DNA of 64,000 bases, taken from NCBI RefSeq assembly GCF_000013045.1, contig NC_007677.1, positions 1,736,001 through 1,800,000 of the forward strand. The letters run 5' to 3'. Below, piece after piece: positions 1 through 64,000 of the stretch. The number at the start of each line of letters is the position of its first letter. The first letter of the stretch is position 1. The notes below the pieces were generated by a model. That model saw nothing but the letters and a program-made list of their open reading frames with translations. It was not told the DNA's origin and ran no database searches. Position numbers and translations under genes: made by a program. This DNA is from Salinibacter ruber DSM 13855. Lineage in GTDB: Bacteria; Bacteroidota; Rhodothermia; Rhodothermales; Salinibacteraceae.

Positions 1-759
1 GGTGTGGACCTGCGAGGCGTTCGCCCCTTCGTCCTGCACAAGGTAGTGCTCCAGGTTGGCCCGTTCGCCGACGAAGGCCTCACTCACCGTGTTGGTGAAC
101 GTCTGGGCCTCGGTGACGGAGTGCTGGGCCTCGACGACCTTGGCGATGGCCCCGTCCTCGACCACGAACAGGTGGCGGGGCTGCAAAAAGAGGGGCTCCG
201 AGCCGGCCGTGACGTGGAGGAAGAAGATGGGCTTCTCCACGATCGTGCCGGAGGGAACGTAGATGAACGCCCCGTCCTGGACGAACGCGGTGTTGAGGGC
301 CGTGAGCGCCTCGTCTTCGAAGTCGGCGTACTGGCCGTAGTGCTCCTCTACGATGTCGGGGTGCTCCTCGCCGGCCTGGGCGAGGCTGCTGAGCACGACG
401 CCCGACGGCAGGTCGCCGATGTCGGAGAGCGACTCGTCGACGTGGCCGTTCACGAGCACGACGCGGTGGGCGTCCATCTCGTCAATCGTAAACGGCGCGA
501 TGTCGCTCGGGTCGAGCGACGGGCCCTCCGGCGACAGCGAGAGGGTGTAGGGCCGGTCAATGGTTTTGGAGATGTTCGTGTACTTCCAGGCCTCCAGGTC
601 GTTGGTCGGGATGCCGAGCTGGGCGAAGCGCTCAATTGCGTCTTCGCGCTGCTGGGCGATCGAGGCGTTCGTTCCGTTGAGGGCCTGGCCGTGATTCACC
701 TCGAAGGCCGAGATGAACCGGTCTTCGGGACGAACGTCGGTGTCGAGAGCAGTGGTCAT
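1..759 (-). CDS. sufD: Fe-S cluster assembly protein SufD (C-terminus beyond window)
   Basis: Partial: 253 codons are visible from the ATG at 759, and the reading frame leaves the window at position 1. SufD is a scaffold partner of SufB in the SufBCD complex that builds Fe-S clusters in the cytosol. The N-terminal part carries the family motif DLEAWKYTN, and further on a beta-helix segment (GAFIYVPSGTIVEKPIF) is seen. It lies 90 bp downstream of sufC in the same direction, giving the order sufB-sufC-sufD. SufB and SufD are paralogues, but position and the N-terminal WKYT motif favour SufD. Confidence 0.93.
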   Translation of the reverse strand, partial: MTTALDTDVRPEDRFISAFEVNHGQALNGTNASIAQQREDAIERFAQLGIPTNDLEAWKYTNISKTIDRPYTLSLSPEGPSLDPSDIAPFTIDEMDAHRVVLVNGHVDESLSDIGDLPSGVVLSSLAQAGEEHPDIVEEHYGQYADFEDEALTALNTAFVQDGAFIYVPSGTIVEKPIFFLHVTAGSEPLFLQPRHLFVVEDGAIAKVVEAQHSVTEAQTFTNTVSEAFVGERANLEHYLVQDEGANASQVHT

Positions 760-849
760 GGTGGAGCGGTCGGTTGGAGAGCAAAATCGGGGAGGGGCAA
801 GTGGCCGGGGGGCCCCGAGGGCGTCGCTGCACTCGGGGCGCCGGGGCCG

Positions 850-1620
850 CTACGCGGCAGCGGCCACCTCTTCGCGGATCCACTCGTAGCCGTGCTCCTC
901 CAGCGTCTCGGCGAGGTCTTTGTCGCCGGAGCGTGCAATCTGACCGTCCATCATGACGTGAATGCGGTCGGGCACGATGTACTGCAGGATGCGCTCGTAG
1001 TGGGTAATCACCAGAAAGCCGCGGTCCCCGTCGCGGAGCTTATTGACGCCGTTGGCCACGCTCTGAAGCGCGTCAATGTCGAGCCCCGAGTCCGTCTCGT
1101 CGAGAATGGCGAGGCGCGGCTCCAGCATCGCGAGCTGGAAGATCTCGTTTCGCTTCTTCTCGCCCCCCGAGAAGCCCTCGTTGACCGAGCGCTTCGTGAG
1201 GTCGGCGTCGAGGCCGAGCATGTCGGCCCGCTCGCGCATCTGCTGAAGAAACTCGGTAGAGGAAAGCTCGTCTTCGCCGCGCGCCTCACGGACCGAATTG
1301 ACGGCCTCCTTCAAGAAGTTGGTCATGCTCACGCCGGGGAGCTCCACCGGGTACTGAAAGGCGAGGAAGATGCCCTCCTCGGCCCGCTCTTCAGGCTCCA
1401 GTTCCAGAAGGTCGTCGCCGTCGTAGCGAATGCTTCCCTCCAGCACCTCGTACTCCTCGCGCCCGGCGAGAACCGAGGCGAGCGTGCTCTTGCCGGAGCC
1501 GTTGGGGCCCATGATGGCGTGCAGGTCGCCGGTATCAAGGGTCAAGTCGACGCCCTTCAGAATGTGAATGTCCTCGTCTTCGACGCCGACGTGCAGGTTT
1601 TCAATTTCTAGAAGTGCCAT
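850..1620 (-). CDS. sufC: Fe-S cluster assembly ATPase SufC
   Basis: 256 aa, the usual SufC length. It is an ABC-type ATPase that drives SufB-SufD scaffold rearrangement in the cytosol. Walker A GPNGSGKST is at residues 38-46, the Q-loop at about 89, the SufC-type signature FSGGEKKR at 150-157, and Walker B LAILDETDSG follows. The E-T-D-S-G after Walker B and the KKR after the signature separate SufC from transport ABC proteins. The gene sits between sufB and sufD, with a 145-bp gap after sufB. Confidence 0.97.
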   Translation of the reverse strand: MALLEIENLHVGVEDEDIHILKGVDLTLDTGDLHAIMGPNGSGKSTLASVLAGREEYEVLEGSIRYDGDDLLELEPEERAEEGIFLAFQYPVELPGVSMTNFLKEAVNSVREARGEDELSSTEFLQQMRERADMLGLDADLTKRSVNEGFSGGEKKRNEIFQLAMLEPRLAILDETDSGLDIDALQSVANGVNKLRDGDRGFLVITHYERILQYIVPDRIHVMMDGQIARSGDKDLAETLEEHGYEWIREEVAAAA

Positions 1621-1765
1621 GTCGTATTCGTGTGTGAGTGGTGCAGTGCGAAACGAGAGTCGTTCTCGGGGCGAGAGGCCTCATCTCCGAGGCCGGGGCA
1701 GAAGACAAACGGGAGCGTGGACGGAAGTATCCGTCGCACGCCCCCGTGGGCTTCTGCTCAATGTG

Positions 1766-3229
1766 CTATCCAACGCTGCCTTCCAGTTCAATGTCGAGAA
1801 GCTCCTTCGCCTCCACGGCGAACTCCATGGGAAGCTCCTGAAGGACCTCCTGACAGAAGCCGTTGACGATCAGCTTCAACGCCTCCTCTTCGCCGAGGCC
1901 ACGCTGGTGGCAGTAGAACATCTGGTCCTCACCTACCTTCGAGGTGGTCGCCTCGTGCTCAATCTGCGCCGAGGGGTTGTTGCTCTCGATGTACGGGTAG
2001 GTGTGCGCACCGCAGTCCGGCCCGAGCAGCATCGAGTCGCACTGCGAGAAGTTGCGGGCATTGTCGGCGTTCTTGCTCACCTTCACCTGGCCGCGGTAGC
2101 TGTTGTCCGCCACGTCGGCCGAGATGCCCTTCGAGATGATGGTACTCTTGGTGTCCTTGCCGATGTGCTGCATCTTCGTGCCCGTGTCGGCCTGCTGGTG
2201 CCCCTTGGTGAAGGCGACCGAGTAGAACTCGCCGACCGAGTCGTCCCCGGCCAGAATGACGGACGGGTACTTCTGCGTCACGGCCGAACCGGTCTCCAGC
2301 TGCGTCCAGCTGATCTTGGAGTTGTCGCCCTTGCAGAGGCCCCGCTTCGTGACGAGGTTGTAGACGCCGCCCTCACCGGTGTCCGGGTCGCCCGGGTACC
2401 AGTTCTGGATCGTGGAGTACTTGATCTCGGCGTCCTCGTGGGCGACGAGCTCGACGACCGCGGCGTGGAGCTGATTCTCCTTGCGCATCGGGGCGGTGCA
2501 GCCCTCCAGGTAGCTCACGTACGCGCCGGGCTCGGCGACGATGAGCGTGCGCTCGAACTGGCCGGTGCCGGCCTCGTTGATGCGGAAGTAGGTGGACAGC
2601 TCCATCGGGCAGGTCACGCCCTCCGGCACGTACACGAACGATCCGTCGCTGAAGACCGCCGAGTTGATCGCGGCGTACAGATTGTCGGTGTACGGAATGA
2701 CCGTGCCCATGTACTCCCGCACGATCTCGGGGTGCTCCTTGGCCGCCTCGCCGAAGGACTTAAAGATAACGCCCTTCTCCTCCAGCTTGTCCTTGAAGGT
2801 GGTGGCCACGGAGACGCTGTCCATCACGGCGTCGACGGCCACGCCGGTGAGGGCCTTCTGCTCCTCCAGCGGAATGCCGAGTCGCTCAAACGTCTCCAGA
2901 ATCTCGTCTGGCACCTCGTCGAGGCTTTCGTAGCTGGCCGTCTCCTTCGGGGCGGAGAAGTAGCTAATCTCGTCGAACTTGGGCGCCTCGTAGTCGAGGT
3001 GGGCCCAGTCGATGGTTTCGCCGCTGTCGAGGCGATTGCGGGCGTGGCGGAAGGCCTTCAGCCGCCAGTCTCGGAGCCACTGCGGCTCGTCCTTGCGCTC
3101 CGAGATGTAGCGGACGACGTCCTCCGTGAAGCCCTCAGGTGCCGTTTCTGCCTCAATGTCGGTATAGAAGCCATGCTTGTAGTCCTCGCTGGCCTTGCCC
3201 TTTAGATATTCAGTCTCAGACGTGCTCAT
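1766..3229 (-). CDS. sufB: Fe-S cluster assembly scaffold SufB
   Basis: 487 aa from the ATG at 3229 (MSTSETEYLKG). An in-frame start 16 codons upstream exists, but an AAGGGA-like ribosome site precedes 3229 and homologues begin near here. SufB is the scaffold subunit on which clusters form in SufBCD. The protein has the family regions YVPEGVTCPMELSTYF, LHAAVVELVAHEDAEIKYST and QIEHEATTSKVGEDQMFY; the last is near the conserved C-terminal Glu-His region. It is the first gene of the suf operon, with a palindrome about 80 bp upstream. Confidence 0.97.
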   Translation of the reverse strand: MSTSETEYLKGKASEDYKHGFYTDIEAETAPEGFTEDVVRYISERKDEPQWLRDWRLKAFRHARNRLDSGETIDWAHLDYEAPKFDEISYFSAPKETASYESLDEVPDEILETFERLGIPLEEQKALTGVAVDAVMDSVSVATTFKDKLEEKGVIFKSFGEAAKEHPEIVREYMGTVIPYTDNLYAAINSAVFSDGSFVYVPEGVTCPMELSTYFRINEAGTGQFERTLIVAEPGAYVSYLEGCTAPMRKENQLHAAVVELVAHEDAEIKYSTIQNWYPGDPDTGEGGVYNLVTKRGLCKGDNSKISWTQLETGSAVTQKYPSVILAGDDSVGEFYSVAFTKGHQQADTGTKMQHIGKDTKSTIISKGISADVADNSYRGQVKVSKNADNARNFSQCDSMLLGPDCGAHTYPYIESNNPSAQIEHEATTSKVGEDQMFYCHQRGLGEEEALKLIVNGFCQEVLQELPMEFAVEAKELLDIELEGSVG

Positions 3230-3567
3230 AAGCTGTCCCTTGGCGTGTCGTGCGTGATCCGATGCGGGTGGTGGCACCGATTCCCTCGGGCGGGGCGCCG
3301 GACCCGAGTGTAAACCGATGTTTACGCTGTCATCACCGTGTCAACGTGCGATTACAACAGGGGGGCTGCCGGGTCGTTCCTCCGGGCGTGCGGGCCGTTA
3401 CATCTTTATGAGAAGTTGGCTCGGCGGGCGTTGGGGGCGGGGACACGGGCCGCAGCACGGGCACGATGCGACGGGCGGCCGGGAGTGGGACCGGGGCGGG
3501 AGAAACTTTCAATTTGGGCCTGCAGTACGCGAGGACCCGTTGTACTTGAACTCGTTTTGCTCTCGAT
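3230..3567. promoter_or_regulatory. Divergent intergenic region, sufB / sufA-like
   Basis: 338 bp separate the sufB start on the minus strand from the SufA/IscA-like start on the plus strand, so promoters for both should lie here. The clearest signal is the inverted repeat at 3310-3325. No open frame with convincing coding character was found, and no promoter could be assigned firmly. Confidence 0.5.
3310..3325. promoter_or_regulatory. 16-bp inverted repeat, candidate operator for suf
   Basis: GTAAAC-CGAT-GTTTAC: two perfect 6-bp arms around a 4-bp spacer, 81 bp upstream of the sufB start codon and about 240 bp from the sufA-like gene. A dyad at this spot fits a repressor or activator site for Fe-S biogenesis. 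No regulator gene is adjacent, so the binder is unknown. Confidence 0.4.
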
Positions 3568-3900
3568 ATGACCATTTCGATTACGGACCGGGCGCTCGAT
3601 CAGATTGAGTCGGTCGCGTCGAACGAGGAGGTGGATTTGGGCGAGACCCTTCTCCGCGTGGCGGTGGTGCCGGGCGGCTGTTCCGGGCTGACGTACGACC
3701 TCGGGTGGGAGACGACCGTGAAAGACGACGACGAGGTGGAAGAGCACGACGGGGTGCCGGTGGTCTTCGACAAGAAAACCCGGCTCTATCTTGACGGGTC
3801 GGAGCTCGACTTTACGCATGGGCTGAACGGGGATGGCTTCCACTTCTCCAACCCTCAGGCCTCCCGGGAGTGTGCGTGCGGCGAGTCGTTTGGGGTGTAG
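3568..3900 (+). CDS. SufA/IscA/ErpA-type iron-sulfur carrier
   Basis: 110 aa, typical A-type carrier length. A-type carriers receive nascent Fe-S clusters and deliver them to apo-proteins. The three conserved cysteines are present: C38 in VPGGCSGLTY, then C102 and C104 in ECACGESF at the C-terminus. It is divergent from sufBCD, so it is likely part of the same Fe-S module. Whether it is functionally SufA, IscA or ErpA cannot be told from sequence. Confidence 0.93.
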   Translation: MTISITDRALDQIESVASNEEVDLGETLLRVAVVPGGCSGLTYDLGWETTVKDDDEVEEHDGVPVVFDKKTRLYLDGSELDFTHGLNGDGFHFSNPQASRECACGESFGV

Positions 3901-4046
3901 CTGGGGGGGAGCGGCAACGGCCTGACTGAAGCTGAGCGATTCAGGGTGGTTGTACGGCATCGGGGCACGTGTACGTAAGGTGAGCGGATTTACGGAGAAT
4001 CCGCGCCCAATGCCCGTGTCTTCGAGTCGAAGGTGCCCTGATTGGT

Positions 4047-4448
4047 ATGCGACGCGTCTCTGCCGTCTCCGTGTTGGTGTGTACGCTCGTGCTGGGGCTG
4101 GGCTGTTCGGTCGTCGGGACTGAAGAGCCATCCTTGACCCCCGAGCGGGTGAAGTTCTCCCGGTTTACGCCGGACACCACGGCCCTGCGCGGGGAATGGG
4201 CGTGGAGGCGCACGGTCTGCTGTTTCGGGGACCGTGACGTATCAACCCCGAGTTCCACAGGGGAGACCGAGACGGTCATCTTCACGGCTCGCGACACCGT
4301 CGAGGTATACCGCAACGGGAGGCTCAAGCGGGAGGCGACCTACGACGAGTACCTAGACGGTGCGCAGTGGGGCGTCAGGGCAGACACCTTCGCGATCAGC
4401 CGTGCGTACCGGGACAGGGCCGAATCGCTGTACGTGCGTCCGGATTGA
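4047..4448 (+). CDS. Predicted lipoprotein, unknown function
   Basis: 133 aa. The N-terminus MRRVSAVSVLVCTLVLGLGC is a lipoprotein signal with the cysteine at residue 20, so the mature protein is probably membrane-anchored outside the cytosol. The rest contains WRRTVCCFGD and a segment of alternating polar beta strands (ETETVIFTARDTVEVYRNG), which suggests a small beta-sandwich or lipocalin-like fold. I do not recognise a family. It stands alone on the plus strand between sufA-like and the DUF192 pair. Confidence 0.65.
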   Translation: MRRVSAVSVLVCTLVLGLGCSVVGTEEPSLTPERVKFSRFTPDTTALRGEWAWRRTVCCFGDRDVSTPSSTGETETVIFTARDTVEVYRNGRLKREATYDEYLDGAQWGVRADTFAISRAYRDRAESLYVRPD

Positions 4449-4508
4449 CCCGCCATGCCCGGACGGCCCGCGACGCTCTTGCCGATCCGGGCAGCACGTC
4501 GTCCGGCC

Positions 4509-5012
4509 CTACTCCACTCGTCGCCACCGAATGCGGTCGCCCTCCAGCAGGCCGTGGGAGTCGGCAAACCCGGCCGGAACCTCCACGACGTACTGGGCCG
4601 GGGCGTCGGACCCGTAGCGCTCGTTGGAGAACGGCGTGGTGTATTTGGCAATGTTGACGATCTGCGAGTCCGCGTCGGCGAAGATGATGTCGAGCGCGAC
4701 GGGCGTGTTCGCCATCCAAAAGCTCTGGGGCTGCTCCTCGTCAAAGGGGAAAAGCATTCCACTCCGGTCGTTGGGAAAGCCCGTGCGCTGCATCATGCCC
4801 CGCTCTCGCGCCGAGTCCGTGTCGGCAATCTCCAGATCGATCGTCACCGTGGAGTCGCCATCCTGCAGAAAGGTGAGGCGCCCCTCCTTCGTGAAGGGAA
4901 TGGCGTCGGTCGTGTCGGCCGCCGCCGAGCCGGCATCGTCGGGGCTCTGGCAGGCGAGCCCGACCAGGAGTAGGGGGAGAACCAGAAGTGTAAATCCGAG
5001 TGCGCGGGTCAT
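4509..5012 (-). CDS. DUF192 family lipoprotein (second of a tandem pair)
   Basis: 167 aa from the ATG at 5012. The N-terminus MTRALGFTLLVLPLLLVGLAC looks like a lipoprotein signal. The domain shows the DUF192 marks: an ARERGMMQR segment, GMLFPFD, and FWMANTPVALDIIFAD. A longer start at 5054 is possible: its ATG overlaps the stop of the preceding gene as ATGA, a sign of translational coupling, giving 181 aa with a long n-region. Function of DUF192 is unknown; members are small beta-barrel proteins, often secreted. It is a paralogue of the gene just upstream. Confidence 0.85.
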   Translation of the reverse strand: MTRALGFTLLVLPLLLVGLACQSPDDAGSAAADTTDAIPFTKEGRLTFLQDGDSTVTIDLEIADTDSARERGMMQRTGFPNDRSGMLFPFDEEQPQSFWMANTPVALDIIFADADSQIVNIAKYTTPFSNERYGSDAPAQYVVEVPAGFADSHGLLEGDRIRWRRVE

Positions 5013-5050
5013 GGAGGCGGGAAGTAGCACGTGGGACGAGAATTGAACGG

Positions 5051-5533
5051 TCATTCGGACCGGGTCCACCGGACGCGAGTGCTGTCGGTGAGGTCGAAGC
5101 GGTCGGCAAAGCCGGCGCGGACCTCCACCACGAAGTTCCGGGGGGCGGCCGGCTCGATGGATTTCTCCGAAAAGGGCGTGGTGCGGCGGGCGATGTTGAT
5201 GACCTGCGAGTCGGGGGCCACGAACACGATGTCGAGGGGAAGGGGGGTGTTCTTCATCCACATCCCTCCCTCGTCCACCGAGTCGAAGATGAACAGCATG
5301 CCCCGGTCGTACCCGAGCGAGCGCTGCCGCATCAGCCCGCGCCTACGTTCGGCGTCAGTGTCGGCAATGTCCACGTCGATGGTCCGAAGGGTGTCGCCGC
5401 CGGGGGTGAGAAATGCTAGGGAGCCCTCCACCTCGAATCCCTCTTCCGTGGAGGGGGCGTGACTGTCGCTCGCACAGCCGACGAGAATGAGTGGACCGAA
5501 GGCGAGGAGAACGAAGAGGGACGCGAGTCGCAT
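5051..5533 (-). CDS. DUF192 family lipoprotein (first of a tandem pair)
   Basis: 160 aa from the ATG at 5533; a TTG five codons upstream is possible but unlikely. The N-terminus MRLASLFVLLAFGPLILVGC ends in a clear LVGC lipobox. DUF192 motifs follow: ERRRGLMRQRSL, GMLFIFD and MWMKNTPLPLDIVFV. It shares the whole domain with the gene that follows it, including the closing V(R/P)AGFAD segment, so the pair arose by duplication. Function unknown. Confidence 0.87.
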   Translation of the reverse strand: MRLASLFVLLAFGPLILVGCASDSHAPSTEEGFEVEGSLAFLTPGGDTLRTIDVDIADTDAERRRGLMRQRSLGYDRGMLFIFDSVDEGGMWMKNTPLPLDIVFVAPDSQVINIARRTTPFSEKSIEPAAPRNFVVEVRAGFADRFDLTDSTRVRWTRSE

Positions 5534-5556
5534 GTCCAGAAGCGGCAAAATGGAAA

Positions 5557-6024
5557 TCAGAGGGCGCGTTCCATGTAGACGGCATTTGGGAGCGGGTTGT
5601 GATAGTACGCGTCTCGTTCCTCGAACGCAAGGGACCGGTAGAGGCGCCGTGCGGCGGTCATCGAGGCCACCGTGTCGAGTCGCATCGCGTCGTAGCCCAG
5701 CGTCCGGGCCTTTTCAATGATTGCCGACGCCAGCGCCCGCCCGATCCCCCGCCCCCGGTGTGCCGGCATCACGTACAGGCGTTTCATCTCGCAGACGTCC
5801 TCCTCACCCAGCGGCCGGACGGCCACCACCCCCACGGGCTCCCCGTGCACGTCCGCCAGCAGAATGGCGCCGTCCGGCGGGGCGTACGGCCCGGGAAGGG
5901 CCTCCATCTCCGCCTCAAAATCCTGGAAGTCGAGGGCGAAGTCCAGCCCGTCGACGTACGCCCGAAACAAGCGACGGGCAGCGTCCAGGTCGGCGTCCGT
6001 CCTCGCGGGGCGAACCTCGGGCAT
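5557..6024 (-). CDS. GNAT family N-acetyltransferase
   Basis: 155 aa from the ATG at 6024 (MPEVRPARTDADL). GNAT enzymes transfer an acetyl group from acetyl-CoA to an amine. The acetyl-CoA binding motif A is visible as MKRLYVMPAHRGRGIGRALAS (RGRGIG, the R/Q-x-x-G-x-G/A loop). The segment ending MRLDTVASMTAARRLYRSLAF is the usual C-terminal half. The closest subfamily by feel is the YvbK/ribosomal-type small-molecule group; the substrate is not predictable. Confidence 0.9.
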   Translation of the reverse strand: MPEVRPARTDADLDAARRLFRAYVDGLDFALDFQDFEAEMEALPGPYAPPDGAILLADVHGEPVGVVAVRPLGEEDVCEMKRLYVMPAHRGRGIGRALASAIIEKARTLGYDAMRLDTVASMTAARRLYRSLAFEERDAYYHNPLPNAVYMERAL

Positions 6025-6109
6025 AGAGACGACTGAAGGGGCAATGCTACGATTGTGCGACGGCGCTCCAGGGGGGCGTCCTTGGCCTGTCGGCCGTGTG
6101 CGGTTCACA

Positions 6110-7231
6110 CTACGCCGGCCCCAGCTCGCGAAGCAGCCGGCGCGTGATGGCGTCGGTGAGAAGGCGGCCGCGGTCCGTCAGGGCCACGCGGTCCGGATCC
6201 TCGTGGATGAGCCCGCGTCGCCGGAGGCGGCGAAGCGTGTCGGCCTTCCGGTCCCGGAGCCGAAGGTCGTACCGGTCGGCCAGGGCGTTCAGGTCCAGCC
6301 CCGCCTGGGTGCGGAGACGGAGGAGCATGTACTCGCGGGCGAGGGCCGATGTCGACAGCGTCTCGTCGTGGGCCACAGGGGGGGCGTCGGCCTGAAGTCC
6401 CTCCACGTACGCCGTCAGGTCCGCGACGTTCGACCACCGCCGTGCTGCCGGAGACGGGGGAAGATCGGGCGCCCAGAAGCTCTCCGCGCCGGGGCCGAGC
6501 CCCAGGATGGACCCGTGGGCGTAGACGTGCTCCTGGTGGAGGGACCGGTGACCCGGCCGGGCGAAGTGGGTCAGCTCGTAGGGGACGTAGCCCTTGGCCC
6601 GGAGAAAGGTGAGGGCGAAGGCCAACTGGTCGGCGCGCTTCTCCGCGTCGCCCGTGTCCAGCTCGTGGAGCGTGAGGTGCGGGACGCCCAGCGAGACGGC
6701 CCGGTGCAGGCTTGCCTTCCAGCCGGCTCGCGACTGGCCCGCGCCGCCGAACACGAGATCCACGGAAAACTGCCGGAATCCGGCCCGACGCACCCGCCGA
6801 ATGCTGCGGGCGAGGTCGTCGGCACTGTGGGGGGCCCCCACAGCGGTCAGGTCCTCCCCGACGAACGACAGCCCTTCGATGCTCAACCGCGTAACGCCCA
6901 GGCGGCGAAGGTGAGACAGATACCCCGAGGAGGCGTCGGCCGGGTGCAGCTCCACGGTCACCTCGTCGAGCGCCGTCGGCTCCACGACTCGACCGAGCGC
7001 CCGAACGAGGGGGCGCAGGGCCCCGGGGCGGCAGAGCGAGGGGCGGCCCCCGCCCACGTAAAAACTCCGGATCGGCACGCCTTCCAGAAGCGAGTTGGCG
7101 TGCCGGTCGATCTCGCGGGCGAGCGCAGCTGCCAGGGCAGAAGCATCGGGTGTCGGGCTGACGACGGTGTACGCGTCGTCGTAGGGCCGGGGGGCTGCCC
7201 GGAACGGCACGTGAACGTAGAGGCCAGCCAC
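6110..7231 (-). CDS. HemW-like protein lacking the radical-SAM cysteines
   Basis: 373 aa from a GTG at 7231. The overall sequence follows the HemW/HemN-like radical SAM family: LYVHVPF at the start, SFYVGGGRPSL (usually GGGTPS), VTVELHPADA, RLSIEGLSF, FSVDLVFGGAGQ, and the C-terminal HemN_C-like winged part. HemW normally has C-x3-C-x2-C directly after the PF; here residues 11, 15 and 18 are Arg, Arg and Asp. Without those ligands a 4Fe-4S cluster cannot be held in the usual way, so radical chemistry is unlikely. It may bind heme or act as a chaperone; that is inference. It lies 10 bp after the voltage-sensor-like gene. Confidence 0.85.
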   Translation of the reverse strand: MAGLYVHVPFRAAPRPYDDAYTVVSPTPDASALAAALAREIDRHANSLLEGVPIRSFYVGGGRPSLCRPGALRPLVRALGRVVEPTALDEVTVELHPADASSGYLSHLRRLGVTRLSIEGLSFVGEDLTAVGAPHSADDLARSIRRVRRAGFRQFSVDLVFGGAGQSRAGWKASLHRAVSLGVPHLTLHELDTGDAEKRADQLAFALTFLRAKGYVPYELTHFARPGHRSLHQEHVYAHGSILGLGPGAESFWAPDLPPSPAARRWSNVADLTAYVEGLQADAPPVAHDETLSTSALAREYMLLRLRTQAGLDLNALADRYDLRLRDRKADTLRRLRRRGLIHEDPDRVALTDRGRLLTDAITRRLLRELGPA

Positions 7232-7241
7232 GGCGGACGGG

Positions 7242-8273
7242 TCATTCGGGGGAGTTGGCGAGCGGCTCCACTTCTTTCCAGCGTCGGATTTGCACGTGGT
7301 CCTTGATGACGTCCAGGGACTGAAGCACGACGGACTGGGCGAGTTGGTTCAGGCGGCGGTCGTACTTCGGGCTCATCAGCGCGTCCGCCGAGATGGAGGT
7401 GACCTGTGTGATGGCCTGGTCGTTGTCGAACGAGCACACGTCGGTCACCATCCGGTCCACCACGTTGAACACGATGTCGCTGATGGCATTTTCGAGGAGG
7501 GAGGCCACGGGCCGCCCCACCCCGGGCAGGGCGGCGAGGGTGCCAATCTCGCGGTTCCGCTGTACGGCATCCTCGATGACGCCGTCGAGGTACTCGTGGA
7601 AGTCGTCCTGCTGGTGGTCGTAGGCAACCGCCGTGGCCTCCTGCAGGCGGTGGGTCACCGCTTCGATCAGGGCCTCCCGCTGGGGGGCAATCACCTCGCG
7701 CCCGATGCGGGTGGTCACCTCCTGGCTCGTCCGGATTTCCTCCTGTAGGCCCTCGATAATGCGGACCGTCACGCGGTCGCTAATTTCTTCCAGGACGATG
7801 TCGCGGTACTTCTCGAACGTCCGGTAGAAATAGGTCTCTCGGAGGTCGACCAGGCCGGTCCGCTGCAGCTTCGGAATCATGGCGACGAGCCGCAGCAGCC
7901 GCAGCGAGCGGAGCGACCCGACCGGAATGCAGCCGAGCACGTCGTACCAGTGCACGAACGGGTAAAAGAACCAGCGGTGATAGCGCTGCCGATAGATGGC
8001 AAGCCCCCAGCGCACGAGAATCTCGACCACGAAGATTGAGACGAACGCGAGGTCGTAGAGCAGAAAGTGCTGGTGGATCGTCTGGTCGTACCAGGTGTAT
8101 AGCGCCGGGACGTAGTTCTCCATTTGCGTCTGGACGATCGGGCTGGCGAAGCCCCAGTCCACAATGAGAAGGGCGAGGTTGGCGACGATGAGGGCCATCA
8201 TCACCACGTCCACGACAAGGCCCAGCGTTTCGCGCGCGGTTCGATCGGCCATGGTGGCGAAAAAGGCTTGCAT
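7242..8273 (-). CDS. Voltage-sensor-like membrane protein without a pore domain
   Basis: 343 aa from the ATG at 8273. Four N-terminal membrane segments resemble the S1-S4 voltage sensor of ion channels: S1 about 18-40, S2 about 71-93, S3 about 104-118 with Asp111 (WYDVLGCIP), and S4 at 121-138 with Arg every third residue (R122, R125, R128 in SLRSLRLLRL). No S5-P-S6 pore follows; the rest (about 200 aa) is hydrophilic and helical, with a segment (LPGVGRPVASLLENAISDI) that may touch the membrane. It may be a sensor, a proton path or a channel subunit. It is cotranscribed with the HemW-like gene. Confidence 0.7.
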   Translation of the reverse strand: MQAFFATMADRTARETLGLVVDVVMMALIVANLALLIVDWGFASPIVQTQMENYVPALYTWYDQTIHQHFLLYDLAFVSIFVVEILVRWGLAIYRQRYHRWFFYPFVHWYDVLGCIPVGSLRSLRLLRLVAMIPKLQRTGLVDLRETYFYRTFEKYRDIVLEEISDRVTVRIIEGLQEEIRTSQEVTTRIGREVIAPQREALIEAVTHRLQEATAVAYDHQQDDFHEYLDGVIEDAVQRNREIGTLAALPGVGRPVASLLENAISDIVFNVVDRMVTDVCSFDNDQAITQVTSISADALMSPKYDRRLNQLAQSVVLQSLDVIKDHVQIRRWKEVEPLANSPE

Positions 8274-8368
8274 CGAAAGAGTGATGTCGAGCGCCCCGCA
8301 GGAGGCGTCCGCAATATCCGGCACGTCCGGGAGAATCTCGAAGTGTTCGTACTGGATCCCCCACCGAC

Positions 8369-9544
8369 ATGCTTGATCTTCGACAGCTCCGGGACCAGCT
8401 CGACGATTTTGCGCAGCACCAGACCGACCGGACGAGCCGGCGGGCGGCACAGCGGGACCGGGCCGAGGCCCTGCTCCGGGTCTGCCACGACCACTGGCGG
8501 GCGGTGCGGGAGGCGGTGGCCACGGCGCAGCCCCGTCGTCTCGTGGCCCAGATGCGAGAGCCGCCCGCCGCCGTGCACGCGCCTCCGGAGCGCCCGTCGC
8601 CCATCACGGTCGTAGCGACCGACGGGTCGCAAATCTATCCGGACCGCCACGTGGAGCCGCCCTTCTTTCTGTTAAATGTAAGTCAGGTCGCATTCCAGTA
8701 CGGCACGACTGAAGACGCGCACCTCGACGCGGTTCCGAGCCTGCAGTTTCGGGAGGGGGTGGATGGCCGCTTCGAGGCGCGCATCGAGACGATCACCACC
8801 GAACTGGTCTCGGCGCTCCGCGACGAACTGGAACTGGGGTCCCTTCTCGACGCCGCGACCACGGCCCGCGTGGCGGACCGCCCCCTCGTGGCCCTGGCCG
8901 ACGGCACCCTCATTCGGTGGATGGTTCGGGGCATGGACCACGACGCCCTCGAAGACGAGCTGATCGCCCGGTATACGGAGCACCTGGAGGGCTTCCGGGA
9001 CGCGGGCCTCGCCCTGGCGTCCTACGTGAGCATGCCGGCGAGCACCGAGGTCGTGAACCTGCTCCGGTTCGTGGGGGGCGACCTGGAACCCGAGCCGCCG
9101 GTGGGGACGGAGGTCTCGACCGAGCCCCGCCTGGACGGCGTGCTCGACCGCCATGTTCTGGACATGGTGCTCGATTCTGGGGAGCGATCGGCCGTCTTCG
9201 GGTCGGCCTCGCACATTCAGGGCGAATACCCGACCGGGACGGACATCTCGTTTTTCTACGTGAACGTGCCGGGGGCGGGTGGGGGTGAGATCGGGCGCGT
9301 GGAGGTGCCGCGCTGGGTCGCCGAACAGCCGATGCTTCTGGAGCACGTGCACGCCACGGTCCTCCAAGAGTGCGAGAAAGGCGAGGGGTATCCGCTCGCG
9401 CTGTCGGAGGCGCACGAGCAGGCGGTGGTGCGGGCGTCGGAGCGTGAGGCATTTTTTCGCCTCGTGGAGCGGCGTCTGCGACGGGCCGGGCTGGGGCCAA
9501 TCGGGTCGCGGAAGCGACGTTCGAAGCAGCGGCCCCGAGTTTGA
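8369..9544 (+). CDS. NurA domain nuclease
   Basis: 391 aa. NurA proteins are 5'-3' nucleases that in archaea act with the HerA helicase in DNA end resection. The NurA metal motifs are visible as ITVVATDGSQIYPDRH (first Asp) and PLVALADGTLIRW (second Asp), followed by a SYVSMPASTEVVNLLR segment and a C-terminal AHEQAVV helix. No HerA gene is nearby. It is divergent from the voltage-sensor-like gene with 95 bp between starts. The family call is sound; a partner is unknown. Confidence 0.85.
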   Translation: MLDLRQLRDQLDDFAQHQTDRTSRRAAQRDRAEALLRVCHDHWRAVREAVATAQPRRLVAQMREPPAAVHAPPERPSPITVVATDGSQIYPDRHVEPPFFLLNVSQVAFQYGTTEDAHLDAVPSLQFREGVDGRFEARIETITTELVSALRDELELGSLLDAATTARVADRPLVALADGTLIRWMVRGMDHDALEDELIARYTEHLEGFRDAGLALASYVSMPASTEVVNLLRFVGGDLEPEPPVGTEVSTEPRLDGVLDRHVLDMVLDSGERSAVFGSASHIQGEYPTGTDISFFYVNVPGAGGGEIGRVEVPRWVAEQPMLLEHVHATVLQECEKGEGYPLALSEAHEQAVVRASEREAFFRLVERRLRRAGLGPIGSRKRRSKQRPRV

Positions 9545-9714
9545 CCCCTCGTCGCGCAGGCCCCGGTGCTGATTCAGACGTGCGGCCGTGGCCTTGCCCC
9601 TCCGCACGGGGCAGGAGGGGCAGTCGTGCCGGACCGTGCCCAACTCCCGTGCGAGTTGCGCGTTTGGCGGAAGTGCACAGGGCTCCTTCTTTTCTCCAAA
9701 GCGCCAGGTTCCGC

Positions 9715-10830
9715 ATGCACACCGTCGTCGAGTCGATTGCTACGGGCAACCCTTCCTTCCGCAAGCCCCAACCGGAAACGGCCGAGTTTATGCAGCAGAT
9801 CGAGCGCCTGCCGGAGGCCCTGCGGGCGCGTCTGCCGTCGCTCTACGAGCAATCGGCGATCGACTACCGGTACTCGTGTGTGGACGACTACGGGGAAGAC
9901 GACCCGGAGGCTTTTACCTTCTTTCCGGAGAACTGGTCGCTCGACCCGGCCCCGTCCACCCGGGAGCGGAACGAGAAGTACAAGGAGGCCGCCATTCCGC
10001 TGGCGGAAGACGTTGCCGGTCGGGCCCTCGACGGGGCCGACACGGAGGCGGACGAGATCACGCACGTGGTGGCCGTCAGCTGCACCGGCTTTTTCGCCCC
10101 GGGGCTCGACATTGAACTCGTCAAGCGGCTCGACCTGCCCGCCGACACGGAGCGCACCTTCATCGGATTCATGGGGTGCTACGCGGCGTTCAATGCCCTT
10201 CGGGTGGCCCACAGCTTCTGCCAGAGCCAGCCGGACGCCCGGGTGCTGGTGGTCTGCACGGAGCTCTGCACCCTTCACTTCCAAATCGACGACACCCTGG
10301 AAAGCGTAGTCGTCAACTCGCTTTTCTCCGACGGCGCGGCGGCCACGGTCCTCTCGGCGCGGTCGGACCGCGAGGCGCGCGGCCGGATGACGTACGTCGA
10401 CGGCCGGAGCCGCCTCGACGACGACTCGATGGAAGACATGACCTGGGCAATCGGCAACACGGGATTTCTGATGGGGCTCTCCTCGCGGGTGCCGGATGTG
10501 ATCGCCGACCACCTACCGGGATACGTCGATGGGCTCCTCGGGGCCAACGACCGGACCCCCGACGAGATGGACTTCTGGGCCGTCCATCCGGGCGGGCGGG
10601 CCGTGGTGGAGCGGGCCCAGGACGTGCTCGGCCTCGCGCCTAGCGACGTGCAGCCCAGCCTGGAGGTGCTGCGGCGCTACGGCAACATGAGCTCGCCGAC
10701 CGTTTTGTTTGTCCTGAAGCGCATCTTCGAGCAGGCGGCGCGGGGCGACGGGGCCCCTCCGGAGCGGGGCGTGGCCATGGCCTTCGGGCCCGGCCTTACG
10801 ATCGAGGGGGCGCTCTTTGAGCGGGCGTAG
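9715..10830 (+). CDS. Type III polyketide synthase (chalcone/stilbene synthase family)
   Basis: 371 aa from the ATG at 9715. These thiolase-fold enzymes extend an acyl-CoA starter with malonyl-CoA and cyclise it to pyrones or resorcinols. The full Cys-His-Asn triad is present: C155 in FMGCYAAFNALR, H291 in WAVHPGGRAV and N324 in YGNMSSPTVLFVL. HVVAVSCTGFFAPGLD and AMAFGPGLTIEG are further family segments. The usual bacterial companions (methyltransferase, oxidase) do not follow; the next gene is convergent. Product unknown; an alkylpyrone or alkylresorcinol is the usual outcome in bacteria. Confidence 0.95.
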   Translation: MHTVVESIATGNPSFRKPQPETAEFMQQIERLPEALRARLPSLYEQSAIDYRYSCVDDYGEDDPEAFTFFPENWSLDPAPSTRERNEKYKEAAIPLAEDVAGRALDGADTEADEITHVVAVSCTGFFAPGLDIELVKRLDLPADTERTFIGFMGCYAAFNALRVAHSFCQSQPDARVLVVCTELCTLHFQIDDTLESVVVNSLFSDGAAATVLSARSDREARGRMTYVDGRSRLDDDSMEDMTWAIGNTGFLMGLSSRVPDVIADHLPGYVDGLLGANDRTPDEMDFWAVHPGGRAVVERAQDVLGLAPSDVQPSLEVLRRYGNMSSPTVLFVLKRIFEQAARGDGAPPERGVAMAFGPGLTIEGALFERA

Positions 10831-12049
10831 TGCCCTCGGGGAACGGGCCCACCGTGGTGGATCAGTTCAGGGGACGGGCCACCACGACCGTTTCCTTGAG
10901 TTCGGTGGTGGTGCCGCCGTCGGCCTGCACGGCCTCGAGCAGCACCACGTAGGGACCGATGCGAACCCGATTGCCGTCGTCATCGCGGCCGTTCCAGACC
11001 AGCTCGCCGCTCCGGCCGGCGAGGCGGGCCTCTTCGAGGGTGCGCACGCGGCGGCCCCGGGCATCGTAGATGCGCACGCGGATGAGGCTCGGGCGGGCCG
11101 ACAGGGTGTACTGGATGCGCGTCGCCCCGTCCTGCTCGATCGAGAACGGGCTGGGGCGGATGGCAAGGCCCGGGGCGCTCGGGGCATCGTCGGGCGGGGC
11201 CAGCGACGCGTCGTTTGGGGCGCCGGGCGTGCCGCCTGCGGATGCCGTGCTGCTCGTCCAGTTGTCGGCGGCCTCAGCCCCGGCGGTCGTGCTGATCCGT
11301 TCGAGCGCGGTGCCCTTCGGGTCGGCGAGGCCGGCGGTGTGCCAGTCTGGGGAGTACGCCACGTCCGCGACGACCGCGGTGTCGCGACGGTGCACCCGAA
11401 CTCGGTCCCCGTCGTTGCGGAGGCCGAGGGTGGGGGCCTGTACGGGAAGGTAGGCCACGGAGTCGGAGTCCAGGGGCGCATCGGGAAACGCGGCGGCGAG
11501 CTGGGACGACTGGGGCGTGAAGGCCCCCTTCGGAGCGGCGGCCACCACGGCAAACCCGCCGGGGGCAAGGCCGCGACGCCGCCCGACCCGGAGTGTGTCC
11601 GCCGTGCCCGTTTCGGTGGGGCGGTCGGTCAACGTGAGTCCGGTGAGCGTCAGGGTGTGGTCGGTCAGGTTGCGAAGCTCCACGTACTCCACCTGGTTGG
11701 GCCGGTCGTCGAAGTCATCGGCCCGCGGGTCGAACAGGAGTTCGTTCAGAACCAGGGTGCCAGGGGTCGGGCGCCGGGCGAATGGCACAGAGGCCCGATC
11801 CAGGCGATTGCCCACGCGGTCCTGCACCTCGGCGACGAGCACGGCCTCGCCGGTCGGGCGATCCGAGAGGGACAGGCGCACGATGCTGTCGGCCCGGACC
11901 TGCGTCTGCGTGACCGCCACGTCTTCAAACTGAAAGCGCGCCGGGCGGACGCTCTCGCCGCGGATTGGCTCGTTGAAGACGACCGCGGCAGTCAGAGAGT
12001 CCACTTGCTCGGCGAAGGTGGGGCGTGGCGGCGCGGTGTCGGGGGCGAA

Positions 12050-13240
12050 GCGGCTGTTTTGAGCGCCGGGCGTCGCCCCGTCCGGGGCCGTCGACGACGC
12101 AAAGTTTGACGCCTCGTCGGAGGGCCCGCGCGGGTCGATCCGTTCCAGCGACCGACCGTCGCTGCCGCCCCAGGAGGCGGCAAACGGCACCGCATCCAAC
12201 GGGGTGCCGGACGGCGCGTGGCGCAGGACGACCGTGTCTCCGCCGTTGTTGAGGGCGTCCCAGCCCCTCGGGGCCACAAACTCCACGGACGGATACGTTT
12301 CCGCAAATGCCTCCTCATCACGCACCAGTACGGCGTACTGGCCGGGGCGGAAGGGCGTGAGCGGAGGGGCGGCCGGCGCGAAGCTGCGGGCGTCGTCGGC
12401 GTATTGGAGCGCGCCCAGGTCGAGGGTTTTGTCCGACCGGTTGTACACCTCGATAAACTCGTTCGAGGCCACGGAGGGGGCGTACATGATTTCGGACACG
12501 ACCACGTCGGCGGGGGCGGGCGTGTCGGCGACAACGTAGGACAGCGGGGCGCTGTCTTCGTCTCGTACGTTGCCTCGACGGTCGGCCACCCCCGTGGCGA
12601 CGAGGCGGTATTCTCCGGTGGAGAGCGGGCTTCCCAGTGCACAACGGACCTGTGCCGGGCGGCCGTCGTCGATCTGAGCCGTCACGATGGCGGGGGCGTC
12701 GACCGAGTCCAACCGGAACGCCTCGGGAGAGATGCTGGCGGGGGCGACCGGCTCGGAAAAGACAACCGTTATCGAATCGCCGTTCTGCGACGGGACGGCG
12801 CGGGCGAGGGAGGGAGGCGTCTCGTCCGGGGCGTAGACGCTGTTTTGCGTGCCGGGGGTGGCCCCGGACGCCGCTTCCGACGATGCAAAGTTCGCGTCGG
12901 TATCGGACGGCCCGCCCGGGTCGATCCGTTCCAGGGAGCGGCCGTCCCCCCCGCCCCACGAAGGATCGTACGGCACCGAGTCGAGGGGCGTATCGGAGGG
13001 GGCGTGACGGAGGTAGACCGTATCCCCGCCGTTGTTGAGCGCCGGCCAGTCGTCCGGCGTCAAGAACGTTGTGCTCGGGAACGCGGCGGTGAAGGCCTTC
13101 GGATCGCGTACTAGGACAACGTGAGTGCCATCACGCACCGTTGTGTCGGTCCTCGCCACCGGTTCGTACGATCGGTTGGCGTCCGCGAACGCAAGCTCGT
13201 CGAGCGCGATAGGCCCCCCGGACCGGTTGTAGAGCTCGAT
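12050..13240 (-). repeat. Internal duplication of lamin-tail repeats
   Basis: Two near-identical protein stretches, in roughly 12830-13240 and 12050-12490, share ALNNGGDTV-LRHAPS-TPLD, then SWGG-DGRSLERIDP and GATPG-QNS. The likeness extends to the DNA (for example the ccgccgttgttgag core at both sites). The unit is about 780 bp including the Ig-like spacer, so recombination between copies could delete or add a module. Confidence 0.6.
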
Positions 13241-13245
13241 GAATT

Positions 13246-13253
13246 CATTTGTC
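13246..13253. repeat. Target site duplication, left copy
   Basis: CATTTGTC, directly repeated at 14062-14069 on the other side of the element. Eight bases fits the IS1 family, which duplicates 8-9 bp. Confidence 0.85.
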
Positions 13254-13327
13254 GGTAGCGGCTCAACAAGTAGTGAGTCTTTCTGTTTGAACTGCGTCGC
13301 GTCTGGCCCACCAGCCTGGTCTATCCG

Positions 13328-13606
13328 ATGATCAAAGAGACTTACGAGTGTAGAGAGTGTGGCTCCTCGAACATCGTCAAAAACGGACACAGCGCTAGCG
13401 GCTCTCAGCAGTATCACTGCAAGGACTGTGGAGCGCACAAGGTTCTCGATCCAGAGCCGCGAGGCTACTCCGAGGAGGAGAAAGAGAAAATCCTCCGTGC
13501 TTACCGCGAGCGCGGGTCAAAGCGGGCAATCAGCCGGATATTCGGCATCAGCCGCAATACATTGACCCGGTGGCTCAAAAAAAGGGACGAGAATCCGATT
13601 CAGTAG
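13328..13606 (+). CDS. IS1-family InsA-like protein
   Basis: 92 aa. The N-terminus is a zinc ribbon with two Cys pairs (YECRECGSSN and YHCKDCGAHK), followed by a helix-turn-helix (KRAISRIFGISRNTLTRWLKK). In IS1 the free InsA binds the ends and represses transposition, while its fusion with InsB is the transposase. The frame overlaps the InsB-like frame by 37 nt around an A7 run at 13577-13583. Confidence 0.9.
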   Translation: MIKETYECRECGSSNIVKNGHSASGSQQYHCKDCGAHKVLDPEPRGYSEEEKEKILRAYRERGSKRAISRIFGISRNTLTRWLKKRDENPIQ

Positions 13607-14046
13607 CCGAAGGGCTCCGGCCTGCTGAGGAAGGCGATGTCCTTGAACTCGATGAATGCTGGACGTATGTCCGAGAGCGGGCGAATAAACGGTGGCTGTG
13701 GGTTGCTCTGTGCCGGAGAACCCGGCAGGTCGTGGCATTTGTGATCGGAGACCGTTCGGCCAGAACCTGTGCTCGGCTCTGGAGCCGGATTCCGGAGGAA
13801 TACCGTCAGGGCAGAAGCTTCAGCGACTTCTGGAAGTCCTATCGCCCAGTGTTTGCGGGCGACCCCAGCCACCGGCAGGTCGGAAAGTCCAGTGGTGAGA
13901 TGGCCCACGTGGAAAGATTCTTCGGGCGACTGCGCCAGAAGCTGGCCCGGTATGTCCGCCGGACGCGAGCGGCCTCCGAGTCAGAACGGATGCTCCATCT
14001 GACGACGAAACTGTTCGTGGAGTGGTACAACGAAGCCATCACTTAA
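13570..14046 (+). CDS. IS1-family InsB-like transposase catalytic part
   Basis: 158 aa open from a GTG at 13570, but probably made mainly as a -1 frameshift fusion with InsA. The catalytic DDE residues appear in order: LELDECWTYV (first Asp), FSDFWKSY (second Asp) and HVERFFGRLRQKL (Glu). The slip site is in CTC-AAA-AAA-AGG; stepping back one base gives the frame K-G-R-E-S-D that leads into this protein. The C-terminus reaches 15 bp before the element end. Confidence 0.9.
   Translation: MAQKKGRESDSVAEGLRPAEEGDVLELDECWTYVRERANKRWLWVALCRRTRQVVAFVIGDRSARTCARLWSRIPEEYRQGRSFSDFWKSYRPVFAGDPSHRQVGKSSGEMAHVERFFGRLRQKLARYVRRTRAASESERMLHLTTKLFVEWYNEAIT
13574..13586 (+). promoter_or_regulatory. Probable programmed -1 frameshift site
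   Basis: Seven adenines (13577-13583) sit in the overlap of the two transposase frames, in the zero-frame context CTC AAA AAA AGG. A -1 slip joins InsA to InsB. IS1 uses an A6C slip site for the same purpose. Confidence 0.7.
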
Positions 14047-14061
14047 CATCTATCCGCTACC

Positions 14062-14069
14062 CATTTGTC
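14062..14069. repeat. Target site duplication, right copy
   Basis: CATTTGTC, identical to 13246-13253 and directly next to the right end of the insertion sequence. Confidence 0.85.
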
Positions 14070-14200
14070 GAGGGCGACGGGGCGTAGAGGACCTCGTTGA
14101 TGACCACGGCTCCGGGTTCCGGTTGTGCGGTGCCGGGGCGGGGGGAGAGGGCCCCCCCAAGCCCCAAGAGGAGAATGCTGCCCCACAGAAGTGAACGCAT

Positions 14201-14567
14201 GGATCCGTGGAGGTCCGAGCAAGAGACGGAGGGCTTTCCATTGAAACATTTGAATAAAAAATAACAAAAGCGTCGGGCTTGGTCAAGTCCTAGAGAAGGC
14301 CTTCGAATGGAAGAGGGGCCCCACCCCTACATTTGACCTCGACGTACTGCTGACGTGGGGTCCATGTGAGGGGCCCGTCCACAGAGTCGGAGGGGACCTA
14401 TCAGGGAAGCGTGGACCAACGGCCATGGCCGCCGTGTGGTCGAAAATCCGCACGTCCGGTCGTGATGACGAACGAGGGTGCTGTCTTGCGTCCCAGCCGT
14501 CAGGACACGGGAATTTGGGGATCGGGCCGGACGAGCCGCCCATGACAGGCGCACGCGTCCTGCGGCG
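14201..14567. other. Intergenic stretch upstream of the split gene
   Basis: 367 bp between the start of the lamin-tail gene and the end of the M20 gene. An AT-rich patch at about 14240-14275 (ttgaataaaaaataac) is a likely promoter region for the lamin-tail gene on the minus strand. No gene seen in the rest. Confidence 0.5.
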
Positions 14568-15863
14568 TCAGTGGGTTGCTTCGGGGGTTCCGTTGTCCGT
14601 CGACGTGAGGTTGGGACTGGTAGAGGGAGTCTCCGGGCCCGCCCGGTCGAGGTGGTTCAGAAGCACCCGCGCCATCAGGCGTGAGGTCGGGGCGAGGGGC
14701 GTCTCGTCGAGGTCGAACCGGTGGTGATGAAGGGGGTAGCTGGTTTCCGGCCCGGACGCCGTGCCGACCCGAACGAAGCCGCCGGAGACGTGCTTCAGGT
14801 AGTGGGCAAAGTCTTCTCCGCCCATGCTTGACTCCGAGATCTGGTGGATCGCCTCCTCCCCGAATGTATCCCGGATGGTGGCTTCCACGTTCGCGATGGC
14901 GGCCTCGTCGTTGATCACAGGAGGGGATCCGTCCTCGAAGTCCAACTCCACGTGTGCCTTGTGGAGGGACTCCATCCGGTTGGCAATCTCGCGCATGTGG
15001 GTGCGGATTGTCTCGCGGTCGTCCGGCGATACGGTCCGCAGGGTGCCGCCGAGGGCGGCCTGCTCGGGGATCACGTTGTGGGCCTCACTGCCGTCGAGCA
15101 TGGTGACGGTCAGGACGCTCGGGGTGCGGGGGTCGGTGATGCGTCCGGACAGCTGGTAAAACTGGTTCATCAGCTGCGAGGCGATCCACACGGTGTCGGC
15201 GCCCTCGTGGGGCCGGGCCGAGTGGCCGGTTCCTTCCTGCCGAATGCGCACCTCGAACCGGTCGGACGAGGCCGTTGCGGGGCCGGTGATGAGGCCGTAG
15301 CGGCCCACCTCCAGGGTCGGGTCGACGTGCACCGCGTACACGGCGTCGAGCCCCTCCAGGACGCCCCCCCGAATCATGAGGGGGGCGCCGCTGGGGAGGC
15401 CCTCCTCGTTGGGCTGAAAAAAGACGCGGGCCCGCCCCTGCAGTTGGTCACGGTTGTTGTGGAGCACCAGGGCGACCCCGATGGCGATGGCTGTGTGGGC
15501 GTCGTGCCCACAGAGGTGGGCGACATTGGGGGTCTGTGAGCGGTAGGGGACCTGCTTCTGGTCCTGCGTGGGCAGGGCGTCGATGTCGGCCCGGTAGCCC
15601 ACAGCCCCACCGGGGGCGCTTCCTTCGATATCGACGTACAGCCCAGTGCCGGCGATCGGCCCGTAGACGTCGAGTCCGTATCCTTCCAGGGTCTCCCGAA
15701 TGAAACGGGACGTGTTGTGCTCCTCCATTCCCACCTCCGGATGCCGGTGAAGGTATCGGCGCACGCCCACCAGCACCTGCGCAAGGGACTGGGCTTCGTC
15801 GGCCATGTTGGCGACCGGATCGGGGAGGTGAGAGCGATCAACGGGGGAGACGGAGGAGAGCAT
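14568..15863 (-). CDS. M20D family amidohydrolase (N-acyl amino acid hydrolase type)
   Basis: 431 aa from the ATG at 15863 (MADEAQ at 15806 is an alternative). Members cleave N-acyl amino acids or related amides using two metal ions. Seen: YLHRHPEVGMEE, AVGYRADIDALP, AHLCGHDAHTAIAIGVA (metal-binding Cys-Gly-His-Asp), VFFQPNEEG (catalytic Glu), VYAVHVDP and the late SMGGEDFAHYLKHVSG and LHHHRFDLDE. The length and order fit the hippurate hydrolase/IAA-amino-acid hydrolase group. An inverted repeat lies 43 bp upstream. The substrate is not predictable. Confidence 0.93.
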   Translation of the reverse strand: MLSSVSPVDRSHLPDPVANMADEAQSLAQVLVGVRRYLHRHPEVGMEEHNTSRFIRETLEGYGLDVYGPIAGTGLYVDIEGSAPGGAVGYRADIDALPTQDQKQVPYRSQTPNVAHLCGHDAHTAIAIGVALVLHNNRDQLQGRARVFFQPNEEGLPSGAPLMIRGGVLEGLDAVYAVHVDPTLEVGRYGLITGPATASSDRFEVRIRQEGTGHSARPHEGADTVWIASQLMNQFYQLSGRITDPRTPSVLTVTMLDGSEAHNVIPEQAALGGTLRTVSPDDRETIRTHMREIANRMESLHKAHVELDFEDGSPPVINDEAAIANVEATIRDTFGEEAIHQISESSMGGEDFAHYLKHVSGGFVRVGTASGPETSYPLHHHRFDLDETPLAPTSRLMARVLLNHLDRAGPETPSTSPNLTSTDNGTPEATH

Positions 15864-15905
15864 TCGGGACTGGAAGACTCGTGTGCGACGCCGACGACCT
15901 GCCCG

Positions 15906-15921
15906 TTCTGTAAATACAGAA
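15906..15921. promoter_or_regulatory. 16-bp inverted repeat, candidate operator
   Basis: TTCTGTA-AA-TACAGAA: perfect 7-bp arms, 2-bp spacer, 43 bp upstream of the M20 amidohydrolase start. It lies in an otherwise AT-richer gap between two genes of the same strand, so it may control the downstream gene or help end the upstream one. There is no T-run, which argues against a terminator. Confidence 0.35.
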
Positions 15922-15976
15922 GAGCTATAGTGAAGCTACGCGTCGGTCCCCCAAGAGATTCGGCGGATGCCGGTTG

Positions 15977-18136
15977 TCACGTGAGTCCGAGGAATTTTCG
16001 AAGCGTCCATTCGCTGGCCAGAAGGGCAAGAATGGCGATCAGGAAGAGCGACGTGCGCCACAGCTCGGCCTCCGAGGACCGCTGGACGACGTCGCTGGAA
16101 AAGGAGGCCTGGCCGGCCAGCTCTGCCGGCAACCGGTCAATCGTCTCGGGCGTGTAGGCCGTCCCGCCCGCTCGGCTCGCCAGTTGGCGCATGAGCACGG
16201 CGTCGGCTCGGGGCGACTGGTACTCGATTCGGAGGGGGGCGACGGAGAACTCGCCCCGGTCCGTGCCCAAATCGGTCTCGCCGAGCTGGGCCTGCGCCTC
16301 GTACTGGTACGTGCCCTCCGGCAGCGTCCCGACATCGAGCGTGTACCGGCCTTGCCCGGTCGGGTCCATGGTGTAGGGGTACTCGGTGCCGGTGGAATCC
16401 GTAACCGTCACCTTCACCGTGGCGTCCGACACCGGCTGCCGGCTCTGGTCGTACACCTGACCGGTAAAGGAGACGGCGTCCGTGCCCCCGAAGGTGGAAG
16501 CAGTGGGACGGACGCGCACCGGCGAGTCGTCCGCCTCGGTGCCGGCCCACCGAAGCAGGTTGGAAGCAAGGCCGGGCCAGAGCGGATCGGCCGCCCGAAG
16601 CTCCGACGGCAGAAGGGCCCACCGCCACACCCCACTCCCGAGAAACGCGGCGGTCCGCAGGCCCGCGCGGCGTCGGAGAACCAGGAGGGGGGCGGCGGAC
16701 GTCGTGGCGGCGGTCCCGAGCACCTGAGCGTCTGGCGTGGGTGTCCACGCGGACGCGGGCACCTGGAGGGGCGGGAGCCGCTCGAACAACGCCCCTTCGG
16801 CGCCCTCAATGCGAAAGACGGGGTGCTGCCGGGCACTCTCCACAATCCGGAAGGAGGCCTCCGCAAACGATGAGGTCGACGCGTCCGGACGGGCGGGCAA
16901 CGACGCCTCGAAGTGCTCGGTCCAGGCGGCCAGGTCCGTCTGGCGGTCGAGAAAGAAGAGGGCCGGGGTGCCGTCGTTGACGAGCGTGGCGACGCGCTGC
17001 ACGACGTCGTCGGGCACGGAGGGGCTCGGAAAGCCGGCGAGGACGACCACGTCGAAGGCCGACAAGTCGTCCGGAAGGGGGCCCTCCAGAAACGTCCCGT
17101 CGGGGGTCGGGATGCGGGCCGTGACCTCCGTGTCGGCGGTTCGCTCGTAAACGCGACGGAGGGCGCTCACGTCGGGAGCGGGCGCCGCGCCGAGGAGGAG
17201 CACCTGCCGCTTGCTTTCGAGAACCCGTAGCGATGTCGACTGCGCGTTGTTGCGGGTCGTCACTTCGCCGGCGAGTTCGGGGACCCGTACGGTCACCTGC
17301 TGGAGGCCGGCCTGCTCGGGCTCGAAGGTCAGATCCACCGACACCTCGCCGGTGCCATCCGGGAGACGCACCGGGCGTTGGTCGAGCGTGCGGCCGGACT
17401 GTTCGAGGGTGACGGGCACCGGCTGGCCGGGCCCCTCCGTGACGCTGAGGGTGACGCGGACGGGCACCGACGAGTTGAGGTAGGCCCGGTCGTTCGTCGA
17501 GACGTCCTGAACGCGGAGGTCGCGCTGTCGGGCGGTGTCGCCAACGGTAACGGTGTGCACCGGAACCGGAGACCGGTCGGCCACGCGCAGAGGGTTTTGC
17601 CCCGTGTTGTACTGGCCGTCGGAGACGAGCACGATGCCGCCCAGGTTCTCGTCCCGCAGCTCCTCAGGGGCCGCCTGGAGGCCGCTTGCAAGGTCGGTGC
17701 GCGCGCCGTCGAAGCGGAGCGAGTCGATAATCCCCCCGGAGAGGGCCCGCGACGCCTCCCCAACGCGGAAGAAGCGTGCCGTTCCCGGCATCGCCTCGTC
17801 TTGGAGCGCATCGAGGACGGGTCGAACGGAGGTTCGAGCCGCGTTGGGGCGGGCGGCGGAGGTGTCCTCGGCCGTCACCACCTGCATGCTCTGGCTGTCG
17901 TCCACGAGGACGGCCAGGACCGGGGGACGCTCGGTCGACCGAAACTGTTGCAGGACCGGCTCGAACAGCAGGAAGCAGATGAGGGCGAGGGCGAGAAAGC
18001 GAAGACCGCCCAGGAGCAGGCGCCACCCTGCACTGAGCGAAGGGACGGTCGCGCGGTAGGTCCAGTACGTAAGCCCCCCCGCCACGGCCACGCAGAGGAG
18101 AAGCAGCCAGGGGGAGTACCCGAACGAGAACGCCAT
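15977..18136 (-). CDS. Membrane-anchored VWA-domain protein
   Basis: 719 aa. Two membrane helices lie near the N-terminus (SPWLLLLCVAVAGGLTYW; FLALALICFLLFEPVL) and one at the C-terminus (LFLIAILALLASEW). Between them is a von Willebrand A domain with a MIDAS-like site (VDDSQSM, D-x-S-x-S; VLVSDGQYNTG), then Ig-like modules and a Rossmann-like segment (VVVLAGFPSPSVPDD). The layout matches the large BatA/VWA proteins of Bacteroidota that face the periplasm. Role unknown. It is followed 12 bp later, on the upstream side, by a subtilase in the same direction. Confidence 0.85.
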   Translation of the reverse strand: MAFSFGYSPWLLLLCVAVAGGLTYWTYRATVPSLSAGWRLLLGGLRFLALALICFLLFEPVLQQFRSTERPPVLAVLVDDSQSMQVVTAEDTSAARPNAARTSVRPVLDALQDEAMPGTARFFRVGEASRALSGGIIDSLRFDGARTDLASGLQAAPEELRDENLGGIVLVSDGQYNTGQNPLRVADRSPVPVHTVTVGDTARQRDLRVQDVSTNDRAYLNSSVPVRVTLSVTEGPGQPVPVTLEQSGRTLDQRPVRLPDGTGEVSVDLTFEPEQAGLQQVTVRVPELAGEVTTRNNAQSTSLRVLESKRQVLLLGAAPAPDVSALRRVYERTADTEVTARIPTPDGTFLEGPLPDDLSAFDVVVLAGFPSPSVPDDVVQRVATLVNDGTPALFFLDRQTDLAAWTEHFEASLPARPDASTSSFAEASFRIVESARQHPVFRIEGAEGALFERLPPLQVPASAWTPTPDAQVLGTAATTSAAPLLVLRRRAGLRTAAFLGSGVWRWALLPSELRAADPLWPGLASNLLRWAGTEADDSPVRVRPTASTFGGTDAVSFTGQVYDQSRQPVSDATVKVTVTDSTGTEYPYTMDPTGQGRYTLDVGTLPEGTYQYEAQAQLGETDLGTDRGEFSVAPLRIEYQSPRADAVLMRQLASRAGGTAYTPETIDRLPAELAGQASFSSDVVQRSSEAELWRTSLFLIAILALLASEWTLRKFLGLT

Positions 18137-18148
18137 GCCGCGGAGAGG

Positions 18149-19813
18149 TTACTTGGAGAGTGTGACGCGCCCCGTGGCGTGGTGGCCCCGGTCCGTCGTG
18201 ACTACGTACCGGTACAGGCCGGGCGGAAGGCCGTTCACGTCGACTGGAAGCCGGTTGGGGCCGGGGTGTCCCGCCCGTTCGACGCGGCGCACCCTGTGCC
18301 CGAGCGCGGTGTGGAGGGTGACCCGAAGGCGCGTCGTGTGGGGCGGAGCGGAGACCGGAACGATGAGGGACGGGGCGTCCAGGGCCGTGTACGGCGCCGA
18401 TACGTGGAGGGCGGGTGACGCCGTCCGGCGCGCCTGCCATTCGGCGTATCGCACGGCCGCCTCGGCGTCCACGATGCCCCAGCCGCGGGTGGTGTCGGGG
18501 GCGTGGGCCTGCGAGGCCGTCTGTCGCAGGAGCCGCCGGACGTCGATTGGGCCCAGCGCAGGGTTTACCTGCAGCATCTGGGCGACAATGCCGGTTACCT
18601 GCGGGCTGGCAAAGGAGGTGCCACTAACCCGGGCGTACTGGTCGTTCTTCCAGGCGGCGGGCACCTTCTCCCCCTGTACGACCACGTCCGGCTTGCGGCG
18701 ACCGTCCGCCGTGGGGCCACGGGCACTGAAGGACGCCACCGACGAGTCGGGGGCGACGGCGCCCACCGCAATGGCCGAGTCGGCATCGGCGGGCGTGTTG
18801 ACGTAGAACCAGCAGTTGTCGGGCGCGTCGCAGCCGCTGTTGCCGGCACTCACCACCACCGTCACGCCGCGCCGGGCGGCCTGGTCGACCGCTCGGGTGG
18901 TGAGGGCCGTGTCCCCGTCCAGGTCGTCGGGCCCGTAGCTGCGTTGGCCGTCGTCGAAGCGGGTGTACCCGATCGAGGCGTTGACCACGTCCACCCCGCG
19001 GCGGGTGAGCCACTCCAGGCCCGCCACGAAGTTGTCCTCCTCCACGTTGCGCTCGTACTGGGTAAATTCCGTCGTTGCCCCCCAGATGTTGGCCCCGTAG
19101 GCCGGCCCCACGAGCGAGCCGGGCTCGTAGCCGGCGGCCACGGACACGACGCCGGCCCCATGAGTGCCCCCTTGCCGTCCGGTCGTCATGTTTCGCAGCC
19201 CCCCGAGCCGATCGTTGGCCCGCAGGTGTGAAAACACGGGATGACGAAGGCCGGCGTAGTTTGCGTCCAGGAAGCCCACGTCCACCCCACGTCCGTTCAG
19301 GCCCCGGGCCAACGGAGACCGGGCGTTGATACGAGACAAGGGCCCGGCCGCCGCCCCCAACGCGGGGGGGGACGGGTCGGTCGGTTCGGAGAATGGACCG
19401 AGGGGACGAAGCGAGGCCACCGGGCGTGTGCCCCGAACGAAGGGCAGCGCCGCCACTGTGGCGCGGGTGTCAGGGGCAAGCCGCGCAGAAACGGCGTGGA
19501 GCCAGCGACTCCGGACGAGGGGCCGCACGCCGACGGACCGGAGGCGGTTTAGGAACGCCGGCGCAACCGGTCGGGCCGCGGACGCACCGCTGGTGGGGGC
19601 AGTCTCGGAGGGACGATCCGCAAGGAGGATCCAGTATTTGTCCGTCGACGTGCTGTCGGAGGGGCGGGCCGCAGCCAGCTGCACGGTGCAGAACGCGCCC
19701 AGGCAGACCGTGAGAGCCAAGAGGGAGAGGGGCCGGGCCGCTCGCGTCAGGGGTCGAGACAGGGAGCCCAGAGGAAGAATGTCTGCGAGGGCGGACGCAC
19801 GTGACTCACACAT
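18149..19813 (-). CDS. Secreted subtilisin-like (S8) serine protease
   Basis: 554 aa from the ATG at 19813. A signal peptide (LLALTVCLGAFCTVQLAAA) precedes a prodomain-like region and an S8 catalytic domain with a full triad: D183 in VGFLDANY, H218 in GGTHGAGV and S400 in SGTSFASPQ; the oxyanion region VVVSAGNSG is present. The last ~85 residues (VTLHTALGHRVRRV, then LPPGLYRYVVTT) resemble a type IX secretion C-terminal sorting domain. The start overlaps the stop of the antiporter gene by 8 bp, so the two are translationally coupled. Confidence 0.92.
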   Translation of the reverse strand: MCESRASALADILPLGSLSRPLTRAARPLSLLALTVCLGAFCTVQLAAARPSDSTSTDKYWILLADRPSETAPTSGASAARPVAPAFLNRLRSVGVRPLVRSRWLHAVSARLAPDTRATVAALPFVRGTRPVASLRPLGPFSEPTDPSPPALGAAAGPLSRINARSPLARGLNGRGVDVGFLDANYAGLRHPVFSHLRANDRLGGLRNMTTGRQGGTHGAGVVSVAAGYEPGSLVGPAYGANIWGATTEFTQYERNVEEDNFVAGLEWLTRRGVDVVNASIGYTRFDDGQRSYGPDDLDGDTALTTRAVDQAARRGVTVVVSAGNSGCDAPDNCWFYVNTPADADSAIAVGAVAPDSSVASFSARGPTADGRRKPDVVVQGEKVPAAWKNDQYARVSGTSFASPQVTGIVAQMLQVNPALGPIDVRRLLRQTASQAHAPDTTRGWGIVDAEAAVRYAEWQARRTASPALHVSAPYTALDAPSLIVPVSAPPHTTRLRVTLHTALGHRVRRVERAGHPGPNRLPVDVNGLPPGLYRYVVTTDRGHHATGRVTLSK

Positions 19814-20759
19814 ACAGAAACACCATGAACCCCAGAAAGGCAATCACCATGAATGCCCCTTCCACCCGAGTAATTTTTTGGTCCCACCACGTCAGGGGCA
19901 CCAGCAGGGCACAAAAGCCCAGCATCACGGGAAAGTGCAGGCGGATCGTTTCCGGATCGACCGTGATGGGCTCGGCAATGGCCAGCGTCCCCACTACGAA
20001 CAGTACGTTTAAGAGGTTGCTCCCAATCACGTTGCCCACGGTCATATCGACCTCCTGCTTCAGCGTCCCCACCATGGAGGCCGCCAGCTCGGGCAGGCTG
20101 GTGCCAATGGCCACCACCGTCAGGCCGATCACGACGTGGTCGATGTTCAGGACATCCGAGATCGCAAGGGCGTTGTCGACCATCAGATGGGCCCCGAGCG
20201 TGAGCCCCCCCATGCCGCCAATCACGTAGACGGCCTTGGCCAGGGTTGAGAGATCAGGATCGGCGGCGTCCAGTTCGCCCTCCATGCTCTCCAGAACAGT
20301 GCCTCTCGTGGTCCGGTGGGCGTCGTAGAACACGTAGGCCGCGAGTCCCGAGAGGAGGACCACCATCAAGACGCCGTCTCGGGCCCCAATCACACCGTCG
20401 AGGGCACAGAGGTAAAAGAGGACCATCACGCCGAGCATGACGGGGTACTCACGTCGCAGCACCTCCGGCGTGACGGCGAGGGGCAACACCACGGCACACG
20501 CCCCAAGGATGAGGGCCACGTTGCTGATGTTGGAGCCGATGATGTTGCCGATGGCGAGCGGGGACTCCCCCGAGATCAACGCAAATACGTTGACCAGATA
20601 CTCCGGCATCGACGTTCCGAGGGCGACCACCGTCAGGCCCAAGATGACGGGGCGAATTCCGTACTGTAGGGCGATGCTGGAGGCGCCCTGGATGAGGCCT
20701 TCGGCGCCCAGGTAGAGCAGCAGCAGGCCGACGAAGAAGAGAAAAACGTATAGGATCAT
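19806..20759 (-). CDS. Calcium/sodium antiporter (CaCA family, YrbG-like)
   Basis: 317 aa, about 10 membrane segments. CaCA exchangers move Ca2+ out against Na+ across the inner membrane. The two alpha repeats are clear: GTSMPEYLVN with GNIIGSNISNVALILG, and GTSLPELAAS with GNVIGSNLLNVLFVVG. The central acidic loop (MEGELDAADPDLSTL) faces the cytosol. Na+-coupled exchange fits a marine or hypersaline setting. The 3' end overlaps the subtilase gene, an odd pairing with no known functional link. Confidence 0.95.
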   Translation of the reverse strand: MILYVFLFFVGLLLLYLGAEGLIQGASSIALQYGIRPVILGLTVVALGTSMPEYLVNVFALISGESPLAIGNIIGSNISNVALILGACAVVLPLAVTPEVLRREYPVMLGVMVLFYLCALDGVIGARDGVLMVVLLSGLAAYVFYDAHRTTRGTVLESMEGELDAADPDLSTLAKAVYVIGGMGGLTLGAHLMVDNALAISDVLNIDHVVIGLTVVAIGTSLPELAASMVGTLKQEVDMTVGNVIGSNLLNVLFVVGTLAIAEPITVDPETIRLHFPVMLGFCALLVPLTWWDQKITRVEGAFMVIAFLGFMVFLYV

Positions 20760-20966
20760 GCAGGGCTACTCGGGTGGATCGCCGACCGGGGCGGGGATTT
20801 TGCCGAAGGACCGGTGAGCGGATGGGGGCGCAACCGGTTGGGTGTCGGAGACGATGCGCTGAGGAGCGGCATTCGTCGGCCCGATCAATGGGGAGTGGGA
20901 ACGTCCCGGTTGCGGTCCTGGCATGGTGGCGGGGGCATTCGGGCTGAGTCGACGCTCTGCGAGGGC

Positions 20967-21770
20967 TTACGAGGCGTCGAGCAGGGCACGCCCCCGAAAC
21001 GAGCCCGGTAGCAGGGCCGATGCACTGGAGCGCTCAGGGGCGGCGTCGTGCCGATCCATCCAAAGCGTCGTTTCGGGCGCGAGTTCCGCGAGAAGCTGCC
21101 GGCACGCCCCGCACGGGGTGCCCTCGGGGTCCTCATCGCACGTGAGGTAGAGGCGACGCGGCGACGGGAGTGCATACGAGTGCATCGTGCCCAGGACGTT
21201 GCGCTCGGCGCAGAGGATCCGGGCCCAGTCCGGGTGCTCGACGTTGACGCCCGGCACGAACGGCCCCTCTTGGGTCTCGAGAATGGCCCCGACGGGATAC
21301 CCGGAAGACGGCACATGGGCCCGCCGGGACACGCGGCGGACCGCCTGCAGGCCGTCCTCCGTCCCGTCGATGGACACGTCGAGGCCCGGAGGCAGCACGG
21401 CCTGCATGGCGGGCAGCGCACCGTTCCCGCCCGCGCCCCGAACCCAGGCGTCGTCGGCGGCCGGCTCAAAGGGACCCTGGGGCAGGTCTTCGACATAAAG
21501 GGCCTCCTCCCGTCGGAAGGGGCGTGAGAGGACGAAGGCCACGATCGACGACTCGTGCCCGAGGGCGACGGCCGTGGTGTAGGCGTTGAGCAGGGCCGGA
21601 ATGGTAAGGGAGTAGGAGGCGCTCTCCAGGCGCACCCCGGGGACCCAGCGGCCGTCGTCCAACAGGAGCACGGCCGCCGTCGGCGCGTCGGAAAACGGCA
21701 CGTGGGCGCGGGGCAGAAGGTCGCGCGCCCGGCGACGAGGCGGGTCAAGGGCGGAGTCGGACGGGGGCAT
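20967..21770 (-). CDS. Two-domain cytidine deaminase, N-terminal domain degenerate
   Basis: 267 aa from the ATG at 21770. The enzyme turns cytidine to uridine with a bound zinc. The C-terminal half has the full site: C187 and E189 in ILCAERNVL, and C220/C223 in TPCGACRQ. The N-terminal half is a clear second copy of the fold (AHVPFSDAPTAAVLLLDDG, ASYSLTIPALLNAYTTAV), but its Cys-Ala-Glu is replaced by Pro-Ala-Leu and it has no PCxxC. E. coli Cdd also has two domains, but there the N-terminal one is active. It is divergent from a small acidic protein at 21939. Confidence 0.9.
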   Translation of the reverse strand: MPPSDSALDPPRRRARDLLPRAHVPFSDAPTAAVLLLDDGRWVPGVRLESASYSLTIPALLNAYTTAVALGHESSIVAFVLSRPFRREEALYVEDLPQGPFEPAADDAWVRGAGGNGALPAMQAVLPPGLDVSIDGTEDGLQAVRRVSRRAHVPSSGYPVGAILETQEGPFVPGVNVEHPDWARILCAERNVLGTMHSYALPSPRRLYLTCDEDPEGTPCGACRQLLAELAPETTLWMDRHDAAPERSSASALLPGSFRGRALLDAS

Positions 21771-21870
21771 AAGCCGCGGGGGGGATCCGAAATTGACAAA
21801 TTGGGCCGGTGGGAATCGGTGAAAACGGGAGGAGGTTCCGGTTTGGACGAGAGACAAACGCGGGGCAACC

Positions 21871-21901
21871 TTTCGGTCGAACCGGCTGGTGCTTAGATTT
21901 G
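21871..21901 (+). promoter_or_regulatory. Candidate Bacteroidota-type promoter
   Basis: TTTC (21871-21874), a 19-bp spacer, then TAGATTTG (21894-21901). The second element fits the TAnnTTTG -7 box of Bacteroidota fully and the first differs by one base from TTTG. It is 38 bp upstream of the ATG at 21939. Confidence 0.45.
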
Positions 21902-21911
21902 GATCCAAATC
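21896..21911. promoter_or_regulatory. Perfect 16-bp palindrome over the -7 box
   Basis: GATTTGGATCCAAATC is its own reverse complement and overlaps the TAGATTTG box of the candidate promoter. A bound protein would block the promoter, so it is a likely operator for the small gene at 21939, perhaps also for the divergent cytidine deaminase. Confidence 0.45.
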
Positions 21912-21938
21912 ATTCTTGCCGCAACCCCACGCCGCCGT

Positions 21939-22283
21939 ATGCCCGATGAGCCGACCGAACTTGCCGTAGGCGAGAGCTTTGTGACCTCCGAGGAGGGAGA
22001 CGACCTCCGGGTCGAGACGACTCGTAGCGAAGAGCATCTCTTCACGACGACCTACCGAGACGCCGAGACCGGCACCCTCCGTCTGGCCCTGCAGGTGGAC
22101 ATCACGACCGGCTCCGCGGCCATCGACCCCCGGAGCTACGACGCCGACTTTTGGACGCTCGTGGTGGAGGGGCTTCCCCGGCCCGACCTGGATCTGCAAT
22201 CGGCCCTTGCGTCGGTTGAGGAGCCCGGCATTGAAGTGGACACGGACCGGCGCGAGCTTCATGTTCAGTCCGACGATGCCTGA
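21939..22283 (+). CDS. Small acidic protein, unknown
   Basis: 114 aa, with an excess of Asp and Glu and no signal peptide or membrane segment, so cytosolic. The sequence alternates short strands (DDLRVETTRSEEHLFTTTYRD, TLRLALQVDI). No family recognised. It has a recognisable promoter and palindrome just upstream, which supports it as a real gene. Confidence 0.6.
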   Translation: MPDEPTELAVGESFVTSEEGDDLRVETTRSEEHLFTTTYRDAETGTLRLALQVDITTGSAAIDPRSYDADFWTLVVEGLPRPDLDLQSALASVEEPGIEVDTDRRELHVQSDDA

Positions 22284-22408
22284 TCGTGGTGCGGGCCTGC
22301 TCCCGCCTCACCCACCGGCAGCGCGTCCCCCTGCGACCCCTTCAGCGCACCGCGGGCGAAGGCCCATCGCGGCGGGGACACGAGCGTCCAGTCAGGGGCC
22401 CTTGAGAC

Positions 22409-22675
22409 TCACTCCTCCGCAATCACGTACGCGCCCCCTCCAAGCATCGCGACGAGAAGAATCTGGAGAAGAAGGCGGGACGACGCGAGGCGACCTTCGT
22501 AGCGGTACCGCGGCGTGCTCCACCGGGGCTCCGCGGCAAAGTAGCGATACTTGGTGACGCGCACCTCTGTCGCCTCGGCCTCGTCATTCAACGCCGTGCG
22601 GGTGGCCGTGTAGGGCGGAAAGAGGCACATCACGACGATTAGTCCCACCGTAACCAGTTGGATCGTCTGACGCAT
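22409..22675 (-). CDS. Small protein with two membrane segments, unknown
   Basis: 88 aa from the ATG at 22675 (MRQTIQLVTVGLIVVMCLFPPY). The first membrane helix is at about residues 5-22 and the second at about 66-84 (LLLQILLVAMLGGGAYVI). The loop between them (RVTKYRYFAAEPRW, YRYEGRLASSR) is basic and aromatic. A TTG start further upstream at 22822 would add 49 residues without extra support. Family not recognised. Confidence 0.6.
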   Translation of the reverse strand: MRQTIQLVTVGLIVVMCLFPPYTATRTALNDEAEATEVRVTKYRYFAAEPRWSTPRYRYEGRLASSRLLLQILLVAMLGGGAYVIAEE

Positions 22676-23108
22676 GCAGGGGGTGGGCTGTGGCAAAGGA
22701 GGACGAATCGCCTGGAATGAACTGCGATATCGACGGGAGGGTGTCGTGGCCGTTACCAGGACCCGGTCGCGCATTTCCCCGTCCGGATTCAGAAATGGCG
22801 GGGAGACGTTACCGGTATACAAGTTTAAAAAGCACTCTACATTTTCGGATTTTCCGGTGTAGGTTAAGGCTTTCGACTCTATTACGTTTTGCTACCATGA
22901 TCCCGGAGCAATTCTGCTGACGTGTCGTGTCTCGGGTACTCGCATATGACACTGCGTCTGAGCTTCCGTCAGTCCAATTCCTTTTAATCCGGGTTGACTG
23001 GGATTCTCCTGCATGATGCGTGCTGCCGTGTCCTGCCGTGGATGGACCTCGCATCGGCACGGCGCGACGGTGTGCTGATTCCAGCGGCCTGCCAAATACC
23101 TCGTCGCC
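22676..23108. other. Intergenic stretch with an AT-rich island
   Basis: 433 bp with no convincing gene. The part at about 22815-22920 is clearly richer in A and T than its surroundings (for example aagtttaaaaagcactc and ctattacgttttgc). It may hold promoters for the minus-strand membrane protein and the plus-strand secreted protein, or mark a remnant of foreign DNA. Confidence 0.4.
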
Positions 23109-23489
23109 GTGAGCCGATTTCCCCGAAGCCTCTTCCTTGCCGTCCTGTCCCTCCTTATCGCAGCGCCCGCCGTCGAGGCGCAGACGCTGAAGCACGACTT
23201 TCAGCGCGATGGGGAGGAGTATACGGTCTACCTCCGCATTGAGGATCAGTGGATCGAGACGTGGCGTGTGGGGGAGCAGGGGGACTGCATGATGTACCCG
23301 TCCTCGGTCCAGTATGAGAACGACAAAATTCGTTTTCGGCAGGGAACCGAGTGGAGGGTGAACCGGATCGACGAGGAGACAATGGACATCACGTTTCCGG
23401 AGGGTCGGACCATCACCTACCAGGAGACCCAGCGCGACCCTGCCGTCCTCTGCAACGCCACCGACGGGGGCTCCGGCGACGAAACCTGA
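23109..23489 (+). CDS. Small secreted protein, unknown
   Basis: 126 aa from a GTG at 23109. A type I signal peptide (FLAVLSLLIAAPAVEA, cut before QTL) leads into a 100-residue acidic domain. Two cysteines (GDCMMYPS, AVLCNATD) may form a disulfide outside the cytosol. Strands such as YTVYLRIEDQWIETWRV suggest a beta-rich fold. Family not recognised. Stands alone. Confidence 0.65.
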   Translation: MSRFPRSLFLAVLSLLIAAPAVEAQTLKHDFQRDGEEYTVYLRIEDQWIETWRVGEQGDCMMYPSSVQYENDKIRFRQGTEWRVNRIDEETMDITFPEGRTITYQETQRDPAVLCNATDGGSGDET

Positions 23490-23623
23490 TGCGATGCCCC
23501 GTGACGCCGCGCATCCACAGCGGGCACGCCGAGGGATGGACCGCGCCGGGATCGGCCCTCCGGGTCGCGGTTGCGCCGAACGTCCTTACCGGGTCCCCAC
23601 ACGAGCACGAGCCCCCCGTCGTC

Positions 23624-23761
23624 TCAACCCTCTTCGGAGTCGTCCGGGGTCTCGGGGGGCTGAAGCAGCGTCCACAGGACGTACATGGCCCCGAAGCCGA
23701 GGCCGAAGACGAGCACAATTCCGAGTGTGATGGCGACGAGACTGACAAAGGCCAGCGTCAT
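23624..23761 (-). CDS. 45-aa single-pass membrane protein
   Basis: ATG at 23761, stop at 23624. The N-terminal two thirds is one hydrophobic helix (FVSLVAITLGIVLVFGLGFG, then AMYVLWTLL) and the tail is short and acidic (PPETPDDSEEG), so N-out/C-in or the reverse cannot be told. Small proteins of this kind often assist membrane complexes. Family not recognised, and too short for firm statistics, but the hydrophobic-then-acidic pattern is not expected by chance. Confidence 0.5.
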   Translation of the reverse strand: MTLAFVSLVAITLGIVLVFGLGFGAMYVLWTLLQPPETPDDSEEG

Positions 23762-23860
23762 GGCATTGGTTGTGTCAGGGAGAAAGTCCTTGCGTCGGTT
23801 GTGTGAGGGCCCTCCGTTCGTGGTCGACGGATGCGCTTCCGGGAGTGAGGCAGAAAGAAG

Positions 23861-25357
23861 CTACTCTCTTGGGGAATCCGACCCGGTGCGACGTCCGCCG
23901 TCGACGTACGGGTCGGCAATGGTGCCCGTGGCCCACTGAAAGGTCGCGTGGGCCTTCAAGGTGCTAATTTGGGCGGCGATGAACTGCTTTCGGGCCTTCG
24001 CCAGGGACTGCTCCCGCTTGTTGAGCACGAACAGCGTGCCCTGTCCTTGCTCGAAGCGCCGCTGCTCCAGTCGCCGAAGTTGTTCAGCGAGCCGCTCGTT
24101 GCGCTGGGCCGATTGGGCCCGGCGGTGGGCCTGGGACAGGGCGGCGAGGGCGGACTTCACGTCCGCCCGCACTGTTCGCCTAGCGATGTCTTGTTTTAGT
24201 TTGAGGTCGCGCAGCGCAATTTCGGTTTTCTCCACCTCGCTGCGGCGGCTCCGGGAAAAGAACGGCTGGTCGACCTCGAAGCCCACCTTGACGTCCGAAA
24301 TGTTCAGCGGACTGTCCGTGTACGACACGGCCTGGGCCTCAAGTTTAACCTTGGGGCGGAGCTGCTCCTGCGCCAGCCGCTGCTCGATCTCAGTCTTCTG
24401 GCGCTTGAGATCCATCACCCGCAGCATAGGGCGGCGCGCGAGGGCGGTCTCCACGGCATCCGCCCGTCGGGTGGTATCTACAGGGGCGGGCATGTCCAGG
24501 TCCGGGGGCGCGTAGCGGAACGTCGCGGGGGAGCCGTCTTCCTCCCACAGAAACGTGGCGAGCTTGATGCGCTTCTCGCGGGCGGTCCGTCGCGCTTTCT
24601 CCAGCGTCGCCTGTCGGCTGGCGGTCGTCCGGGCCGCATCGACGCTGTCGACCGCCGGAATTTGGCCGGCCCGCGCCTTTTTCGTGACCAGGGCCTGGCG
24701 CCGCTCCGCCAACCGGAGGAGCCCGCGGCTCACCTCCAGGGTCTGCCGGGCCTTTACCCAGTCCCAGAAGGCCCGAGAAGCCTTCAGCAGCAACCGATTT
24801 CGTTTTCTGGCCTGCAGGGCGTCGGCCCGACGGGGCGCCAGCCGGGCCTTATCGAGCGCGGCGCGGGACTTGTCGGTCCGGAACCCCCCGAGCGGCGCGA
24901 ACGAGAGGCCCAAGCGCGTTTCCCCCACCCGGGAGGTCTTCACCGACGGGTCGATGCTGGAGCCGAGCCCACGGCGATAGTCGAACTTGAGGGTGGGGCT
25001 CGCCGGCAGATTCAGGGGCCAGCTGACCCCACTCCGCAGGACGTTCAGCTTGTCCGCATCATCCTGCGTCTTGTACTCGTATCCGGATACGAGTGCCGGT
25101 TCGAAGCCGCCTCGGGCGTTTAGGACCCGGGCCGCAGCCCGGTCGTCCTCCAATCGGTTGGCCCGGGCGGACGGACTGGTCGCCAGCACCCGGCGACGAA
25201 CGTCATCCAGGGTGAGCACCGGGCAGTCGTCCGACGACGAGCAGGGGATAGCGGCATTCGGGGCGCCGCTTCGCTCCGGCGTCCCAAACTCTTGTGCCTG
25301 GGCCGCCGTCCCCATCAGGGCGACTGCGAGGATAACGACAAAAACGCGGGCGGTCAT
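23861..25357 (-). CDS. TolC-family outer-membrane efflux protein
   Basis: 498 aa from the ATG at 25357. Signal peptide (VFVVILAVALMGTAAQA). TolC proteins form a trimeric channel across outer membrane and periplasm. The two repeated helical halves are visible: LTLDDVRRRVLATSPS with ASRAFWDWVKARQTLEV, then DVKSALAALSQAHRRAQ with RRFEQGQGTLFVLNKREQS. Third gene of an ABC-HlyD-TolC operon, 49 bp after the HlyD gene. A Cys pair near the mature N-terminus (IPCSSSDDCPV) is an unusual addition. Confidence 0.92.
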   Translation of the reverse strand: MTARVFVVILAVALMGTAAQAQEFGTPERSGAPNAAIPCSSSDDCPVLTLDDVRRRVLATSPSARANRLEDDRAAARVLNARGGFEPALVSGYEYKTQDDADKLNVLRSGVSWPLNLPASPTLKFDYRRGLGSSIDPSVKTSRVGETRLGLSFAPLGGFRTDKSRAALDKARLAPRRADALQARKRNRLLLKASRAFWDWVKARQTLEVSRGLLRLAERRQALVTKKARAGQIPAVDSVDAARTTASRQATLEKARRTAREKRIKLATFLWEEDGSPATFRYAPPDLDMPAPVDTTRRADAVETALARRPMLRVMDLKRQKTEIEQRLAQEQLRPKVKLEAQAVSYTDSPLNISDVKVGFEVDQPFFSRSRRSEVEKTEIALRDLKLKQDIARRTVRADVKSALAALSQAHRRAQSAQRNERLAEQLRRLEQRRFEQGQGTLFVLNKREQSLAKARKQFIAAQISTLKAHATFQWATGTIADPYVDGGRRTGSDSPRE

Positions 25358-25406
25358 CCGTATCGGGGGGTGAGACGTGTTGAATCGTCGCGGCACTCCC
25401 GGTCGG

Positions 25407-26702
25407 CTACTTCGCCGGGGCCGTGCCCTGTTGCGTAGAGAGCTGGGGGGGAAGGCCGTTCATGCGGCGCCAAATTTCGTACCCGAGCGACACGCTGGAC
25501 AGTAGCACGGAGCCCTTCGCCGGCGCGCCCTGGCGAAGGTATTCGGGACTGGGCCAGCTGGTGGTGTCGGACGTATCCGGCACGACCAGCATTCGGAAGC
25601 GGCCGGAGCCGTCCCCGACGGGGTCGATGAAGCGAACCGTTCCCGTGAAGGTGCCGGTGGAGGCGTCGGGGAGCCCCGAAAACTGGAGGGCGGGAAATCC
25701 GGAAAATTGGAGCTGGACCTGCCGGCCCGGTTCAATGAGGGAGGCGCCGATGCTGCTCACGAAGAGCTCCGCGGCCCGGTCGTCCGTCTTAGGGGCCACT
25801 GTCGCGAGCGTGGTCCCCTTCTTCACGATCTGGCCCGGTCCCACGCGGTTGATGCTGGACACCGTTCCGCTGATGGGGGCGCGCACGATGGCATTGGATG
25901 CGCGTTCGCGGGCATTGCCGACCTTGCGGCTGAGCGCCGCCTGCTTGGCCTCCAGCTTCTGCTCCTTGCGCTCCACGTTGAGGCGGGCCGACTCGACCGC
26001 CCGGCGCGCCGCGGCCAGGTCCGCGGCGGCGGCGACCGAGTCGGTCCGTGCCTTTTGGAATTTGAGGCGGGCGGTCTCCAGGTCCCGGACGGACGAGATG
26101 CCGTCGTCCTGCAGGTCCTCGATGCGGGCCAGCCGGGTGCGGGCCGTCGAGACGCCCAGGGTGGCGTTGCTGACCTTCTCGTCGGCGGACCGGCGTTTCT
26201 GGCGGGCCTGGGCAAGCTTCTGGCGGGCCCGCTCTACCTCCAGGCGCAGCCCGTTGAGCGTATTGGTCCGTTGGGCGGCCACCCGATCCGCAAACTGGTC
26301 GTCCAGGTAGGAGGAGCCCAGATCCTCCAGGACCGCGACGGTGTCGCCCTTTGCCACCTCGTCCCCCTCGACGACGTGCCAGTCGGCGACGCGGGCCGAG
26401 ATTCGGGATTCGACGGTCCGGGGGCGGGCCTCCGGGGCGTAGGCCGTAACCTCACCGCTGCCGGAGACCGTCTGGCGCCACGGGACGAACGCCAGCGCCA
26501 CGCCCAGGACGACGAGAAAAAGTGCCGAGACGACGAGAATCGAGCGCGTGATTGCAGGGGACTGTGCGGCCTGGAGGGCACTCGTGCGTCCCAGATCCGT
26601 GGGCGCGTCCATCTCCGCCGTCGGCTGCAGCCATTGCCGCTCCTGGGAAGGGGGGCGTGCGTCGGGGGCGGAGGAGTCCGAATCGGGCCGGTCAGCGCTC
26701 AT
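25407..26702 (-). CDS. HlyD-family membrane fusion protein
   Basis: 431 aa from the ATG at 26702. A cytosolic N-terminal tail of about 70 residues precedes one membrane helix (SILVVSALFLVVLGVALAF), then a lipoyl-type strand pair (VSGSGEVTAY, VEGDEVAKGDTV), a long coiled coil (RLEVERARQKLAQARQKRR onward) and the second half of the lipoyl domain (RAPISGTVSSINRVGPGQIV). These proteins link an inner-membrane ABC exporter to TolC. Second gene of the operon; 93 bp separate it from the ABC gene. Confidence 0.93.
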   Translation of the reverse strand: MSADRPDSDSSAPDARPPSQERQWLQPTAEMDAPTDLGRTSALQAAQSPAITRSILVVSALFLVVLGVALAFVPWRQTVSGSGEVTAYAPEARPRTVESRISARVADWHVVEGDEVAKGDTVAVLEDLGSSYLDDQFADRVAAQRTNTLNGLRLEVERARQKLAQARQKRRSADEKVSNATLGVSTARTRLARIEDLQDDGISSVRDLETARLKFQKARTDSVAAAADLAAARRAVESARLNVERKEQKLEAKQAALSRKVGNARERASNAIVRAPISGTVSSINRVGPGQIVKKGTTLATVAPKTDDRAAELFVSSIGASLIEPGRQVQLQFSGFPALQFSGLPDASTGTFTGTVRFIDPVGDGSGRFRMLVVPDTSDTTSWPSPEYLRQGAPAKGSVLLSSVSLGYEIWRRMNGLPPQLSTQQGTAPAK

Positions 26703-26795
26703 GTCGGGCAAACGTGTGGGCCGAGAAAAACAGATGAACGATGGGGGGGCGCCCAATCGGGCCACGAGGAGGCGGGAAACACCAGGGCGCGCCGG

Positions 26796-29129
26796 CTAGG
26801 ACGGGACCCCGTCTCCCTGTACCGCCGAGACGAGGCGCGGAAAGTGGCGGCGCAGGAAGTCGTCGGACTCGCCGTTCAACTGATCCGCTGCGCCCCGCCA
26901 CACGATTTCGCCCTGCTCCAGCACGAGCACCTGATCGGCCCGGCGCACGGCCGTCGGGTTGTCGTCGGCCGCGGAGACGATGGTCCACGCGTCGTGCCCG
27001 TACAGGCGGTCGGCAAGGGTCTGCTTCACCGGGTCCTCGATGCCGTTGAACGGCTCGTCTAGAATTAGCAGTCGGGGCTCCCCGATCACTGCCCGCGCGA
27101 TCATGATGCGCCGGACCATGCCCTGCGGCAGCCCGAGGCCCGCGGACGTGATGGGGGTCTGTAGTCCGTCGGGAAGTTCCAGGATGGCGTCTTCGAGGCA
27201 GGCCAGGTGGAGGGCCTGCTCCACGTCGGCGTAGCTCAGCGAGCGGCCCATGGTGATGTTCTCCTCCACCGTGCCCTTAAACAGCTCGTCGTTGGACAGG
27301 GCTAGGCCCACGACGCTCCGGTACGCCTGCGGGTCGAGGCGGGCGATGTCGTGTCCGTCGAACGTGATCTGTCCCTGATCGGGGGTGTGCATCCGCACGA
27401 GGGCCTGCGTGAGGGTCGTCTTTCCGGCCCCGCTGTCCCCGACGATGCACAGGTGGTCGCCCGGCGCGACGTCGAACGAAACGCCACTGAGTGCCGGCGA
27501 GGCGTCCTCGTACCCGATGGTCACGTTGCGCACCCTAAGCGGGGCGGGGCCGGAGCCGGAGGGCACCTCCTCCCCGCCGACCTCCTCCAAGGGCTTCTCG
27601 GTCACGTGCAGGATCTTGCTGATTGCCGTCAGCAGGTCGTAGCCGGACGCGAACAGCTGTACCAGGTTGAAGCCGTTGTTGGTGAGGTACACGATCAGGA
27701 GCTCCGCGGCGACGAACTGGCCGAGCGTGATGTCGCCCTGCGTGACTAGGTACCCGCCGATTCCGAGGGCGAGCCCGACGATGATGGCCCGGAAGGCCGC
27801 CGCGGCCGCGAGCTGACGCCCAAAAATGCGGAAGTGGTTGCCGCGCGCCCGAACGTAGTCGGAGGCCAGCCGGTCGGTGCGGGCGTGCACGTACGACGGC
27901 GACCCGTTCAGCTTGAAGCTTTGCTGGCACCGGGCGAGGTCTTCCAACCAGTGGGCGGTGGCGTACTTGAAGCTCGACTGTTCGATGCTCGTCCGCAGGC
28001 CGCGTCGTCCCAGGCCCCAGATGAGCACCGGGGTGAACAGGACGGCCATCAGGCCGACAATCAGGAAAAACGAACTGTAGACCGTGAGTAGAATGAGGCT
28101 CACCAGCGCGATGAGCGCGTACACCATCCCGTCGAGGAGAATTTTCGACAGGCTCTTCTGCATCGAGACCACGTCGAAGAACCGGTTGACCAGGGCCGGG
28201 CCGTACTCCCCTTCCAGTTCCGACCGTTTCATGAGAGGCAGCCGGTAGGCCATCTCCATGGAGGTGGAGGCAAAGAGGCGACGCTGCAGCATGTCCACCG
28301 TGTAGTATTTCAGGATGTCGAAGCCCCCGTACAGCAGGAGCCCCACGGTGATTGCGACACACAGCACCACGATCTGATTGGTGAACGTCCCCAGCGACAC
28401 CGAGTCGATGATGCCCTGCGACGCGAGGGGCACCGTGAGCGAAAAGATGGCCACCATGGCGGCGTAGACCGCCACCGTGACGAGGTCCTTGCCCTCGTCG
28501 CTGAGTAGGCTGAGGAGACTGGCGAAGGTCTCCTGGATGTTCTCGCGGTGGTCGTGCGGGTCGTGGATGTATTCCGCCGACCGGATGCCCGAGCCCGACG
28601 AGGACTGCCGTTCGCTGTCGAGAAAATGAGGCGTTTCCCCTTCGATGTGGAGAAAAGACACCGTTCCGTCGGGCCCAGCCAGGGCGTCTGGGCCCACGCG
28701 TTGCACCTCGTCCTGCCCAAAGCTGCGGACGGACAGGACGCTGGCGCGGGTCTCCTCAACCACCCCCAGACTCCGGTCCGACATGAGTACCACATCGCCG
28801 GGGGCTGCTTCCTTCAGCACATCGGAGGGCGACAGGGACTGAGGCTTCATCACCAATCCGCGAGCGCGGCCGTAGTCGGCCAGAAGGCCGAGGATGGTGT
28901 CCGGGGTGACCGTCTTCACCTGCAAGAACCCGCGGAGGCGCTCGGGGCTCACGTCCCGGTCCACGCGCCGCTGGACGACGCCAAACGCCTCGACAGCCTG
29001 TTCGGTCAGCGATGGATCCGCAGAGGCCGCCCCGGCCTGAGAGACTGTTTTCGACTGGTCGCTGAGGACTCCATCACCGCGTTTCGGCATCGGGCTGGGC
29101 TGTGAGGCTGGGGCAGGGCACATTGACAT
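26796..29129 (-). CDS. ABC exporter with C39-like domain and divergent ATPase motifs
   Basis: 777 aa, start ATG at 29129 with AAAAGG six bases upstream. Order: N-terminal region of about 150 aa resembling an inactive C39 peptidase-like domain (no catalytic Cys), six membrane helices (about 220-480), then a nucleotide-binding domain. Walker A GDSGAGKTT and Walker B LLILDEPFNG with its Glu are normal. The Q-loop Gln is missing (GLALSNDELF), the LSGGQ signature reads LPQGM, and the H-loop His reads Asp (VSAADDN). First gene of a type I export operon with HlyD and TolC genes; the substrate is unknown. Confidence 0.9.
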   Translation of the reverse strand: MSMCPAPASQPSPMPKRGDGVLSDQSKTVSQAGAASADPSLTEQAVEAFGVVQRRVDRDVSPERLRGFLQVKTVTPDTILGLLADYGRARGLVMKPQSLSPSDVLKEAAPGDVVLMSDRSLGVVEETRASVLSVRSFGQDEVQRVGPDALAGPDGTVSFLHIEGETPHFLDSERQSSSGSGIRSAEYIHDPHDHRENIQETFASLLSLLSDEGKDLVTVAVYAAMVAIFSLTVPLASQGIIDSVSLGTFTNQIVVLCVAITVGLLLYGGFDILKYYTVDMLQRRLFASTSMEMAYRLPLMKRSELEGEYGPALVNRFFDVVSMQKSLSKILLDGMVYALIALVSLILLTVYSSFFLIVGLMAVLFTPVLIWGLGRRGLRTSIEQSSFKYATAHWLEDLARCQQSFKLNGSPSYVHARTDRLASDYVRARGNHFRIFGRQLAAAAAFRAIIVGLALGIGGYLVTQGDITLGQFVAAELLIVYLTNNGFNLVQLFASGYDLLTAISKILHVTEKPLEEVGGEEVPSGSGPAPLRVRNVTIGYEDASPALSGVSFDVAPGDHLCIVGDSGAGKTTLTQALVRMHTPDQGQITFDGHDIARLDPQAYRSVVGLALSNDELFKGTVEENITMGRSLSYADVEQALHLACLEDAILELPDGLQTPITSAGLGLPQGMVRRIMIARAVIGEPRLLILDEPFNGIEDPVKQTLADRLYGHDAWTIVSAADDNPTAVRRADQVLVLEQGEIVWRGAADQLNGESDDFLRRHFPRLVSAVQGDGVPS

Positions 29130-29477
29130 AAGTTGCCTTTTGGAACAGCGATACTATCGACGCTCTATCAAATTGATCTGAAAAAATGACGTAACGGCCG
29201 GGACGTGACGGTATCGTAAGGTGCCGGGGCCTGGTTGGGCGTCTGTCCTCCGCGCGGGGCCGGATCCTTGGGGGCGTGCGGCCACGGGGCCCGGCTCGCC
29301 GATGCGCTCACTGCCGCGAGACATTCCTCCTTGGGCACAGGGCCTGGCCCATCCGTTATTTTGTCGCTGAGTCGGCGCGACTGAGCGCCCGAACGTGTTG
29401 GGCGGGAGCCGCGGGCGGGCCGTACCGGAGGGCGCGAACCAGATCCCGTCGAGTGCTTATACTAGAAGCTCCAAATT
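29130..29477. promoter_or_regulatory. Divergent intergenic region, exporter operon / tRNA-Leu
   Basis: 348 bp. It should hold the exporter promoter on the minus strand; an AT-rich patch lies at about 29150-29195. On the plus strand a TATACT box (29458-29463) sits 14 bp before the tRNA. No gene seen. Confidence 0.5.
29458..29463 (+). promoter_or_regulatory. Candidate -10 box for tRNA-Leu
   Basis: TATACT, 14 bases before the first tRNA base, a good distance for a tRNA promoter. The matching -35 region (about 29435-29440, cgaacc) is weak. Confidence 0.4.
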
Positions 29478-29757
29478 GCCGGGGTGGCGGAATTGGTAGA
29501 CGCAACGGACTTAGACAAATGAGTGCTGGGGCGGAAACGCCTCACGTAGATCTGCTCAAAGTCAGGGAAGCCTTTTGACTGGTAATCCTGAGCCAAGCCC
29601 GACTTTGGGAAGGTGCAGAGACTTGACGGGCAGCACCTACGTCCGGCCGGATACGGTGAAGAGAAAGTCCAGACCACGCCCCACCAATGAAAATTGGAGT
29701 GGTACGAAAATCCGTTGGGCCTTGTGGCCCGTGTGGGTTCGAGTCCCACCCCCGGTA
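29478..29757 (+). tRNA. tRNA-Leu(UAA), interrupted by a group I intron
   Basis: The exons are 29478-29512 and 29707-29757. Joined, they give acceptor GCCGGGG/CCCCGGU (first pair G-U), D stem GCG/CGC, anticodon stem ACGGA/UCCGU with loop C-U-U-A-A-A-A (anticodon UAA), a long variable arm GGGCC-UUGU-GGCCC, and T arm GUGGG-UUCGAGU-CCCAC with discriminator A. The long variable arm and anticodon identify leucine. The CCA end is not encoded (ACCG follows). The intron lies between anticodon bases U34 and A35, the same place as in cyanobacterial and plastid tRNA-Leu(UAA). Confidence 0.95.
29513..29706 (+). ncRNA. Self-splicing group I intron, 194 nt, in tRNA-Leu(UAA)
   Basis: P1: exon ACUU (29509-29512) pairs with GAGU (29521-29524), placing a U-G pair at the 5' splice site. 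P2: GGGGCG/CGCCUC (29528-29533/29538-29543) closed by GAAA. The conserved core is seen as AAUCCUGAGCCAA (from 29584), GGUGCAGAGACUUGACGGG (29612-29630) and GAAGAGAAAGUCC (29658-29670). P7: GACUU (29620-29624) with AAGUC (29665-29669). P8: CACC (29634-29637) with GGUG (29655-29658). A P9-like stem with a GAAA-type loop precedes the last base, G29706. All this is as in the small tRNA introns of subgroup IC3. No homing endonuclease is encoded. Confidence 0.94.
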
Positions 29758-30283
29758 CCGGCGTTTGCTTCCCCGAGAACAGGCACGTGGGCCTGCCACT
29801 GCCCCGGCGATTTTCGCCGGGCCTCCACGCCAACCCTCGCGGCGTGCGGGCCTGTTCTACACCATCGGGCGCGTGCGGGACAGGGTCGAGAGGCCCGCTG
29901 AGACTCGGTCTCCCACAGCCGCTCCCCCAGAAGGACGGAGACAATCCCCGGGCCGCCCGGAGAATGTGTGCTGTGCGCCGGGCCGTTTCTTTGCCTCTGG
30001 TCTCGATTGCACAGGCCTGCACCTCGGCGTCGAGTGCCGCCAGGGGGAGGGAAGATCCCACGCGTTGTTGCGCGCCTCGTGAACAACGTCGATCAGTTGG
30101 GGCACGGCCGAGGGTGCCGTGCGTTAGACCGGAAGGCGTGAAGGGCGTACAGGGGGAGGGGCTCCGTGTAGGGGAAGACGCTCCTGGTGGCCACACCGTG
30201 GGGCACGAACTAGATGGGCGTGGCTCCGTAGCCCCGTGCGGCATCTGTTTGCAGTCTCGTACATCGATCCGACGCGCCCGCCG
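29758..30283. other. Intergenic stretch after tRNA-Leu
   Basis: 526 bp without a convincing gene. It holds one strong hairpin (29803-29821). The panC promoter should lie in the 3' part. I see no second tRNA and no known small RNA. Confidence 0.5.
29803..29821 (+). terminator. Hairpin downstream of tRNA-Leu, possible terminator
   Basis: CCCGGCG-ATTTT-CGCCGGG: a 7-bp GC stem with loop ATTTT, 46 bases after the tRNA. There is no U run after it, so termination is plausible but not typical. Confidence 0.35.
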
Positions 30284-31171
30284 ATGGAACTGCTTCGCAC
30301 CGTTGACGCCATGCAGGCCCAGGCCGACGCGGCCCGGGCCGAGGGACAAACGCTCGCCCTCGTGCCGACCTTGGGGGCCCTGCACGAGGGACACCTGGCG
30401 CTCGTGCGCCGGGCCTTGAACGAGGCCGACCATGTGACCGTCTCTGTCTTTGTGAATCCCACTCAGTTTGGGCCGGGCGAAGACTACGACGACTACCCGC
30501 GCGATCTGGAGGGCGACCGGGAGACGCTGGAGGCGCTCGACGTGGACGCAATGTTTGCGCCGTCGGTTGAAGAGATGTATCCCTATGCCGACGACGAGGC
30601 CCTGCCCGGCCCTCTCGCGTGGGTCGACGTGGAGCGGCTCGACGAGCATCTCTGTGGCGCGTACCGCGAGGGGCACTTTCGGGGGGTCACCACCGTCGTG
30701 ACTAAGCTCTTCCACGCCTGCAAGCCCGACGTGGCGGTCTTCGGCCGCAAGGACGCCCAGCAGTACGTCATCCTCCAGCGCCTCGTGGAAGACCTGCTCT
30801 TCGACATTGAAATTGTGGGCGTGCCGACCGTGCGGGAGCCCGACGGCCTCGCGCAGTCGTCCCGGAACGAGTACCTCGACCCCGAAGAGCGGGAGCAGGC
30901 GACGGTGCTGTACGCGGCCGTCACCGCCGCCGAAGAGGCGATCGAAGGGGGGGAACAGGCGGCGGAAGGTGTTGTTGGAGCGATGGAAAATGAACTCGCG
31001 GCGGCCCCCGACGCGGATGTGCAGTACGCGGAGGTCGTGGACGCCCACACCCTTCAGCCCGTCGACCACCTCGTGCCCGGGCAGGAGGTGCTGGCCGCCG
31101 TAGCGGTTTTCTTTGGCGAGACGCGTCTTATCGACAACACCTTCGTGCAGGTGCCGCCGGCTCAGGCGTAG
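30284..31171 (+). CDS. panC: Pantothenate synthetase PanC
   Basis: 295 aa from the ATG at 30284 (MELLRTVDAM). Joins pantoate and beta-alanine with ATP to make pantothenate. The ATP-binding HIGH-type motif is in VPTLGALHEGHLALV, with VFVNPTQFGPGED, GHFRGVTTVVTKLF, VFGRKDAQQYVILQRLV and the KMSKS-like QSSRNEYL. It is followed 41 bp later by panD, which supplies its beta-alanine, so this is a panCD operon. Confidence 0.97.
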   Translation: MELLRTVDAMQAQADAARAEGQTLALVPTLGALHEGHLALVRRALNEADHVTVSVFVNPTQFGPGEDYDDYPRDLEGDRETLEALDVDAMFAPSVEEMYPYADDEALPGPLAWVDVERLDEHLCGAYREGHFRGVTTVVTKLFHACKPDVAVFGRKDAQQYVILQRLVEDLLFDIEIVGVPTVREPDGLAQSSRNEYLDPEEREQATVLYAAVTAAEEAIEGGEQAAEGVVGAMENELAAAPDADVQYAEVVDAHTLQPVDHLVPGQEVLAAVAVFFGETRLIDNTFVQVPPAQA

Positions 31172-31212
31172 GGGCCGGGCGCCATGCTTCTTGTGCAATT
31201 CCCTTCTCCCCC

Positions 31213-31653
31213 ATGGACCTTTCGATGCTCAGGGCAAAGCTCCACCGGCTTCGCGTCACCGAGGCCGACCTGTATTATGAGGGGTCGATTACCATCGACG
31301 AGGAGCTGTTGGACGCCGCCGGTCTGCTGCCCTACGAGAAGGTGCAGGTGGTGAACGTGAACAATGGCAGTCGGCTCGAAACCTACACGATTCCGGGGGA
31401 GGCGGGGGAGCGCACAGTGTGTCTAAACGGCCCGGCGGCCCGGCTGGCGGCCCCGGGAGACGAAGTCATCGTGATCGCGTACGCCGAACTTACCCCTTCT
31501 GAGGCCCGCGAGCATCACCCACGCGTGGTGCACGTCGACGAGAACAACGACGTGACGAAGACACGAACCCTCGACGTCGCGAAGGAAACGGACGAAAACC
31601 TCGCGCCGGACGGCATGGAAGACGTCCTCATTGCCGAGGGGCCGCAGTCATGA
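31213..31653 (+). CDS. panD: Aspartate 1-decarboxylase PanD
   Basis: 146 aa. Makes beta-alanine from aspartate with a pyruvoyl group formed by self-cleavage. The cleavage site is seen in ADLYYEGSITID, between Gly and Ser (residues 24-25), with NNGSRLETYTI and CLNGPAARLAAPGDEVIVIAY further on. The C-terminal ~25 residues (ENLAPDGMEDVLIAEGPQS) are an acidic extension beyond the usual ~126 aa. Downstream of panC. Confidence 0.97.
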   Translation: MDLSMLRAKLHRLRVTEADLYYEGSITIDEELLDAAGLLPYEKVQVVNVNNGSRLETYTIPGEAGERTVCLNGPAARLAAPGDEVIVIAYAELTPSEAREHHPRVVHVDENNDVTKTRTLDVAKETDENLAPDGMEDVLIAEGPQS

Positions 31654-31720
31654 TGAACTACTCGTAGGACCCCGCGTCGGGCCGGCCCACTCGCCCCCCG
31701 GTAGTGCCCGGTTCTCCTTT

Positions 31721-31743
31721 GACCCCCAAGGTCCTCATTTTTT
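31721..31743 (+). terminator. Weak terminator-like hairpin after panD
   Basis: GACC-CCCAA-GGTC (31721-31733), then CTCATTTTTT. The stem is only 4 bp, but the T6 run suits a terminator for panCD. Confidence 0.35.
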
Positions 31744-31933
31744 GAAGCCGTCAATATCCGTTATTGCAATTCAAGCGTTCCGCTCGCTTTGCAGGAAGAC
31801 CGCGGCTGTCGCTGCGAACCTGCGGAACGGTCGGATTCCCACCTGAAATTCGTCCCGACGGGCTCGACACAGTGGGGCTGCAGGCCTAGATTACCCCCGC
31901 GCACTGAATCACTCACAAATCCCTCGCCTCAGC

Positions 31934-32788
31934 ATGTCCGTGCATACCACCGCGGTCGTGGGGGCCGGCACGATGGGCAACGGCATTGCCCACGTCTTCG
32001 CCCTTCACGGCTACGACGCCACCCTCATTGACCTCGACGAGTCGCTCCTCGACGACGCCCGGTCGACGATCGAGGGGAATCTATCGCGCCAGGTCGACAA
32101 CGACGTGATCACGCCGGCGGACAAGGCCGCGGCCCTCGACCGCCTCGCCTTCACGTCCAACACCCCGGAGGGCGTAGCGTCCGCCGATCTGGTCGTCGAG
32201 GCCGTGCCGGAGGCGCAAGAGGTCAAGTCGGAGGTCTTCGGGACACTGGACGCGCACGCCCCTGCCGACGCGATTCTTGCCTCCAACACGTCGTCGATCT
32301 CGATCACCTGGATTGCCGACCAGACCGAGCGGCCCGACCAGGTCATCGGGATGCACTTCTTCAACCCCGTGCCGGTTATGACGCTCGTGGAGGTGGTGCG
32401 GGGACAGCGCACGAGCGACGATACATTCGAGACGGTAGCCGGCGTTGCGGACGACCTTGAGAAGAACCCCGTGGAGGTGGAGGACTACCCGGGCTTCGTG
32501 TCGAACCGCATCCTCATGCCCATGATCAACGAAGCCGTCTTTTGCGTCATGGAGGGCGTGGCCGAGCCCGAAGACATCGATACTGTCATGGAGCTGGGGA
32601 TGAACCACCCGATGGGCCCCCTCACGCTGGCGGACTTTATCGGGCTGGACGTGTGCCTGCACATCCTGGAGGTGCTCCACGACGAGCTCGGGGACGACAA
32701 GTACCGCCCGTGTCCGCTCCTCCGCCGCAAGGTGACGGCCGGTCAGTTGGGTCGGAAGACCGGGGAGGGATTTTTCAACTATGAGTGA
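31934..32788 (+). CDS. 3-hydroxybutyryl-CoA dehydrogenase
   Basis: 284 aa. NAD(P)-dependent oxidation of 3-hydroxyacyl-CoA in fatty acid or butanoate metabolism. Rossmann motif GAGTMGNGIA at residues 10-19, ASNTSSISIT with the catalytic Ser, GMHFFNPVPVMTLVEVV with the catalytic His, FVSNRILMPMINEA and GRKTGEGFFNY at the end. Length matches single-domain Hbd/FadB2 enzymes. Physiological direction not known. Convergent with phoH. Confidence 0.95.
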   Translation: MSVHTTAVVGAGTMGNGIAHVFALHGYDATLIDLDESLLDDARSTIEGNLSRQVDNDVITPADKAAALDRLAFTSNTPEGVASADLVVEAVPEAQEVKSEVFGTLDAHAPADAILASNTSSISITWIADQTERPDQVIGMHFFNPVPVMTLVEVVRGQRTSDDTFETVAGVADDLEKNPVEVEDYPGFVSNRILMPMINEAVFCVMEGVAEPEDIDTVMELGMNHPMGPLTLADFIGLDVCLHILEVLHDELGDDKYRPCPLLRRKVTAGQLGRKTGEGFFNYE

Positions 32789-32820
32789 CCAGCGTCTCGT
32801 AGCGAAACGCAGGGACGTTT

Positions 32821-32846
32821 CCGGTCCTCCCGTGACGGAGGACTGG
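32821..32846. terminator. Strong hairpin between convergent hbd-like and phoH
   Basis: CCGGTCCTCC-CGTGAC-GGAGGACTGG: a 10-bp stem with one G-T pair, placed between two genes that end toward each other. Probably a shared terminator; the plus side has a short T4 run about 10 bases on. Confidence 0.45.
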
Positions 32847-32901
32847 TGACACGTGATTTTGGCCCACGATATGGGCTCGAAAGCCCCTCCCGCCTCATGC
32901 T

Positions 32902-33864
32902 TCACTCGTCGTGCTCCTCATAGGCGGCGATGATGTCGCGCACCAGGCGGTGGCGGGCCACGTCCTCGCGCTCCAGGTACACGAACTCAATCCCGTCGAT
33001 GCCCTTGAGGATGTGCTGCACCTGAATCAGGCCGCTGGCGTTTCGGTCTTGCAGGTCGGTCTGCGTAATGTCGCCCGTCACGACGGCCCGGCTGTGGGGG
33101 CCAAGCCGGGTCAGAAACATCTTCATCTGACTCGTGGTGGCATTCTGTGCCTCGTCGAGAATGACGAACGAGGACTTGAGCGTCCGGCCCCGCATGTAGG
33201 CGAGGGGGACCACCTCCACCCGGTCCTGCTCCAGGGACTCGGCCAGCTCGTCGCGGGGCATCATCTCCCCGAGGGCGTCGTAGAGAGGGCGGAGGTACGG
33301 CGCCACCTTTTCGTAGAAGTCGCCCGGCAAAAACCCGAGCTCTTCCCCGGCCTCCACAGCGGGGCGGGAGAGGACAATCTTGTCCACCTCGTGGTTGTTG
33401 AGGGCGGCGACGGCCAGCGCCACGGCCACGTACGTCTTCCCGGTGCCGGCGGGCCCGATGGCGAACACCACATCGTTGGCCGCGGCCGACTGGACGAGGC
33501 GCTCCTGGTTGGCGGAGCGGGGCTTGATGATCTCCCCGTCGGGGGTGGTGAGGATCAGGTCGCGCGGGCCGGGATCCGTCGCTGGGGCCGAGGCGCTCGT
33601 GTCGTTCGAATCGAACAGGGCCAAAACCGTGTCGACGTCCTCCTCGGTGAGGTGCTCGTTGCGCTCGAGAAGGGTCATCATCTCGCTGAAGACCCGCTCG
33701 ACCTTTTCCAGCGCCTCCGGCTCGCCTTCGAGGTGAATCTCCGAGCCCCGGGCCGTGATCTGGGTGTCCGGGAATGCATCCTCGATCTTTCGGAGGTGAA
33801 TGTCGTTGAAGCCGAACAGCAGAAGCGGATCGGCACCGTCAATGCTCAGTTGTTTTTCGGGCAA
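32902..33864 (-). CDS. PhoH-family ATPase (YbeZ-like)
   Basis: 320 aa, start TTG at 33864 (no ATG in a better place). An N-terminal KH-like region (about 1-85) precedes an ATPase domain with GPAGTGKTYVAVALA (Walker A) and SSFVILDEAQNAT (Walker B), then VVTGDITQTDL. PhoH proteins are linked to RNA handling and ribosome maturation, often next to ybeY; ybeY is not adjacent here. It is divergent from dapF with about 105 bp between starts. Confidence 0.93.
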   Translation of the reverse strand: MPEKQLSIDGADPLLLFGFNDIHLRKIEDAFPDTQITARGSEIHLEGEPEALEKVERVFSEMMTLLERNEHLTEEDVDTVLALFDSNDTSASAPATDPGPRDLILTTPDGEIIKPRSANQERLVQSAAANDVVFAIGPAGTGKTYVAVALAVAALNNHEVDKIVLSRPAVEAGEELGFLPGDFYEKVAPYLRPLYDALGEMMPRDELAESLEQDRVEVVPLAYMRGRTLKSSFVILDEAQNATTSQMKMFLTRLGPHSRAVVTGDITQTDLQDRNASGLIQVQHILKGIDGIEFVYLEREDVARHRLVRDIIAAYEEHDE

Positions 33865-33968
33865 CGGGATTCGGGGCCTGATGAGCGCAGAGTACGAGTA
33901 CGTTTACGGGGGCTTACGGGGGGCAGCCCCAATCGTGCCGAGGGAAAATCGGAGGTCACGAGCTACGT

Positions 33969-34826
33969 ATGATCGAGACGCGCAGCCGAATGGTTTCGTT
34001 TACCAAGATGCAGGGGACGGGGAACGACTTTGTCGTCCTCGACAACCGATCCGCTCAGCTCAGTCCGGACGAGCTGTCGGCCTGTGCGGCCGCCTGGTGC
34101 CCGCGCCGCTACGGAGTGGGGGCGGACGGGCTTCTGGCCCTCGACGCCCCGAAGACGTCGGCGGCCGACTACCGCATGCACTACGTGAATGCCGACGGAT
34201 CACGCGCGACCATGTGTGGAAACGGCGCACGATGCCTCTTTCGGTTCGCCCGACGGGCCGGATTTCAGAACGATCCGCTGGCGTTCGACACCGACGCGGG
34301 ACTGTACCGGGCCACCACGGCGCCGGAAAACAATCCGTCGGGGGTGCGCCTCTTCGTGCCGGACATCACGGAGGTCCGTGCGGACGTGGCGCTTGACCGA
34401 TCGGTGCCCCAGGCCGTTCGGCGCCTCTGCTTCGCCCACGCGGGCACCGAGCACCTTGTGGCCGTGGTCGACGACCTCGATGCCGTGCCGGTTCAGAAGT
34501 GGGGACGCCGTCTTCGTCGCGATCCCAGCCTGGCCCCCGCCGGGGCCAACGTCAACTTCGTGGAGCTAGGAGGCGAGGACGGCCTCCGACTCCGCACCTA
34601 CGAAAAGGGCGTGGAGGCCGAGACGCCGTCCTGTGGCACCGGGGTGCTGGCCGCGGCGGAGACCGCCGGCCGCCTCACGGGAGCCGATCCCGAGACGACC
34701 CTGCGGGTGCGTACGCCGGGCGGTAAGCTCGCCGTGGGCCGGGCCGAAGGGGGAACCTTGTATCTTCAGGGCCCGGCCGTATCGGTGTTTGACGGACGCG
34801 TCGAGCGCCCGAGAGACGAGCGGTAG
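33969..34826 (+). CDS. dapF: Diaminopimelate epimerase DapF
   Basis: 285 aa from the ATG at 33969; the ATG at 33990 (MVSFTKMQG) matches homologues better and gives 278 aa. Converts LL- to meso-diaminopimelate for peptidoglycan and lysine. Both catalytic cysteines are visible in TMCGNGARCLFRFA and TPSCGTGVLAAAET; MQGTGNDFVVLDN at the start is typical. Divergent from phoH and convergent with ppiD. Confidence 0.97.
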   Translation: MIETRSRMVSFTKMQGTGNDFVVLDNRSAQLSPDELSACAAAWCPRRYGVGADGLLALDAPKTSAADYRMHYVNADGSRATMCGNGARCLFRFARRAGFQNDPLAFDTDAGLYRATTAPENNPSGVRLFVPDITEVRADVALDRSVPQAVRRLCFAHAGTEHLVAVVDDLDAVPVQKWGRRLRRDPSLAPAGANVNFVELGGEDGLRLRTYEKGVEAETPSCGTGVLAAAETAGRLTGADPETTLRVRTPGGKLAVGRAEGGTLYLQGPAVSVFDGRVERPRDER

Positions 34827-34857
34827 CCACTCCGCTCCCCGGCGTACTGCGCAGTGC

Positions 34858-36933
34858 CTACCGCAGCTGGCTGCGGTTGTCTTTGATTGTGGCGTCCTCC
34901 TTCAAGGCGGCGATCCAATTGGACGACACCTGCTGGCGGCGTTGCTTGAGCAGCCGCTGGCGCAGTTGCTTGCGCTTCTGATCCGTCAGCGGGGGCGGCG
35001 TGGTTTTCTGGGTGGTCTTTACGATGAAGGCCGCGTTGTTGCCCGCCACCACCCCGGAGGTTTCGCCCTCGTCGAGCCCAAAGACGGTGCCGACGAACTG
35101 CGGCTCCTGGCCGAGCCCGGGGACGGTGCTGGTGGAGTAGGTGAGGTCCGACTGCGTGCGGAGCTCCGTGCCGAGGGCCTCCGGCAGGGCCTCGAAGGTG
35201 TTCTGGGCCAGGGCCCGTTCCATGCGCCGCGTCTGCACCGCGCGCTTCTTCTGAAGCTCCACCTGCGGCCGGATCTGCGACTTGACCTCGCTGAACGAGC
35301 GGTAGCCCTCCGGGGTGACGTTCGTTACCTCGGCGACCACGAACTTGTCGCTCAGCTCGATGACGTCGCTGATCGTGCCGTTGGAGGCGGACTCCAGGAA
35401 CTGAGAGAGGGCGGCACTCTGGCCGATGCCGGGAACGGAGGACTGGTCGGTTTCCACCTGAACCTCCTGCACCGACAGGCCCAGGCGCTGCGCCTCTTCT
35501 TCGAAGGCGCCCTCCTCCTCGGCGAAGTAGGCGAGATCGCCCAGCTGGCTCTCCTTGTCGGAGAGGGTCGCCCGGCTTGGGCTCAAGTTGTAGGCCAGGT
35601 CAGCCACCTGAACGGCTTGGGAGGCACGGGCCTCGACCCGAATGAGGTGGTAGCCAAATTCGGACCGGACGGGGCCGACGAGCGTCCCGGGCTCGGCCCC
35701 AAATGCGGCGTCCTCAAAGGCGTCCACCATGCTGCCGCGGGCAAACCAGCCGAGGTCGCCCCCGTCCGACGCCGAGCCGTCGTCGGAGTACCGGCGGGCC
35801 ATTTCCGCAAAGGAAGCGGCCCCCGCCTCGAGGCTGTCCCGAATTGCCCGCAATCGACCGGCCACCTCGGAGTCTGCCTGGTCGGTCTTCAACAGGATGT
35901 GGCGGGCGTGGAGGAAGTCGTTCTCGGCGGGGCGCGTGTCCCGAACCTTGAGGAGGTGGGCCTGGCCGCCCCCGAAGACAGGGCCGACGATCCGTCCGGG
36001 CTCGGGGGACGCGTACACCGAGTCGGCGACGCGGGCATTCATCTGGTCCGGGGTGCGGTACGCGCTCGAAAAGTCCTGGTCCGACGCGTTGTTGAGGAGA
36101 AAGAGGGAGTCGTTTTCGGTCGTGGCGAAGTCTGCCCGCAGGCCGGCCAGATCGCCGGCAATCCCGGAGGAGTCCTCCGCCGTGGCCTCCTTGGAGGTCG
36201 TCGCGTACTGCAGGGTGACCGTCTTTTCGCGCTTGTACGCTTCGCGGTTGTTGTCGTAGTAGTCACGGAGGTCCGACTCGGTGACCGTGATCGAGTCGTC
36301 CGAGACACGAGCGTAGCGAAGGGCGACGTACTGGGCCGAGGCAGACGAATTCTGGCGGCGGTAGTAGTCTTTGATGTCCGCCTCCGATACCTGGATCGTC
36401 GATTGGACGAGGGAGCTCATTTTCTGCTGTCGCCGCTGCCGCCGGAGGAACTCCTCAAGCTTGATCCACTGGGTGCGGGCCTCGGGGTTGGAGGCCATGT
36501 TTTGCAGCAACTGATAGTTGATTTGCCCGGTCGAGTCCGCGAACTGACGGCGGATGACGGGGTGTGGGTTCTCGCCGAACACCATTGCCTCCACTTCCGA
36601 ATCGGTCACCGAAATCCCCAACCGCTTCATTTCCTGCTGCAGGAGCTCCTGGTTGACGACCTGGTTGTAGGCCCGCTCCCGCACGCGGCTCTCCATCTGG
36701 GGGTTCATGTCGCCGCCCATCTGTTGTTGAAACCGCTGGCGCTGACGTTTCAGGATGCGCTGGTAATCCTCATTCTGAATCGGATTGCCGTTGACCGTGG
36801 CCACGTTCCGGTTTGTCTGGTTCATGGCCGAAAAGACATCGGAGTCCTGGAGGGTCCAGATAATCCCGAATGAAAGAACGAGAATCCAGAGAATCACTCC
36901 GGTGTTCTGCCGGAGCGTGTTCATCGCGCCCAT
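34858..36933 (-). CDS. PpiD-like membrane-anchored peptidyl-prolyl isomerase
   Basis: 691 aa. One N-terminal membrane helix (TGVILWILVLSFGIIWTLQ) anchors a large periplasmic part: a SurA/PpiD N-terminal chaperone region, a central parvulin domain (HARHILLKTDQADSEV, FAEMARRYSDDGSASDGGDLGWFARGSM cut here for length, VRSEFGYHLIRVE), then a C-terminal helical region (RKQLRQRLLKQRRQQV). It helps newly exported proteins fold. Length exceeds E. coli PpiD (623 aa) by about 70 residues. Confidence 0.92.
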   Translation of the reverse strand: MGAMNTLRQNTGVILWILVLSFGIIWTLQDSDVFSAMNQTNRNVATVNGNPIQNEDYQRILKRQRQRFQQQMGGDMNPQMESRVRERAYNQVVNQELLQQEMKRLGISVTDSEVEAMVFGENPHPVIRRQFADSTGQINYQLLQNMASNPEARTQWIKLEEFLRRQRRQQKMSSLVQSTIQVSEADIKDYYRRQNSSASAQYVALRYARVSDDSITVTESDLRDYYDNNREAYKREKTVTLQYATTSKEATAEDSSGIAGDLAGLRADFATTENDSLFLLNNASDQDFSSAYRTPDQMNARVADSVYASPEPGRIVGPVFGGGQAHLLKVRDTRPAENDFLHARHILLKTDQADSEVAGRLRAIRDSLEAGAASFAEMARRYSDDGSASDGGDLGWFARGSMVDAFEDAAFGAEPGTLVGPVRSEFGYHLIRVEARASQAVQVADLAYNLSPSRATLSDKESQLGDLAYFAEEEGAFEEEAQRLGLSVQEVQVETDQSSVPGIGQSAALSQFLESASNGTISDVIELSDKFVVAEVTNVTPEGYRSFSEVKSQIRPQVELQKKRAVQTRRMERALAQNTFEALPEALGTELRTQSDLTYSTSTVPGLGQEPQFVGTVFGLDEGETSGVVAGNNAAFIVKTTQKTTPPPLTDQKRKQLRQRLLKQRRQQVSSNWIAALKEDATIKDNRSQLR

Positions 36934-37182
36934 GGAGACGTGAGGAGGTTGGTGAGGAAGAAGTGTTCCGCGAGGCGGTTTTGATCAGGAGACCGGAGAC
37001 TCCTGCACTGTACCTTGCTCCGTAACAGATTGTTCGCGTTGTGGACCGGATGGCCACGGCAAAGAACGAGGGGCGGCCTGCGGGTCGCAGGCACACCAAC
37101 TGGTGCTGTGCGTTGCAACAATTCTTCGCATACGCCGATGCCTCAACGGGCGCTCACTGCCCGCAAGCGCTCTTCTTGCCCC

Positions 37183-38094
37183 ATGCGCATCGTCCGACGC
37201 TCCTCCATACTCACGACGGGGCTTCTGGCCCTGCTCCTCGGCGGTGGAGGGGCGGTGGTCGGGCACGAGGCCACCCCGGTGGGGCCTGCGCTGGGCCTCC
37301 TCCCGGCGATCGTGGTGCTGGCGGTGGGGCTCCGTCGTCCCTGGCGGCGCTGGCGGGTGGCCCAGGCGGACCTCGTCCCCGAGCACGGCCGATGGCTTCG
37401 CGACCGAGTTCCCCTCTACCAAAAACTGGACGCGGCGGGCCGGGCCCGGTTTGGGCGCGATGTGCAGTTTGTCCTCGACGAGTATTCCTTCGAAGGGGTC
37501 CAGGGGGTGACGGTGACCGATGCGCTGCGGCTCAGCGTCGCCGCGGGCATCGCCACGCTGCTGCACGGGCGGCCCGCCTGGGAGCTCCCGGGGAGCCGAT
37601 CGGTGCTGTTCTACCCGGATCGGTTCGACGAGACCTACCACGGAAACATCACGGCCCGCTACGACGGCATGGCCCATCAGCAGGGCCCCGTCATTCTCAC
37701 GGTTGCCGCGGTGCGGCGCAGCTGGGAGCACCCGGGCGATGGAAACAACGTGGTCCTTCACGAGCTGGCCCACCTCTTCGACTTTGACAACGAGGGGGCG
37801 GACGGGGTGCCCTCCCTCGTCGATCCGGGGTCGGTCCCCGACTGGCAGGCGCTGGTGCGGGAGGAGATGCGACGGATCCGGCAGGGGCGGTCCTTGCTGC
37901 GGCCGTACGGGGCGGAGGCCCCCTCGGAGTTCTTTGCCGTGGCGGTGGAGCATTTCTTCGAGCAGCCGGCCCCGATGGCCCGCCAGCACGGCGAGCTCTT
38001 CCGCGCCCTGGTCTCGTTCTTTCGCATTGATCCCCGCACTGGCACAACGGGCGACGCGGCGGTGGGGGCGGAGATGCAGCCGGACCCTACGTGA
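37183..38094 (+). CDS. MtfA-like zinc peptidase with N-terminal membrane helices
   Basis: 303 aa from the ATG at 37183 (MRIVRRSS). The domain is that of MtfA (DUF980): the zinc motif NVVLHELAHLFDFDNEG with the HExxH, VTVTDALRLSVAAG and PSEFFAVAVEHFFEQP, whose Glu is the third ligand type. Unlike cytosolic E. coli MtfA, two hydrophobic segments lie at the start (TTGLLALLLGGGGAVV; LGLLPAIVVLAVGL), so it is likely tied to the membrane. Its 3' end overlaps the convergent kynureninase-like gene by 8 bp. Confidence 0.88.
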   Translation: MRIVRRSSILTTGLLALLLGGGGAVVGHEATPVGPALGLLPAIVVLAVGLRRPWRRWRVAQADLVPEHGRWLRDRVPLYQKLDAAGRARFGRDVQFVLDEYSFEGVQGVTVTDALRLSVAAGIATLLHGRPAWELPGSRSVLFYPDRFDETYHGNITARYDGMAHQQGPVILTVAAVRRSWEHPGDGNNVVLHELAHLFDFDNEGADGVPSLVDPGSVPDWQALVREEMRRIRQGRSLLRPYGAEAPSEFFAVAVEHFFEQPAPMARQHGELFRALVSFFRIDPRTGTTGDAAVGAEMQPDPT

Positions 38095-39328
38095 CGGGGC
38101 CGGCCGCGTCTACGGAGCGGGAGCGGTAGGCGCCCGTGTCGAGGGCGTCGCCGATTAGGTTGAAGGCATGGTCAACCTCCTCTCGTGTGTTCCAGACGAA
38201 CGGGGCCATGCGGAGAACCTCGTTGCGACGACTGTCGGTGTAGACGTGCTGCTGCTTGAGGTGGGCCGCGAGGCGCTCGGCCTCCGACACTTCCAAAAGC
38301 ACCATCGCGCTCCGCTCGCTGGGGGCGCGAGGGGAGCGCAGCGGGATGTCGAGGGCGTCGGCCCGCTCGATGGCACGGTCGGTCAGCGCAAGCGAGTGGT
38401 CACGGACGGCCTCCAGCCCCACGTCGAGCAGCAGCCGAACGCCCTCGACGGCGTGATACATGGGGGCCACGGGGGTCGTCCCGCCCAAAAACCGACGGCG
38501 CACGTCGGGGTGTGGGCTCGGCTCGGTTCGAAACTCGAAGGGCGCCGCGTTCCCGAACCAGCCGGTGAGCCGCGGGGCAAGCTCCAGTCCGTCCCGCAGG
38601 TACAGAAACGTGTTTCCGGCCGAGCCGGACGCCTCCTTCAGCAGGCCCCCGACGTAGAGGTCACAGCCGAGCTGCGTCACGTCGATTGGGCGGGTGGCGG
38701 CGGCGTGGTAGCCGTCCAGCAGGAACAGCGCGTCGTGGCGACGGGCACGCTCCGCGACCGATTGCAGAAACGAATCCGGGAGGCAGGCCCCGGTCGTGAA
38801 CCCGACGTGGCTGAGGGCCACGAGGGCGGTGTCGGGGCCGATGGCGTCGAGCAGAGCCGAGCGGTCGACGCGGTGGTCGCCGGTGGGAGCAACGACGTGT
38901 GGGGTGAGGTCGCGGAGGTCACTCCACCGCTGCACGCTGTGCAGAACGGAGGGAAAGGCGGTCTCGGGAACGACCACTTCGGTCCCGCGGGCGGCCACCT
39001 CGGGACTGGAGAGGAGGCACTGGACCGTCCAGTGCACGCTCGGCTGCAGAATGCAGGTTTCCGGGGGCGCGCCCAGCAGGGGAGCGACGAATTCGTCGCC
39101 GAGGTAGGTCGGCAGGGTCCACCAGCCAACCGTCTCGTCCGCGTCGGGGCGCCAGTGGTTGGGGACCTCGTTCCAGGCGTCCACCCCACGCTGGCGCCAG
39201 TCCTCCGTAAACTGCTCCATCATGTGGGGCACCCGCTCGGGCTGCAGGCCGTGAGTAAAGGACCGAAATTCCACCGCGTCGGGCTTGTCCGGGAAGCGGT
39301 ACGCGGAGGGAATGGGCGGAGTCGACAT
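38087..39328 (-). CDS. Kynureninase-like PLP enzyme (class V aminotransferase fold)
   Basis: 413 aa. Kynureninases cleave kynurenine to anthranilate using PLP. The fold and length match: WWTLPTYLGDEFVAPLLGA near the start, LQPSVHWTVQCLLSS, ALVALSHVGFTTGA, ALFLLDGYHAAATRP (the PLP-binding Asp) and YVGGLLKEASGSAGNTFLYL with the candidate Schiff-base Lys. The canonical kynureninase SYKYLNAGPG motif is not conserved, so a different substrate is possible. No other tryptophan degradation genes are nearby. Confidence 0.75.
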   Translation of the reverse strand: MSTPPIPSAYRFPDKPDAVEFRSFTHGLQPERVPHMMEQFTEDWRQRGVDAWNEVPNHWRPDADETVGWWTLPTYLGDEFVAPLLGAPPETCILQPSVHWTVQCLLSSPEVAARGTEVVVPETAFPSVLHSVQRWSDLRDLTPHVVAPTGDHRVDRSALLDAIGPDTALVALSHVGFTTGACLPDSFLQSVAERARRHDALFLLDGYHAAATRPIDVTQLGCDLYVGGLLKEASGSAGNTFLYLRDGLELAPRLTGWFGNAAPFEFRTEPSPHPDVRRRFLGGTTPVAPMYHAVEGVRLLLDVGLEAVRDHSLALTDRAIERADALDIPLRSPRAPSERSAMVLLEVSEAERLAAHLKQQHVYTDSRRNEVLRMAPFVWNTREEVDHAFNLIGDALDTGAYRSRSVDAAGPVT

Positions 39329-39368
39329 GATAGGGCGAGAGCACTAGACGCAAAGGAGCCACATATGC

Positions 39369-39392
39369 AAAAAGCCCCTGCCGCACCGGGGC
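39369..39392 (-). terminator. Rho-independent terminator after rpmA
   Basis: Read on the minus strand: GCCCC-GGTGCGGCA-GGGGC followed directly by TTTTT. It sits 40 bp after the rpmA stop and ends the rplU-rpmA unit before the kynureninase-like gene. Confidence 0.75.
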
Positions 39393-39431
39393 GAGAGGAG
39401 CTTCTTGCGGGGCAGAATGGGAGAAGAGGGC

Positions 39432-39692
39432 CTACGCCTCCTCCGGAACCACGTGAACGTACTTGCGGTCGCCGCCACTCCGGGCGAACTTGACGACGCC
39501 GTGGTCCTTCGCGAAAAGCGTATCGTCGCTGCCGCGGCCCACATTGTGGCCGGGGTGGAACTTGGTGCCGCGCTGGCGGACGATGATGCTGCCCGCGTGC
39601 ACGTGCTCGCCACCGTACGACTTTACGCCAAGATAGCTGGGATTGGAGTCACGGGTGTTTTCCGTTGACCCCATGGCTTTTTTGTGTGCCAT
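39432..39692 (-). CDS. rpmA: 50S ribosomal protein L27
   Basis: 86 aa. [17 protein letters not shown] at the start, [19 protein letters not shown] and [17 protein letters not shown] are the unmistakable L27 motifs. L27 reaches toward the peptidyl transferase centre. It follows rplU by 49 bp, the usual order in bacteria. Confidence 0.98.
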
Positions 39693-39741
39693 AACAACCT
39701 CGTGGGGGTTGGTTCAACAAAGGGATGCAAGGGGAGAAGGG

Positions 39742-40149
39742 TTACGCCTCGGCCGGTTCGGCCTCCGGGTCCTCATCGGGCTCCGCGTCCGACGTTTCGG
39801 CAGCCTCTTCGTCGTCGGAGGACGCGGGGCCGTTTGCGTTCAGGGACTCGATTTCAATCTGGGTGTACTGCTGTCGGTGTCCCCGCTTAACGCGATACCG
39901 TTTGCGCCGTTTCTTCTTGAACACGATGACCTTATCGCCCTTTACGTGCTCCAGCACGCGGGCGGTGGCGGTGGCGTCCTCAACGGTTGGCGTCCCGAGG
40001 GTGACATCCCCATCGCCGTCGGACACGAGAAGCACCCGATCCAGGGTCAACTCCTGGCCGGCGGTCGCGTCCGAATGGTAGGGGACATACAAGGTGTCGC
40101 CCTCCTGGACCTTGAACTGTTTGTCTTTAACGTCAACAACTGCGTACAT
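39742..40149 (-). CDS. rplU: 50S ribosomal protein L21 with acidic C-terminal tail
   Basis: 135 aa from the ATG at 40149 (MYAVVDVKDKQFKVQEGD). The core L21 motifs are QFKVQEGD, ARVLEHVKGDKVIVFKKKRR and YRVKRGHRQQYTQIEIESL. After residue ~103 comes a 30-residue tail made almost only of Asp, Glu, Ala, Ser and Pro, absent from most L21. Such tails fit a salt-adapted proteome. First gene of the rplU-rpmA pair. Confidence 0.97.
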   Translation of the reverse strand: MYAVVDVKDKQFKVQEGDTLYVPYHSDATAGQELTLDRVLLVSDGDGDVTLGTPTVEDATATARVLEHVKGDKVIVFKKKRRKRYRVKRGHRQQYTQIEIESLNANGPASSDDEEAAETSDAEPDEDPEAEPAEA

Positions 40150-40284
40150 AAGGCGTCTCTGCTTTGGAGCGCCGGGTTGGCTACCGACGCGAGAGTGACC
40201 GGATTTCGAGTGAATGCCGAGGCTTAGCCACGCAATGCCCGCCCATCCGTTCCCGATCATCATTCACGACCCCTTCCGTTTCGC

Positions 40285-40947
40285 ATGAAGATCTCCCTGC
40301 CCGACCGTTCCCCGCCGGTATCCGTCGGCAAGCTTCTCTGCATCGGCCGCAACTACGCCGACCACGCCGCCGAGATGGACCGGGCCGTTCCCGACGAGCC
40401 GATGGTGTTTCTGAAGCCGGCGTCGGCCCTCGTCCGGTCGGGAGGAGCAGTGCGGTTGCCCCCACAGTCTCAGGACGTCCACCATGAGGTCGAATTGGTG
40501 GCAGTTGTGGGGACGGAGGGCAAAAACATCCCCCGGTCCGCGGCGCTCGACCATGTCGCCGGTTATGCCGTGGGGCTCGACATGACGGCGCGTGACCTGC
40601 AGGCCGAGGCCAAAGAGCGGCGCCATCCCTGGTCGGTGGCGAAGGGGTTTGACACGTTCGCGCCCCTAGGACCCATCCAGCCCGCGGAGGCCGTGGACGA
40701 TGTGCAGGACCTGACCCTCCGACTGACGGTGAACGACGAGACGCGTCAGGAGGCCAGTACCCGACACCAGATCTTTCCGGTACGGGACCTCGTCCACTAC
40801 TGCTCCCACATTTTTACCCTGTCGCCGGGGGACCTGCTATACACCGGCACCCCGTCCGGGGTAGGGCCCGTGCAGGACGGCGATCGGCTGCACGCCTCCG
40901 CGACGGGGCTCGACCCCCTGAGCGTGTCGGTCGGGCGGTCCGGATGA
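40285..40947 (+). CDS. Fumarylacetoacetate hydrolase family protein
   Basis: 220 aa, single-domain FAH (FAHD1-like). Such enzymes hydrolyse or decarboxylate acyl-pyruvates and oxaloacetate with Mg2+. Seen: KLLCIGRNYADHAAEM, MVFLKPASALV, VHHEVELVAVVG with the metal-binding Glu residues, YAVGLDMTARDLQ, FDTFAPLGP and LLYTGTPSGVGPVQDGD. Followed 63 bp later by the PNPOx-like gene. Substrate not known. Confidence 0.93.
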   Translation: MKISLPDRSPPVSVGKLLCIGRNYADHAAEMDRAVPDEPMVFLKPASALVRSGGAVRLPPQSQDVHHEVELVAVVGTEGKNIPRSAALDHVAGYAVGLDMTARDLQAEAKERRHPWSVAKGFDTFAPLGPIQPAEAVDDVQDLTLRLTVNDETRQEASTRHQIFPVRDLVHYCSHIFTLSPGDLLYTGTPSGVGPVQDGDRLHASATGLDPLSVSVGRSG

Positions 40948-41010
40948 GCGTGAGGCCTGCCGTCCGACGCCCCCTTCACATCTGTCTCGATACACCCCTA
41001 GGTTCCTCCT

Positions 41011-41616
41011 ATGTCCATCCCCCGATACACCGACCTCGACACCGTTCACGACCACGTCTGGGACGCCCTCGAGACCGCCGCCGAGGACCCGGGGCACCCG
41101 TACCGCCAGCTTACGTTCGGCACGGTCCACGAAGAGACGCCGGACCTCCGCACGGTGGTGCTCCGCACGGCGGACGCCGGTGCGCGTGCGCTCCAGTTCC
41201 ATTCGGACCGCCGGTCGCGAAAGGTGGCGGCCCTCCGCGAGAACGACCGTATCGCGTGGCACGCATGGGACACGGAGTCCCTGGAGCAGATTCGCCTCTA
41301 CGGGACGGCCACCGTTCACGTGGACGACGACGTGGCGGCGGCCTTGTGGGAGTCGCAGTCTCCCGGGTCCCTGTCGGTGTATCCGCGCCCCACGGCGCCA
41401 GGTACGCCCATCGACGAGCCGGACGACAAGCTCGACCCGGCAGTGAAGAGCGACCCGATCACCGACGACGACGTGGCAGGCGGCCGGCAGTACTTTGTCG
41501 CCATCCGAACGGTGATTGATCGCGTGGAGTGGCTGCACCTCCATCCGGACGGTCACTACCGCGCCCGATTCGAGTACGCGTCGGACGAGGGGGAGGCGAC
41601 CTGGGTCGTGCCCTAG
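41011..41616 (+). CDS. Pyridoxamine 5'-phosphate oxidase-fold flavoprotein
   Basis: 201 aa. Split-barrel FMN-binding fold: YRQLTFGTVHEETPDLRTVV, LQFHSDRRSRKVAALRENDR and LEQIRLYGTATVHVDDDV match the family, and the C-terminal VEWLHLHPDGHYRARFEY is typical of the group with the alr4036-type domain. It may bind FMN but is not clearly PdxH; the R-R-x-x-L-x-P ending of true PdxH is absent. Same strand as the FAH-family gene. Confidence 0.85.
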   Translation: MSIPRYTDLDTVHDHVWDALETAAEDPGHPYRQLTFGTVHEETPDLRTVVLRTADAGARALQFHSDRRSRKVAALRENDRIAWHAWDTESLEQIRLYGTATVHVDDDVAAALWESQSPGSLSVYPRPTAPGTPIDEPDDKLDPAVKSDPITDDDVAGGRQYFVAIRTVIDRVEWLHLHPDGHYRARFEYASDEGEATWVVP

Positions 41617-41643
41617 AACGAGGGCTTCTTACAAGTCATGTGA

Positions 41644-42690
41644 TCATGACGTGGGCGCGGGGGCCCGGTCGGCGTAGGCGTGGAGCACGTCCACCGCCTG
41701 CTCAATGCCCTCCATCGAGACATCGCGGTGGGTGGTTGCGCGAATGGTGGACGGCCCGAAGGCCTTCACCAGAACGCCCTGGTCGCGAAGGTGCGGCACG
41801 ACCTCGTCGGCGGTGTCGTCGGGGACCCCGAACATCACGATGTTGGTGTCCACCATCGCGGGGTCGATGGAGAACGGCGGGCACTCGGCGATCCCGTTCG
41901 CGAGCCGCCGGGCCTTTTCGTGGTCCCGGGCCAGGTCGGGACGGTGATGGTCGAGGGCGTAGAGCCCGGCCGCGGCGAGGAGGCCGGCCTGCCGCATGCC
42001 GCCCCCGAACTGCTTCCGCGTCCGGCGGGCCTCGTCGATGAGCGGCGCCGACCCGGCCACGACCGAGCCCACCGGTGCGCCCAGTCCCTTCGACAGGGCG
42101 ACCCAGGTGATGTCGGCAGGGGCGGCCAGCCGCTCCTCCGTCACGTCGAGGGCGGCGGCCGCGTTCCAGAGCCGAGCCCCGTCCAGGTGGACCGCAAGGT
42201 CGTGCTCACGGGCAACGGCCGCGAGGGCCTGGACCCGGTCCAGCGAGTACACCACCCCGCCCGCCTTGTTGGCGGTATTCTCGATCGACAGGACCCGGGT
42301 TCGGGGCATCACGTCCGCTTCCGGGCGCACGGCAGCCTCTACCTGAGAGGGCTTGAGTCGGCCGCGGGTGCCCGAGAGCGGGTGCAGCTGGACGCCCGAG
42401 AGGAGCCCGGCCGCTCCGGTCTCGTAGTTGAAGACGTGGCTTCCACGCTCGAGAATTACCTCCTCGCCCGGGGTGGTGAGAACGTGGAGGCAGATCTGGT
42501 TCGCCATCGTGCCGGACGGGACAAACAGCGCCGCCTCTTTTCCCAACCGATCCGCCACCCGCTCCTGGAGTCGGTTCACGGTTGGGTCCTCGCCGTAGAC
42601 ATCGTCGCCGACCTCGGCCTCGTACATGGCAGTGCGCATGCCCTCCGAGGGGCGCGTGACGGTGTCGCTCCGAAGATCGATGGGGGACAT
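41644..42690 (-). CDS. Low-specificity L-threonine aldolase
   Basis: 348 aa. PLP enzyme that splits L-threonine or allo-threonine to glycine and acetaldehyde. Seen: [68 protein letters not shown] (PLP-binding Asp) and [14 protein letters not shown] with the Schiff-base Lys. Convergent with the PNPOx-like gene (27 bp between stops). Followed on the upstream side by greA. Confidence 0.95.
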
Positions 42691-42728
42691 GGGGCGGGAA
42701 TCGGCACTCGGGAGAGCCGACGGGGGAC

Positions 42729-43208
42729 CTATCGAGAAATGTCTTTGATCTTGAAGTGTACAGTGCCGGCCGGCACGTCGATGGAAACCTCGTCGCCCTC
42801 TTCCTGGGCCAGCAGGCCCTCGCCGATGGGACTGTCCACGGAGATCTTGTTTTCGGAAATGTTGGCCTCCTCCTCCGAGACGAGCGTGAACGTCTGTTCG
42901 TCACCGGTGTCCAGGTTCTCGACGGTCACGTCGGACAGGATGTAGGCTTTGCTGTCGTCGACGGTGGACTCGTCCACGATGCGGGCCCGAGCGATGGTGT
43001 CTTCGATTTGCTTGATGCGGGCCTCGAGCTTTCCCTGCTCCTCCTTCGCGGCGTCGTACTCGGCGTTTTCGGACAGGTCGCCCTTGGCCCGGGCCTCGGC
43101 GATTTCGTCGGCGATGCGGGAGCGCTCCTCCGTCTTGAGCTGGTGGAGCTCCTCCTTCAGTTCCTCGAGGCCCTCCTCGGTCATGTAAACGGTCTCGTCG
43201 TCAGCCAT
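42729..43208 (-). CDS. greA: Transcription elongation factor GreA
   Basis: 159 aa from the ATG at 43208 ([21 protein letters not shown]); an ATG at 43223 adds five residues. GreA rescues backtracked RNA polymerase. The N-terminal coiled coil carries the tip motif [20 protein letters not shown] with the key Asp/Glu pair, and the C-terminal FKBP-like part has [20 protein letters not shown]. Highly acidic, as expected of a halophile. Lies next to threonine aldolase in the same direction. Confidence 0.97.
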
Positions 43209-43398
43209 GCTGCTGGGGTCCATTGGTACGGGGATACGCGAATGCAAAAGCGCCACCCCTGCCAAAAAAGGAACGCCACGGCCGGAAGCGGCAGCGGCGT
43301 TTCGGGTGACACTTTTCTAATATGGTTTCCATTGTTCGGGCGGGCACGACGGAAGTTCCGATCTCACGCCCTCATGTCCCGCCCTCGTTCCCTGCAGG

Positions 43399-44328
43399 TT
43401 ACAGATCCACGAGGGGGGCCTGGGCGGCGAGCGAAACGTGGGCTGACGTGGCGTGCAGCCGTACCGGAACGCCAATCGGGAGGGAGCAGCGGGGCAGGTG
43501 GTGGCCGTAGGGCAGGCCCTGTACGACGGGGTAGGGGCGGCCGGCCAGGTGGTCCTGAAACACCTCTTCGAGGGACTGTGTGGGCGTGTCGGAATCTAGG
43601 GACCCCGTCGTAAAGGTGCCGAGGGCGACGCCGGCCACGGCGTCCAGGACGCCGGCCTGCTGGAGGTGCGTGAGCATGCGGTCGACCCGATACGGGGCCT
43701 CCGCCACCTCTTCAAGCACGAGGATGGCCCCCTCAAAGTCGGGGGCGAACGGGGTGCCCAGAAGGCGCGTCAGGACCGCCACATTGCCGCCGAGCAGCGG
43801 CCCGACCGCCGTTCCGGGCGCGAGGGCGGTCGGGGAGGCGTCGAACGCCTCCACGAAGCCCGGCGTTTGGCCTGCGGCCCAGCCCCGAAACGAGGCGAGG
43901 GTGGCGTCGTCGGCCTGGGGCCACTCGGTGACCACGGGGGCGGAGAGCCCCGCCCAGTTTGCCTTCGTGTAGAACGCGAGGTGAAGGGCCGTCACGTCGC
44001 TGTAGCCCACCAGCAGGGTGGGGTGTTGGCGGGCGAGGGCCCAGTCGATCTCGGGCAGAAGGCGGAGGCACCCGTACCCGCCCCGGACGCAAACAATTGC
44101 ACGAATGTCCGGGGCTTCGATGGCGCGGTGGAGTGCGGCGACGCGCTCGGCATCCGGAGCGGCGAGGTAGCCCCGTTCCGGGCCGGCCGTCCAGGCCTGC
44201 CGGACGTCGTAGCTGGTGCGGAGACGGTCCAGGCCGGCCTGGTAGGTCTCCGCGGAGCGCGGCGGGCTGGCCGGTGCCACGACCGCAATGGGGGCACCGG
44301 GCGAAAGCGGTGGGGGGCGACGCAACAC
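43399..44328 (-). CDS. LD-carboxypeptidase (S66 family)
   Basis: 309 aa from a GTG at 44328. These serine peptidases trim the L-D bond of muropeptides during cell-wall recycling. The family marks are PIAVVAPASPP, AIVCVRGGYGCLRLLPEID and LLVGYSDVTALHLAF with the nucleophile Ser; the distal ILVLEEVAEAPYRVDRML holds the Glu and the late LPYGHHLPRCSLPIG the His. Triad order S-E-H is normal. Probably LdcA-like, acting in the cytosol: no signal peptide. Confidence 0.93.
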   Translation of the reverse strand: MLRRPPPLSPGAPIAVVAPASPPRSAETYQAGLDRLRTSYDVRQAWTAGPERGYLAAPDAERVAALHRAIEAPDIRAIVCVRGGYGCLRLLPEIDWALARQHPTLLVGYSDVTALHLAFYTKANWAGLSAPVVTEWPQADDATLASFRGWAAGQTPGFVEAFDASPTALAPGTAVGPLLGGNVAVLTRLLGTPFAPDFEGAILVLEEVAEAPYRVDRMLTHLQQAGVLDAVAGVALGTFTTGSLDSDTPTQSLEEVFQDHLAGRPYPVVQGLPYGHHLPRCSLPIGVPVRLHATSAHVSLAAQAPLVDL

Positions 44329-44372
44329 GGGGCGAGGCGGGTTGGGCGACGAGCGACGGGCGATCCGCGGCG

Positions 44373-44690
44373 CTACTCGGAGTCAGATCCTGTCCCGCTC
44401 GACCGCGAGCTCGTGGGGGAGGAGGGGGGCGTTTTCGCCGACGAGCTGGACGTCGAGCGTTCCTGTTCTTTCTGGAGCTCCTTCAGCTTGCGGCGGGTGC
44501 GCAGCTGCTTGGGAAGGGTGCTCAGCAGGCCAACCAGCACGCCGAACCCGAAGGTCAGGATCAGGATGAGGGCGGTGGATCCCTGGGTCTGGAAGAAGAG
44601 GAGATTGACGTCCATCGTCTGCGGGTTCTGCAGTGCAAAAACCACCGCAAAGATGGCGAGAATCAGTGAAAAGAGGAGGCCGAGACGCAT
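44373..44690 (-). CDS. LapA-like (DUF1049) small membrane protein
   Basis: 105 aa from the ATG at 44690 (MRLGLLFSLILAIFAVVFALQN). Two membrane helices (about 2-19 and 36-57: STALILILTFGFGVLVGLL), the QNPQTMDVNLLF loop between them, then a basic helix (LRTRRKLKELQKEQERS) and a low-complexity Ser-rich tail. LapA relatives are linked to lipopolysaccharide assembly; the role here is inferred only from the family. Confidence 0.8.
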   Translation of the reverse strand: MRLGLLFSLILAIFAVVFALQNPQTMDVNLLFFQTQGSTALILILTFGFGVLVGLLSTLPKQLRTRRKLKELQKEQERSTSSSSAKTPPSSPTSSRSSGTGSDSE

Positions 44691-44783
44691 GGCGGAAGCA
44701 GAATTGAGAAGAGAGGCCGATCGCACCAAGAACGTAACGCTCACGTGGCTGCCTGTCTACCGGTTTGGCGAGGCCGAGGGGGC

Positions 44784-45884
44784 CTATGCCTCATCCCGGG
44801 CAGAGCTCGGAACGGAGCGGCCCTTCCACCGCACCTCGTCGCTCCAGTGGTGCACCGCCGAGTCGAACTGCAGGATCAATCCGAGAAGGTAGGAGAGGGG
44901 GGCGAGTATGGTGACGAGGAGGGGCATGCCGCTGGACCGGTCGGTGACCAATTTGAGCCCGTACAGGGACACGAGAAACCAGATCGAGAGGAGCGGGGCG
45001 ACCAGCCAGCTTAGGAGAAATCCCCCGTACATGACCGCGAAGCGCCCCGGGGTGCCGCCGAGCAACAGGTACGCGTTTTTCCGAAATCCACGCCAGGCCT
45101 CCGCCAGACCGTCGTACATGTGAACGGCCACGAGGTCCTGCACGTCGAGCAGCGTGGGGGGGTGGCCCTGCTGCTTCAGATAGCGGCCGATGGCGACGTC
45201 TTCGAGCACTGCATCCTTCACCTGCGCATGGGGCTCGTGACGATGGTACACGTCACGGTCTACCAGCCAGCACTGTCCGTTGAGGGCGCTCAGCGCCGGC
45301 AGTTGGGTCCGGGGCACGAGGGGCCAGGGCAGGCTGGTAAGAAGCGCGTGGGGGACGAGGCTGACGAGAAGCAGGGCGGCCCCCTGTAGTTGCGGGAACC
45401 CGGACGACACCTGCGTTTGGCTGCCCCGGTGCCGGGCCACCAACCGGCGGAGGGCATCGGGGCGACGCAGCTCCGCGTCGGCGTCGAGGAACAGGTAACA
45501 CTCCCCCGAGGCCCGGCGCGTGCACTGGTGCAGGGCGTGCACCTTGCCGACCCATCCGGGCGGCGGATCGTCCCCGCGGAGCGGCGTGAGACGAGGGCTC
45601 TCGGCGGCCGAGAGCACCGCCCACGTGTCGTCTTCCGACCCATCATCCCAGACGAGAACCTCAAGGTCGGGGTACTCCTGGTTCGCCAGGGTGGGCAGCA
45701 GTCGCCGCAGGTTGTCAGCCTCGTTGCGGGCCGGAATGCAGACCGAGAGCGACGGGGGCGGGTCGGTCGCACTCGGGGATTGGCGCCACAGGTACACGAG
45801 GTTCAGCACTGCAATGCCCCAGAGCCCGGCGTGAACGAACGCGAGGGGCAGAACCAAAACCAGGAGACTGAGCTCAGTCGTCAT
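44784..45884 (-). CDS. Family 2 glycosyltransferase, likely carotenoid glycosylation
   Basis: 366 aa. N-terminal membrane segment (LLVLVLPLAFVHAGLWGIAV), GT2 domain with SVCIPARNEADNLRRLL, VLVWDDGSEDDTW and YLFLDADAEL (D-x-D), LNGQCWLVDRDVY, LEDVAIGRYLKQQG, then two or three C-terminal membrane helices. Layout is that of CruG/CrtQ-type enzymes that add a sugar to hydroxylated carotenoids. Its neighbours are a carotenoid hydratase (cruF) and phytoene synthase (crtB), which supports that role. Substrate specificity is inference. Confidence 0.82.
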   Translation of the reverse strand: MTTELSLLVLVLPLAFVHAGLWGIAVLNLVYLWRQSPSATDPPPSLSVCIPARNEADNLRRLLPTLANQEYPDLEVLVWDDGSEDDTWAVLSAAESPRLTPLRGDDPPPGWVGKVHALHQCTRRASGECYLFLDADAELRRPDALRRLVARHRGSQTQVSSGFPQLQGAALLLVSLVPHALLTSLPWPLVPRTQLPALSALNGQCWLVDRDVYHRHEPHAQVKDAVLEDVAIGRYLKQQGHPPTLLDVQDLVAVHMYDGLAEAWRGFRKNAYLLLGGTPGRFAVMYGGFLLSWLVAPLLSIWFLVSLYGLKLVTDRSSGMPLLVTILAPLSYLLGLILQFDSAVHHWSDEVRWKGRSVPSSARDEA

Positions 45885-45914
45885 GAGGGTGGGGGAGACG
45901 GGGGGGCGGATCGG

Positions 45915-46538
45915 CTACACGTCGGGCGGCGACTCCAAAAACTGTCGGTAGAGCGGGGGGAGGTCCTGGCCGGTCAGCCGGTCGTGGAGGGGCTGGGCGT
46001 CGTCCGGCCGGTCCGCCTCCCGGAGGGCGAGCCACCGCCACATGTGGGCCTCGGTTTCGGTGATGGCGCTCCCCTGTTCCGCCGCGACGACCTCGGCCAG
46101 GCGGCCGAACCGGCGGGCGGCGCCGTCCGGGTCTTTGCCGGCAATGGACGGTCGGAAGAGCAGGGACTGGCCCTCGACCAGCAGCACGAAGGGCGCATTG
46201 GGGGCCTGGGCCTTGGCCTCCTCCAACAGGTTCGTGGACCGCCGGCCGTACGTTACTGCGGAGAAGATCGACGCCTCCCCGGCGCGGTACGCCCAGAGCC
46301 CCGAGAGCAACGCGTACTCCCGCGCGGTCCCGTCCGAGAGGGAGGAAGGCAGCCCGTCTAGCACGGACGCGTCCTCGGTGAGGGGGTACAGCCGGTACCG
46401 CACGAGAAGGCTGTCGGCCCGAGAGGACGCCCGGTCGAACAGGGCACGGAGGCGGTCGGCATCCTGCTGGGCGTAGGCCGTTTGGGTTGCCTCGGCAAAC
46501 GGGGTCGAGAGCATGGCGAGTACGAAGAAAACGACCAT
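45915..46538 (-). CDS. Secreted helical protein in the carotenoid cluster, unknown
   Basis: 207 aa from the ATG at 46538, seven bases after the acyltransferase stop. Signal peptide MVVFFVLAMLSTPFAEATQ. The rest is alpha-helical with TPR-like spacing (DADRLRALFDRASSRADSLL; ATQTAYAQQ; WRWLALREADRPDDAQPLHD). The TPR-like reading is tentative. It is tightly linked to the carotenoid genes on both sides, but a role in pigment synthesis is unproven. Confidence 0.7.
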   Translation of the reverse strand: MVVFFVLAMLSTPFAEATQTAYAQQDADRLRALFDRASSRADSLLVRYRLYPLTEDASVLDGLPSSLSDGTAREYALLSGLWAYRAGEASIFSAVTYGRRSTNLLEEAKAQAPNAPFVLLVEGQSLLFRPSIAGKDPDGAARRFGRLAEVVAAEQGSAITETEAHMWRWLALREADRPDDAQPLHDRLTGQDLPPLYRQFLESPPDV

Positions 46539-46545
46539 GGCGACG

Positions 46546-47223
46546 CTACAGGTAGCGCTCGAAGAAGGAGGACGCAAATGAGAAGTCCCACCACTCCTCC
46601 ATGCTTCGGTGCCCGCGCAGGAGCGTCGTCGTGGGGCGGTCCTGCGGCGCCTGGAGGCGGTGCCACAGCCGCCGAAGCCGGGCGTGCTCCTGCCCGTCGG
46701 CCTCGTGGGGGGAACCGCCGGTGAGAAGGGCTGTCGGGGTCGCTTCGTTCCGCCAGGTCACGTGCACGGCATAGGGCCACCACGTGGCCGTCGGGTAGAG
46801 CCGGGCCAGGCGGGCCACCGCGTCGGCGCTAAACGCCTGAATTCCGTCCTCGGGCCGATGGAGCGTGCCCGCAGGATAGTACACAAGAACGGTACGGGGG
46901 CGGGCCCGAAACCGGCGGGCGGTGCGGCGGACCGTCGCGGCGCGGCGTGCGGGATCATCGGGCGGGAACGGCTGCGCGCCGACGGCGGCGAAGAAGGGAA
47001 ATCGATCCCATTCGGCCATCCAGAGCGTCGGGGGACGGTCCAGGTGCTGTCGGAAAAGCAGCCATGCGAGGTGCCCGTCGTAGAAGTGATGGTGGTTGGC
47101 GTACGCGATGACGGGGCCGTCGGGCAGGGCGGCCGGCTCGGGGCCGACCCACTGCACGCGCCGGAACGCTCGGTGAAGGTCCCACCGCAGGAGGGCCGCT
47201 ACGAGCCGACGAACAGGAGCCAC
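46546..47223 (-). CDS. PlsC-like acyltransferase in the carotenoid cluster
   Basis: 225 aa from a GTG at 47223. The LPLAT family motif H-x4-D is seen in ANHHHFYDGHLAWLL, and YYPAGTLHRPED takes the place of the FPEGTR block. It is 15 bp after crtB. An acyltransferase next to a carotenoid glycosyltransferase could attach the fatty acid found on glycosyl carotenoids such as salinixanthin. That is inference from context; a general lysophospholipid acyltransferase cannot be excluded. Confidence 0.8.
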   Translation of the reverse strand: MAPVRRLVAALLRWDLHRAFRRVQWVGPEPAALPDGPVIAYANHHHFYDGHLAWLLFRQHLDRPPTLWMAEWDRFPFFAAVGAQPFPPDDPARRAATVRRTARRFRARPRTVLVYYPAGTLHRPEDGIQAFSADAVARLARLYPTATWWPYAVHVTWRNEATPTALLTGGSPHEADGQEHARLRRLWHRLQAPQDRPTTTLLRGHRSMEEWWDFSFASSFFERYL

Positions 47224-47238
47224 GGGAAAGAGAGCAGT

Positions 47239-48162
47239 TCAGGGGCCACTCAGAGCGTCCGAGGTCAGGCGGTGCTTGCGGCGTTCGTAGCCGTCATAGA
47301 GGAGGAGGAAGAGCTTCCGACGAAACGACACGTACGCACGCCGACCGAGGTTATCGTAGTCATTGGCACGCACCTCGTTCATGATTTCCCGGTACATCCG
47401 GGCCGCGGCCCGGATGCCGTACCGGCTGCGGAACGGAAGTGCCGCCACGCCCTCGAAGCTGTCCACGTAGCGTTGCTCGGCCGCCTCCATGGCCGCCTCC
47501 AACAGGGCGGGGTATCCGTCGGCGACCCGGCCCTGTTGGAGGGCCTCCACCGACACGTTGTGCTCGTCGAGCCAGTGCTCGGGAAGATACACCCGGTCCA
47601 GCTCGTCGATGTCCTCCCCGACGTCCCGTACGATGTTTGTGATCTGCATCGCAATGCCGAGCTTCCGGGCCGCCGGCTCTAGTTCGTCGTGGCGCTCCGG
47701 GTCGGCAAGGAAGGGCAGCATCATGGCCCCGACGCTCCCCCCCACGAGGTTCGAGTACTCGATCAGGTCGGCCTTCGAGACGACCGGACGCCCCTCCAGG
47801 TCCCAAAGGGCCCCTTCGATGAGCTCGTACATCGGGCCCCGGGGAAGGGACGACTGTTCATGCACCTCCGCGAGGCGACGCCACAGCACCGTCTCGGCGG
47901 GCGGGCGGCCCGCCAGCGTTTCGTCCAACCGGTCCCGCACCTGCCTTACTTCCTGCAGGGCCCGCTCGCGCCCCACCTCCAACACGCGCTGGTCGGCAAT
48001 CGAGTCGACCCGCCGGCAGTAGAGGTAGAGGGTGGCGACGGACATCTGCACGGAGCGCGGCAGGAGGTACGCCGCCAGGGAGAAGGTCCGGGAGTGGTAC
48101 CGGAACGACTCCCAAATCCACTCATCTTCGTCGGCGCGGGTGTCGAGGGAGAGGGTTGACAT
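47239..48162 (-). CDS. crtB: Phytoene/squalene synthase family, phytoene synthase CrtB
   Basis: 307 aa. Joins two geranylgeranyl diphosphates to phytoene, the first step to C40 carotenoids. Both Asp-rich motifs are visible: YCRRVDSIAD and IVRDVGEDIDELDRVYLPEHWL. The opening FRYHSRTFSLAAYLLP and the QITNIVRDVGED helix are typical of CrtB rather than squalene synthase. Follows cruF by 39 bp and precedes the acyltransferase-like gene. Confidence 0.95.
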   Translation of the reverse strand: MSTLSLDTRADEDEWIWESFRYHSRTFSLAAYLLPRSVQMSVATLYLYCRRVDSIADQRVLEVGRERALQEVRQVRDRLDETLAGRPPAETVLWRRLAEVHEQSSLPRGPMYELIEGALWDLEGRPVVSKADLIEYSNLVGGSVGAMMLPFLADPERHDELEPAARKLGIAMQITNIVRDVGEDIDELDRVYLPEHWLDEHNVSVEALQQGRVADGYPALLEAAMEAAEQRYVDSFEGVAALPFRSRYGIRAAARMYREIMNEVRANDYDNLGRRAYVSFRRKLFLLLYDGYERRKHRLTSDALSGP

Positions 48163-48201
48163 GAAGAGGGCCTGGGTGAGGAGACGAGAGCGGGAGGGGC
48201 T

Positions 48202-49068
48202 CTATCCCCGGAAGAGCGATACGGACCGCTTCAGCGAATCCGGATTGTAGCGCCACAGCAGCAGGAAGGGCACCAGGGTTGCGAGACCGCCGATCAGGGC
48301 CGGCAGGTACACGTCCCGGAGCAGGCAGATTGAGAGAGGAAAAATGCAGTTCAGGGCGTAGACCCATGGCGCCCATTCGTTCTGGATGGGAGCGCCTTTG
48401 CCAATGTACTCGTAGCCGAGGAGAATCACGAATGTGACCCCGGCCCACCCGGCCCAGTTGGAGAGGGGCATGCCAAAGAACACCCCATCAACCCCGTATT
48501 CCCAAAAGGGAAACGCCTGGTTCATCGCCGGGTCCAACGACACGTCCCAGAGCACCATGAAGAGGGTGCCCAGCAGGAGGGACCCGACCCGTTGCGTGGT
48601 GACCCGGCGGGCAAGGTCGAGCGAGACGATCGACATCGCGAACCACGACGGGGGGATGAAATACGGCACGTGCCCGGCAATCTTGGGGCCGAGCCATTGC
48701 GTGTACTCATACTCCCCGAACGGAAGGGCAATGCCCCCGACGTTCAGCCACCCGGTGGTGCCGATCAGTTCACTCGCCCCGCCGATGATACACCCCCAAG
48801 CGGCGATCAGGCTGATCTTCTTCCAGCCCAGGGTGGGACCGTACATCAACAGCGGAAGCAACGCCAGCAGCGTCATGAACGTCCAGGTGGGCGTCTTCAC
48901 GAGCTTCGTGTAGATGGGCCCAAAGATGGCCATCGAAGACGGCACGAGGCGAAGCAGCAACATGCCCGCCACGCTAAACGAGATGGCACCGACAAACAAC
49001 CAAAACGCGAATCGGAAGAGGAGGTCGTAGTTGCCCTCCAGGGTGGGGGAGGGGTCCGAGTTCGACAT
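48202..49068 (-). CDS. cruF: Carotenoid 1',2'-hydratase-like membrane protein CruF
   Basis: 288 aa from the ATG at 49068 (MSNSDPSP). About seven membrane helices. Family marks are GGASELIGTTGWLNVGG, FGEYEYTQWLGPKIAGHVPYFIPPSWFAM-type segment (given in parts: LGPKIAGHVPY, IPPSWFAM) and WDVSLDPAMNQAFPFWEYG. CruF adds water across the psi-end of gamma-carotene, giving the 1'-OH that is later glycosylated. First gene of the carotenoid cluster. Confidence 0.88.
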   Translation of the reverse strand: MSNSDPSPTLEGNYDLLFRFAFWLFVGAISFSVAGMLLLRLVPSSMAIFGPIYTKLVKTPTWTFMTLLALLPLLMYGPTLGWKKISLIAAWGCIIGGASELIGTTGWLNVGGIALPFGEYEYTQWLGPKIAGHVPYFIPPSWFAMSIVSLDLARRVTTQRVGSLLLGTLFMVLWDVSLDPAMNQAFPFWEYGVDGVFFGMPLSNWAGWAGVTFVILLGYEYIGKGAPIQNEWAPWVYALNCIFPLSICLLRDVYLPALIGGLATLVPFLLLWRYNPDSLKRSVSLFRG

Positions 49069-49261
49069 GGAGAAGCGGGTGGGCAAGTTGGTGGGACGAC
49101 AGGGACGAGCACACACGTGGTGGCGGGCACAATGTTACCCCCTGCGAGGTCATCCGTCGGGAAGCAGAAAGGCCGACGAAGTCCGCAGGGATCGGGGACC
49201 ATCCCTCCCAAACGGCGCGTCAGAATTGGCACGTCAAAAGCTAGTCACGACGCCGCGGGTC

Positions 49262-49948
49262 ATGATCGCCGTACAACCGCCGGAATACTTTCCCCGCCTG
49301 GAGTACATGGCTTCAATTCAACAGGTGGATCACTTTGTTCTCGGCAACACGTTCCCGTACCGGCGCCAATCGTTCCAGAACCGTAGCAAACTTCGAAGTC
49401 CCCAGGGCTGGCACTGGATCACGGTTCCCGTCTTCGGCAACCGGGACGGGGCGCCCGTGCGGGAGGTTGAAATTGAAACCGGCGGCCGGTGGCGCGAAAA
49501 ACACTGGCGGTCATTCCTCTACAACTACCGCACGACGATGTACTTCGACTACTTTGAGGCATCGTTTCGTCCCTTCTTCGAGCGGGGCTGGGCGCGTCTC
49601 AGCCCGTGCGCCAGCCGGTCCGTCGAGCTACTGGCGGAGCTGTTTGGTCTGCAGACCACCCTCACGCGGGCGTCAGCCCTCGACGGCGCTCCCGGGACGG
49701 TTGCCGGCGTGGCCCGGGCGCTGGGCGCAGAAACGCTGCTCACGACGCCCGGGGGGGACCCCGAGTCTCTGCCCGAGGGTGTCACCCCGCACGTGGTTGA
49801 GTACGACCACCCCACCTACCGACAGAACTTCGAGGGCTTCGAGTCCGGGATGTCCGCGGCGGACCTCGTGTTCAATTACGGCCCGGAGGCCCGGCGCATT
49901 CTCGCGAAGGGCCGCACCGCGCATCCGGACGGCTCCCCGTCGGCGTAA
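49262..49948 (+). CDS. WbqC family protein
   Basis: 228 aa from the ATG at 49262 ([16 protein letters not shown]). WbqC-like proteins occur near O-antigen and amino-sugar genes; a reaction has not been agreed. Seen: [60 protein letters not shown] and the late [17 protein letters not shown] with [13 protein letters not shown]. No sugar-nucleotide genes are adjacent. Convergent signals absent; it reads toward dcd with 98 bp between. Confidence 0.88.
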
Positions 49949-50046
49949 CGACAGCCCGCGTCCGCGTCCCGGTTGACCTTCGATGCCCGTTCCGAGTACC
50001 TTTGGCCTGTGTTCCTTTTCCATTCTTCTCACGACCCGTCGCGTCC

Positions 50047-50604
50047 ATGATTCTCCCCGACCACCGCATTCGCACCCTGGCGACCGAGCACGACATGATC
50101 GACCCGTTCGTCGACGAGCAGGTTCGGGAGGACGTGGTGAGCTACGGGCTCAGCTCCTTCGGCTACGACATGCGGGTGGCCGGGGAATTTCGCGTCTTCA
50201 CCCCGAACGTCCACAACAGCGTGGTGGACCCGAAGCGGATCGACGAGCGGGCCCTGGTCGAGCACGAGGCGGACGATCACATCCTGATCCCGCCCAACTC
50301 CTACGTTCTCGGCCGCTCAATAGAGTACTTCCGGATGCCGTCGGATACGCTCGGACTGGTGCTGGGGAAATCCACCTACGCGCGGTCCGGCATTATCGTC
50401 AACGTAACCCCGCTGGAGCCCGGCTGGGAGGGGCACGTGACCATCGAAATCGGAAACGGGACGCCCCTCCCCGCCAAGGTGTACGCGGAGGAAGGCATTG
50501 CGCAGGTGGTCTTCCTGCGAGGCGAGACCCCGGAAGTGTCGTATGAAGAAAAGCAAGGCAAATACCAAAGCCAACAGGGCATTACGCTCCCCCGACTCGA
50601 GTAG
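50047..50604 (+). CDS. dcd: dCTP deaminase
   Basis: 185 aa from the ATG at 50047 ([12 protein letters not shown]). Deaminates dCTP to dUTP for dTTP synthesis. Seen: [54 protein letters not shown] and [12 protein letters not shown] with the catalytic Glu, then [13 protein letters not shown] and [12 protein letters not shown]. Length and motifs match mono-functional Dcd. Confidence 0.97.
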
Positions 50605-50651
50605 CACGTGAAGTGCCTCCCAGTGTCTACGAACGATTGTTCTCGACCCTC

Positions 50652-50942
50652 ATGACCGACGATCCGTCCGACTCCGCATCGTCTTCGCGCTCCTGGCGCA
50701 GATGGGTGGCGGCAGGGCTCTTCCTCGTGTTCTTCGTGGTGGTCATGCGGGAGGTCGTCAACCCGTACCGGGGACAGCGTTTCGAAAAAATCCCGCACGG
50801 GGACCACGTGCATTACGTCCCGAGGGACCGAAACCCGGACGTATCGGTCAGCCGGTTTCCGACTCAAAAGCCGGACGCCGACGAGCGAATTACGCCGGAC
50901 GGACAGGTCGTGTCTCGTAAGGAGGGGGACCGAGCGCCGTAG
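50652..50942 (+). CDS. Small single-pass membrane protein, unknown
   Basis: 96 aa from the ATG at 50652. A polar start (MTDDPSDSASSSRSWRRW) leads into one helix (VAAGLFLVFFVVVMREVV), followed by a 50-residue basic/acidic tail with HGDHVHYVPRDRN and a PDGQVVS end. Orientation probably N-in. No family recognised. Follows dcd by 47 bp and ends 1 bp from the convergent DapA-family stop. Confidence 0.65.
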   Translation: MTDDPSDSASSSRSWRRWVAAGLFLVFFVVVMREVVNPYRGQRFEKIPHGDHVHYVPRDRNPDVSVSRFPTQKPDADERITPDGQVVSRKEGDRAP

Positions 50943-50943
50943 A

Positions 50944-51882
50944 TCACGTGGGCTGTGCGTTCGGGCCCGGCAGGCGGACCTCCTCGTCTTCGAGCCGGTC
51001 GGCAATTTCCCCCACGGTTTCTTTCTCCGCGTCGGCGAGCGGGGCGAGCGGCGGTCGCACCGTGGCCCAGTCGGGCGCCTCGAGCCGCCGGGACAGCAGA
51101 AACTTGAGGGCCGGAATGGTGGGGAGCGGGGCAAACGCGCCCCGAAACGCGCTCAGCGTGTCCTGGATGGACTCGGGCGCCTCGTCCGCGCGCCATCGCT
51201 GGAGCACTTGAGCGGCCAGGGGGGCCGTCACGTTGGCCGTGGCGGAAATGCATCCGGCGCCGCCGGCCCCCAAGACCTGCAGCAGCAGGCGCTCGGTCCC
51301 GGAAAAGACCTGCAGGTCCGGGAAGTGGTGGCAGAGGGCCTCCGTGTGGTCCCACTCGCCGCTCGAATCCTTGATGCCGGCAATCTGGTCGGGGTAGGTG
51401 CCCCGCAGCTCTTCGATGACGGAGAACGGAATCGGGACGCCCGAGAGCGCCGGATAGTGGTAGAAGTAGAGCCGGAGGTCGGGATCGCCGACGGCTTGAA
51501 TGAGACGGTCGTAGAACCGGAAAAGGCCTTCCGGCGACACCTGCCGAAAGTGGGCGGGCGGAAGCACGAGGACGCCCCCGACCCCGTCCTGTGTCGCTGT
51601 GCGGGTCAGCTCGACGGCGTCGGGGAGGGCCGAGGCCCCCGTCCCGACCAGCACGCGGCGGGCCGGAATGTCGGCGGACAAGACCGCGTCGAGGCCCGCC
51701 AGCCGCTCGGGGACCGACAGCGAGAGCCCCTCGCCCGTGGTGCCGAAGAGCAGCACCGCGTCGCAGCCGTGATTGAGAAGCCACTGCGTGTGGGCGGCAC
51801 ACGCATCGTGGGCGAGGGACAGGTCCGCATGAAAGGGAGTGAGGCCGGCGGCGAGAATGCCGGAGGGCAGGCGAGGCGACAT
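50944..51882 (-). CDS. Dihydrodipicolinate synthase/NAL family lyase
   Basis: 312 aa TIM-barrel class I aldolase. Seen: VLLFGTTGEGLSLS (the GTTGE substrate loop), RVLVGTGASALPDAV, LYFYHYPALSGVPI (catalytic Tyr region) and IAGIKDSSGEW with the Schiff-base Lys. The true DapA usually has GTTGES and a different C-terminal region; here the GTTGEGLSLS loop and the lone position suggest a DapA-like lyase for another 2-keto acid. Substrate unknown. Confidence 0.85.
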   Translation of the reverse strand: MSPRLPSGILAAGLTPFHADLSLAHDACAAHTQWLLNHGCDAVLLFGTTGEGLSLSVPERLAGLDAVLSADIPARRVLVGTGASALPDAVELTRTATQDGVGGVLVLPPAHFRQVSPEGLFRFYDRLIQAVGDPDLRLYFYHYPALSGVPIPFSVIEELRGTYPDQIAGIKDSSGEWDHTEALCHHFPDLQVFSGTERLLLQVLGAGGAGCISATANVTAPLAAQVLQRWRADEAPESIQDTLSAFRGAFAPLPTIPALKFLLSRRLEAPDWATVRPPLAPLADAEKETVGEIADRLEDEEVRLPGPNAQPT

Positions 51883-51965
51883 GGAAAAATCGATCGCTGT
51901 GAAAAAACTGATCCTTTTGAAAAGCAGTGAAGCCGGTGGTCCGTGGGGGGATCCCGAATATTTCG

Positions 51966-52796
51966 CTAGCCGAGGGCCACGTCGAGCACCATCATGACCG
52001 CAAAGCCGCCCATGACCCCGAGTGTGGCGAGGTCGGTGTTGCCGTGGCGTTGTGATTCGGGAATGAGCTCCTCGACCACCACGTAGATCATGGCGCCGGC
52101 GGCGAAGGAGAGGGCGTAGGGCAGAAGCGGGCGCACACCTACGACCGCGAGGGCCCCCGCCACGGCGGAGAGCGGTTCGACGATGCCGGACAGCTGCCCG
52201 TACCAGAAGCTCCGGCCCCGCGAGAGGCCCTCTCCCCGCAGGGGCATGGCGACGGCGATGCCCTCGGGAAAATTCTGTAGCCCGATTCCGAGGGCCAGGG
52301 CGAGGGCCCCCGCGAGTGTTGCCCCGGTTGCCACCTCCAGTTCGATGGCGGCGGCCCCGAAGGTCACGCCCACGGCGAGCCCCTCGGGAATGTTGTGCAG
52401 GGTAATGGCGAGGACCAAGAGCGTGGCCCGACGCCAGGACGTAGTGGGGCCTTCGGCGTCGGCCCGCCGCGCTCCAGGGTGGAGGTGCGGGAGGAGGGCG
52501 TCAGACAGGCGGAGAAACACACCGCCCAGAAGAAATCCAATCGTTGGGGGCACCCATTCGGTGATGCCCTGTGCCGCGGCCATGTCGATGGACGGGGCGA
52601 GCAGCGACCAGAAACTGGCGGCGATCATGACGCCGGCCGCGAACCCCATCATCGCATCGAGGAGGCGCTGGTTCACGCGCCGGGTGAAAAAGACGACGGA
52701 CGCCCCGAGTGCGGTGACCCCCCAGGTGAACCCCCCGGCCAGCAGCGATTGAAGGACGGGCGAGAGCTGCTCGAACCACGGGGGAAGACTGGGCAC
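51966..52796 (-). CDS. ZIP-family metal transporter
   Basis: 276 aa from a GTG at 52796 (reading [16 protein letters not shown]); a TTG at 52919 would add 41 residues. Eight membrane helices. The metal path motifs are [14 protein letters not shown] in TM4 and [14 protein letters not shown] in TM5; the loop between TM3 and TM4 holds [16 protein letters not shown] proteins import Zn2+ or other divalent ions. The exact metal is not known. Confidence 0.93.
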
Positions 52797-53045
52797 GGGA
52801 GGAGAAAGGGCCTTGAAGACACGAGGAGGTGGAGGGACGGCGCGAAGAATACAAGTCGCGACCGATCCGGCAATGGGCTGCTCGGCGCCTGGATCCGTGG
52901 CGGGCCTCGCAACTTCCAAAAGCGCCCGACGTAGGATCGCTCAAACGTGCCAATGACCATCCAAGATAGCAATGCTCTCCGGGGGCCGTGGGGGGACGGA
53001 CCCGGAGCTGCACTTTTTCGTCCTTCCAGCAACGTTTTTTCGACC

Positions 53046-53393
53046 ATGAGCGCGCTCCCCGACGGCGAATACCTTCTCACGAACGTCCAGTGGCGACGGC
53101 AGGATCGAGACGGGGCCTTCCGTCCCCTCCACGGATTCACCACGGGTCATCTCGTCGCCGAGGGCGGCGGCGTCCAGGCTCAGGCTCGGTTCAACGATCA
53201 GTTCCTGTCCAATCGGTTTAGCGATCTGGAGTCGGACGACATCCCCGTCGTGCTGCGGGTGCGGCTGCTGGAACGGGACGGCCCCTACACTCTTCTCTGC
53301 GACGCGCCGGCCCTCGACCGGGCAGGGGCCTCGTACCAGTTGCAGGTGAACGGGGATGTGGCCGACGCCGAGACCGCTGCCTCTCGGGGGTGA
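53046..53393 (+). CDS. Small protein, unknown
   Basis: 115 aa from the ATG at 53046 (MSALPDGEYLLTNVQW). No signal peptide or membrane segment. A mixed sequence of short strands (VVLRVRLLERDGPYTLLCDA; YQLQVNGDVADAETA). A longer start at 52947 would add 33 residues of doubtful character. Family not recognised. Confidence 0.55.
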   Translation: MSALPDGEYLLTNVQWRRQDRDGAFRPLHGFTTGHLVAEGGGVQAQARFNDQFLSNRFSDLESDDIPVVLRVRLLERDGPYTLLCDAPALDRAGASYQLQVNGDVADAETAASRG

Positions 53394-53581
53394 GTGGAGA
53401 AGCGGGGGCCGTCCCAGTCTGCAGGAGGCGCGAGGACGGGGCGGCCGTCATCCTGATGATGGGGCCCGGGCACAATGCGCCTGCTGGTGCAAACTGGCCT
53501 GGTTTTTGTCCGAAAAAGAGAAGGCACTGTCCGTGAGGCGCCCAGGACACCGACTTCTAACACTGCCGCTCAGTCCCCGGA

Positions 53582-54127
53582 ATGAAATACGGCACTCGGA
53601 TCGCATACGGAGTGATGGGGGGAGCCGCGGCCCTCGCCCTCACGCTGTGGCTCGGTGCCTCGAACAGCGAGGTGGCGATCGTCCTCATCGGGATATTGGA
53701 CTGGCTGCCCCTCGACCGGACTGTGGTGCTGAATAACGCCGAGGCCGCCGGCGTCTTTGCCATCGGCAGTGGCGTTGGCATGCTTGCCTGGCTCGTCACG
53801 GGACGGGAGGCCTTCCGGTGTTTGGGGCAGCGTGCGCCCCGGGCCTGGCACTTGTGGCGACGAGACGCGCTGACAAGTCTCATTCCTGTACTGAAGTACA
53901 CCGCCCTGGGCCTCCTGATGGGCGGCCTGGGCGCGTATCTCATGCAGTACCTCTGGGGGCTCTGGACGACCGCCTACAGCGCGGGACTGGCAGCCGGGGC
54001 GTTCGGGGGGGCGATTTACTCCGCCACACGGTCGCGACGAGGCTCCCAAATGGACTTCTTGGAGGCCAACCAGCGGTACATCAACGACGAAAACGTATCG
54101 GTCTTTACGGAGACCGAAAAGCCATGA
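53582..54127 (+). CDS. Membrane protein with four predicted helices, unknown
   Basis: 181 aa. Hydrophobic segments at about 8-25 (AYGVMGGAAALALTLWLG), 30-45 (VAIVLIGILDWLPL), 56-73 (AGVFAIGSGVGMLAWLV), and 107-135 (TALGLLMGGLGAYLMQYLWGL). The C-terminus is hydrophilic (LEANQRYINDENVSVFTETEKP). Family not recognised. Convergent with clpP. Confidence 0.65.
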   Translation: MKYGTRIAYGVMGGAAALALTLWLGASNSEVAIVLIGILDWLPLDRTVVLNNAEAAGVFAIGSGVGMLAWLVTGREAFRCLGQRAPRAWHLWRRDALTSLIPVLKYTALGLLMGGLGAYLMQYLWGLWTTAYSAGLAAGAFGGAIYSATRSRRGSQMDFLEANQRYINDENVSVFTETEKP

Positions 54128-54162
54128 CGGGGCGTGGGCAGGGTCCCCCGGAAGGCCAAACG

Positions 54163-54196
54163 AAAAGCCCATCCCCGGGGGCGACCGGAGATGGGC
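54163..54196 (-). terminator. Rho-independent terminator after clpP
   Basis: On the minus strand a GC-rich stem GCCCATC/GATGGGC (54190-54196 and 54167-54173), extended by an inner C-G pair, is followed by TTTT. It lies 25 bp after the clpP stop. Confidence 0.75.
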
Positions 54197-54221
54197 ACTG
54201 AATCCGAAGACGGAAGGGCGG

Positions 54222-54962
54222 CTACTCTTCGTCGGAGTCGGCGTCGCTGGCCTCGCCGTTGGCGTGGATGGACTTGAGGGCGTCGAGGTTGCCCTCGTTC
54301 ATGACCTGGTCGACGAGCCCGTATTCCTGCGCCTCCTCGGCGCTCAACCAGTGGTTCCGATCCGCGTCCTCCTCAATCTGGTCGATGTCCTTGCCGGTGT
54401 GGAAGGAAAGGATCTGGTACAGGCGCTTCTTGAGCCAGGCCATCTCCTTGGCCTGAATCTCGATGTCGGAGGCCTGTCCTTCGGTTCCGCCCATCGGCTG
54501 GTGCATCATCACACGGGAGTTGGGGAGGCAGGCCCGCTGGCCGTCTTCGCCGCCGGCAAGCAGCACCGAGCCCATCGACGCGGCCAGGCCGACGCACGTC
54601 GTGGAGATGGGCGCCTCCACGTACTGCATGGTGTCGTACACGCCCAGGCCGCTGTAGATGACACCGCCCGGGGAGTTGATGTAAATGTTGATCGGCTGAC
54701 TGGACCCTTCGCTCTCCAGGTAGAGGAGCTGGGCCACCGTGAGATTGGCAATCTGATCGTTGATCGGCGTGCCAATGAACACGATCCGCTCCTTCAGTAG
54801 GCGGCTGAAGATGTCGTAGGCCCGCTCACCGCGAGTGGTCTGCTCCACGACCTTGGGGACGAGCCCGGATTGCGGCTGGTCGCCGAGGCCGCCCTGAAAA
54901 ATGCTACTGGGCAGCGACGTCATGCTTTTGCTAAACTGCAGAAAGTCGTCGGGGTCAGGCAT
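54222..54962 (-). CDS. clpP: ATP-dependent Clp protease proteolytic subunit
   Basis: 246 aa from the ATG at 54962 ([10 protein letters not shown]). ClpP forms the barrel that degrades unfolded substrates fed by ClpX/ClpA. Triad visible: Ser in [14 protein letters not shown], His in [11 protein letters not shown] and Asp in [15 protein letters not shown]-terminal extension of about 40 residues, and an acidic C-terminal tail ([11 protein letters not shown]). No clpX is adjacent. Confidence 0.97.
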
Positions 54963-55187
54963 AGAAGGCGTCGGGAAGATCAGGGAGAACCTCGCGACAT
55001 TGTGCACCTCCTAACGGCCATATCGTTCCTTTGGCGGGCGGCTCTGCGCCTCCATGGTGTAATCTCACCGGAAGAAGTCGGGGCGGGGTTGCCCCTGAGG
55101 GAGACTCCAGATATGTTGTGCATGGCTATTTTTTCGATGCGCACGGCAAAATCGCCGCACCGCCTTCGGAATTGATTCTGTCGCCCC

Positions 55188-56120
55188 GTGTCTCGACGCG
55201 CCGCGTGGTTTGCGTTCGCATTCGTGCTCGCCCTGACCGGTTGTCAGACCCTTCGGTCCGGCTCCCCCACCGAGGACCCGTCTGCACTCCGGGCCCGTAT
55301 CGATTCGCTGGAGGCGCGGGCCGACCGCCTCGCCCGGACGGCGACCCTCCGCAACCCGCTCCTGAACAGCACGCTCTGGACCCAGACTGCGGTCGAGTAC
55401 GAGGGAACGACCCGACAGGCGTACCGGATGGCGGAGATCATGATGCGGCGCGCGCTGGCCGACAGCCTGTGGACCGCCTCACTCGAGCAGGCAAACCGGG
55501 GAAGCGACACGTACAGTGACAAGCCCCCCGCTGTGGTCCTCGACGTCGACGAGACGGTGCTCGACAACAGCCCCTACCAGGCCCGCCTCGTTCGTGACGA
55601 CGCCGCGTACAGCGCGGAGAGCTGGGCAAACTGGGTTCGGGAGGAGCAGGCCGCCCCGGTGCCGGGGGCCCGCGCCTTCACGCAGGCGGCCACGGCCCAG
55701 GGCGTGCAGGTGATTTACCTGACCAACCGAGACGCGTCTTTGGAGGCGGCCACCCGCACCAACCTGCGAAATCTCGGCTTCCCGGTGGACGACGCCCCGG
55801 ACGCCGTGCTCACCCAGGGCGAACGGGAGGGCTGGACCCCGAAGGCAGCCCGCCGCCGGTGGGTCGCCGAACGATACCGCATTCTTCTGCTCGTGGGCGA
55901 TAACTTTGGGGACTTTGTGGCGGCGGCGGACACGAGCGTGTCGGCCCGCCGTGTGAAGGCCCGGTCTTTCCGAAAATATTGGGGCACCCGCTGGATCGTC
56001 CTCCCCAATCCGCAATATGGATCCTGGGAGGCAGCGCTGTACGATTTTGAGTACGGCCTACCGCCTCGTTCCCGTCTTGAGGCCAAGCACGAACACCTGA
56101 CGCCGAAGCGTCCCCAATAG
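55188..56120 (+). CDS. 5'-nucleotidase, lipoprotein e(P4) family
   Basis: 310 aa from a GTG at 55188. Lipoprotein signal WFAFAFVLALTGC with the Cys at residue 19. HAD-type acid phosphatase: AVVLDVDETVLDNSPYQ (nucleophile Asp and second Asp), VQVIYLTNRDASLEAATR (Ser/Thr motif position) and LLLVGDNFGDF (final acidic motif). Family members dephosphorylate nucleotides outside the cytoplasm and help with NAD uptake in Haemophilus. Read 1 bp before the exonuclease gene. Confidence 0.93.
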   Translation: MSRRAAWFAFAFVLALTGCQTLRSGSPTEDPSALRARIDSLEARADRLARTATLRNPLLNSTLWTQTAVEYEGTTRQAYRMAEIMMRRALADSLWTASLEQANRGSDTYSDKPPAVVLDVDETVLDNSPYQARLVRDDAAYSAESWANWVREEQAAPVPGARAFTQAATAQGVQVIYLTNRDASLEAATRTNLRNLGFPVDDAPDAVLTQGEREGWTPKAARRRWVAERYRILLLVGDNFGDFVAAADTSVSARRVKARSFRKYWGTRWIVLPNPQYGSWEAALYDFEYGLPPRSRLEAKHEHLTPKRPQ

Positions 56121-56121
56121 C

Positions 56122-57813
56122 ATGGACATTGCCGACGCAACGTTCGTGGTGACCGACCTGGAGACAACCGGCACCACGCCGGACGACGATCGGATCATGG
56201 AGATCGGGGCGGTGAAGGTACGGGACGGGTCGGTGGTCGACCGCTTCCAGCAGCTCGTCAATCCCCAGCAGTCCGTCCCGGGGCGCATCACCAAGATGAC
56301 CGGGATCACGACGGGCATGGTCTTCGAGGCGCCGCCGGCCGACGAGGTCCTGCCGGACTACCGCGCCTTCCTGGGGGATGGCATTCTCGTGGCGCACAAC
56401 GTGTCGTTCGACGGGTCCTTCCTGGACGCTGAGTTGCAACGGATGGGAGACGAGACGCTTCCCAACGAGACGCTCTGCACGGTCCGGTTGGCACGGCGGC
56501 TGCTGCCGGGGCTCGACTCGAAGGGCCTCAGTCGGCTCGCGCAGTTCTACGACATCGACGTGGAGGGACGACACCGGGCGCTCGGGGACGCGGAGGCGAC
56601 GAGCGTGGTGCTGCGCCGGTTCGTCAGCCAGCTGGCCTTCGAGCACGAGGTCGAGACCGTCGAGGCCCTGCTGCGCTTTCAGCACCAGAGCTACCAGACG
56701 GTGCGGGAGGTGCCGGGGCACATCGAGTCCATCCGGGACGAGGTCCTGCCGGACGTGCCGGACGAGCCGGGGGTCTACGTGATGAAGAACCGTTCGGGCA
56801 CCCCCCTGTACATCGGCAAGGCCAAGCGCCTGCCCGACCGCCTCCGCAGCCACTTCACGGCGGTCGAGTCGAGCGGCGCCCGCAAGCGGAAGATGCTCCA
56901 GAAGGTGCGGTCGGTGGACTGGACGACGACCGCGACTGAGCTGGAGGCCATCCTTCTGGAGTCGCGGCGCATCAAGGCGGAGAAGCCCCGGTACAACCGG
57001 GCGCAGCGCCGCTACTACAACCGGCCCTTCATCCGGCTGGACACGGCCCACGAGTACCCGACGGTGTCGTGGACCCGTCGGCTGGAGGCGGACGGGGCCG
57101 AGTACTACGGCCCGGTGCGCAACACCGAGCAGGCGGAGATGGTGGTGGACGTGGTCGGCCGGTTCTTTCAGCTCCGCGAGTGCGACGATGAGCGCCTGCA
57201 CCTGGGCCAGCGGTGCCTCTACGCCGACATGGACCGGTGTACCGTGCCGTGCGAGACGAAGGACGCGGAGGCGTACGCCACGGTCGTGGAGCGCGTGCGG
57301 GCCTTCCTCACCGGACAGGACCAGAGCGTGCTCGGCACGATGCGGGACCGCATGCAACGGGCCTCCGATAACCTCAATTTCGAGAAGGCCGCCGAGCTGC
57401 GGGACACGCTGGAGCAACTGGAGCGCATTCTGGAAAAGCAGCGCGTGGCGGCGGCGCCGGTGCGGCAGCACAACGCCGCCCTCGTCCACCAGGCCCCCGA
57501 CCGGGCGGGCCGCGTGGACGTGATGCTGGTGCGGTTCGGGCGGTTCGAGGAATCGATTGCGTGTGCGGCGCCGCCGTCGCCGGAGGAGCGGGACTCTCTT
57601 TTGGAGCGCTGCCGGTCGGTCTTCGACGTGGAGGCCGATCCGCCCGAGACGTTTTCCAAGCGGGACGCGACCGAAATTCGGCTGCTCTCGCACTGGGTCT
57701 ACGCGCACCGGGACGAGCTAACGGCGGTGCGGTGGACCCCTCGCACCTCGCCGGCCGACTTGGCCGACGCCATCGCGGGGCGGGTCCAGGGGCAGCCACA
57801 ACAATCGGCGTAA
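56122..57813 (+). CDS. DnaQ-like exonuclease fused to a UvrC/Cho-type nuclease
   Basis: 563 aa. N-terminal 1-180 is a DEDDh 3'-5' exonuclease: VVTDLETTGTTPDDDRI, LVAHNVSFDGSFLDAEL and HRALGDAEATSVVLRRF. Residues ~205-290 form a GIY-YIG domain (GVYVMKNRSGTPLYIGKAKRL, then TELEAILLESRRIKAEKPRYN with the metal-binding Glu). Next come CLYADMDRCTVPC and a UVR-like helix (NLNFEKAAELRDTLEQLERI). UvrC's C-terminal RNase H-like domain is absent. A known fusion in some phyla, thought to cut and trim damaged DNA. One base after the e(P4)-type gene. Confidence 0.92.
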   Translation: MDIADATFVVTDLETTGTTPDDDRIMEIGAVKVRDGSVVDRFQQLVNPQQSVPGRITKMTGITTGMVFEAPPADEVLPDYRAFLGDGILVAHNVSFDGSFLDAELQRMGDETLPNETLCTVRLARRLLPGLDSKGLSRLAQFYDIDVEGRHRALGDAEATSVVLRRFVSQLAFEHEVETVEALLRFQHQSYQTVREVPGHIESIRDEVLPDVPDEPGVYVMKNRSGTPLYIGKAKRLPDRLRSHFTAVESSGARKRKMLQKVRSVDWTTTATELEAILLESRRIKAEKPRYNRAQRRYYNRPFIRLDTAHEYPTVSWTRRLEADGAEYYGPVRNTEQAEMVVDVVGRFFQLRECDDERLHLGQRCLYADMDRCTVPCETKDAEAYATVVERVRAFLTGQDQSVLGTMRDRMQRASDNLNFEKAAELRDTLEQLERILEKQRVAAAPVRQHNAALVHQAPDRAGRVDVMLVRFGRFEESIACAAPPSPEERDSLLERCRSVFDVEADPPETFSKRDATEIRLLSHWVYAHRDELTAVRWTPRTSPADLADAIAGRVQGQPQQSA

Positions 57814-57891
57814 GCTGCCCCCGAGGGACGGGCCACAGGGGGGACAGCGGGAAATCCCGAACCAGAGAGGACGCACGCGGGTACCACTCTC

Positions 57892-57919
57892 TTGCTTTCA
57901 TCCTGTGGATTGGTATATT
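57892..57919 (+). promoter_or_regulatory. Candidate sigma-70-like promoter for the Ppx gene
   Basis: TTGCTT (57892-57897), 16-bp spacer, TATATT (57914-57919), 68 bp before the ATG at 57988. Confidence 0.45.
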
Positions 57920-57987
57920 GGGCGTGCCCGCTGCGCCCGCCGCGGCCGCCCCCTCCCTTCGTCAGTCCGCACCACCCCGAACTGCCA

Positions 57988-59661
57988 ATGCCTATCCCCC
58001 ACGAGCGTGCCGCCTGCACCCTTATTCCGGAGACCACCTACGGGGCCAATGGGGTGGCCTCGCCAATCCGGGTGTGCGTGATCGACCTCGGGACTAACTC
58101 CTTCCACGCCATCATCGTGGACGTCCACCCGAACGGCAGCTATCAGGTGGTCGACCGCCTGAAAGAGATGGTGCGCCTCGGCGAGCACGGGCTGGACGCC
58201 AATCGCCTGCCGGAGGACGCGATGGAGCGCGGCCTGCAGGCCCTCACCCGCATCAAGTTGTTGGCCGACGGGTGGGACACGCGCGAATACCTGTCCTTCG
58301 CCACGAGCGCGATCCGGGAGGCGAGCAACGGGGGCGACTTTATCGAACGGGCGCACGAGGAGTTGGGGCTTCGCATTCGCCCCATCAGTGGAGAACAGGA
58401 AGCCCACCTCATCTTTCAGGGCGTCAGCCGGACGAAAGAGTTTGCTGACCCCACGCTGGTCATGGACATCGGCGGCGGGTCGGTCGAGTGTATCGTCGTG
58501 GTCGACGACGCGCCGGTCTTCAGCACGAGCCTGAAGCTCGGGGCCGCCCGCATGACCGAGCAGTTCGTGACGACGGATCCGATGTCGGAGGACGAGCAAG
58601 CACGGCTGCGGGCCCACTACAAGGGCGCGCTCGAGGGGGTGCTGGCGGCCTGCCGGAAGCACGGCGTGGCCCGCGTCGTCGGGGCGTCGGGGACCATGAA
58701 AAGCCTGGCGCGCGTGACGCTGGAGAGGGAGGAGACGCCGGCCCGGTCGCCGTTTCAGCGGGCGTTTCCCATCGAGAACGTGCGGTCGGCCCTCCGGTGG
58801 GTCATGCAGGCCACGGCCGACGAGCGAACGGCCCATCCGGCCATTGAGCCGCGACGGGTCGACCAAATCGGAGCGGGGGCTGTGCTCCTCGATACGGTCT
58901 GTACGGGCCTGCCCCTGGCGCGTCGCTTTGGGGTGTCGCAGAATGCCCTGCGGGAGGGGATGGTGGTGCACTTTCTGAACGCGAACAGTGACCGCCTTCA
59001 GCGCATGGCCCGGTTCCGGGATCCGCGGCGGCGCAGCGTGCACGAGATGGCCTACCGGTTTCAGTGGGAAGAGGAGCACGCCCAGCATGTCGCCGCCACG
59101 GCGACCTTTTTATTCGACGTCTGTCGCCCCCTCTACGATGGGCCGGCGAGCGACGCGGAGCTTCTGGAGTACGCGGCCCTACTGCACGACATCGGCCACC
59201 TCGTGACGCACGACGAACACCACGAACACTCCCGGTACCTCATCGAGCACGCCGACCTCCAGGGCTTTCGGGCCGACGAGGTGGCGATGATGGCCCTGGT
59301 GGCGCGGTATCATCGTGGGGCCGTACCGGAAGCGTCGCATGAGCGCTTCGGTCGCCTGTCGCCGGGGCGTCGGCGGCGGGCCCGCCAGCTTGCGGCCCTG
59401 TTGCGCGTCGCGGAGAACCTGGATCGGAGTCACTTCCAGAACGTGGTGGCGCTACGCACGTCCCTCACCGACGCGGCCCTGCACGTGCTGGTGGCCACCA
59501 AGGCGGACCCCCAGCTGGAGGTGTGGGCGGCCGAAACGAATGGGGGGCTCTTCGAAGACGCGTTCGGGCGGGCCCTGCACGTCACCCCCACCGAAATTCC
59601 AACCCACGCCCCCGGCGAGTCCGACCCCACCTGGGTTCCGGAGCCATCCCTGCAGTCGTAG
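57988..59661 (+). CDS. Ppx/GppA phosphatase with C-terminal HD domain
   Basis: 557 aa from the ATG at 57988 (MPIPHERAACTLI). Ppx degrades inorganic polyphosphate; GppA removes a phosphate from pppGpp. ASKHA fold: VCVIDLGTNSFHAIIVDV (P-loop 1), EYLSFATSAIREASNG, HLIFQGVSRTKEFADPTLVMDIGGGSVECIVVV (given in part: VMDIGGGSVECIVV) and VGASGTMKSLARV. The HD domain follows: EYAALLHDIGHLVTHDEHHEHSRYL. Which nucleotide or polymer is used cannot be told from sequence. Confidence 0.95.
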   Translation: MPIPHERAACTLIPETTYGANGVASPIRVCVIDLGTNSFHAIIVDVHPNGSYQVVDRLKEMVRLGEHGLDANRLPEDAMERGLQALTRIKLLADGWDTREYLSFATSAIREASNGGDFIERAHEELGLRIRPISGEQEAHLIFQGVSRTKEFADPTLVMDIGGGSVECIVVVDDAPVFSTSLKLGAARMTEQFVTTDPMSEDEQARLRAHYKGALEGVLAACRKHGVARVVGASGTMKSLARVTLEREETPARSPFQRAFPIENVRSALRWVMQATADERTAHPAIEPRRVDQIGAGAVLLDTVCTGLPLARRFGVSQNALREGMVVHFLNANSDRLQRMARFRDPRRRSVHEMAYRFQWEEEHAQHVAATATFLFDVCRPLYDGPASDAELLEYAALLHDIGHLVTHDEHHEHSRYLIEHADLQGFRADEVAMMALVARYHRGAVPEASHERFGRLSPGRRRRARQLAALLRVAENLDRSHFQNVVALRTSLTDAALHVLVATKADPQLEVWAAETNGGLFEDAFGRALHVTPTEIPTHAPGESDPTWVPEPSLQS

Positions 59662-59859
59662 GGCCGCACGCGCCGTCGTGGCTGTCGGGCGGGCCCGATT
59701 TCAATTCATGCATGATTAACCGCCCCGTATCTTGCCCCTACGTCGGTGGCGCGTTACTTTGCGCCCGGTGGACAATCACGGATTCGTTCCATTCCGCCCG
59801 GACACGCACCCCGGGCCGTTTCGCACAGGACGATTTTCCCCGCTAGGACACTCGGGCTT

Positions 59860-60369
59860 ATGGCCGCACCCTCCATGTTTTTTTTGCTGGCGACCGTCGC
59901 GGTGGCCGCCGCGCTCGGAATGATCATCGCCCGCAATCCGGTGTCGAGTGCCCTCTGGCTGGTGCTCAACCTGTTTTGCATCGCCGGCCTGTATCTGACG
60001 CTGAACGCGTCCTTTATCGGCGTCATCCAGATTCTCGTCTACGCCGGCGCCATCATGGTCCTCTTTCTGTTCGTGATCATGCTGCTCAACCTCTCGGCCC
60101 TGCCCGAGCTGGAGGAAATCGAGTGGGCCAGCATCGGGGGGTTTGCGGTCGGGCTCGTCCTGTTGAGCCAGCTGTTGTACGTGGTGGCCCTGCAGTTTGA
60201 ACTGGGGGTCGATCCGATTGGGGCGGAGGCCGCGGCGGAGGCGGGAAGCGCGGCGAGCCTGGGCGAAATCCTGTTCACCCGCTACGCGCTGCACCTGCAG
60301 GTGGCGGGCATTCTGTTGCTGGCCGCAACCGTCGGGGCGGTCCTGCTTGCCCAGCGCCGCTTTCAGTAG
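59860..60369 (+). CDS. nuoJ: NADH-quinone oxidoreductase subunit J
   Basis: 169 aa from the ATG at 59860 (MAAPSMFFLLATVAV). Five membrane helices. Seen: IIARNPVSSALWLVLNLFCIAGLYL, ASFIGVIQILVYAGAIMVLFLFVIMLL, the signature NuoJ helix. Complex I membrane subunit. First of the nuo genes visible; 198 bp after the Ppx-type gene. Confidence 0.95.
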   Translation: MAAPSMFFLLATVAVAAALGMIIARNPVSSALWLVLNLFCIAGLYLTLNASFIGVIQILVYAGAIMVLFLFVIMLLNLSALPELEEIEWASIGGFAVGLVLLSQLLYVVALQFELGVDPIGAEAAAEAGSAASLGEILFTRYALHLQVAGILLLAATVGAVLLAQRRFQ

Positions 60370-60484
60370 CCGCGGTCGTTTCGAGGCGGGGGAGGGGAGG
60401 AGGCACCTCCGCCCGGCCGCGCATGAACCGCCGCACGCGACATCCGCACGCGACATTCCGTAACCCAGCACTGATTCTTCCACC

Positions 60485-60790
60485 ATGGACGTTGCTCCCA
60501 ACTGGTATCTCGCCCTGAGCGCCGTGCTCTTCACCATCGGTACGTTCGGGGTGCTCTTCCGTCGCAACGCGATTGTGGTGTTGATGTCGGTCGAGCTGAT
60601 GCTGAATGCGGTCAACCTCACGCTGGTGACGTTTAGCCAGTCGATGGGCGATCCCAGCGGCCAGTTGCTCGTCTTCTTCTCGATTGCGGTGGCGGCCGCC
60701 GAGGCCGCCGTGGGGCTCGCGATCGTGATTGCCATCTTCCGAAGCCAGGTGACGGTGGACATCACGGAGATCAACCTCTTCAAGCACTAG
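60485..60790 (+). CDS. nuoK: NADH-quinone oxidoreductase subunit K
   Basis: 101 aa. Three membrane helices: [37 protein letters not shown] with the conserved Glu, and [19 protein letters not shown] with the second conserved Glu. Part of the proton-pumping core of Complex I. Gap of 115 bp after nuoJ. Confidence 0.97.
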
Positions 60791-60845
60791 TCGCCGCGCC
60801 ACGTCTTTGTTGCGCCCGTTTTGACCATCGGACCTTGTCGCGTTG

Positions 60846-62843
60846 ATGACCTCTGCCGATCTGCTTCGTCTCGTTCTTCTCCTGCCGCTCGCCGGGGCGG
60901 TCCTGAATGGCGTGGCGCCGCTCTTTCTGAAGCACCTTCGCACCCGGGAGACGCTCGTGGGGACGGTGGGCACGGCGGTCGTCGCAATTCCGTTCGTCCT
61001 GACGGTCTATCTGTTCGTCACCTTCGGCGGCGATCCGATCGTGGCGGACTATTTCACCTGGATGGCGGCGGGCGACCTGGACCTGTCGTTTGCCTACCGG
61101 ATTGACCAGCTCTCGCTCCTGATGACGGGGGTCGTGACGGGGGTGGGGGGCGTCATTCACCTCTACTCGATCGGGTACATGCACGGGGACGCGGGGTACT
61201 GGCGGTTCTTTGCCTACCTCAACCTCTTCATCTTCGCCATGCTCAACCTCGTGCTGGCGAACAACCTGCCCGTGCTGTTTCTGGGGTGGGAAGGGGTGGG
61301 CCTGTGCTCGTACCTGCTGATCGGGTTCTGGTACACGGACCTCAGCAACAGCGCCGCCGCCAACAAGGCGTTCATCGTGAACCGGGTGGGCGACTTTGCC
61401 TTCCTGGTGGCCATGTTTCTGGTCTTTCAGCAGCTCGGCTCGCTGAGCTTTGACGTGCTGCTCACGGAAGGGCCCAATCTTCCGGAGGCGACGCTCAACT
61501 GGATCGTCTTCCTGCTGTTCGTGGGAGCGACCGGCAAGAGCGCGCAGATCCCGCTCTTCGTGTGGCTGCCAGACGCGATGGCCGGCCCCACGCCGGTGTC
61601 CGCCCTCATCCACGCCGCCACGATGGTGACGAGCGGGCTCTACCTCCTGGCTCGCCTCTCGGCGCTGGTGTTGGGCGCGCCGGTCGTCATGATGATTATC
61701 GCCATCGTGGGGGCGGCCACGGCCCTCATGGCGGCCACGATCGCCATCGCGCAGGACGACATCAAGCGGGTCCTGGCCTACTCCACGGTGTCGCAGCTGG
61801 GCTACATGTTCATGGCGGCGGGCGTGGGGGCGTTCTTCGTGTCGATCTTCCACGTGATCACCCACGCCTTCTTCAAGGCCTGCCTCTTCCTCGGCTCCGG
61901 CAGCGTCATTCACGGGATGGAAGAGGTGGAGCACGGCCTGGAGGAGCAGGGGCGGGACACCAGCGACTTCGATCCGCAGGACATGCGCACGATGGGCGGG
62001 GTCGGGGAGTACATGCCCGCCACGCGCACGACGTACCTCTTGGCGACCCTGGCGATCTCGGGAATTCCGCTGACCGCCGGGTTCTTCTCAAAGGACGAGA
62101 TCTTGTTCAAGGCGTTCGAGTACGGCTACGACGGGTCCACCTACGCCATGGCGGTGTGGATTGTCGGGGTCGTGACGGCCGTGCTCACGGCGTTCTACAT
62201 GATGCGCTCTTACATGCTTACCTTTGAGGGGGAGCCCCGGTGGCCGCTGCCGGATCAACTGAGCCCCCACGAGTCGCCGTCCACGATGACGGGGCCGCTC
62301 TGGACGCTCGGCATTCTCTCCCTGGTCGGCGGCTTCATTGGGCTGCCCGCGGTCATCCAGGGGGGCGACCTCAACTGGATCCACCACTACCTCGGCGCGA
62401 AGTACGGGGGGCCGGTGGCGGAGGCGTCGGTCCACGGCCACGTGCCGCTGGCGCTGGAGTGGGGGCTCATCCTGCTCAGCTCGGTTATCGCCCTTGGCAC
62501 GGTCTACTACGCCTGGCGCGTCTACGGGACGCAGGGGCTGGAGTACGACGCCGCTCTCCAACGGCAGCTTCGGGGCGTTTACCAGACCTGGTCGGACAAG
62601 TACTACTGGGACGAATTCTACGACGAAGTGGTCGTGGACTCCCTCATCAACGGCATTGCCCGCAAGGGCCTCGCGGCCTTCGATACGACCGTGGTGGACG
62701 GGGCCGTCAACGGGGTGGCCGGCGCAGCTCAGAACGCGAGTGGCCTGCTGCGCCGGGTCCAGACGGGCCTGGTCCAGAACTACGCCCTGGCGCTGACCCT
62801 TGGGGCCGCGCTCCTGGTCGGGCTGCTGATGTATGGGGTTTGA
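60846..62843 (+). CDS. nuoL: NADH-quinone oxidoreductase subunit L
   Basis: 665 aa from the ATG at 60846 (TTG at 60843 is one codon earlier). Antiporter-like subunit with about 16 membrane helices: LFLGWEGVGLCSYLLIGFWY with the conserved Glu, FVWLPDAMAGPTPVSALIHAATMV with the conserved Lys/His region, and HAFFKACLFLGSGSVIHG. The C-terminal lateral helix region follows. Gap of 55 bp after nuoK. Confidence 0.97.
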   Translation: MTSADLLRLVLLLPLAGAVLNGVAPLFLKHLRTRETLVGTVGTAVVAIPFVLTVYLFVTFGGDPIVADYFTWMAAGDLDLSFAYRIDQLSLLMTGVVTGVGGVIHLYSIGYMHGDAGYWRFFAYLNLFIFAMLNLVLANNLPVLFLGWEGVGLCSYLLIGFWYTDLSNSAAANKAFIVNRVGDFAFLVAMFLVFQQLGSLSFDVLLTEGPNLPEATLNWIVFLLFVGATGKSAQIPLFVWLPDAMAGPTPVSALIHAATMVTSGLYLLARLSALVLGAPVVMMIIAIVGAATALMAATIAIAQDDIKRVLAYSTVSQLGYMFMAAGVGAFFVSIFHVITHAFFKACLFLGSGSVIHGMEEVEHGLEEQGRDTSDFDPQDMRTMGGVGEYMPATRTTYLLATLAISGIPLTAGFFSKDEILFKAFEYGYDGSTYAMAVWIVGVVTAVLTAFYMMRSYMLTFEGEPRWPLPDQLSPHESPSTMTGPLWTLGILSLVGGFIGLPAVIQGGDLNWIHHYLGAKYGGPVAEASVHGHVPLALEWGLILLSSVIALGTVYYAWRVYGTQGLEYDAALQRQLRGVYQTWSDKYYWDEFYDEVVVDSLINGIARKGLAAFDTTVVDGAVNGVAGAAQNASGLLRRVQTGLVQNYALALTLGAALLVGLLMYGV

Positions 62844-62967
62844 GCGGGCACTGTGATGTAGAACGGTTGCCTCGGGCCGGGCCTTACGATCCAACTGTGG
62901 CGATCGTCACGTGAGTGCAGAGATCCCTGGTGATTCCTTGTTTGCCGATTAGGCACTGCTACAATTG

Positions 62968-64000
62968 ATGAACATTCCCTACCTCACATCCCTCGTCGTC
63001 TTCCTGCCGGCCGCCGGCGCGTTGCTGACGCTCTTCCTGCGGCGCGCCTCCGCCATTCGGTGGACGGCCCTGGCGACCACGACCGTCACGTTTGTGCTCT
63101 CGATCGGGCTCTTCGTGGGCTACGATCCATCGGTGAGCACGGCCCTGGGCCCGCAGCTGGCGGACGTATGGGCCGGGTGGCTGCCCGACGGCTATGACGT
63201 CAAGTACTTCGTGGGCGTCGACGGGCTGAGCCTGTTGCTCGTGATGCTGACGACGCTCCTGGGGCCCATCGTCGTGCTTTCGTCCTGGACCTACATCGGC
63301 GAGAAGCACAAGGGCTACTACGCGCTGCTCCTCCTGCTGCAGACGGGCATCACGGGGGTCTTCACGAGCTTCGACCTCCTCCTCTTCTACATTTTCTTTG
63401 AGCTCACCCTCATTCCGATGTACTTCATCATCGGGATCTGGGGCGGGAAGGAGCGCATCTACGCGGCGGTGAAGTTCGTCATCTACACGCTCGTGGGGTC
63501 GCTCCTGATGCTCGTCGGCATTCTGTACCTGGGGTACGCGGCGGGGGACGCTGTCAACAACGGCGTGTTTACGACCGACTGGTACACGCTGCTGGAGTAC
63601 AACATTCCGCTGGCGGTGCAGGGCTGGCTCTTCGCCGTCTTCGCCTTCTCGTTCGCGATCAAGGTGCCGCTCTTTCCGCTGCACACCTGGCTGCCGGACG
63701 CCCACGTGCAGGCCCCCACAGGGGGCTCGGTGATCCTGGCCGGGGTGCTGCTAAAGATGGGAACGTACGGCCTGCTGCGCTTCTGCCTGCCGCTTTTCCC
63801 GAACGTGGCGCAGAGCTACGCCGGCCTCTTCGCGGTGATCGCCATCATCGGCATCATCTACGGCGCGCTGGTGGCCCGCGTCCAGGACGACGCGAAGAGC
63901 CTCGTGGCGTACTCGTCCATCAGCCACCTCGGGTTCGTCGTGCTCGGGCTGTTCGCCTTCACGACAGAGGCGATGCAGGGGGCCATGATTCAGATGGTCA
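62968..64000 (+). CDS. nuoM: NADH-quinone oxidoreductase subunit M (3' end beyond window)
   Basis: 344 codons visible from the ATG at 62968 (MNIPYLTSLVVFLPA). Antiporter-like Complex I subunit: FYIFFELTLIPMYFIIGIWGG with the key Glu, VPLFPLHTWLPDAHVQAPTGGS with the channel Lys/His region, and DDAKSLVAYSSISHLG. Partial at the right edge; nuoN is expected beyond. Gap of 124 bp after nuoL. Confidence 0.96.
   Translation, partial: MNIPYLTSLVVFLPAAGALLTLFLRRASAIRWTALATTTVTFVLSIGLFVGYDPSVSTALGPQLADVWAGWLPDGYDVKYFVGVDGLSLLLVMLTTLLGPIVVLSSWTYIGEKHKGYYALLLLLQTGITGVFTSFDLLLFYIFFELTLIPMYFIIGIWGGKERIYAAVKFVIYTLVGSLLMLVGILYLGYAAGDAVNNGVFTTDWYTLLEYNIPLAVQGWLFAVFAFSFAIKVPLFPLHTWLPDAHVQAPTGGSVILAGVLLKMGTYGLLRFCLPLFPNVAQSYAGLFAVIAIIGIIYGALVARVQDDAKSLVAYSSISHLGFVVLGLFAFTTEAMQGAMIQMV

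Follow-up and report, generated by a model that had tools for sequence, protein, structure and literature searches.

A group I intron in the tRNA-Leu(UAA) gene of Salinibacter ruber, probably gained within the genus

The tRNA-Leu(UAA) gene of Salinibacter ruber, on the forward strand at positions 29478–29757 of the window (the whole 64,000-nucleotide stretch of DNA that we analysed), contains a 194-nt group I intron between U34 and A35. Judged from its sequence, this intron very probably splices, and it was probably gained within the genus Salinibacter, fairly recently. It is of a known kind and sits in a lineage in which such introns are common. The final G of the intron is at 29706, the 3′ exon opens with A35-A36-A37-A38 and the joined exons form an 86-nt tRNA-Leu with anticodon UAA. 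An earlier note, made from the letters alone, had given coordinates that proved exact to the base (Table 1), and its insertion site at U34/A35 of this gene is borne out, as is Salinibacter as the host. The host genome comprises 3.59 Mb and is made up of two contigs, of which the larger measures 3,551,823 bases. A consensus scan for a promoter or terminator at the locus gave no match.

Table 1. Exons, intron and intron helices of the S. ruber tRNA-Leu(UAA) gene, in window coordinates.
Feature	Position	Strand	Evidence or remark
5′ exon of tRNA-Leu(UAA)	29478..29512	+	sequence; 3′ end is C32-U33-U34
Group I intron, 194 nt, without endonuclease gene	29513..29706	+	RF00028, own model R1, covariation
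P1: C32-U33-U34 (29510-29512) with guide GAG (29521-29523)	29510..29523	+	U34-G wobble at the 5′ splice site
P2 stem-loop	29524..29548	+	compensatory change in 9/10 pairs
P3 (29552-29557 with 29628-29633)	29552..29633	+	6/6 pairs compensatory, 100% of cells paired
P4 (29562-29567 / 29586-29591) and P5 (29571-29572 / 29581-29582)	29562..29591	+	alignment
P6 and P6a	29592..29614	+	alignment
P7: 29620-29623 GACU with 29666-29669 AGUC	29620..29669	+	guanosine-binding helix, pseudoknotted with P3
P8 and inner stem	29634..29658	+	alignment
P9 hairpin	29685..29696	+	compensatory change in 4/4 pairs
3′ exon of tRNA-Leu(UAA)	29707..29757	+	sequence; A35 to discriminator A73; CCA only partly encoded

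We aligned the S. ruber intron with 30 other tRNA-Leu(UAA) introns from other Salinibacter, Bacteroidota, Proteobacteria, one plasmid and phages (n = 31). Across this set, 96.7% of cells were paired in a 49-pair group I structure that includes the P3/P7 pseudoknot, and 34 of these pairs, some of them in P3 and in P7–P9, had compensatory changes. None of 500 shuffles reached the observed values for pairing and covariation; the sliding controls lean towards the structure, because most of it was derived from the same alignment. The core of a group I intron is thus present, with P3–P8, the P3/P7 pseudoknot and covariation. P7 was paired in 99% of cells and is nearly invariant, with a compensatory change in one pair. 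Both splice-site features were found as well: P1 (CUU/GAG) and its U29512-G29521 pair at the splice site are invariant in the 31 introns, and the final G is in place. All of the elements that the earlier note had named (P1, P2, P7, P8, P9 and the final G) are there, and so are P3–P6, which it had not. Single-sequence folding energy was mildly better than that of shuffles (z −1.8); the evidence for the fold is covariation, and folding energy alone is not decisive. The small size and the host gene would fit subgroup IC3, a putative assignment.

The covariance-model check proposed in the earlier note gave an end-to-end match to Rfam RF00028 at 59 bits (E 7e-14), above the curated cut-off of 50 bits, and together with the covariation this confirms the group I identity. 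A routine scan would therefore pick up the intron; at Rfam's sensitivity, RF00028 had no further match elsewhere in the 3.59-Mb genome. Our own covariance model, R1, gave 194 bits, a score that is not independent because the intron is among the 31 from which R1 was built. ARAGORN with default settings found no tRNA in the window, as the intron causes it to miss the gene. When introns were allowed, it placed a split tRNA at the locus with wrong boundaries in the S. ruber genome, and in the S. altiplanensis orthologue (L021) it reported Leu(taa) with a 194-nt intron. The intron accounts for the lack of a tRNA-Leu(UAA) in what a standard tRNA finder lists for the S. ruber genome.

The intron is kept in four related genomes at 93–99% identity, with matching flanking DNA at 84–96%. 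Following a suggestion of the earlier note, we searched the tRNA-Leu(UAA) genes of other Salinibacter and found the intron in one clade and not in its sister. On a species tree of the genus built on one gene, PhoH, the intron-bearing clade consists of the source genome of S. ruber (G000), G191, G434 and G195; the sister clade (G437, G440 and G441) is without it, and so are G340, G435, G436, G305 and G428. Across the order Rhodothermales, many genomes have a tRNA-Leu(UAA) gene without an interruption. The S. altiplanensis genome G195 ties intron-bearing and intronless loci together, since its downstream genes are common to the S. ruber window and its upstream genes match the intronless loci of G340, G435, G440, G441 and G305, a match confined to roughly 5 kb of upstream DNA and dependent on this one bridging genome. 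The joined 86-nt exons are 94–88% identical to uninterrupted tRNA-Leu(UAA) genes of the Salinibacter family, and at most 86% identical to the exons of intron-bearing genes in other groups. Taken together, the clade pattern, the shared neighbourhood and the host-like exons are most simply read as a gain of the intron alone inside the genus. It would have entered the resident tRNA gene in an ancestor of the S. ruber and S. altiplanensis clade, possibly by homing from an endonuclease-bearing relative, by reverse splicing or by recombination with an intron-bearing tRNA gene.

The earlier note had offered very old origin or transfer, and the patchy presence in the genus favours a gain over very old origin. 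Old vertical inheritance, in which the intron was present in the family ancestor, was cleanly lost several times and is ancient in Salinibacter, seems unlikely to us. It would account for the U34/A35 introns that are also found in tRNA-Leu(UAA) of the family members G325, G439 and G442, and a common origin of the tested Salinibacter Leu introns was not rejected (AU p 0.45). Against it, the introns of G325 and G442 are 79–82% identical to that of S. ruber, and alphaproteobacterial introns reach 86%; by a hand count on the PhoH tree, it also requires about five precise losses versus three gains. From these comparisons, separate gains in the S. ruber, G325/G439 and G442 lineages appear more likely than a single gain followed by repeated loss.

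Donor trees place the Salinibacter ruber-clade introns in a clade of their own on a long branch. The tree of all tRNA intron types is affected by long branches, and in a Leu-only tree the Salinibacter clade takes a different position; we therefore dropped any assignment of a donor. The AU test rejected a constraint that joined Salinibacter to Alphaproteobacteria alone (p 0.004), a result that says little, as the same constraint also bars the gammaproteobacterial, betaproteobacterial, phage and plasmid introns nested among those of Alphaproteobacteria. The trees contain no cyanobacterial introns, and a cyanobacterial probe gave no match against plasmids. We also set aside as probable contamination a tRNA-Leu intron in G235 (Rhodothermales; L012). 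It matches an intron on a Robiginitomaculum MAG contig (L154), with both branches at 0.00, and nests in Alphaproteobacteria; G235 has another full-length, uninterrupted Leu tRNA match, which is not necessarily UAA.

The earlier note knew of no such introns in this phylum, a view that does not hold: RF00028 introns occur in 29 of the phylum's 394 genomes, and the Leu-family model matches 41 of the 114 genomes of the order; the introns seen in the phylum interrupt tRNA-Leu, tRNA-Arg(UCU), initiator tRNA and others. Among the papers searched, none describes this intron in Salinibacter. We scanned bacterial genomes for the U34/A35-type intron pattern, deliberately excluding the TGAGCC form, which we take to be the cyanobacterial one. 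The pattern was found in at least 118 places, and in 72 of the first 80 of these the joined exons make tRNA-Leu(UAA). Among the matches listed, most are in Alphaproteobacteria; a few come from Bacteroidota, Gammaproteobacteria and Betaproteobacteria, and one record each bears the label Gemmatimonadaceae or Actinobacteria. The alphaproteobacterial tRNA-Leu(UAA) introns (for example in Bradyrhizobium, Sphingomonas and Rhodobacteraceae) share the site and fold of the S. ruber intron and are as much as 86% identical to it at aligned positions, whereas the Salinibacter ruber-clade introns stand apart from them on their long branch. In one family of the order (L005, L008-L010, L013-L015, L023, L073-L075, L077-L081), a single genome can have as many as three group I introns in tRNA genes, the hosts being initiator tRNA, tRNA-Lys and, with insertion after position 36, tRNA-Arg(UCU).

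The cyanobacterial intron interrupts the same gene at the same U34/A35 position, and is small and usually without an endonuclease gene. It is reported to occur in most cyanobacteria, a distribution explained there by one acquisition followed by losses (PMC4476775). The Salinibacter intron, which we liken to it by description and not by sequence, differs in its patchy presence within a genus.

The S. ruber genome has a second tRNA intron, outside the window. Its tRNA-Arg(UCU) gene (G000:C1:22797-23082; L279) contains a 210-nt group I intron after U34 that scored 104 bits with the Leu model R1 and was missed by the RF00028 search; this intron likewise explains the absence of tRNA-Arg(UCU) from the output of a standard tRNA finder. 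The Arg(UCU) introns of S. ruber and of the order resemble the Leu intron in being group I introns of the anticodon loop, and that of S. ruber shares the position after U34, yet it is distant and forms a separate long branch. It is present in G191, G340, G435, G441 and G305 and absent from G195, G434 and G325, so that the Arg and Leu introns follow different patchy patterns in the genus. Relatives of the Arg intron, found in G428 and G439, contain a gene for a PD-(D/E)XK endonuclease; at L332 1098-1556 and L336 1602-1988, tRNA-Arg(UCU) introns of Salinibacter relatives code for such an enzyme (PDDEXK_5). In Beggiatoaceae, tRNA-Leu-TAA and tRNA-Arg-TCT are interrupted by introns called putative group I and left untyped (PMC4853749). 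The interruptions in these Gammaproteobacteria thus affect the same pair of tRNA genes as in S. ruber, a likeness drawn by description.

As the earlier note had said, no endonuclease gene lies inside the S. ruber Leu intron, whose 194 nt leave no room for a homing endonuclease. The earlier note's statement confining the movement of the intron to reverse splicing or recombination is too narrow. Since relatives of the intron carry HNH genes, it may also have homed and then lost an endonuclease. Two viral introns, that of L266 among them, have an HNH gene inside them, as does the Bacteroidota chromosomal intron L030; two of these three HNH matches are just under Pfam's cut-off. Intron-bearing tRNA-Leu(UAA) genes are found on viral contigs (L245-L262, L264 and L266-L272, with L266 at 9095-9797 and L271 at 7091-7772). 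The intron of L253 is close to phage tail genes, and a tRNA-Leu(UAA) with an intron of the same class is also present in the 735-kb record of an uncultured phage. Outside its HNH insert, the L266 intron is 93–96% identical to the intron on a Schleiferiaceae contig, whose other genes are bacterial. HNH-bearing phage tRNA-Leu(UAA) introns might seed bacterial tRNA-Leu(UAA) genes across phyla, with the Salinibacter intron as one landing that has since lost its endonuclease, a scenario that we regard as doubtful. No phage intron is closest to that of Salinibacter, which leaves a phage route into this genus as no more than a possibility.

That an entire foreign intron-bearing tRNA-Leu gene replaced the resident one is very unlikely. 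Such genes do occur on phages and plasmids, and the viral contig and the Schleiferiaceae chromosome have nearly the same intron and exons, but the S. ruber exons are host-like and the neighbourhood is shared with intronless relatives. Both point again to entry of the intron alone.

Among other mobile elements, Gordonia phage Daredevil (NC_048021.1; L265, 41300-42570) has an unannotated group I intron of the same family that scores 152 bits with R1 and adjoins an apparent tRNA 3′ half. The E. coli plasmid LR890263.1 (L263 2492-2708) carries a whole intron-bearing tRNA-Leu(UAA) gene, and two further E. coli plasmids (L341 and L342) have a 94-base match to such a gene. All three matches adjoin aac(3)-II and tmrB, and 1268 plasmid records, mostly from Enterobacterales, match that intron. 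The plasmid intron may mark a chromosomal origin of the aac(3)-II/tmrB resistance segment.

In the splicing that we predict for S. ruber, the transcript would fold into a P1–P9 ribozyme, and free guanosine held at P7 would attack the U-G pair of P1 and cut the chain 3′ of U34. U34 would then attack after the final G, joining the anticodon loop as CUUAAAA. By homology, the tRNA would be finished and able to read UUA only once spliced. No second tRNA-Leu(UAA) was found among the 42 tRNA genes that an Rfam tRNA search detected in the genome, a list from which tRNA-Ala(UGC) and tRNA-Ile(GAU) are missing; the four other tRNA-Leu genes (anticodons GAG, UAG, CAA and CAG) are uninterrupted. With no other tRNA-Leu(UAA) gene found, splicing should be needed for reading UUA. 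The earlier note had held that an uninterrupted copy elsewhere would make this gene a pseudogene; the lack of an intact copy in the genome fits a functional tRNA. Among the 17,161 codons of 43 long open reading frames, which were chosen from the window by length alone, 6 are UUA; the tRNA is probably essential, yet seldom used. Codon use this rare might allow the loss of the tRNA to be tolerated, but a decayed or inactive intron, and hence a tRNA pseudogene, is scarcely credible when no other UUA-reading tRNA was found, the core, splice-site pair and final G are intact, and the intron is conserved no less than the DNA on either side.

A 2014 review placed all phage introns then known in protein-coding genes (PMC3984707); contrary to this, phage-borne tRNA-Leu introns are a possible vehicle of spread. 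The S. ruber intron extends the classic ‘ancient’ intron to a case in which a gain can probably be placed inside one genus, and this would open the movement of an intron into a probably essential tRNA gene to study.
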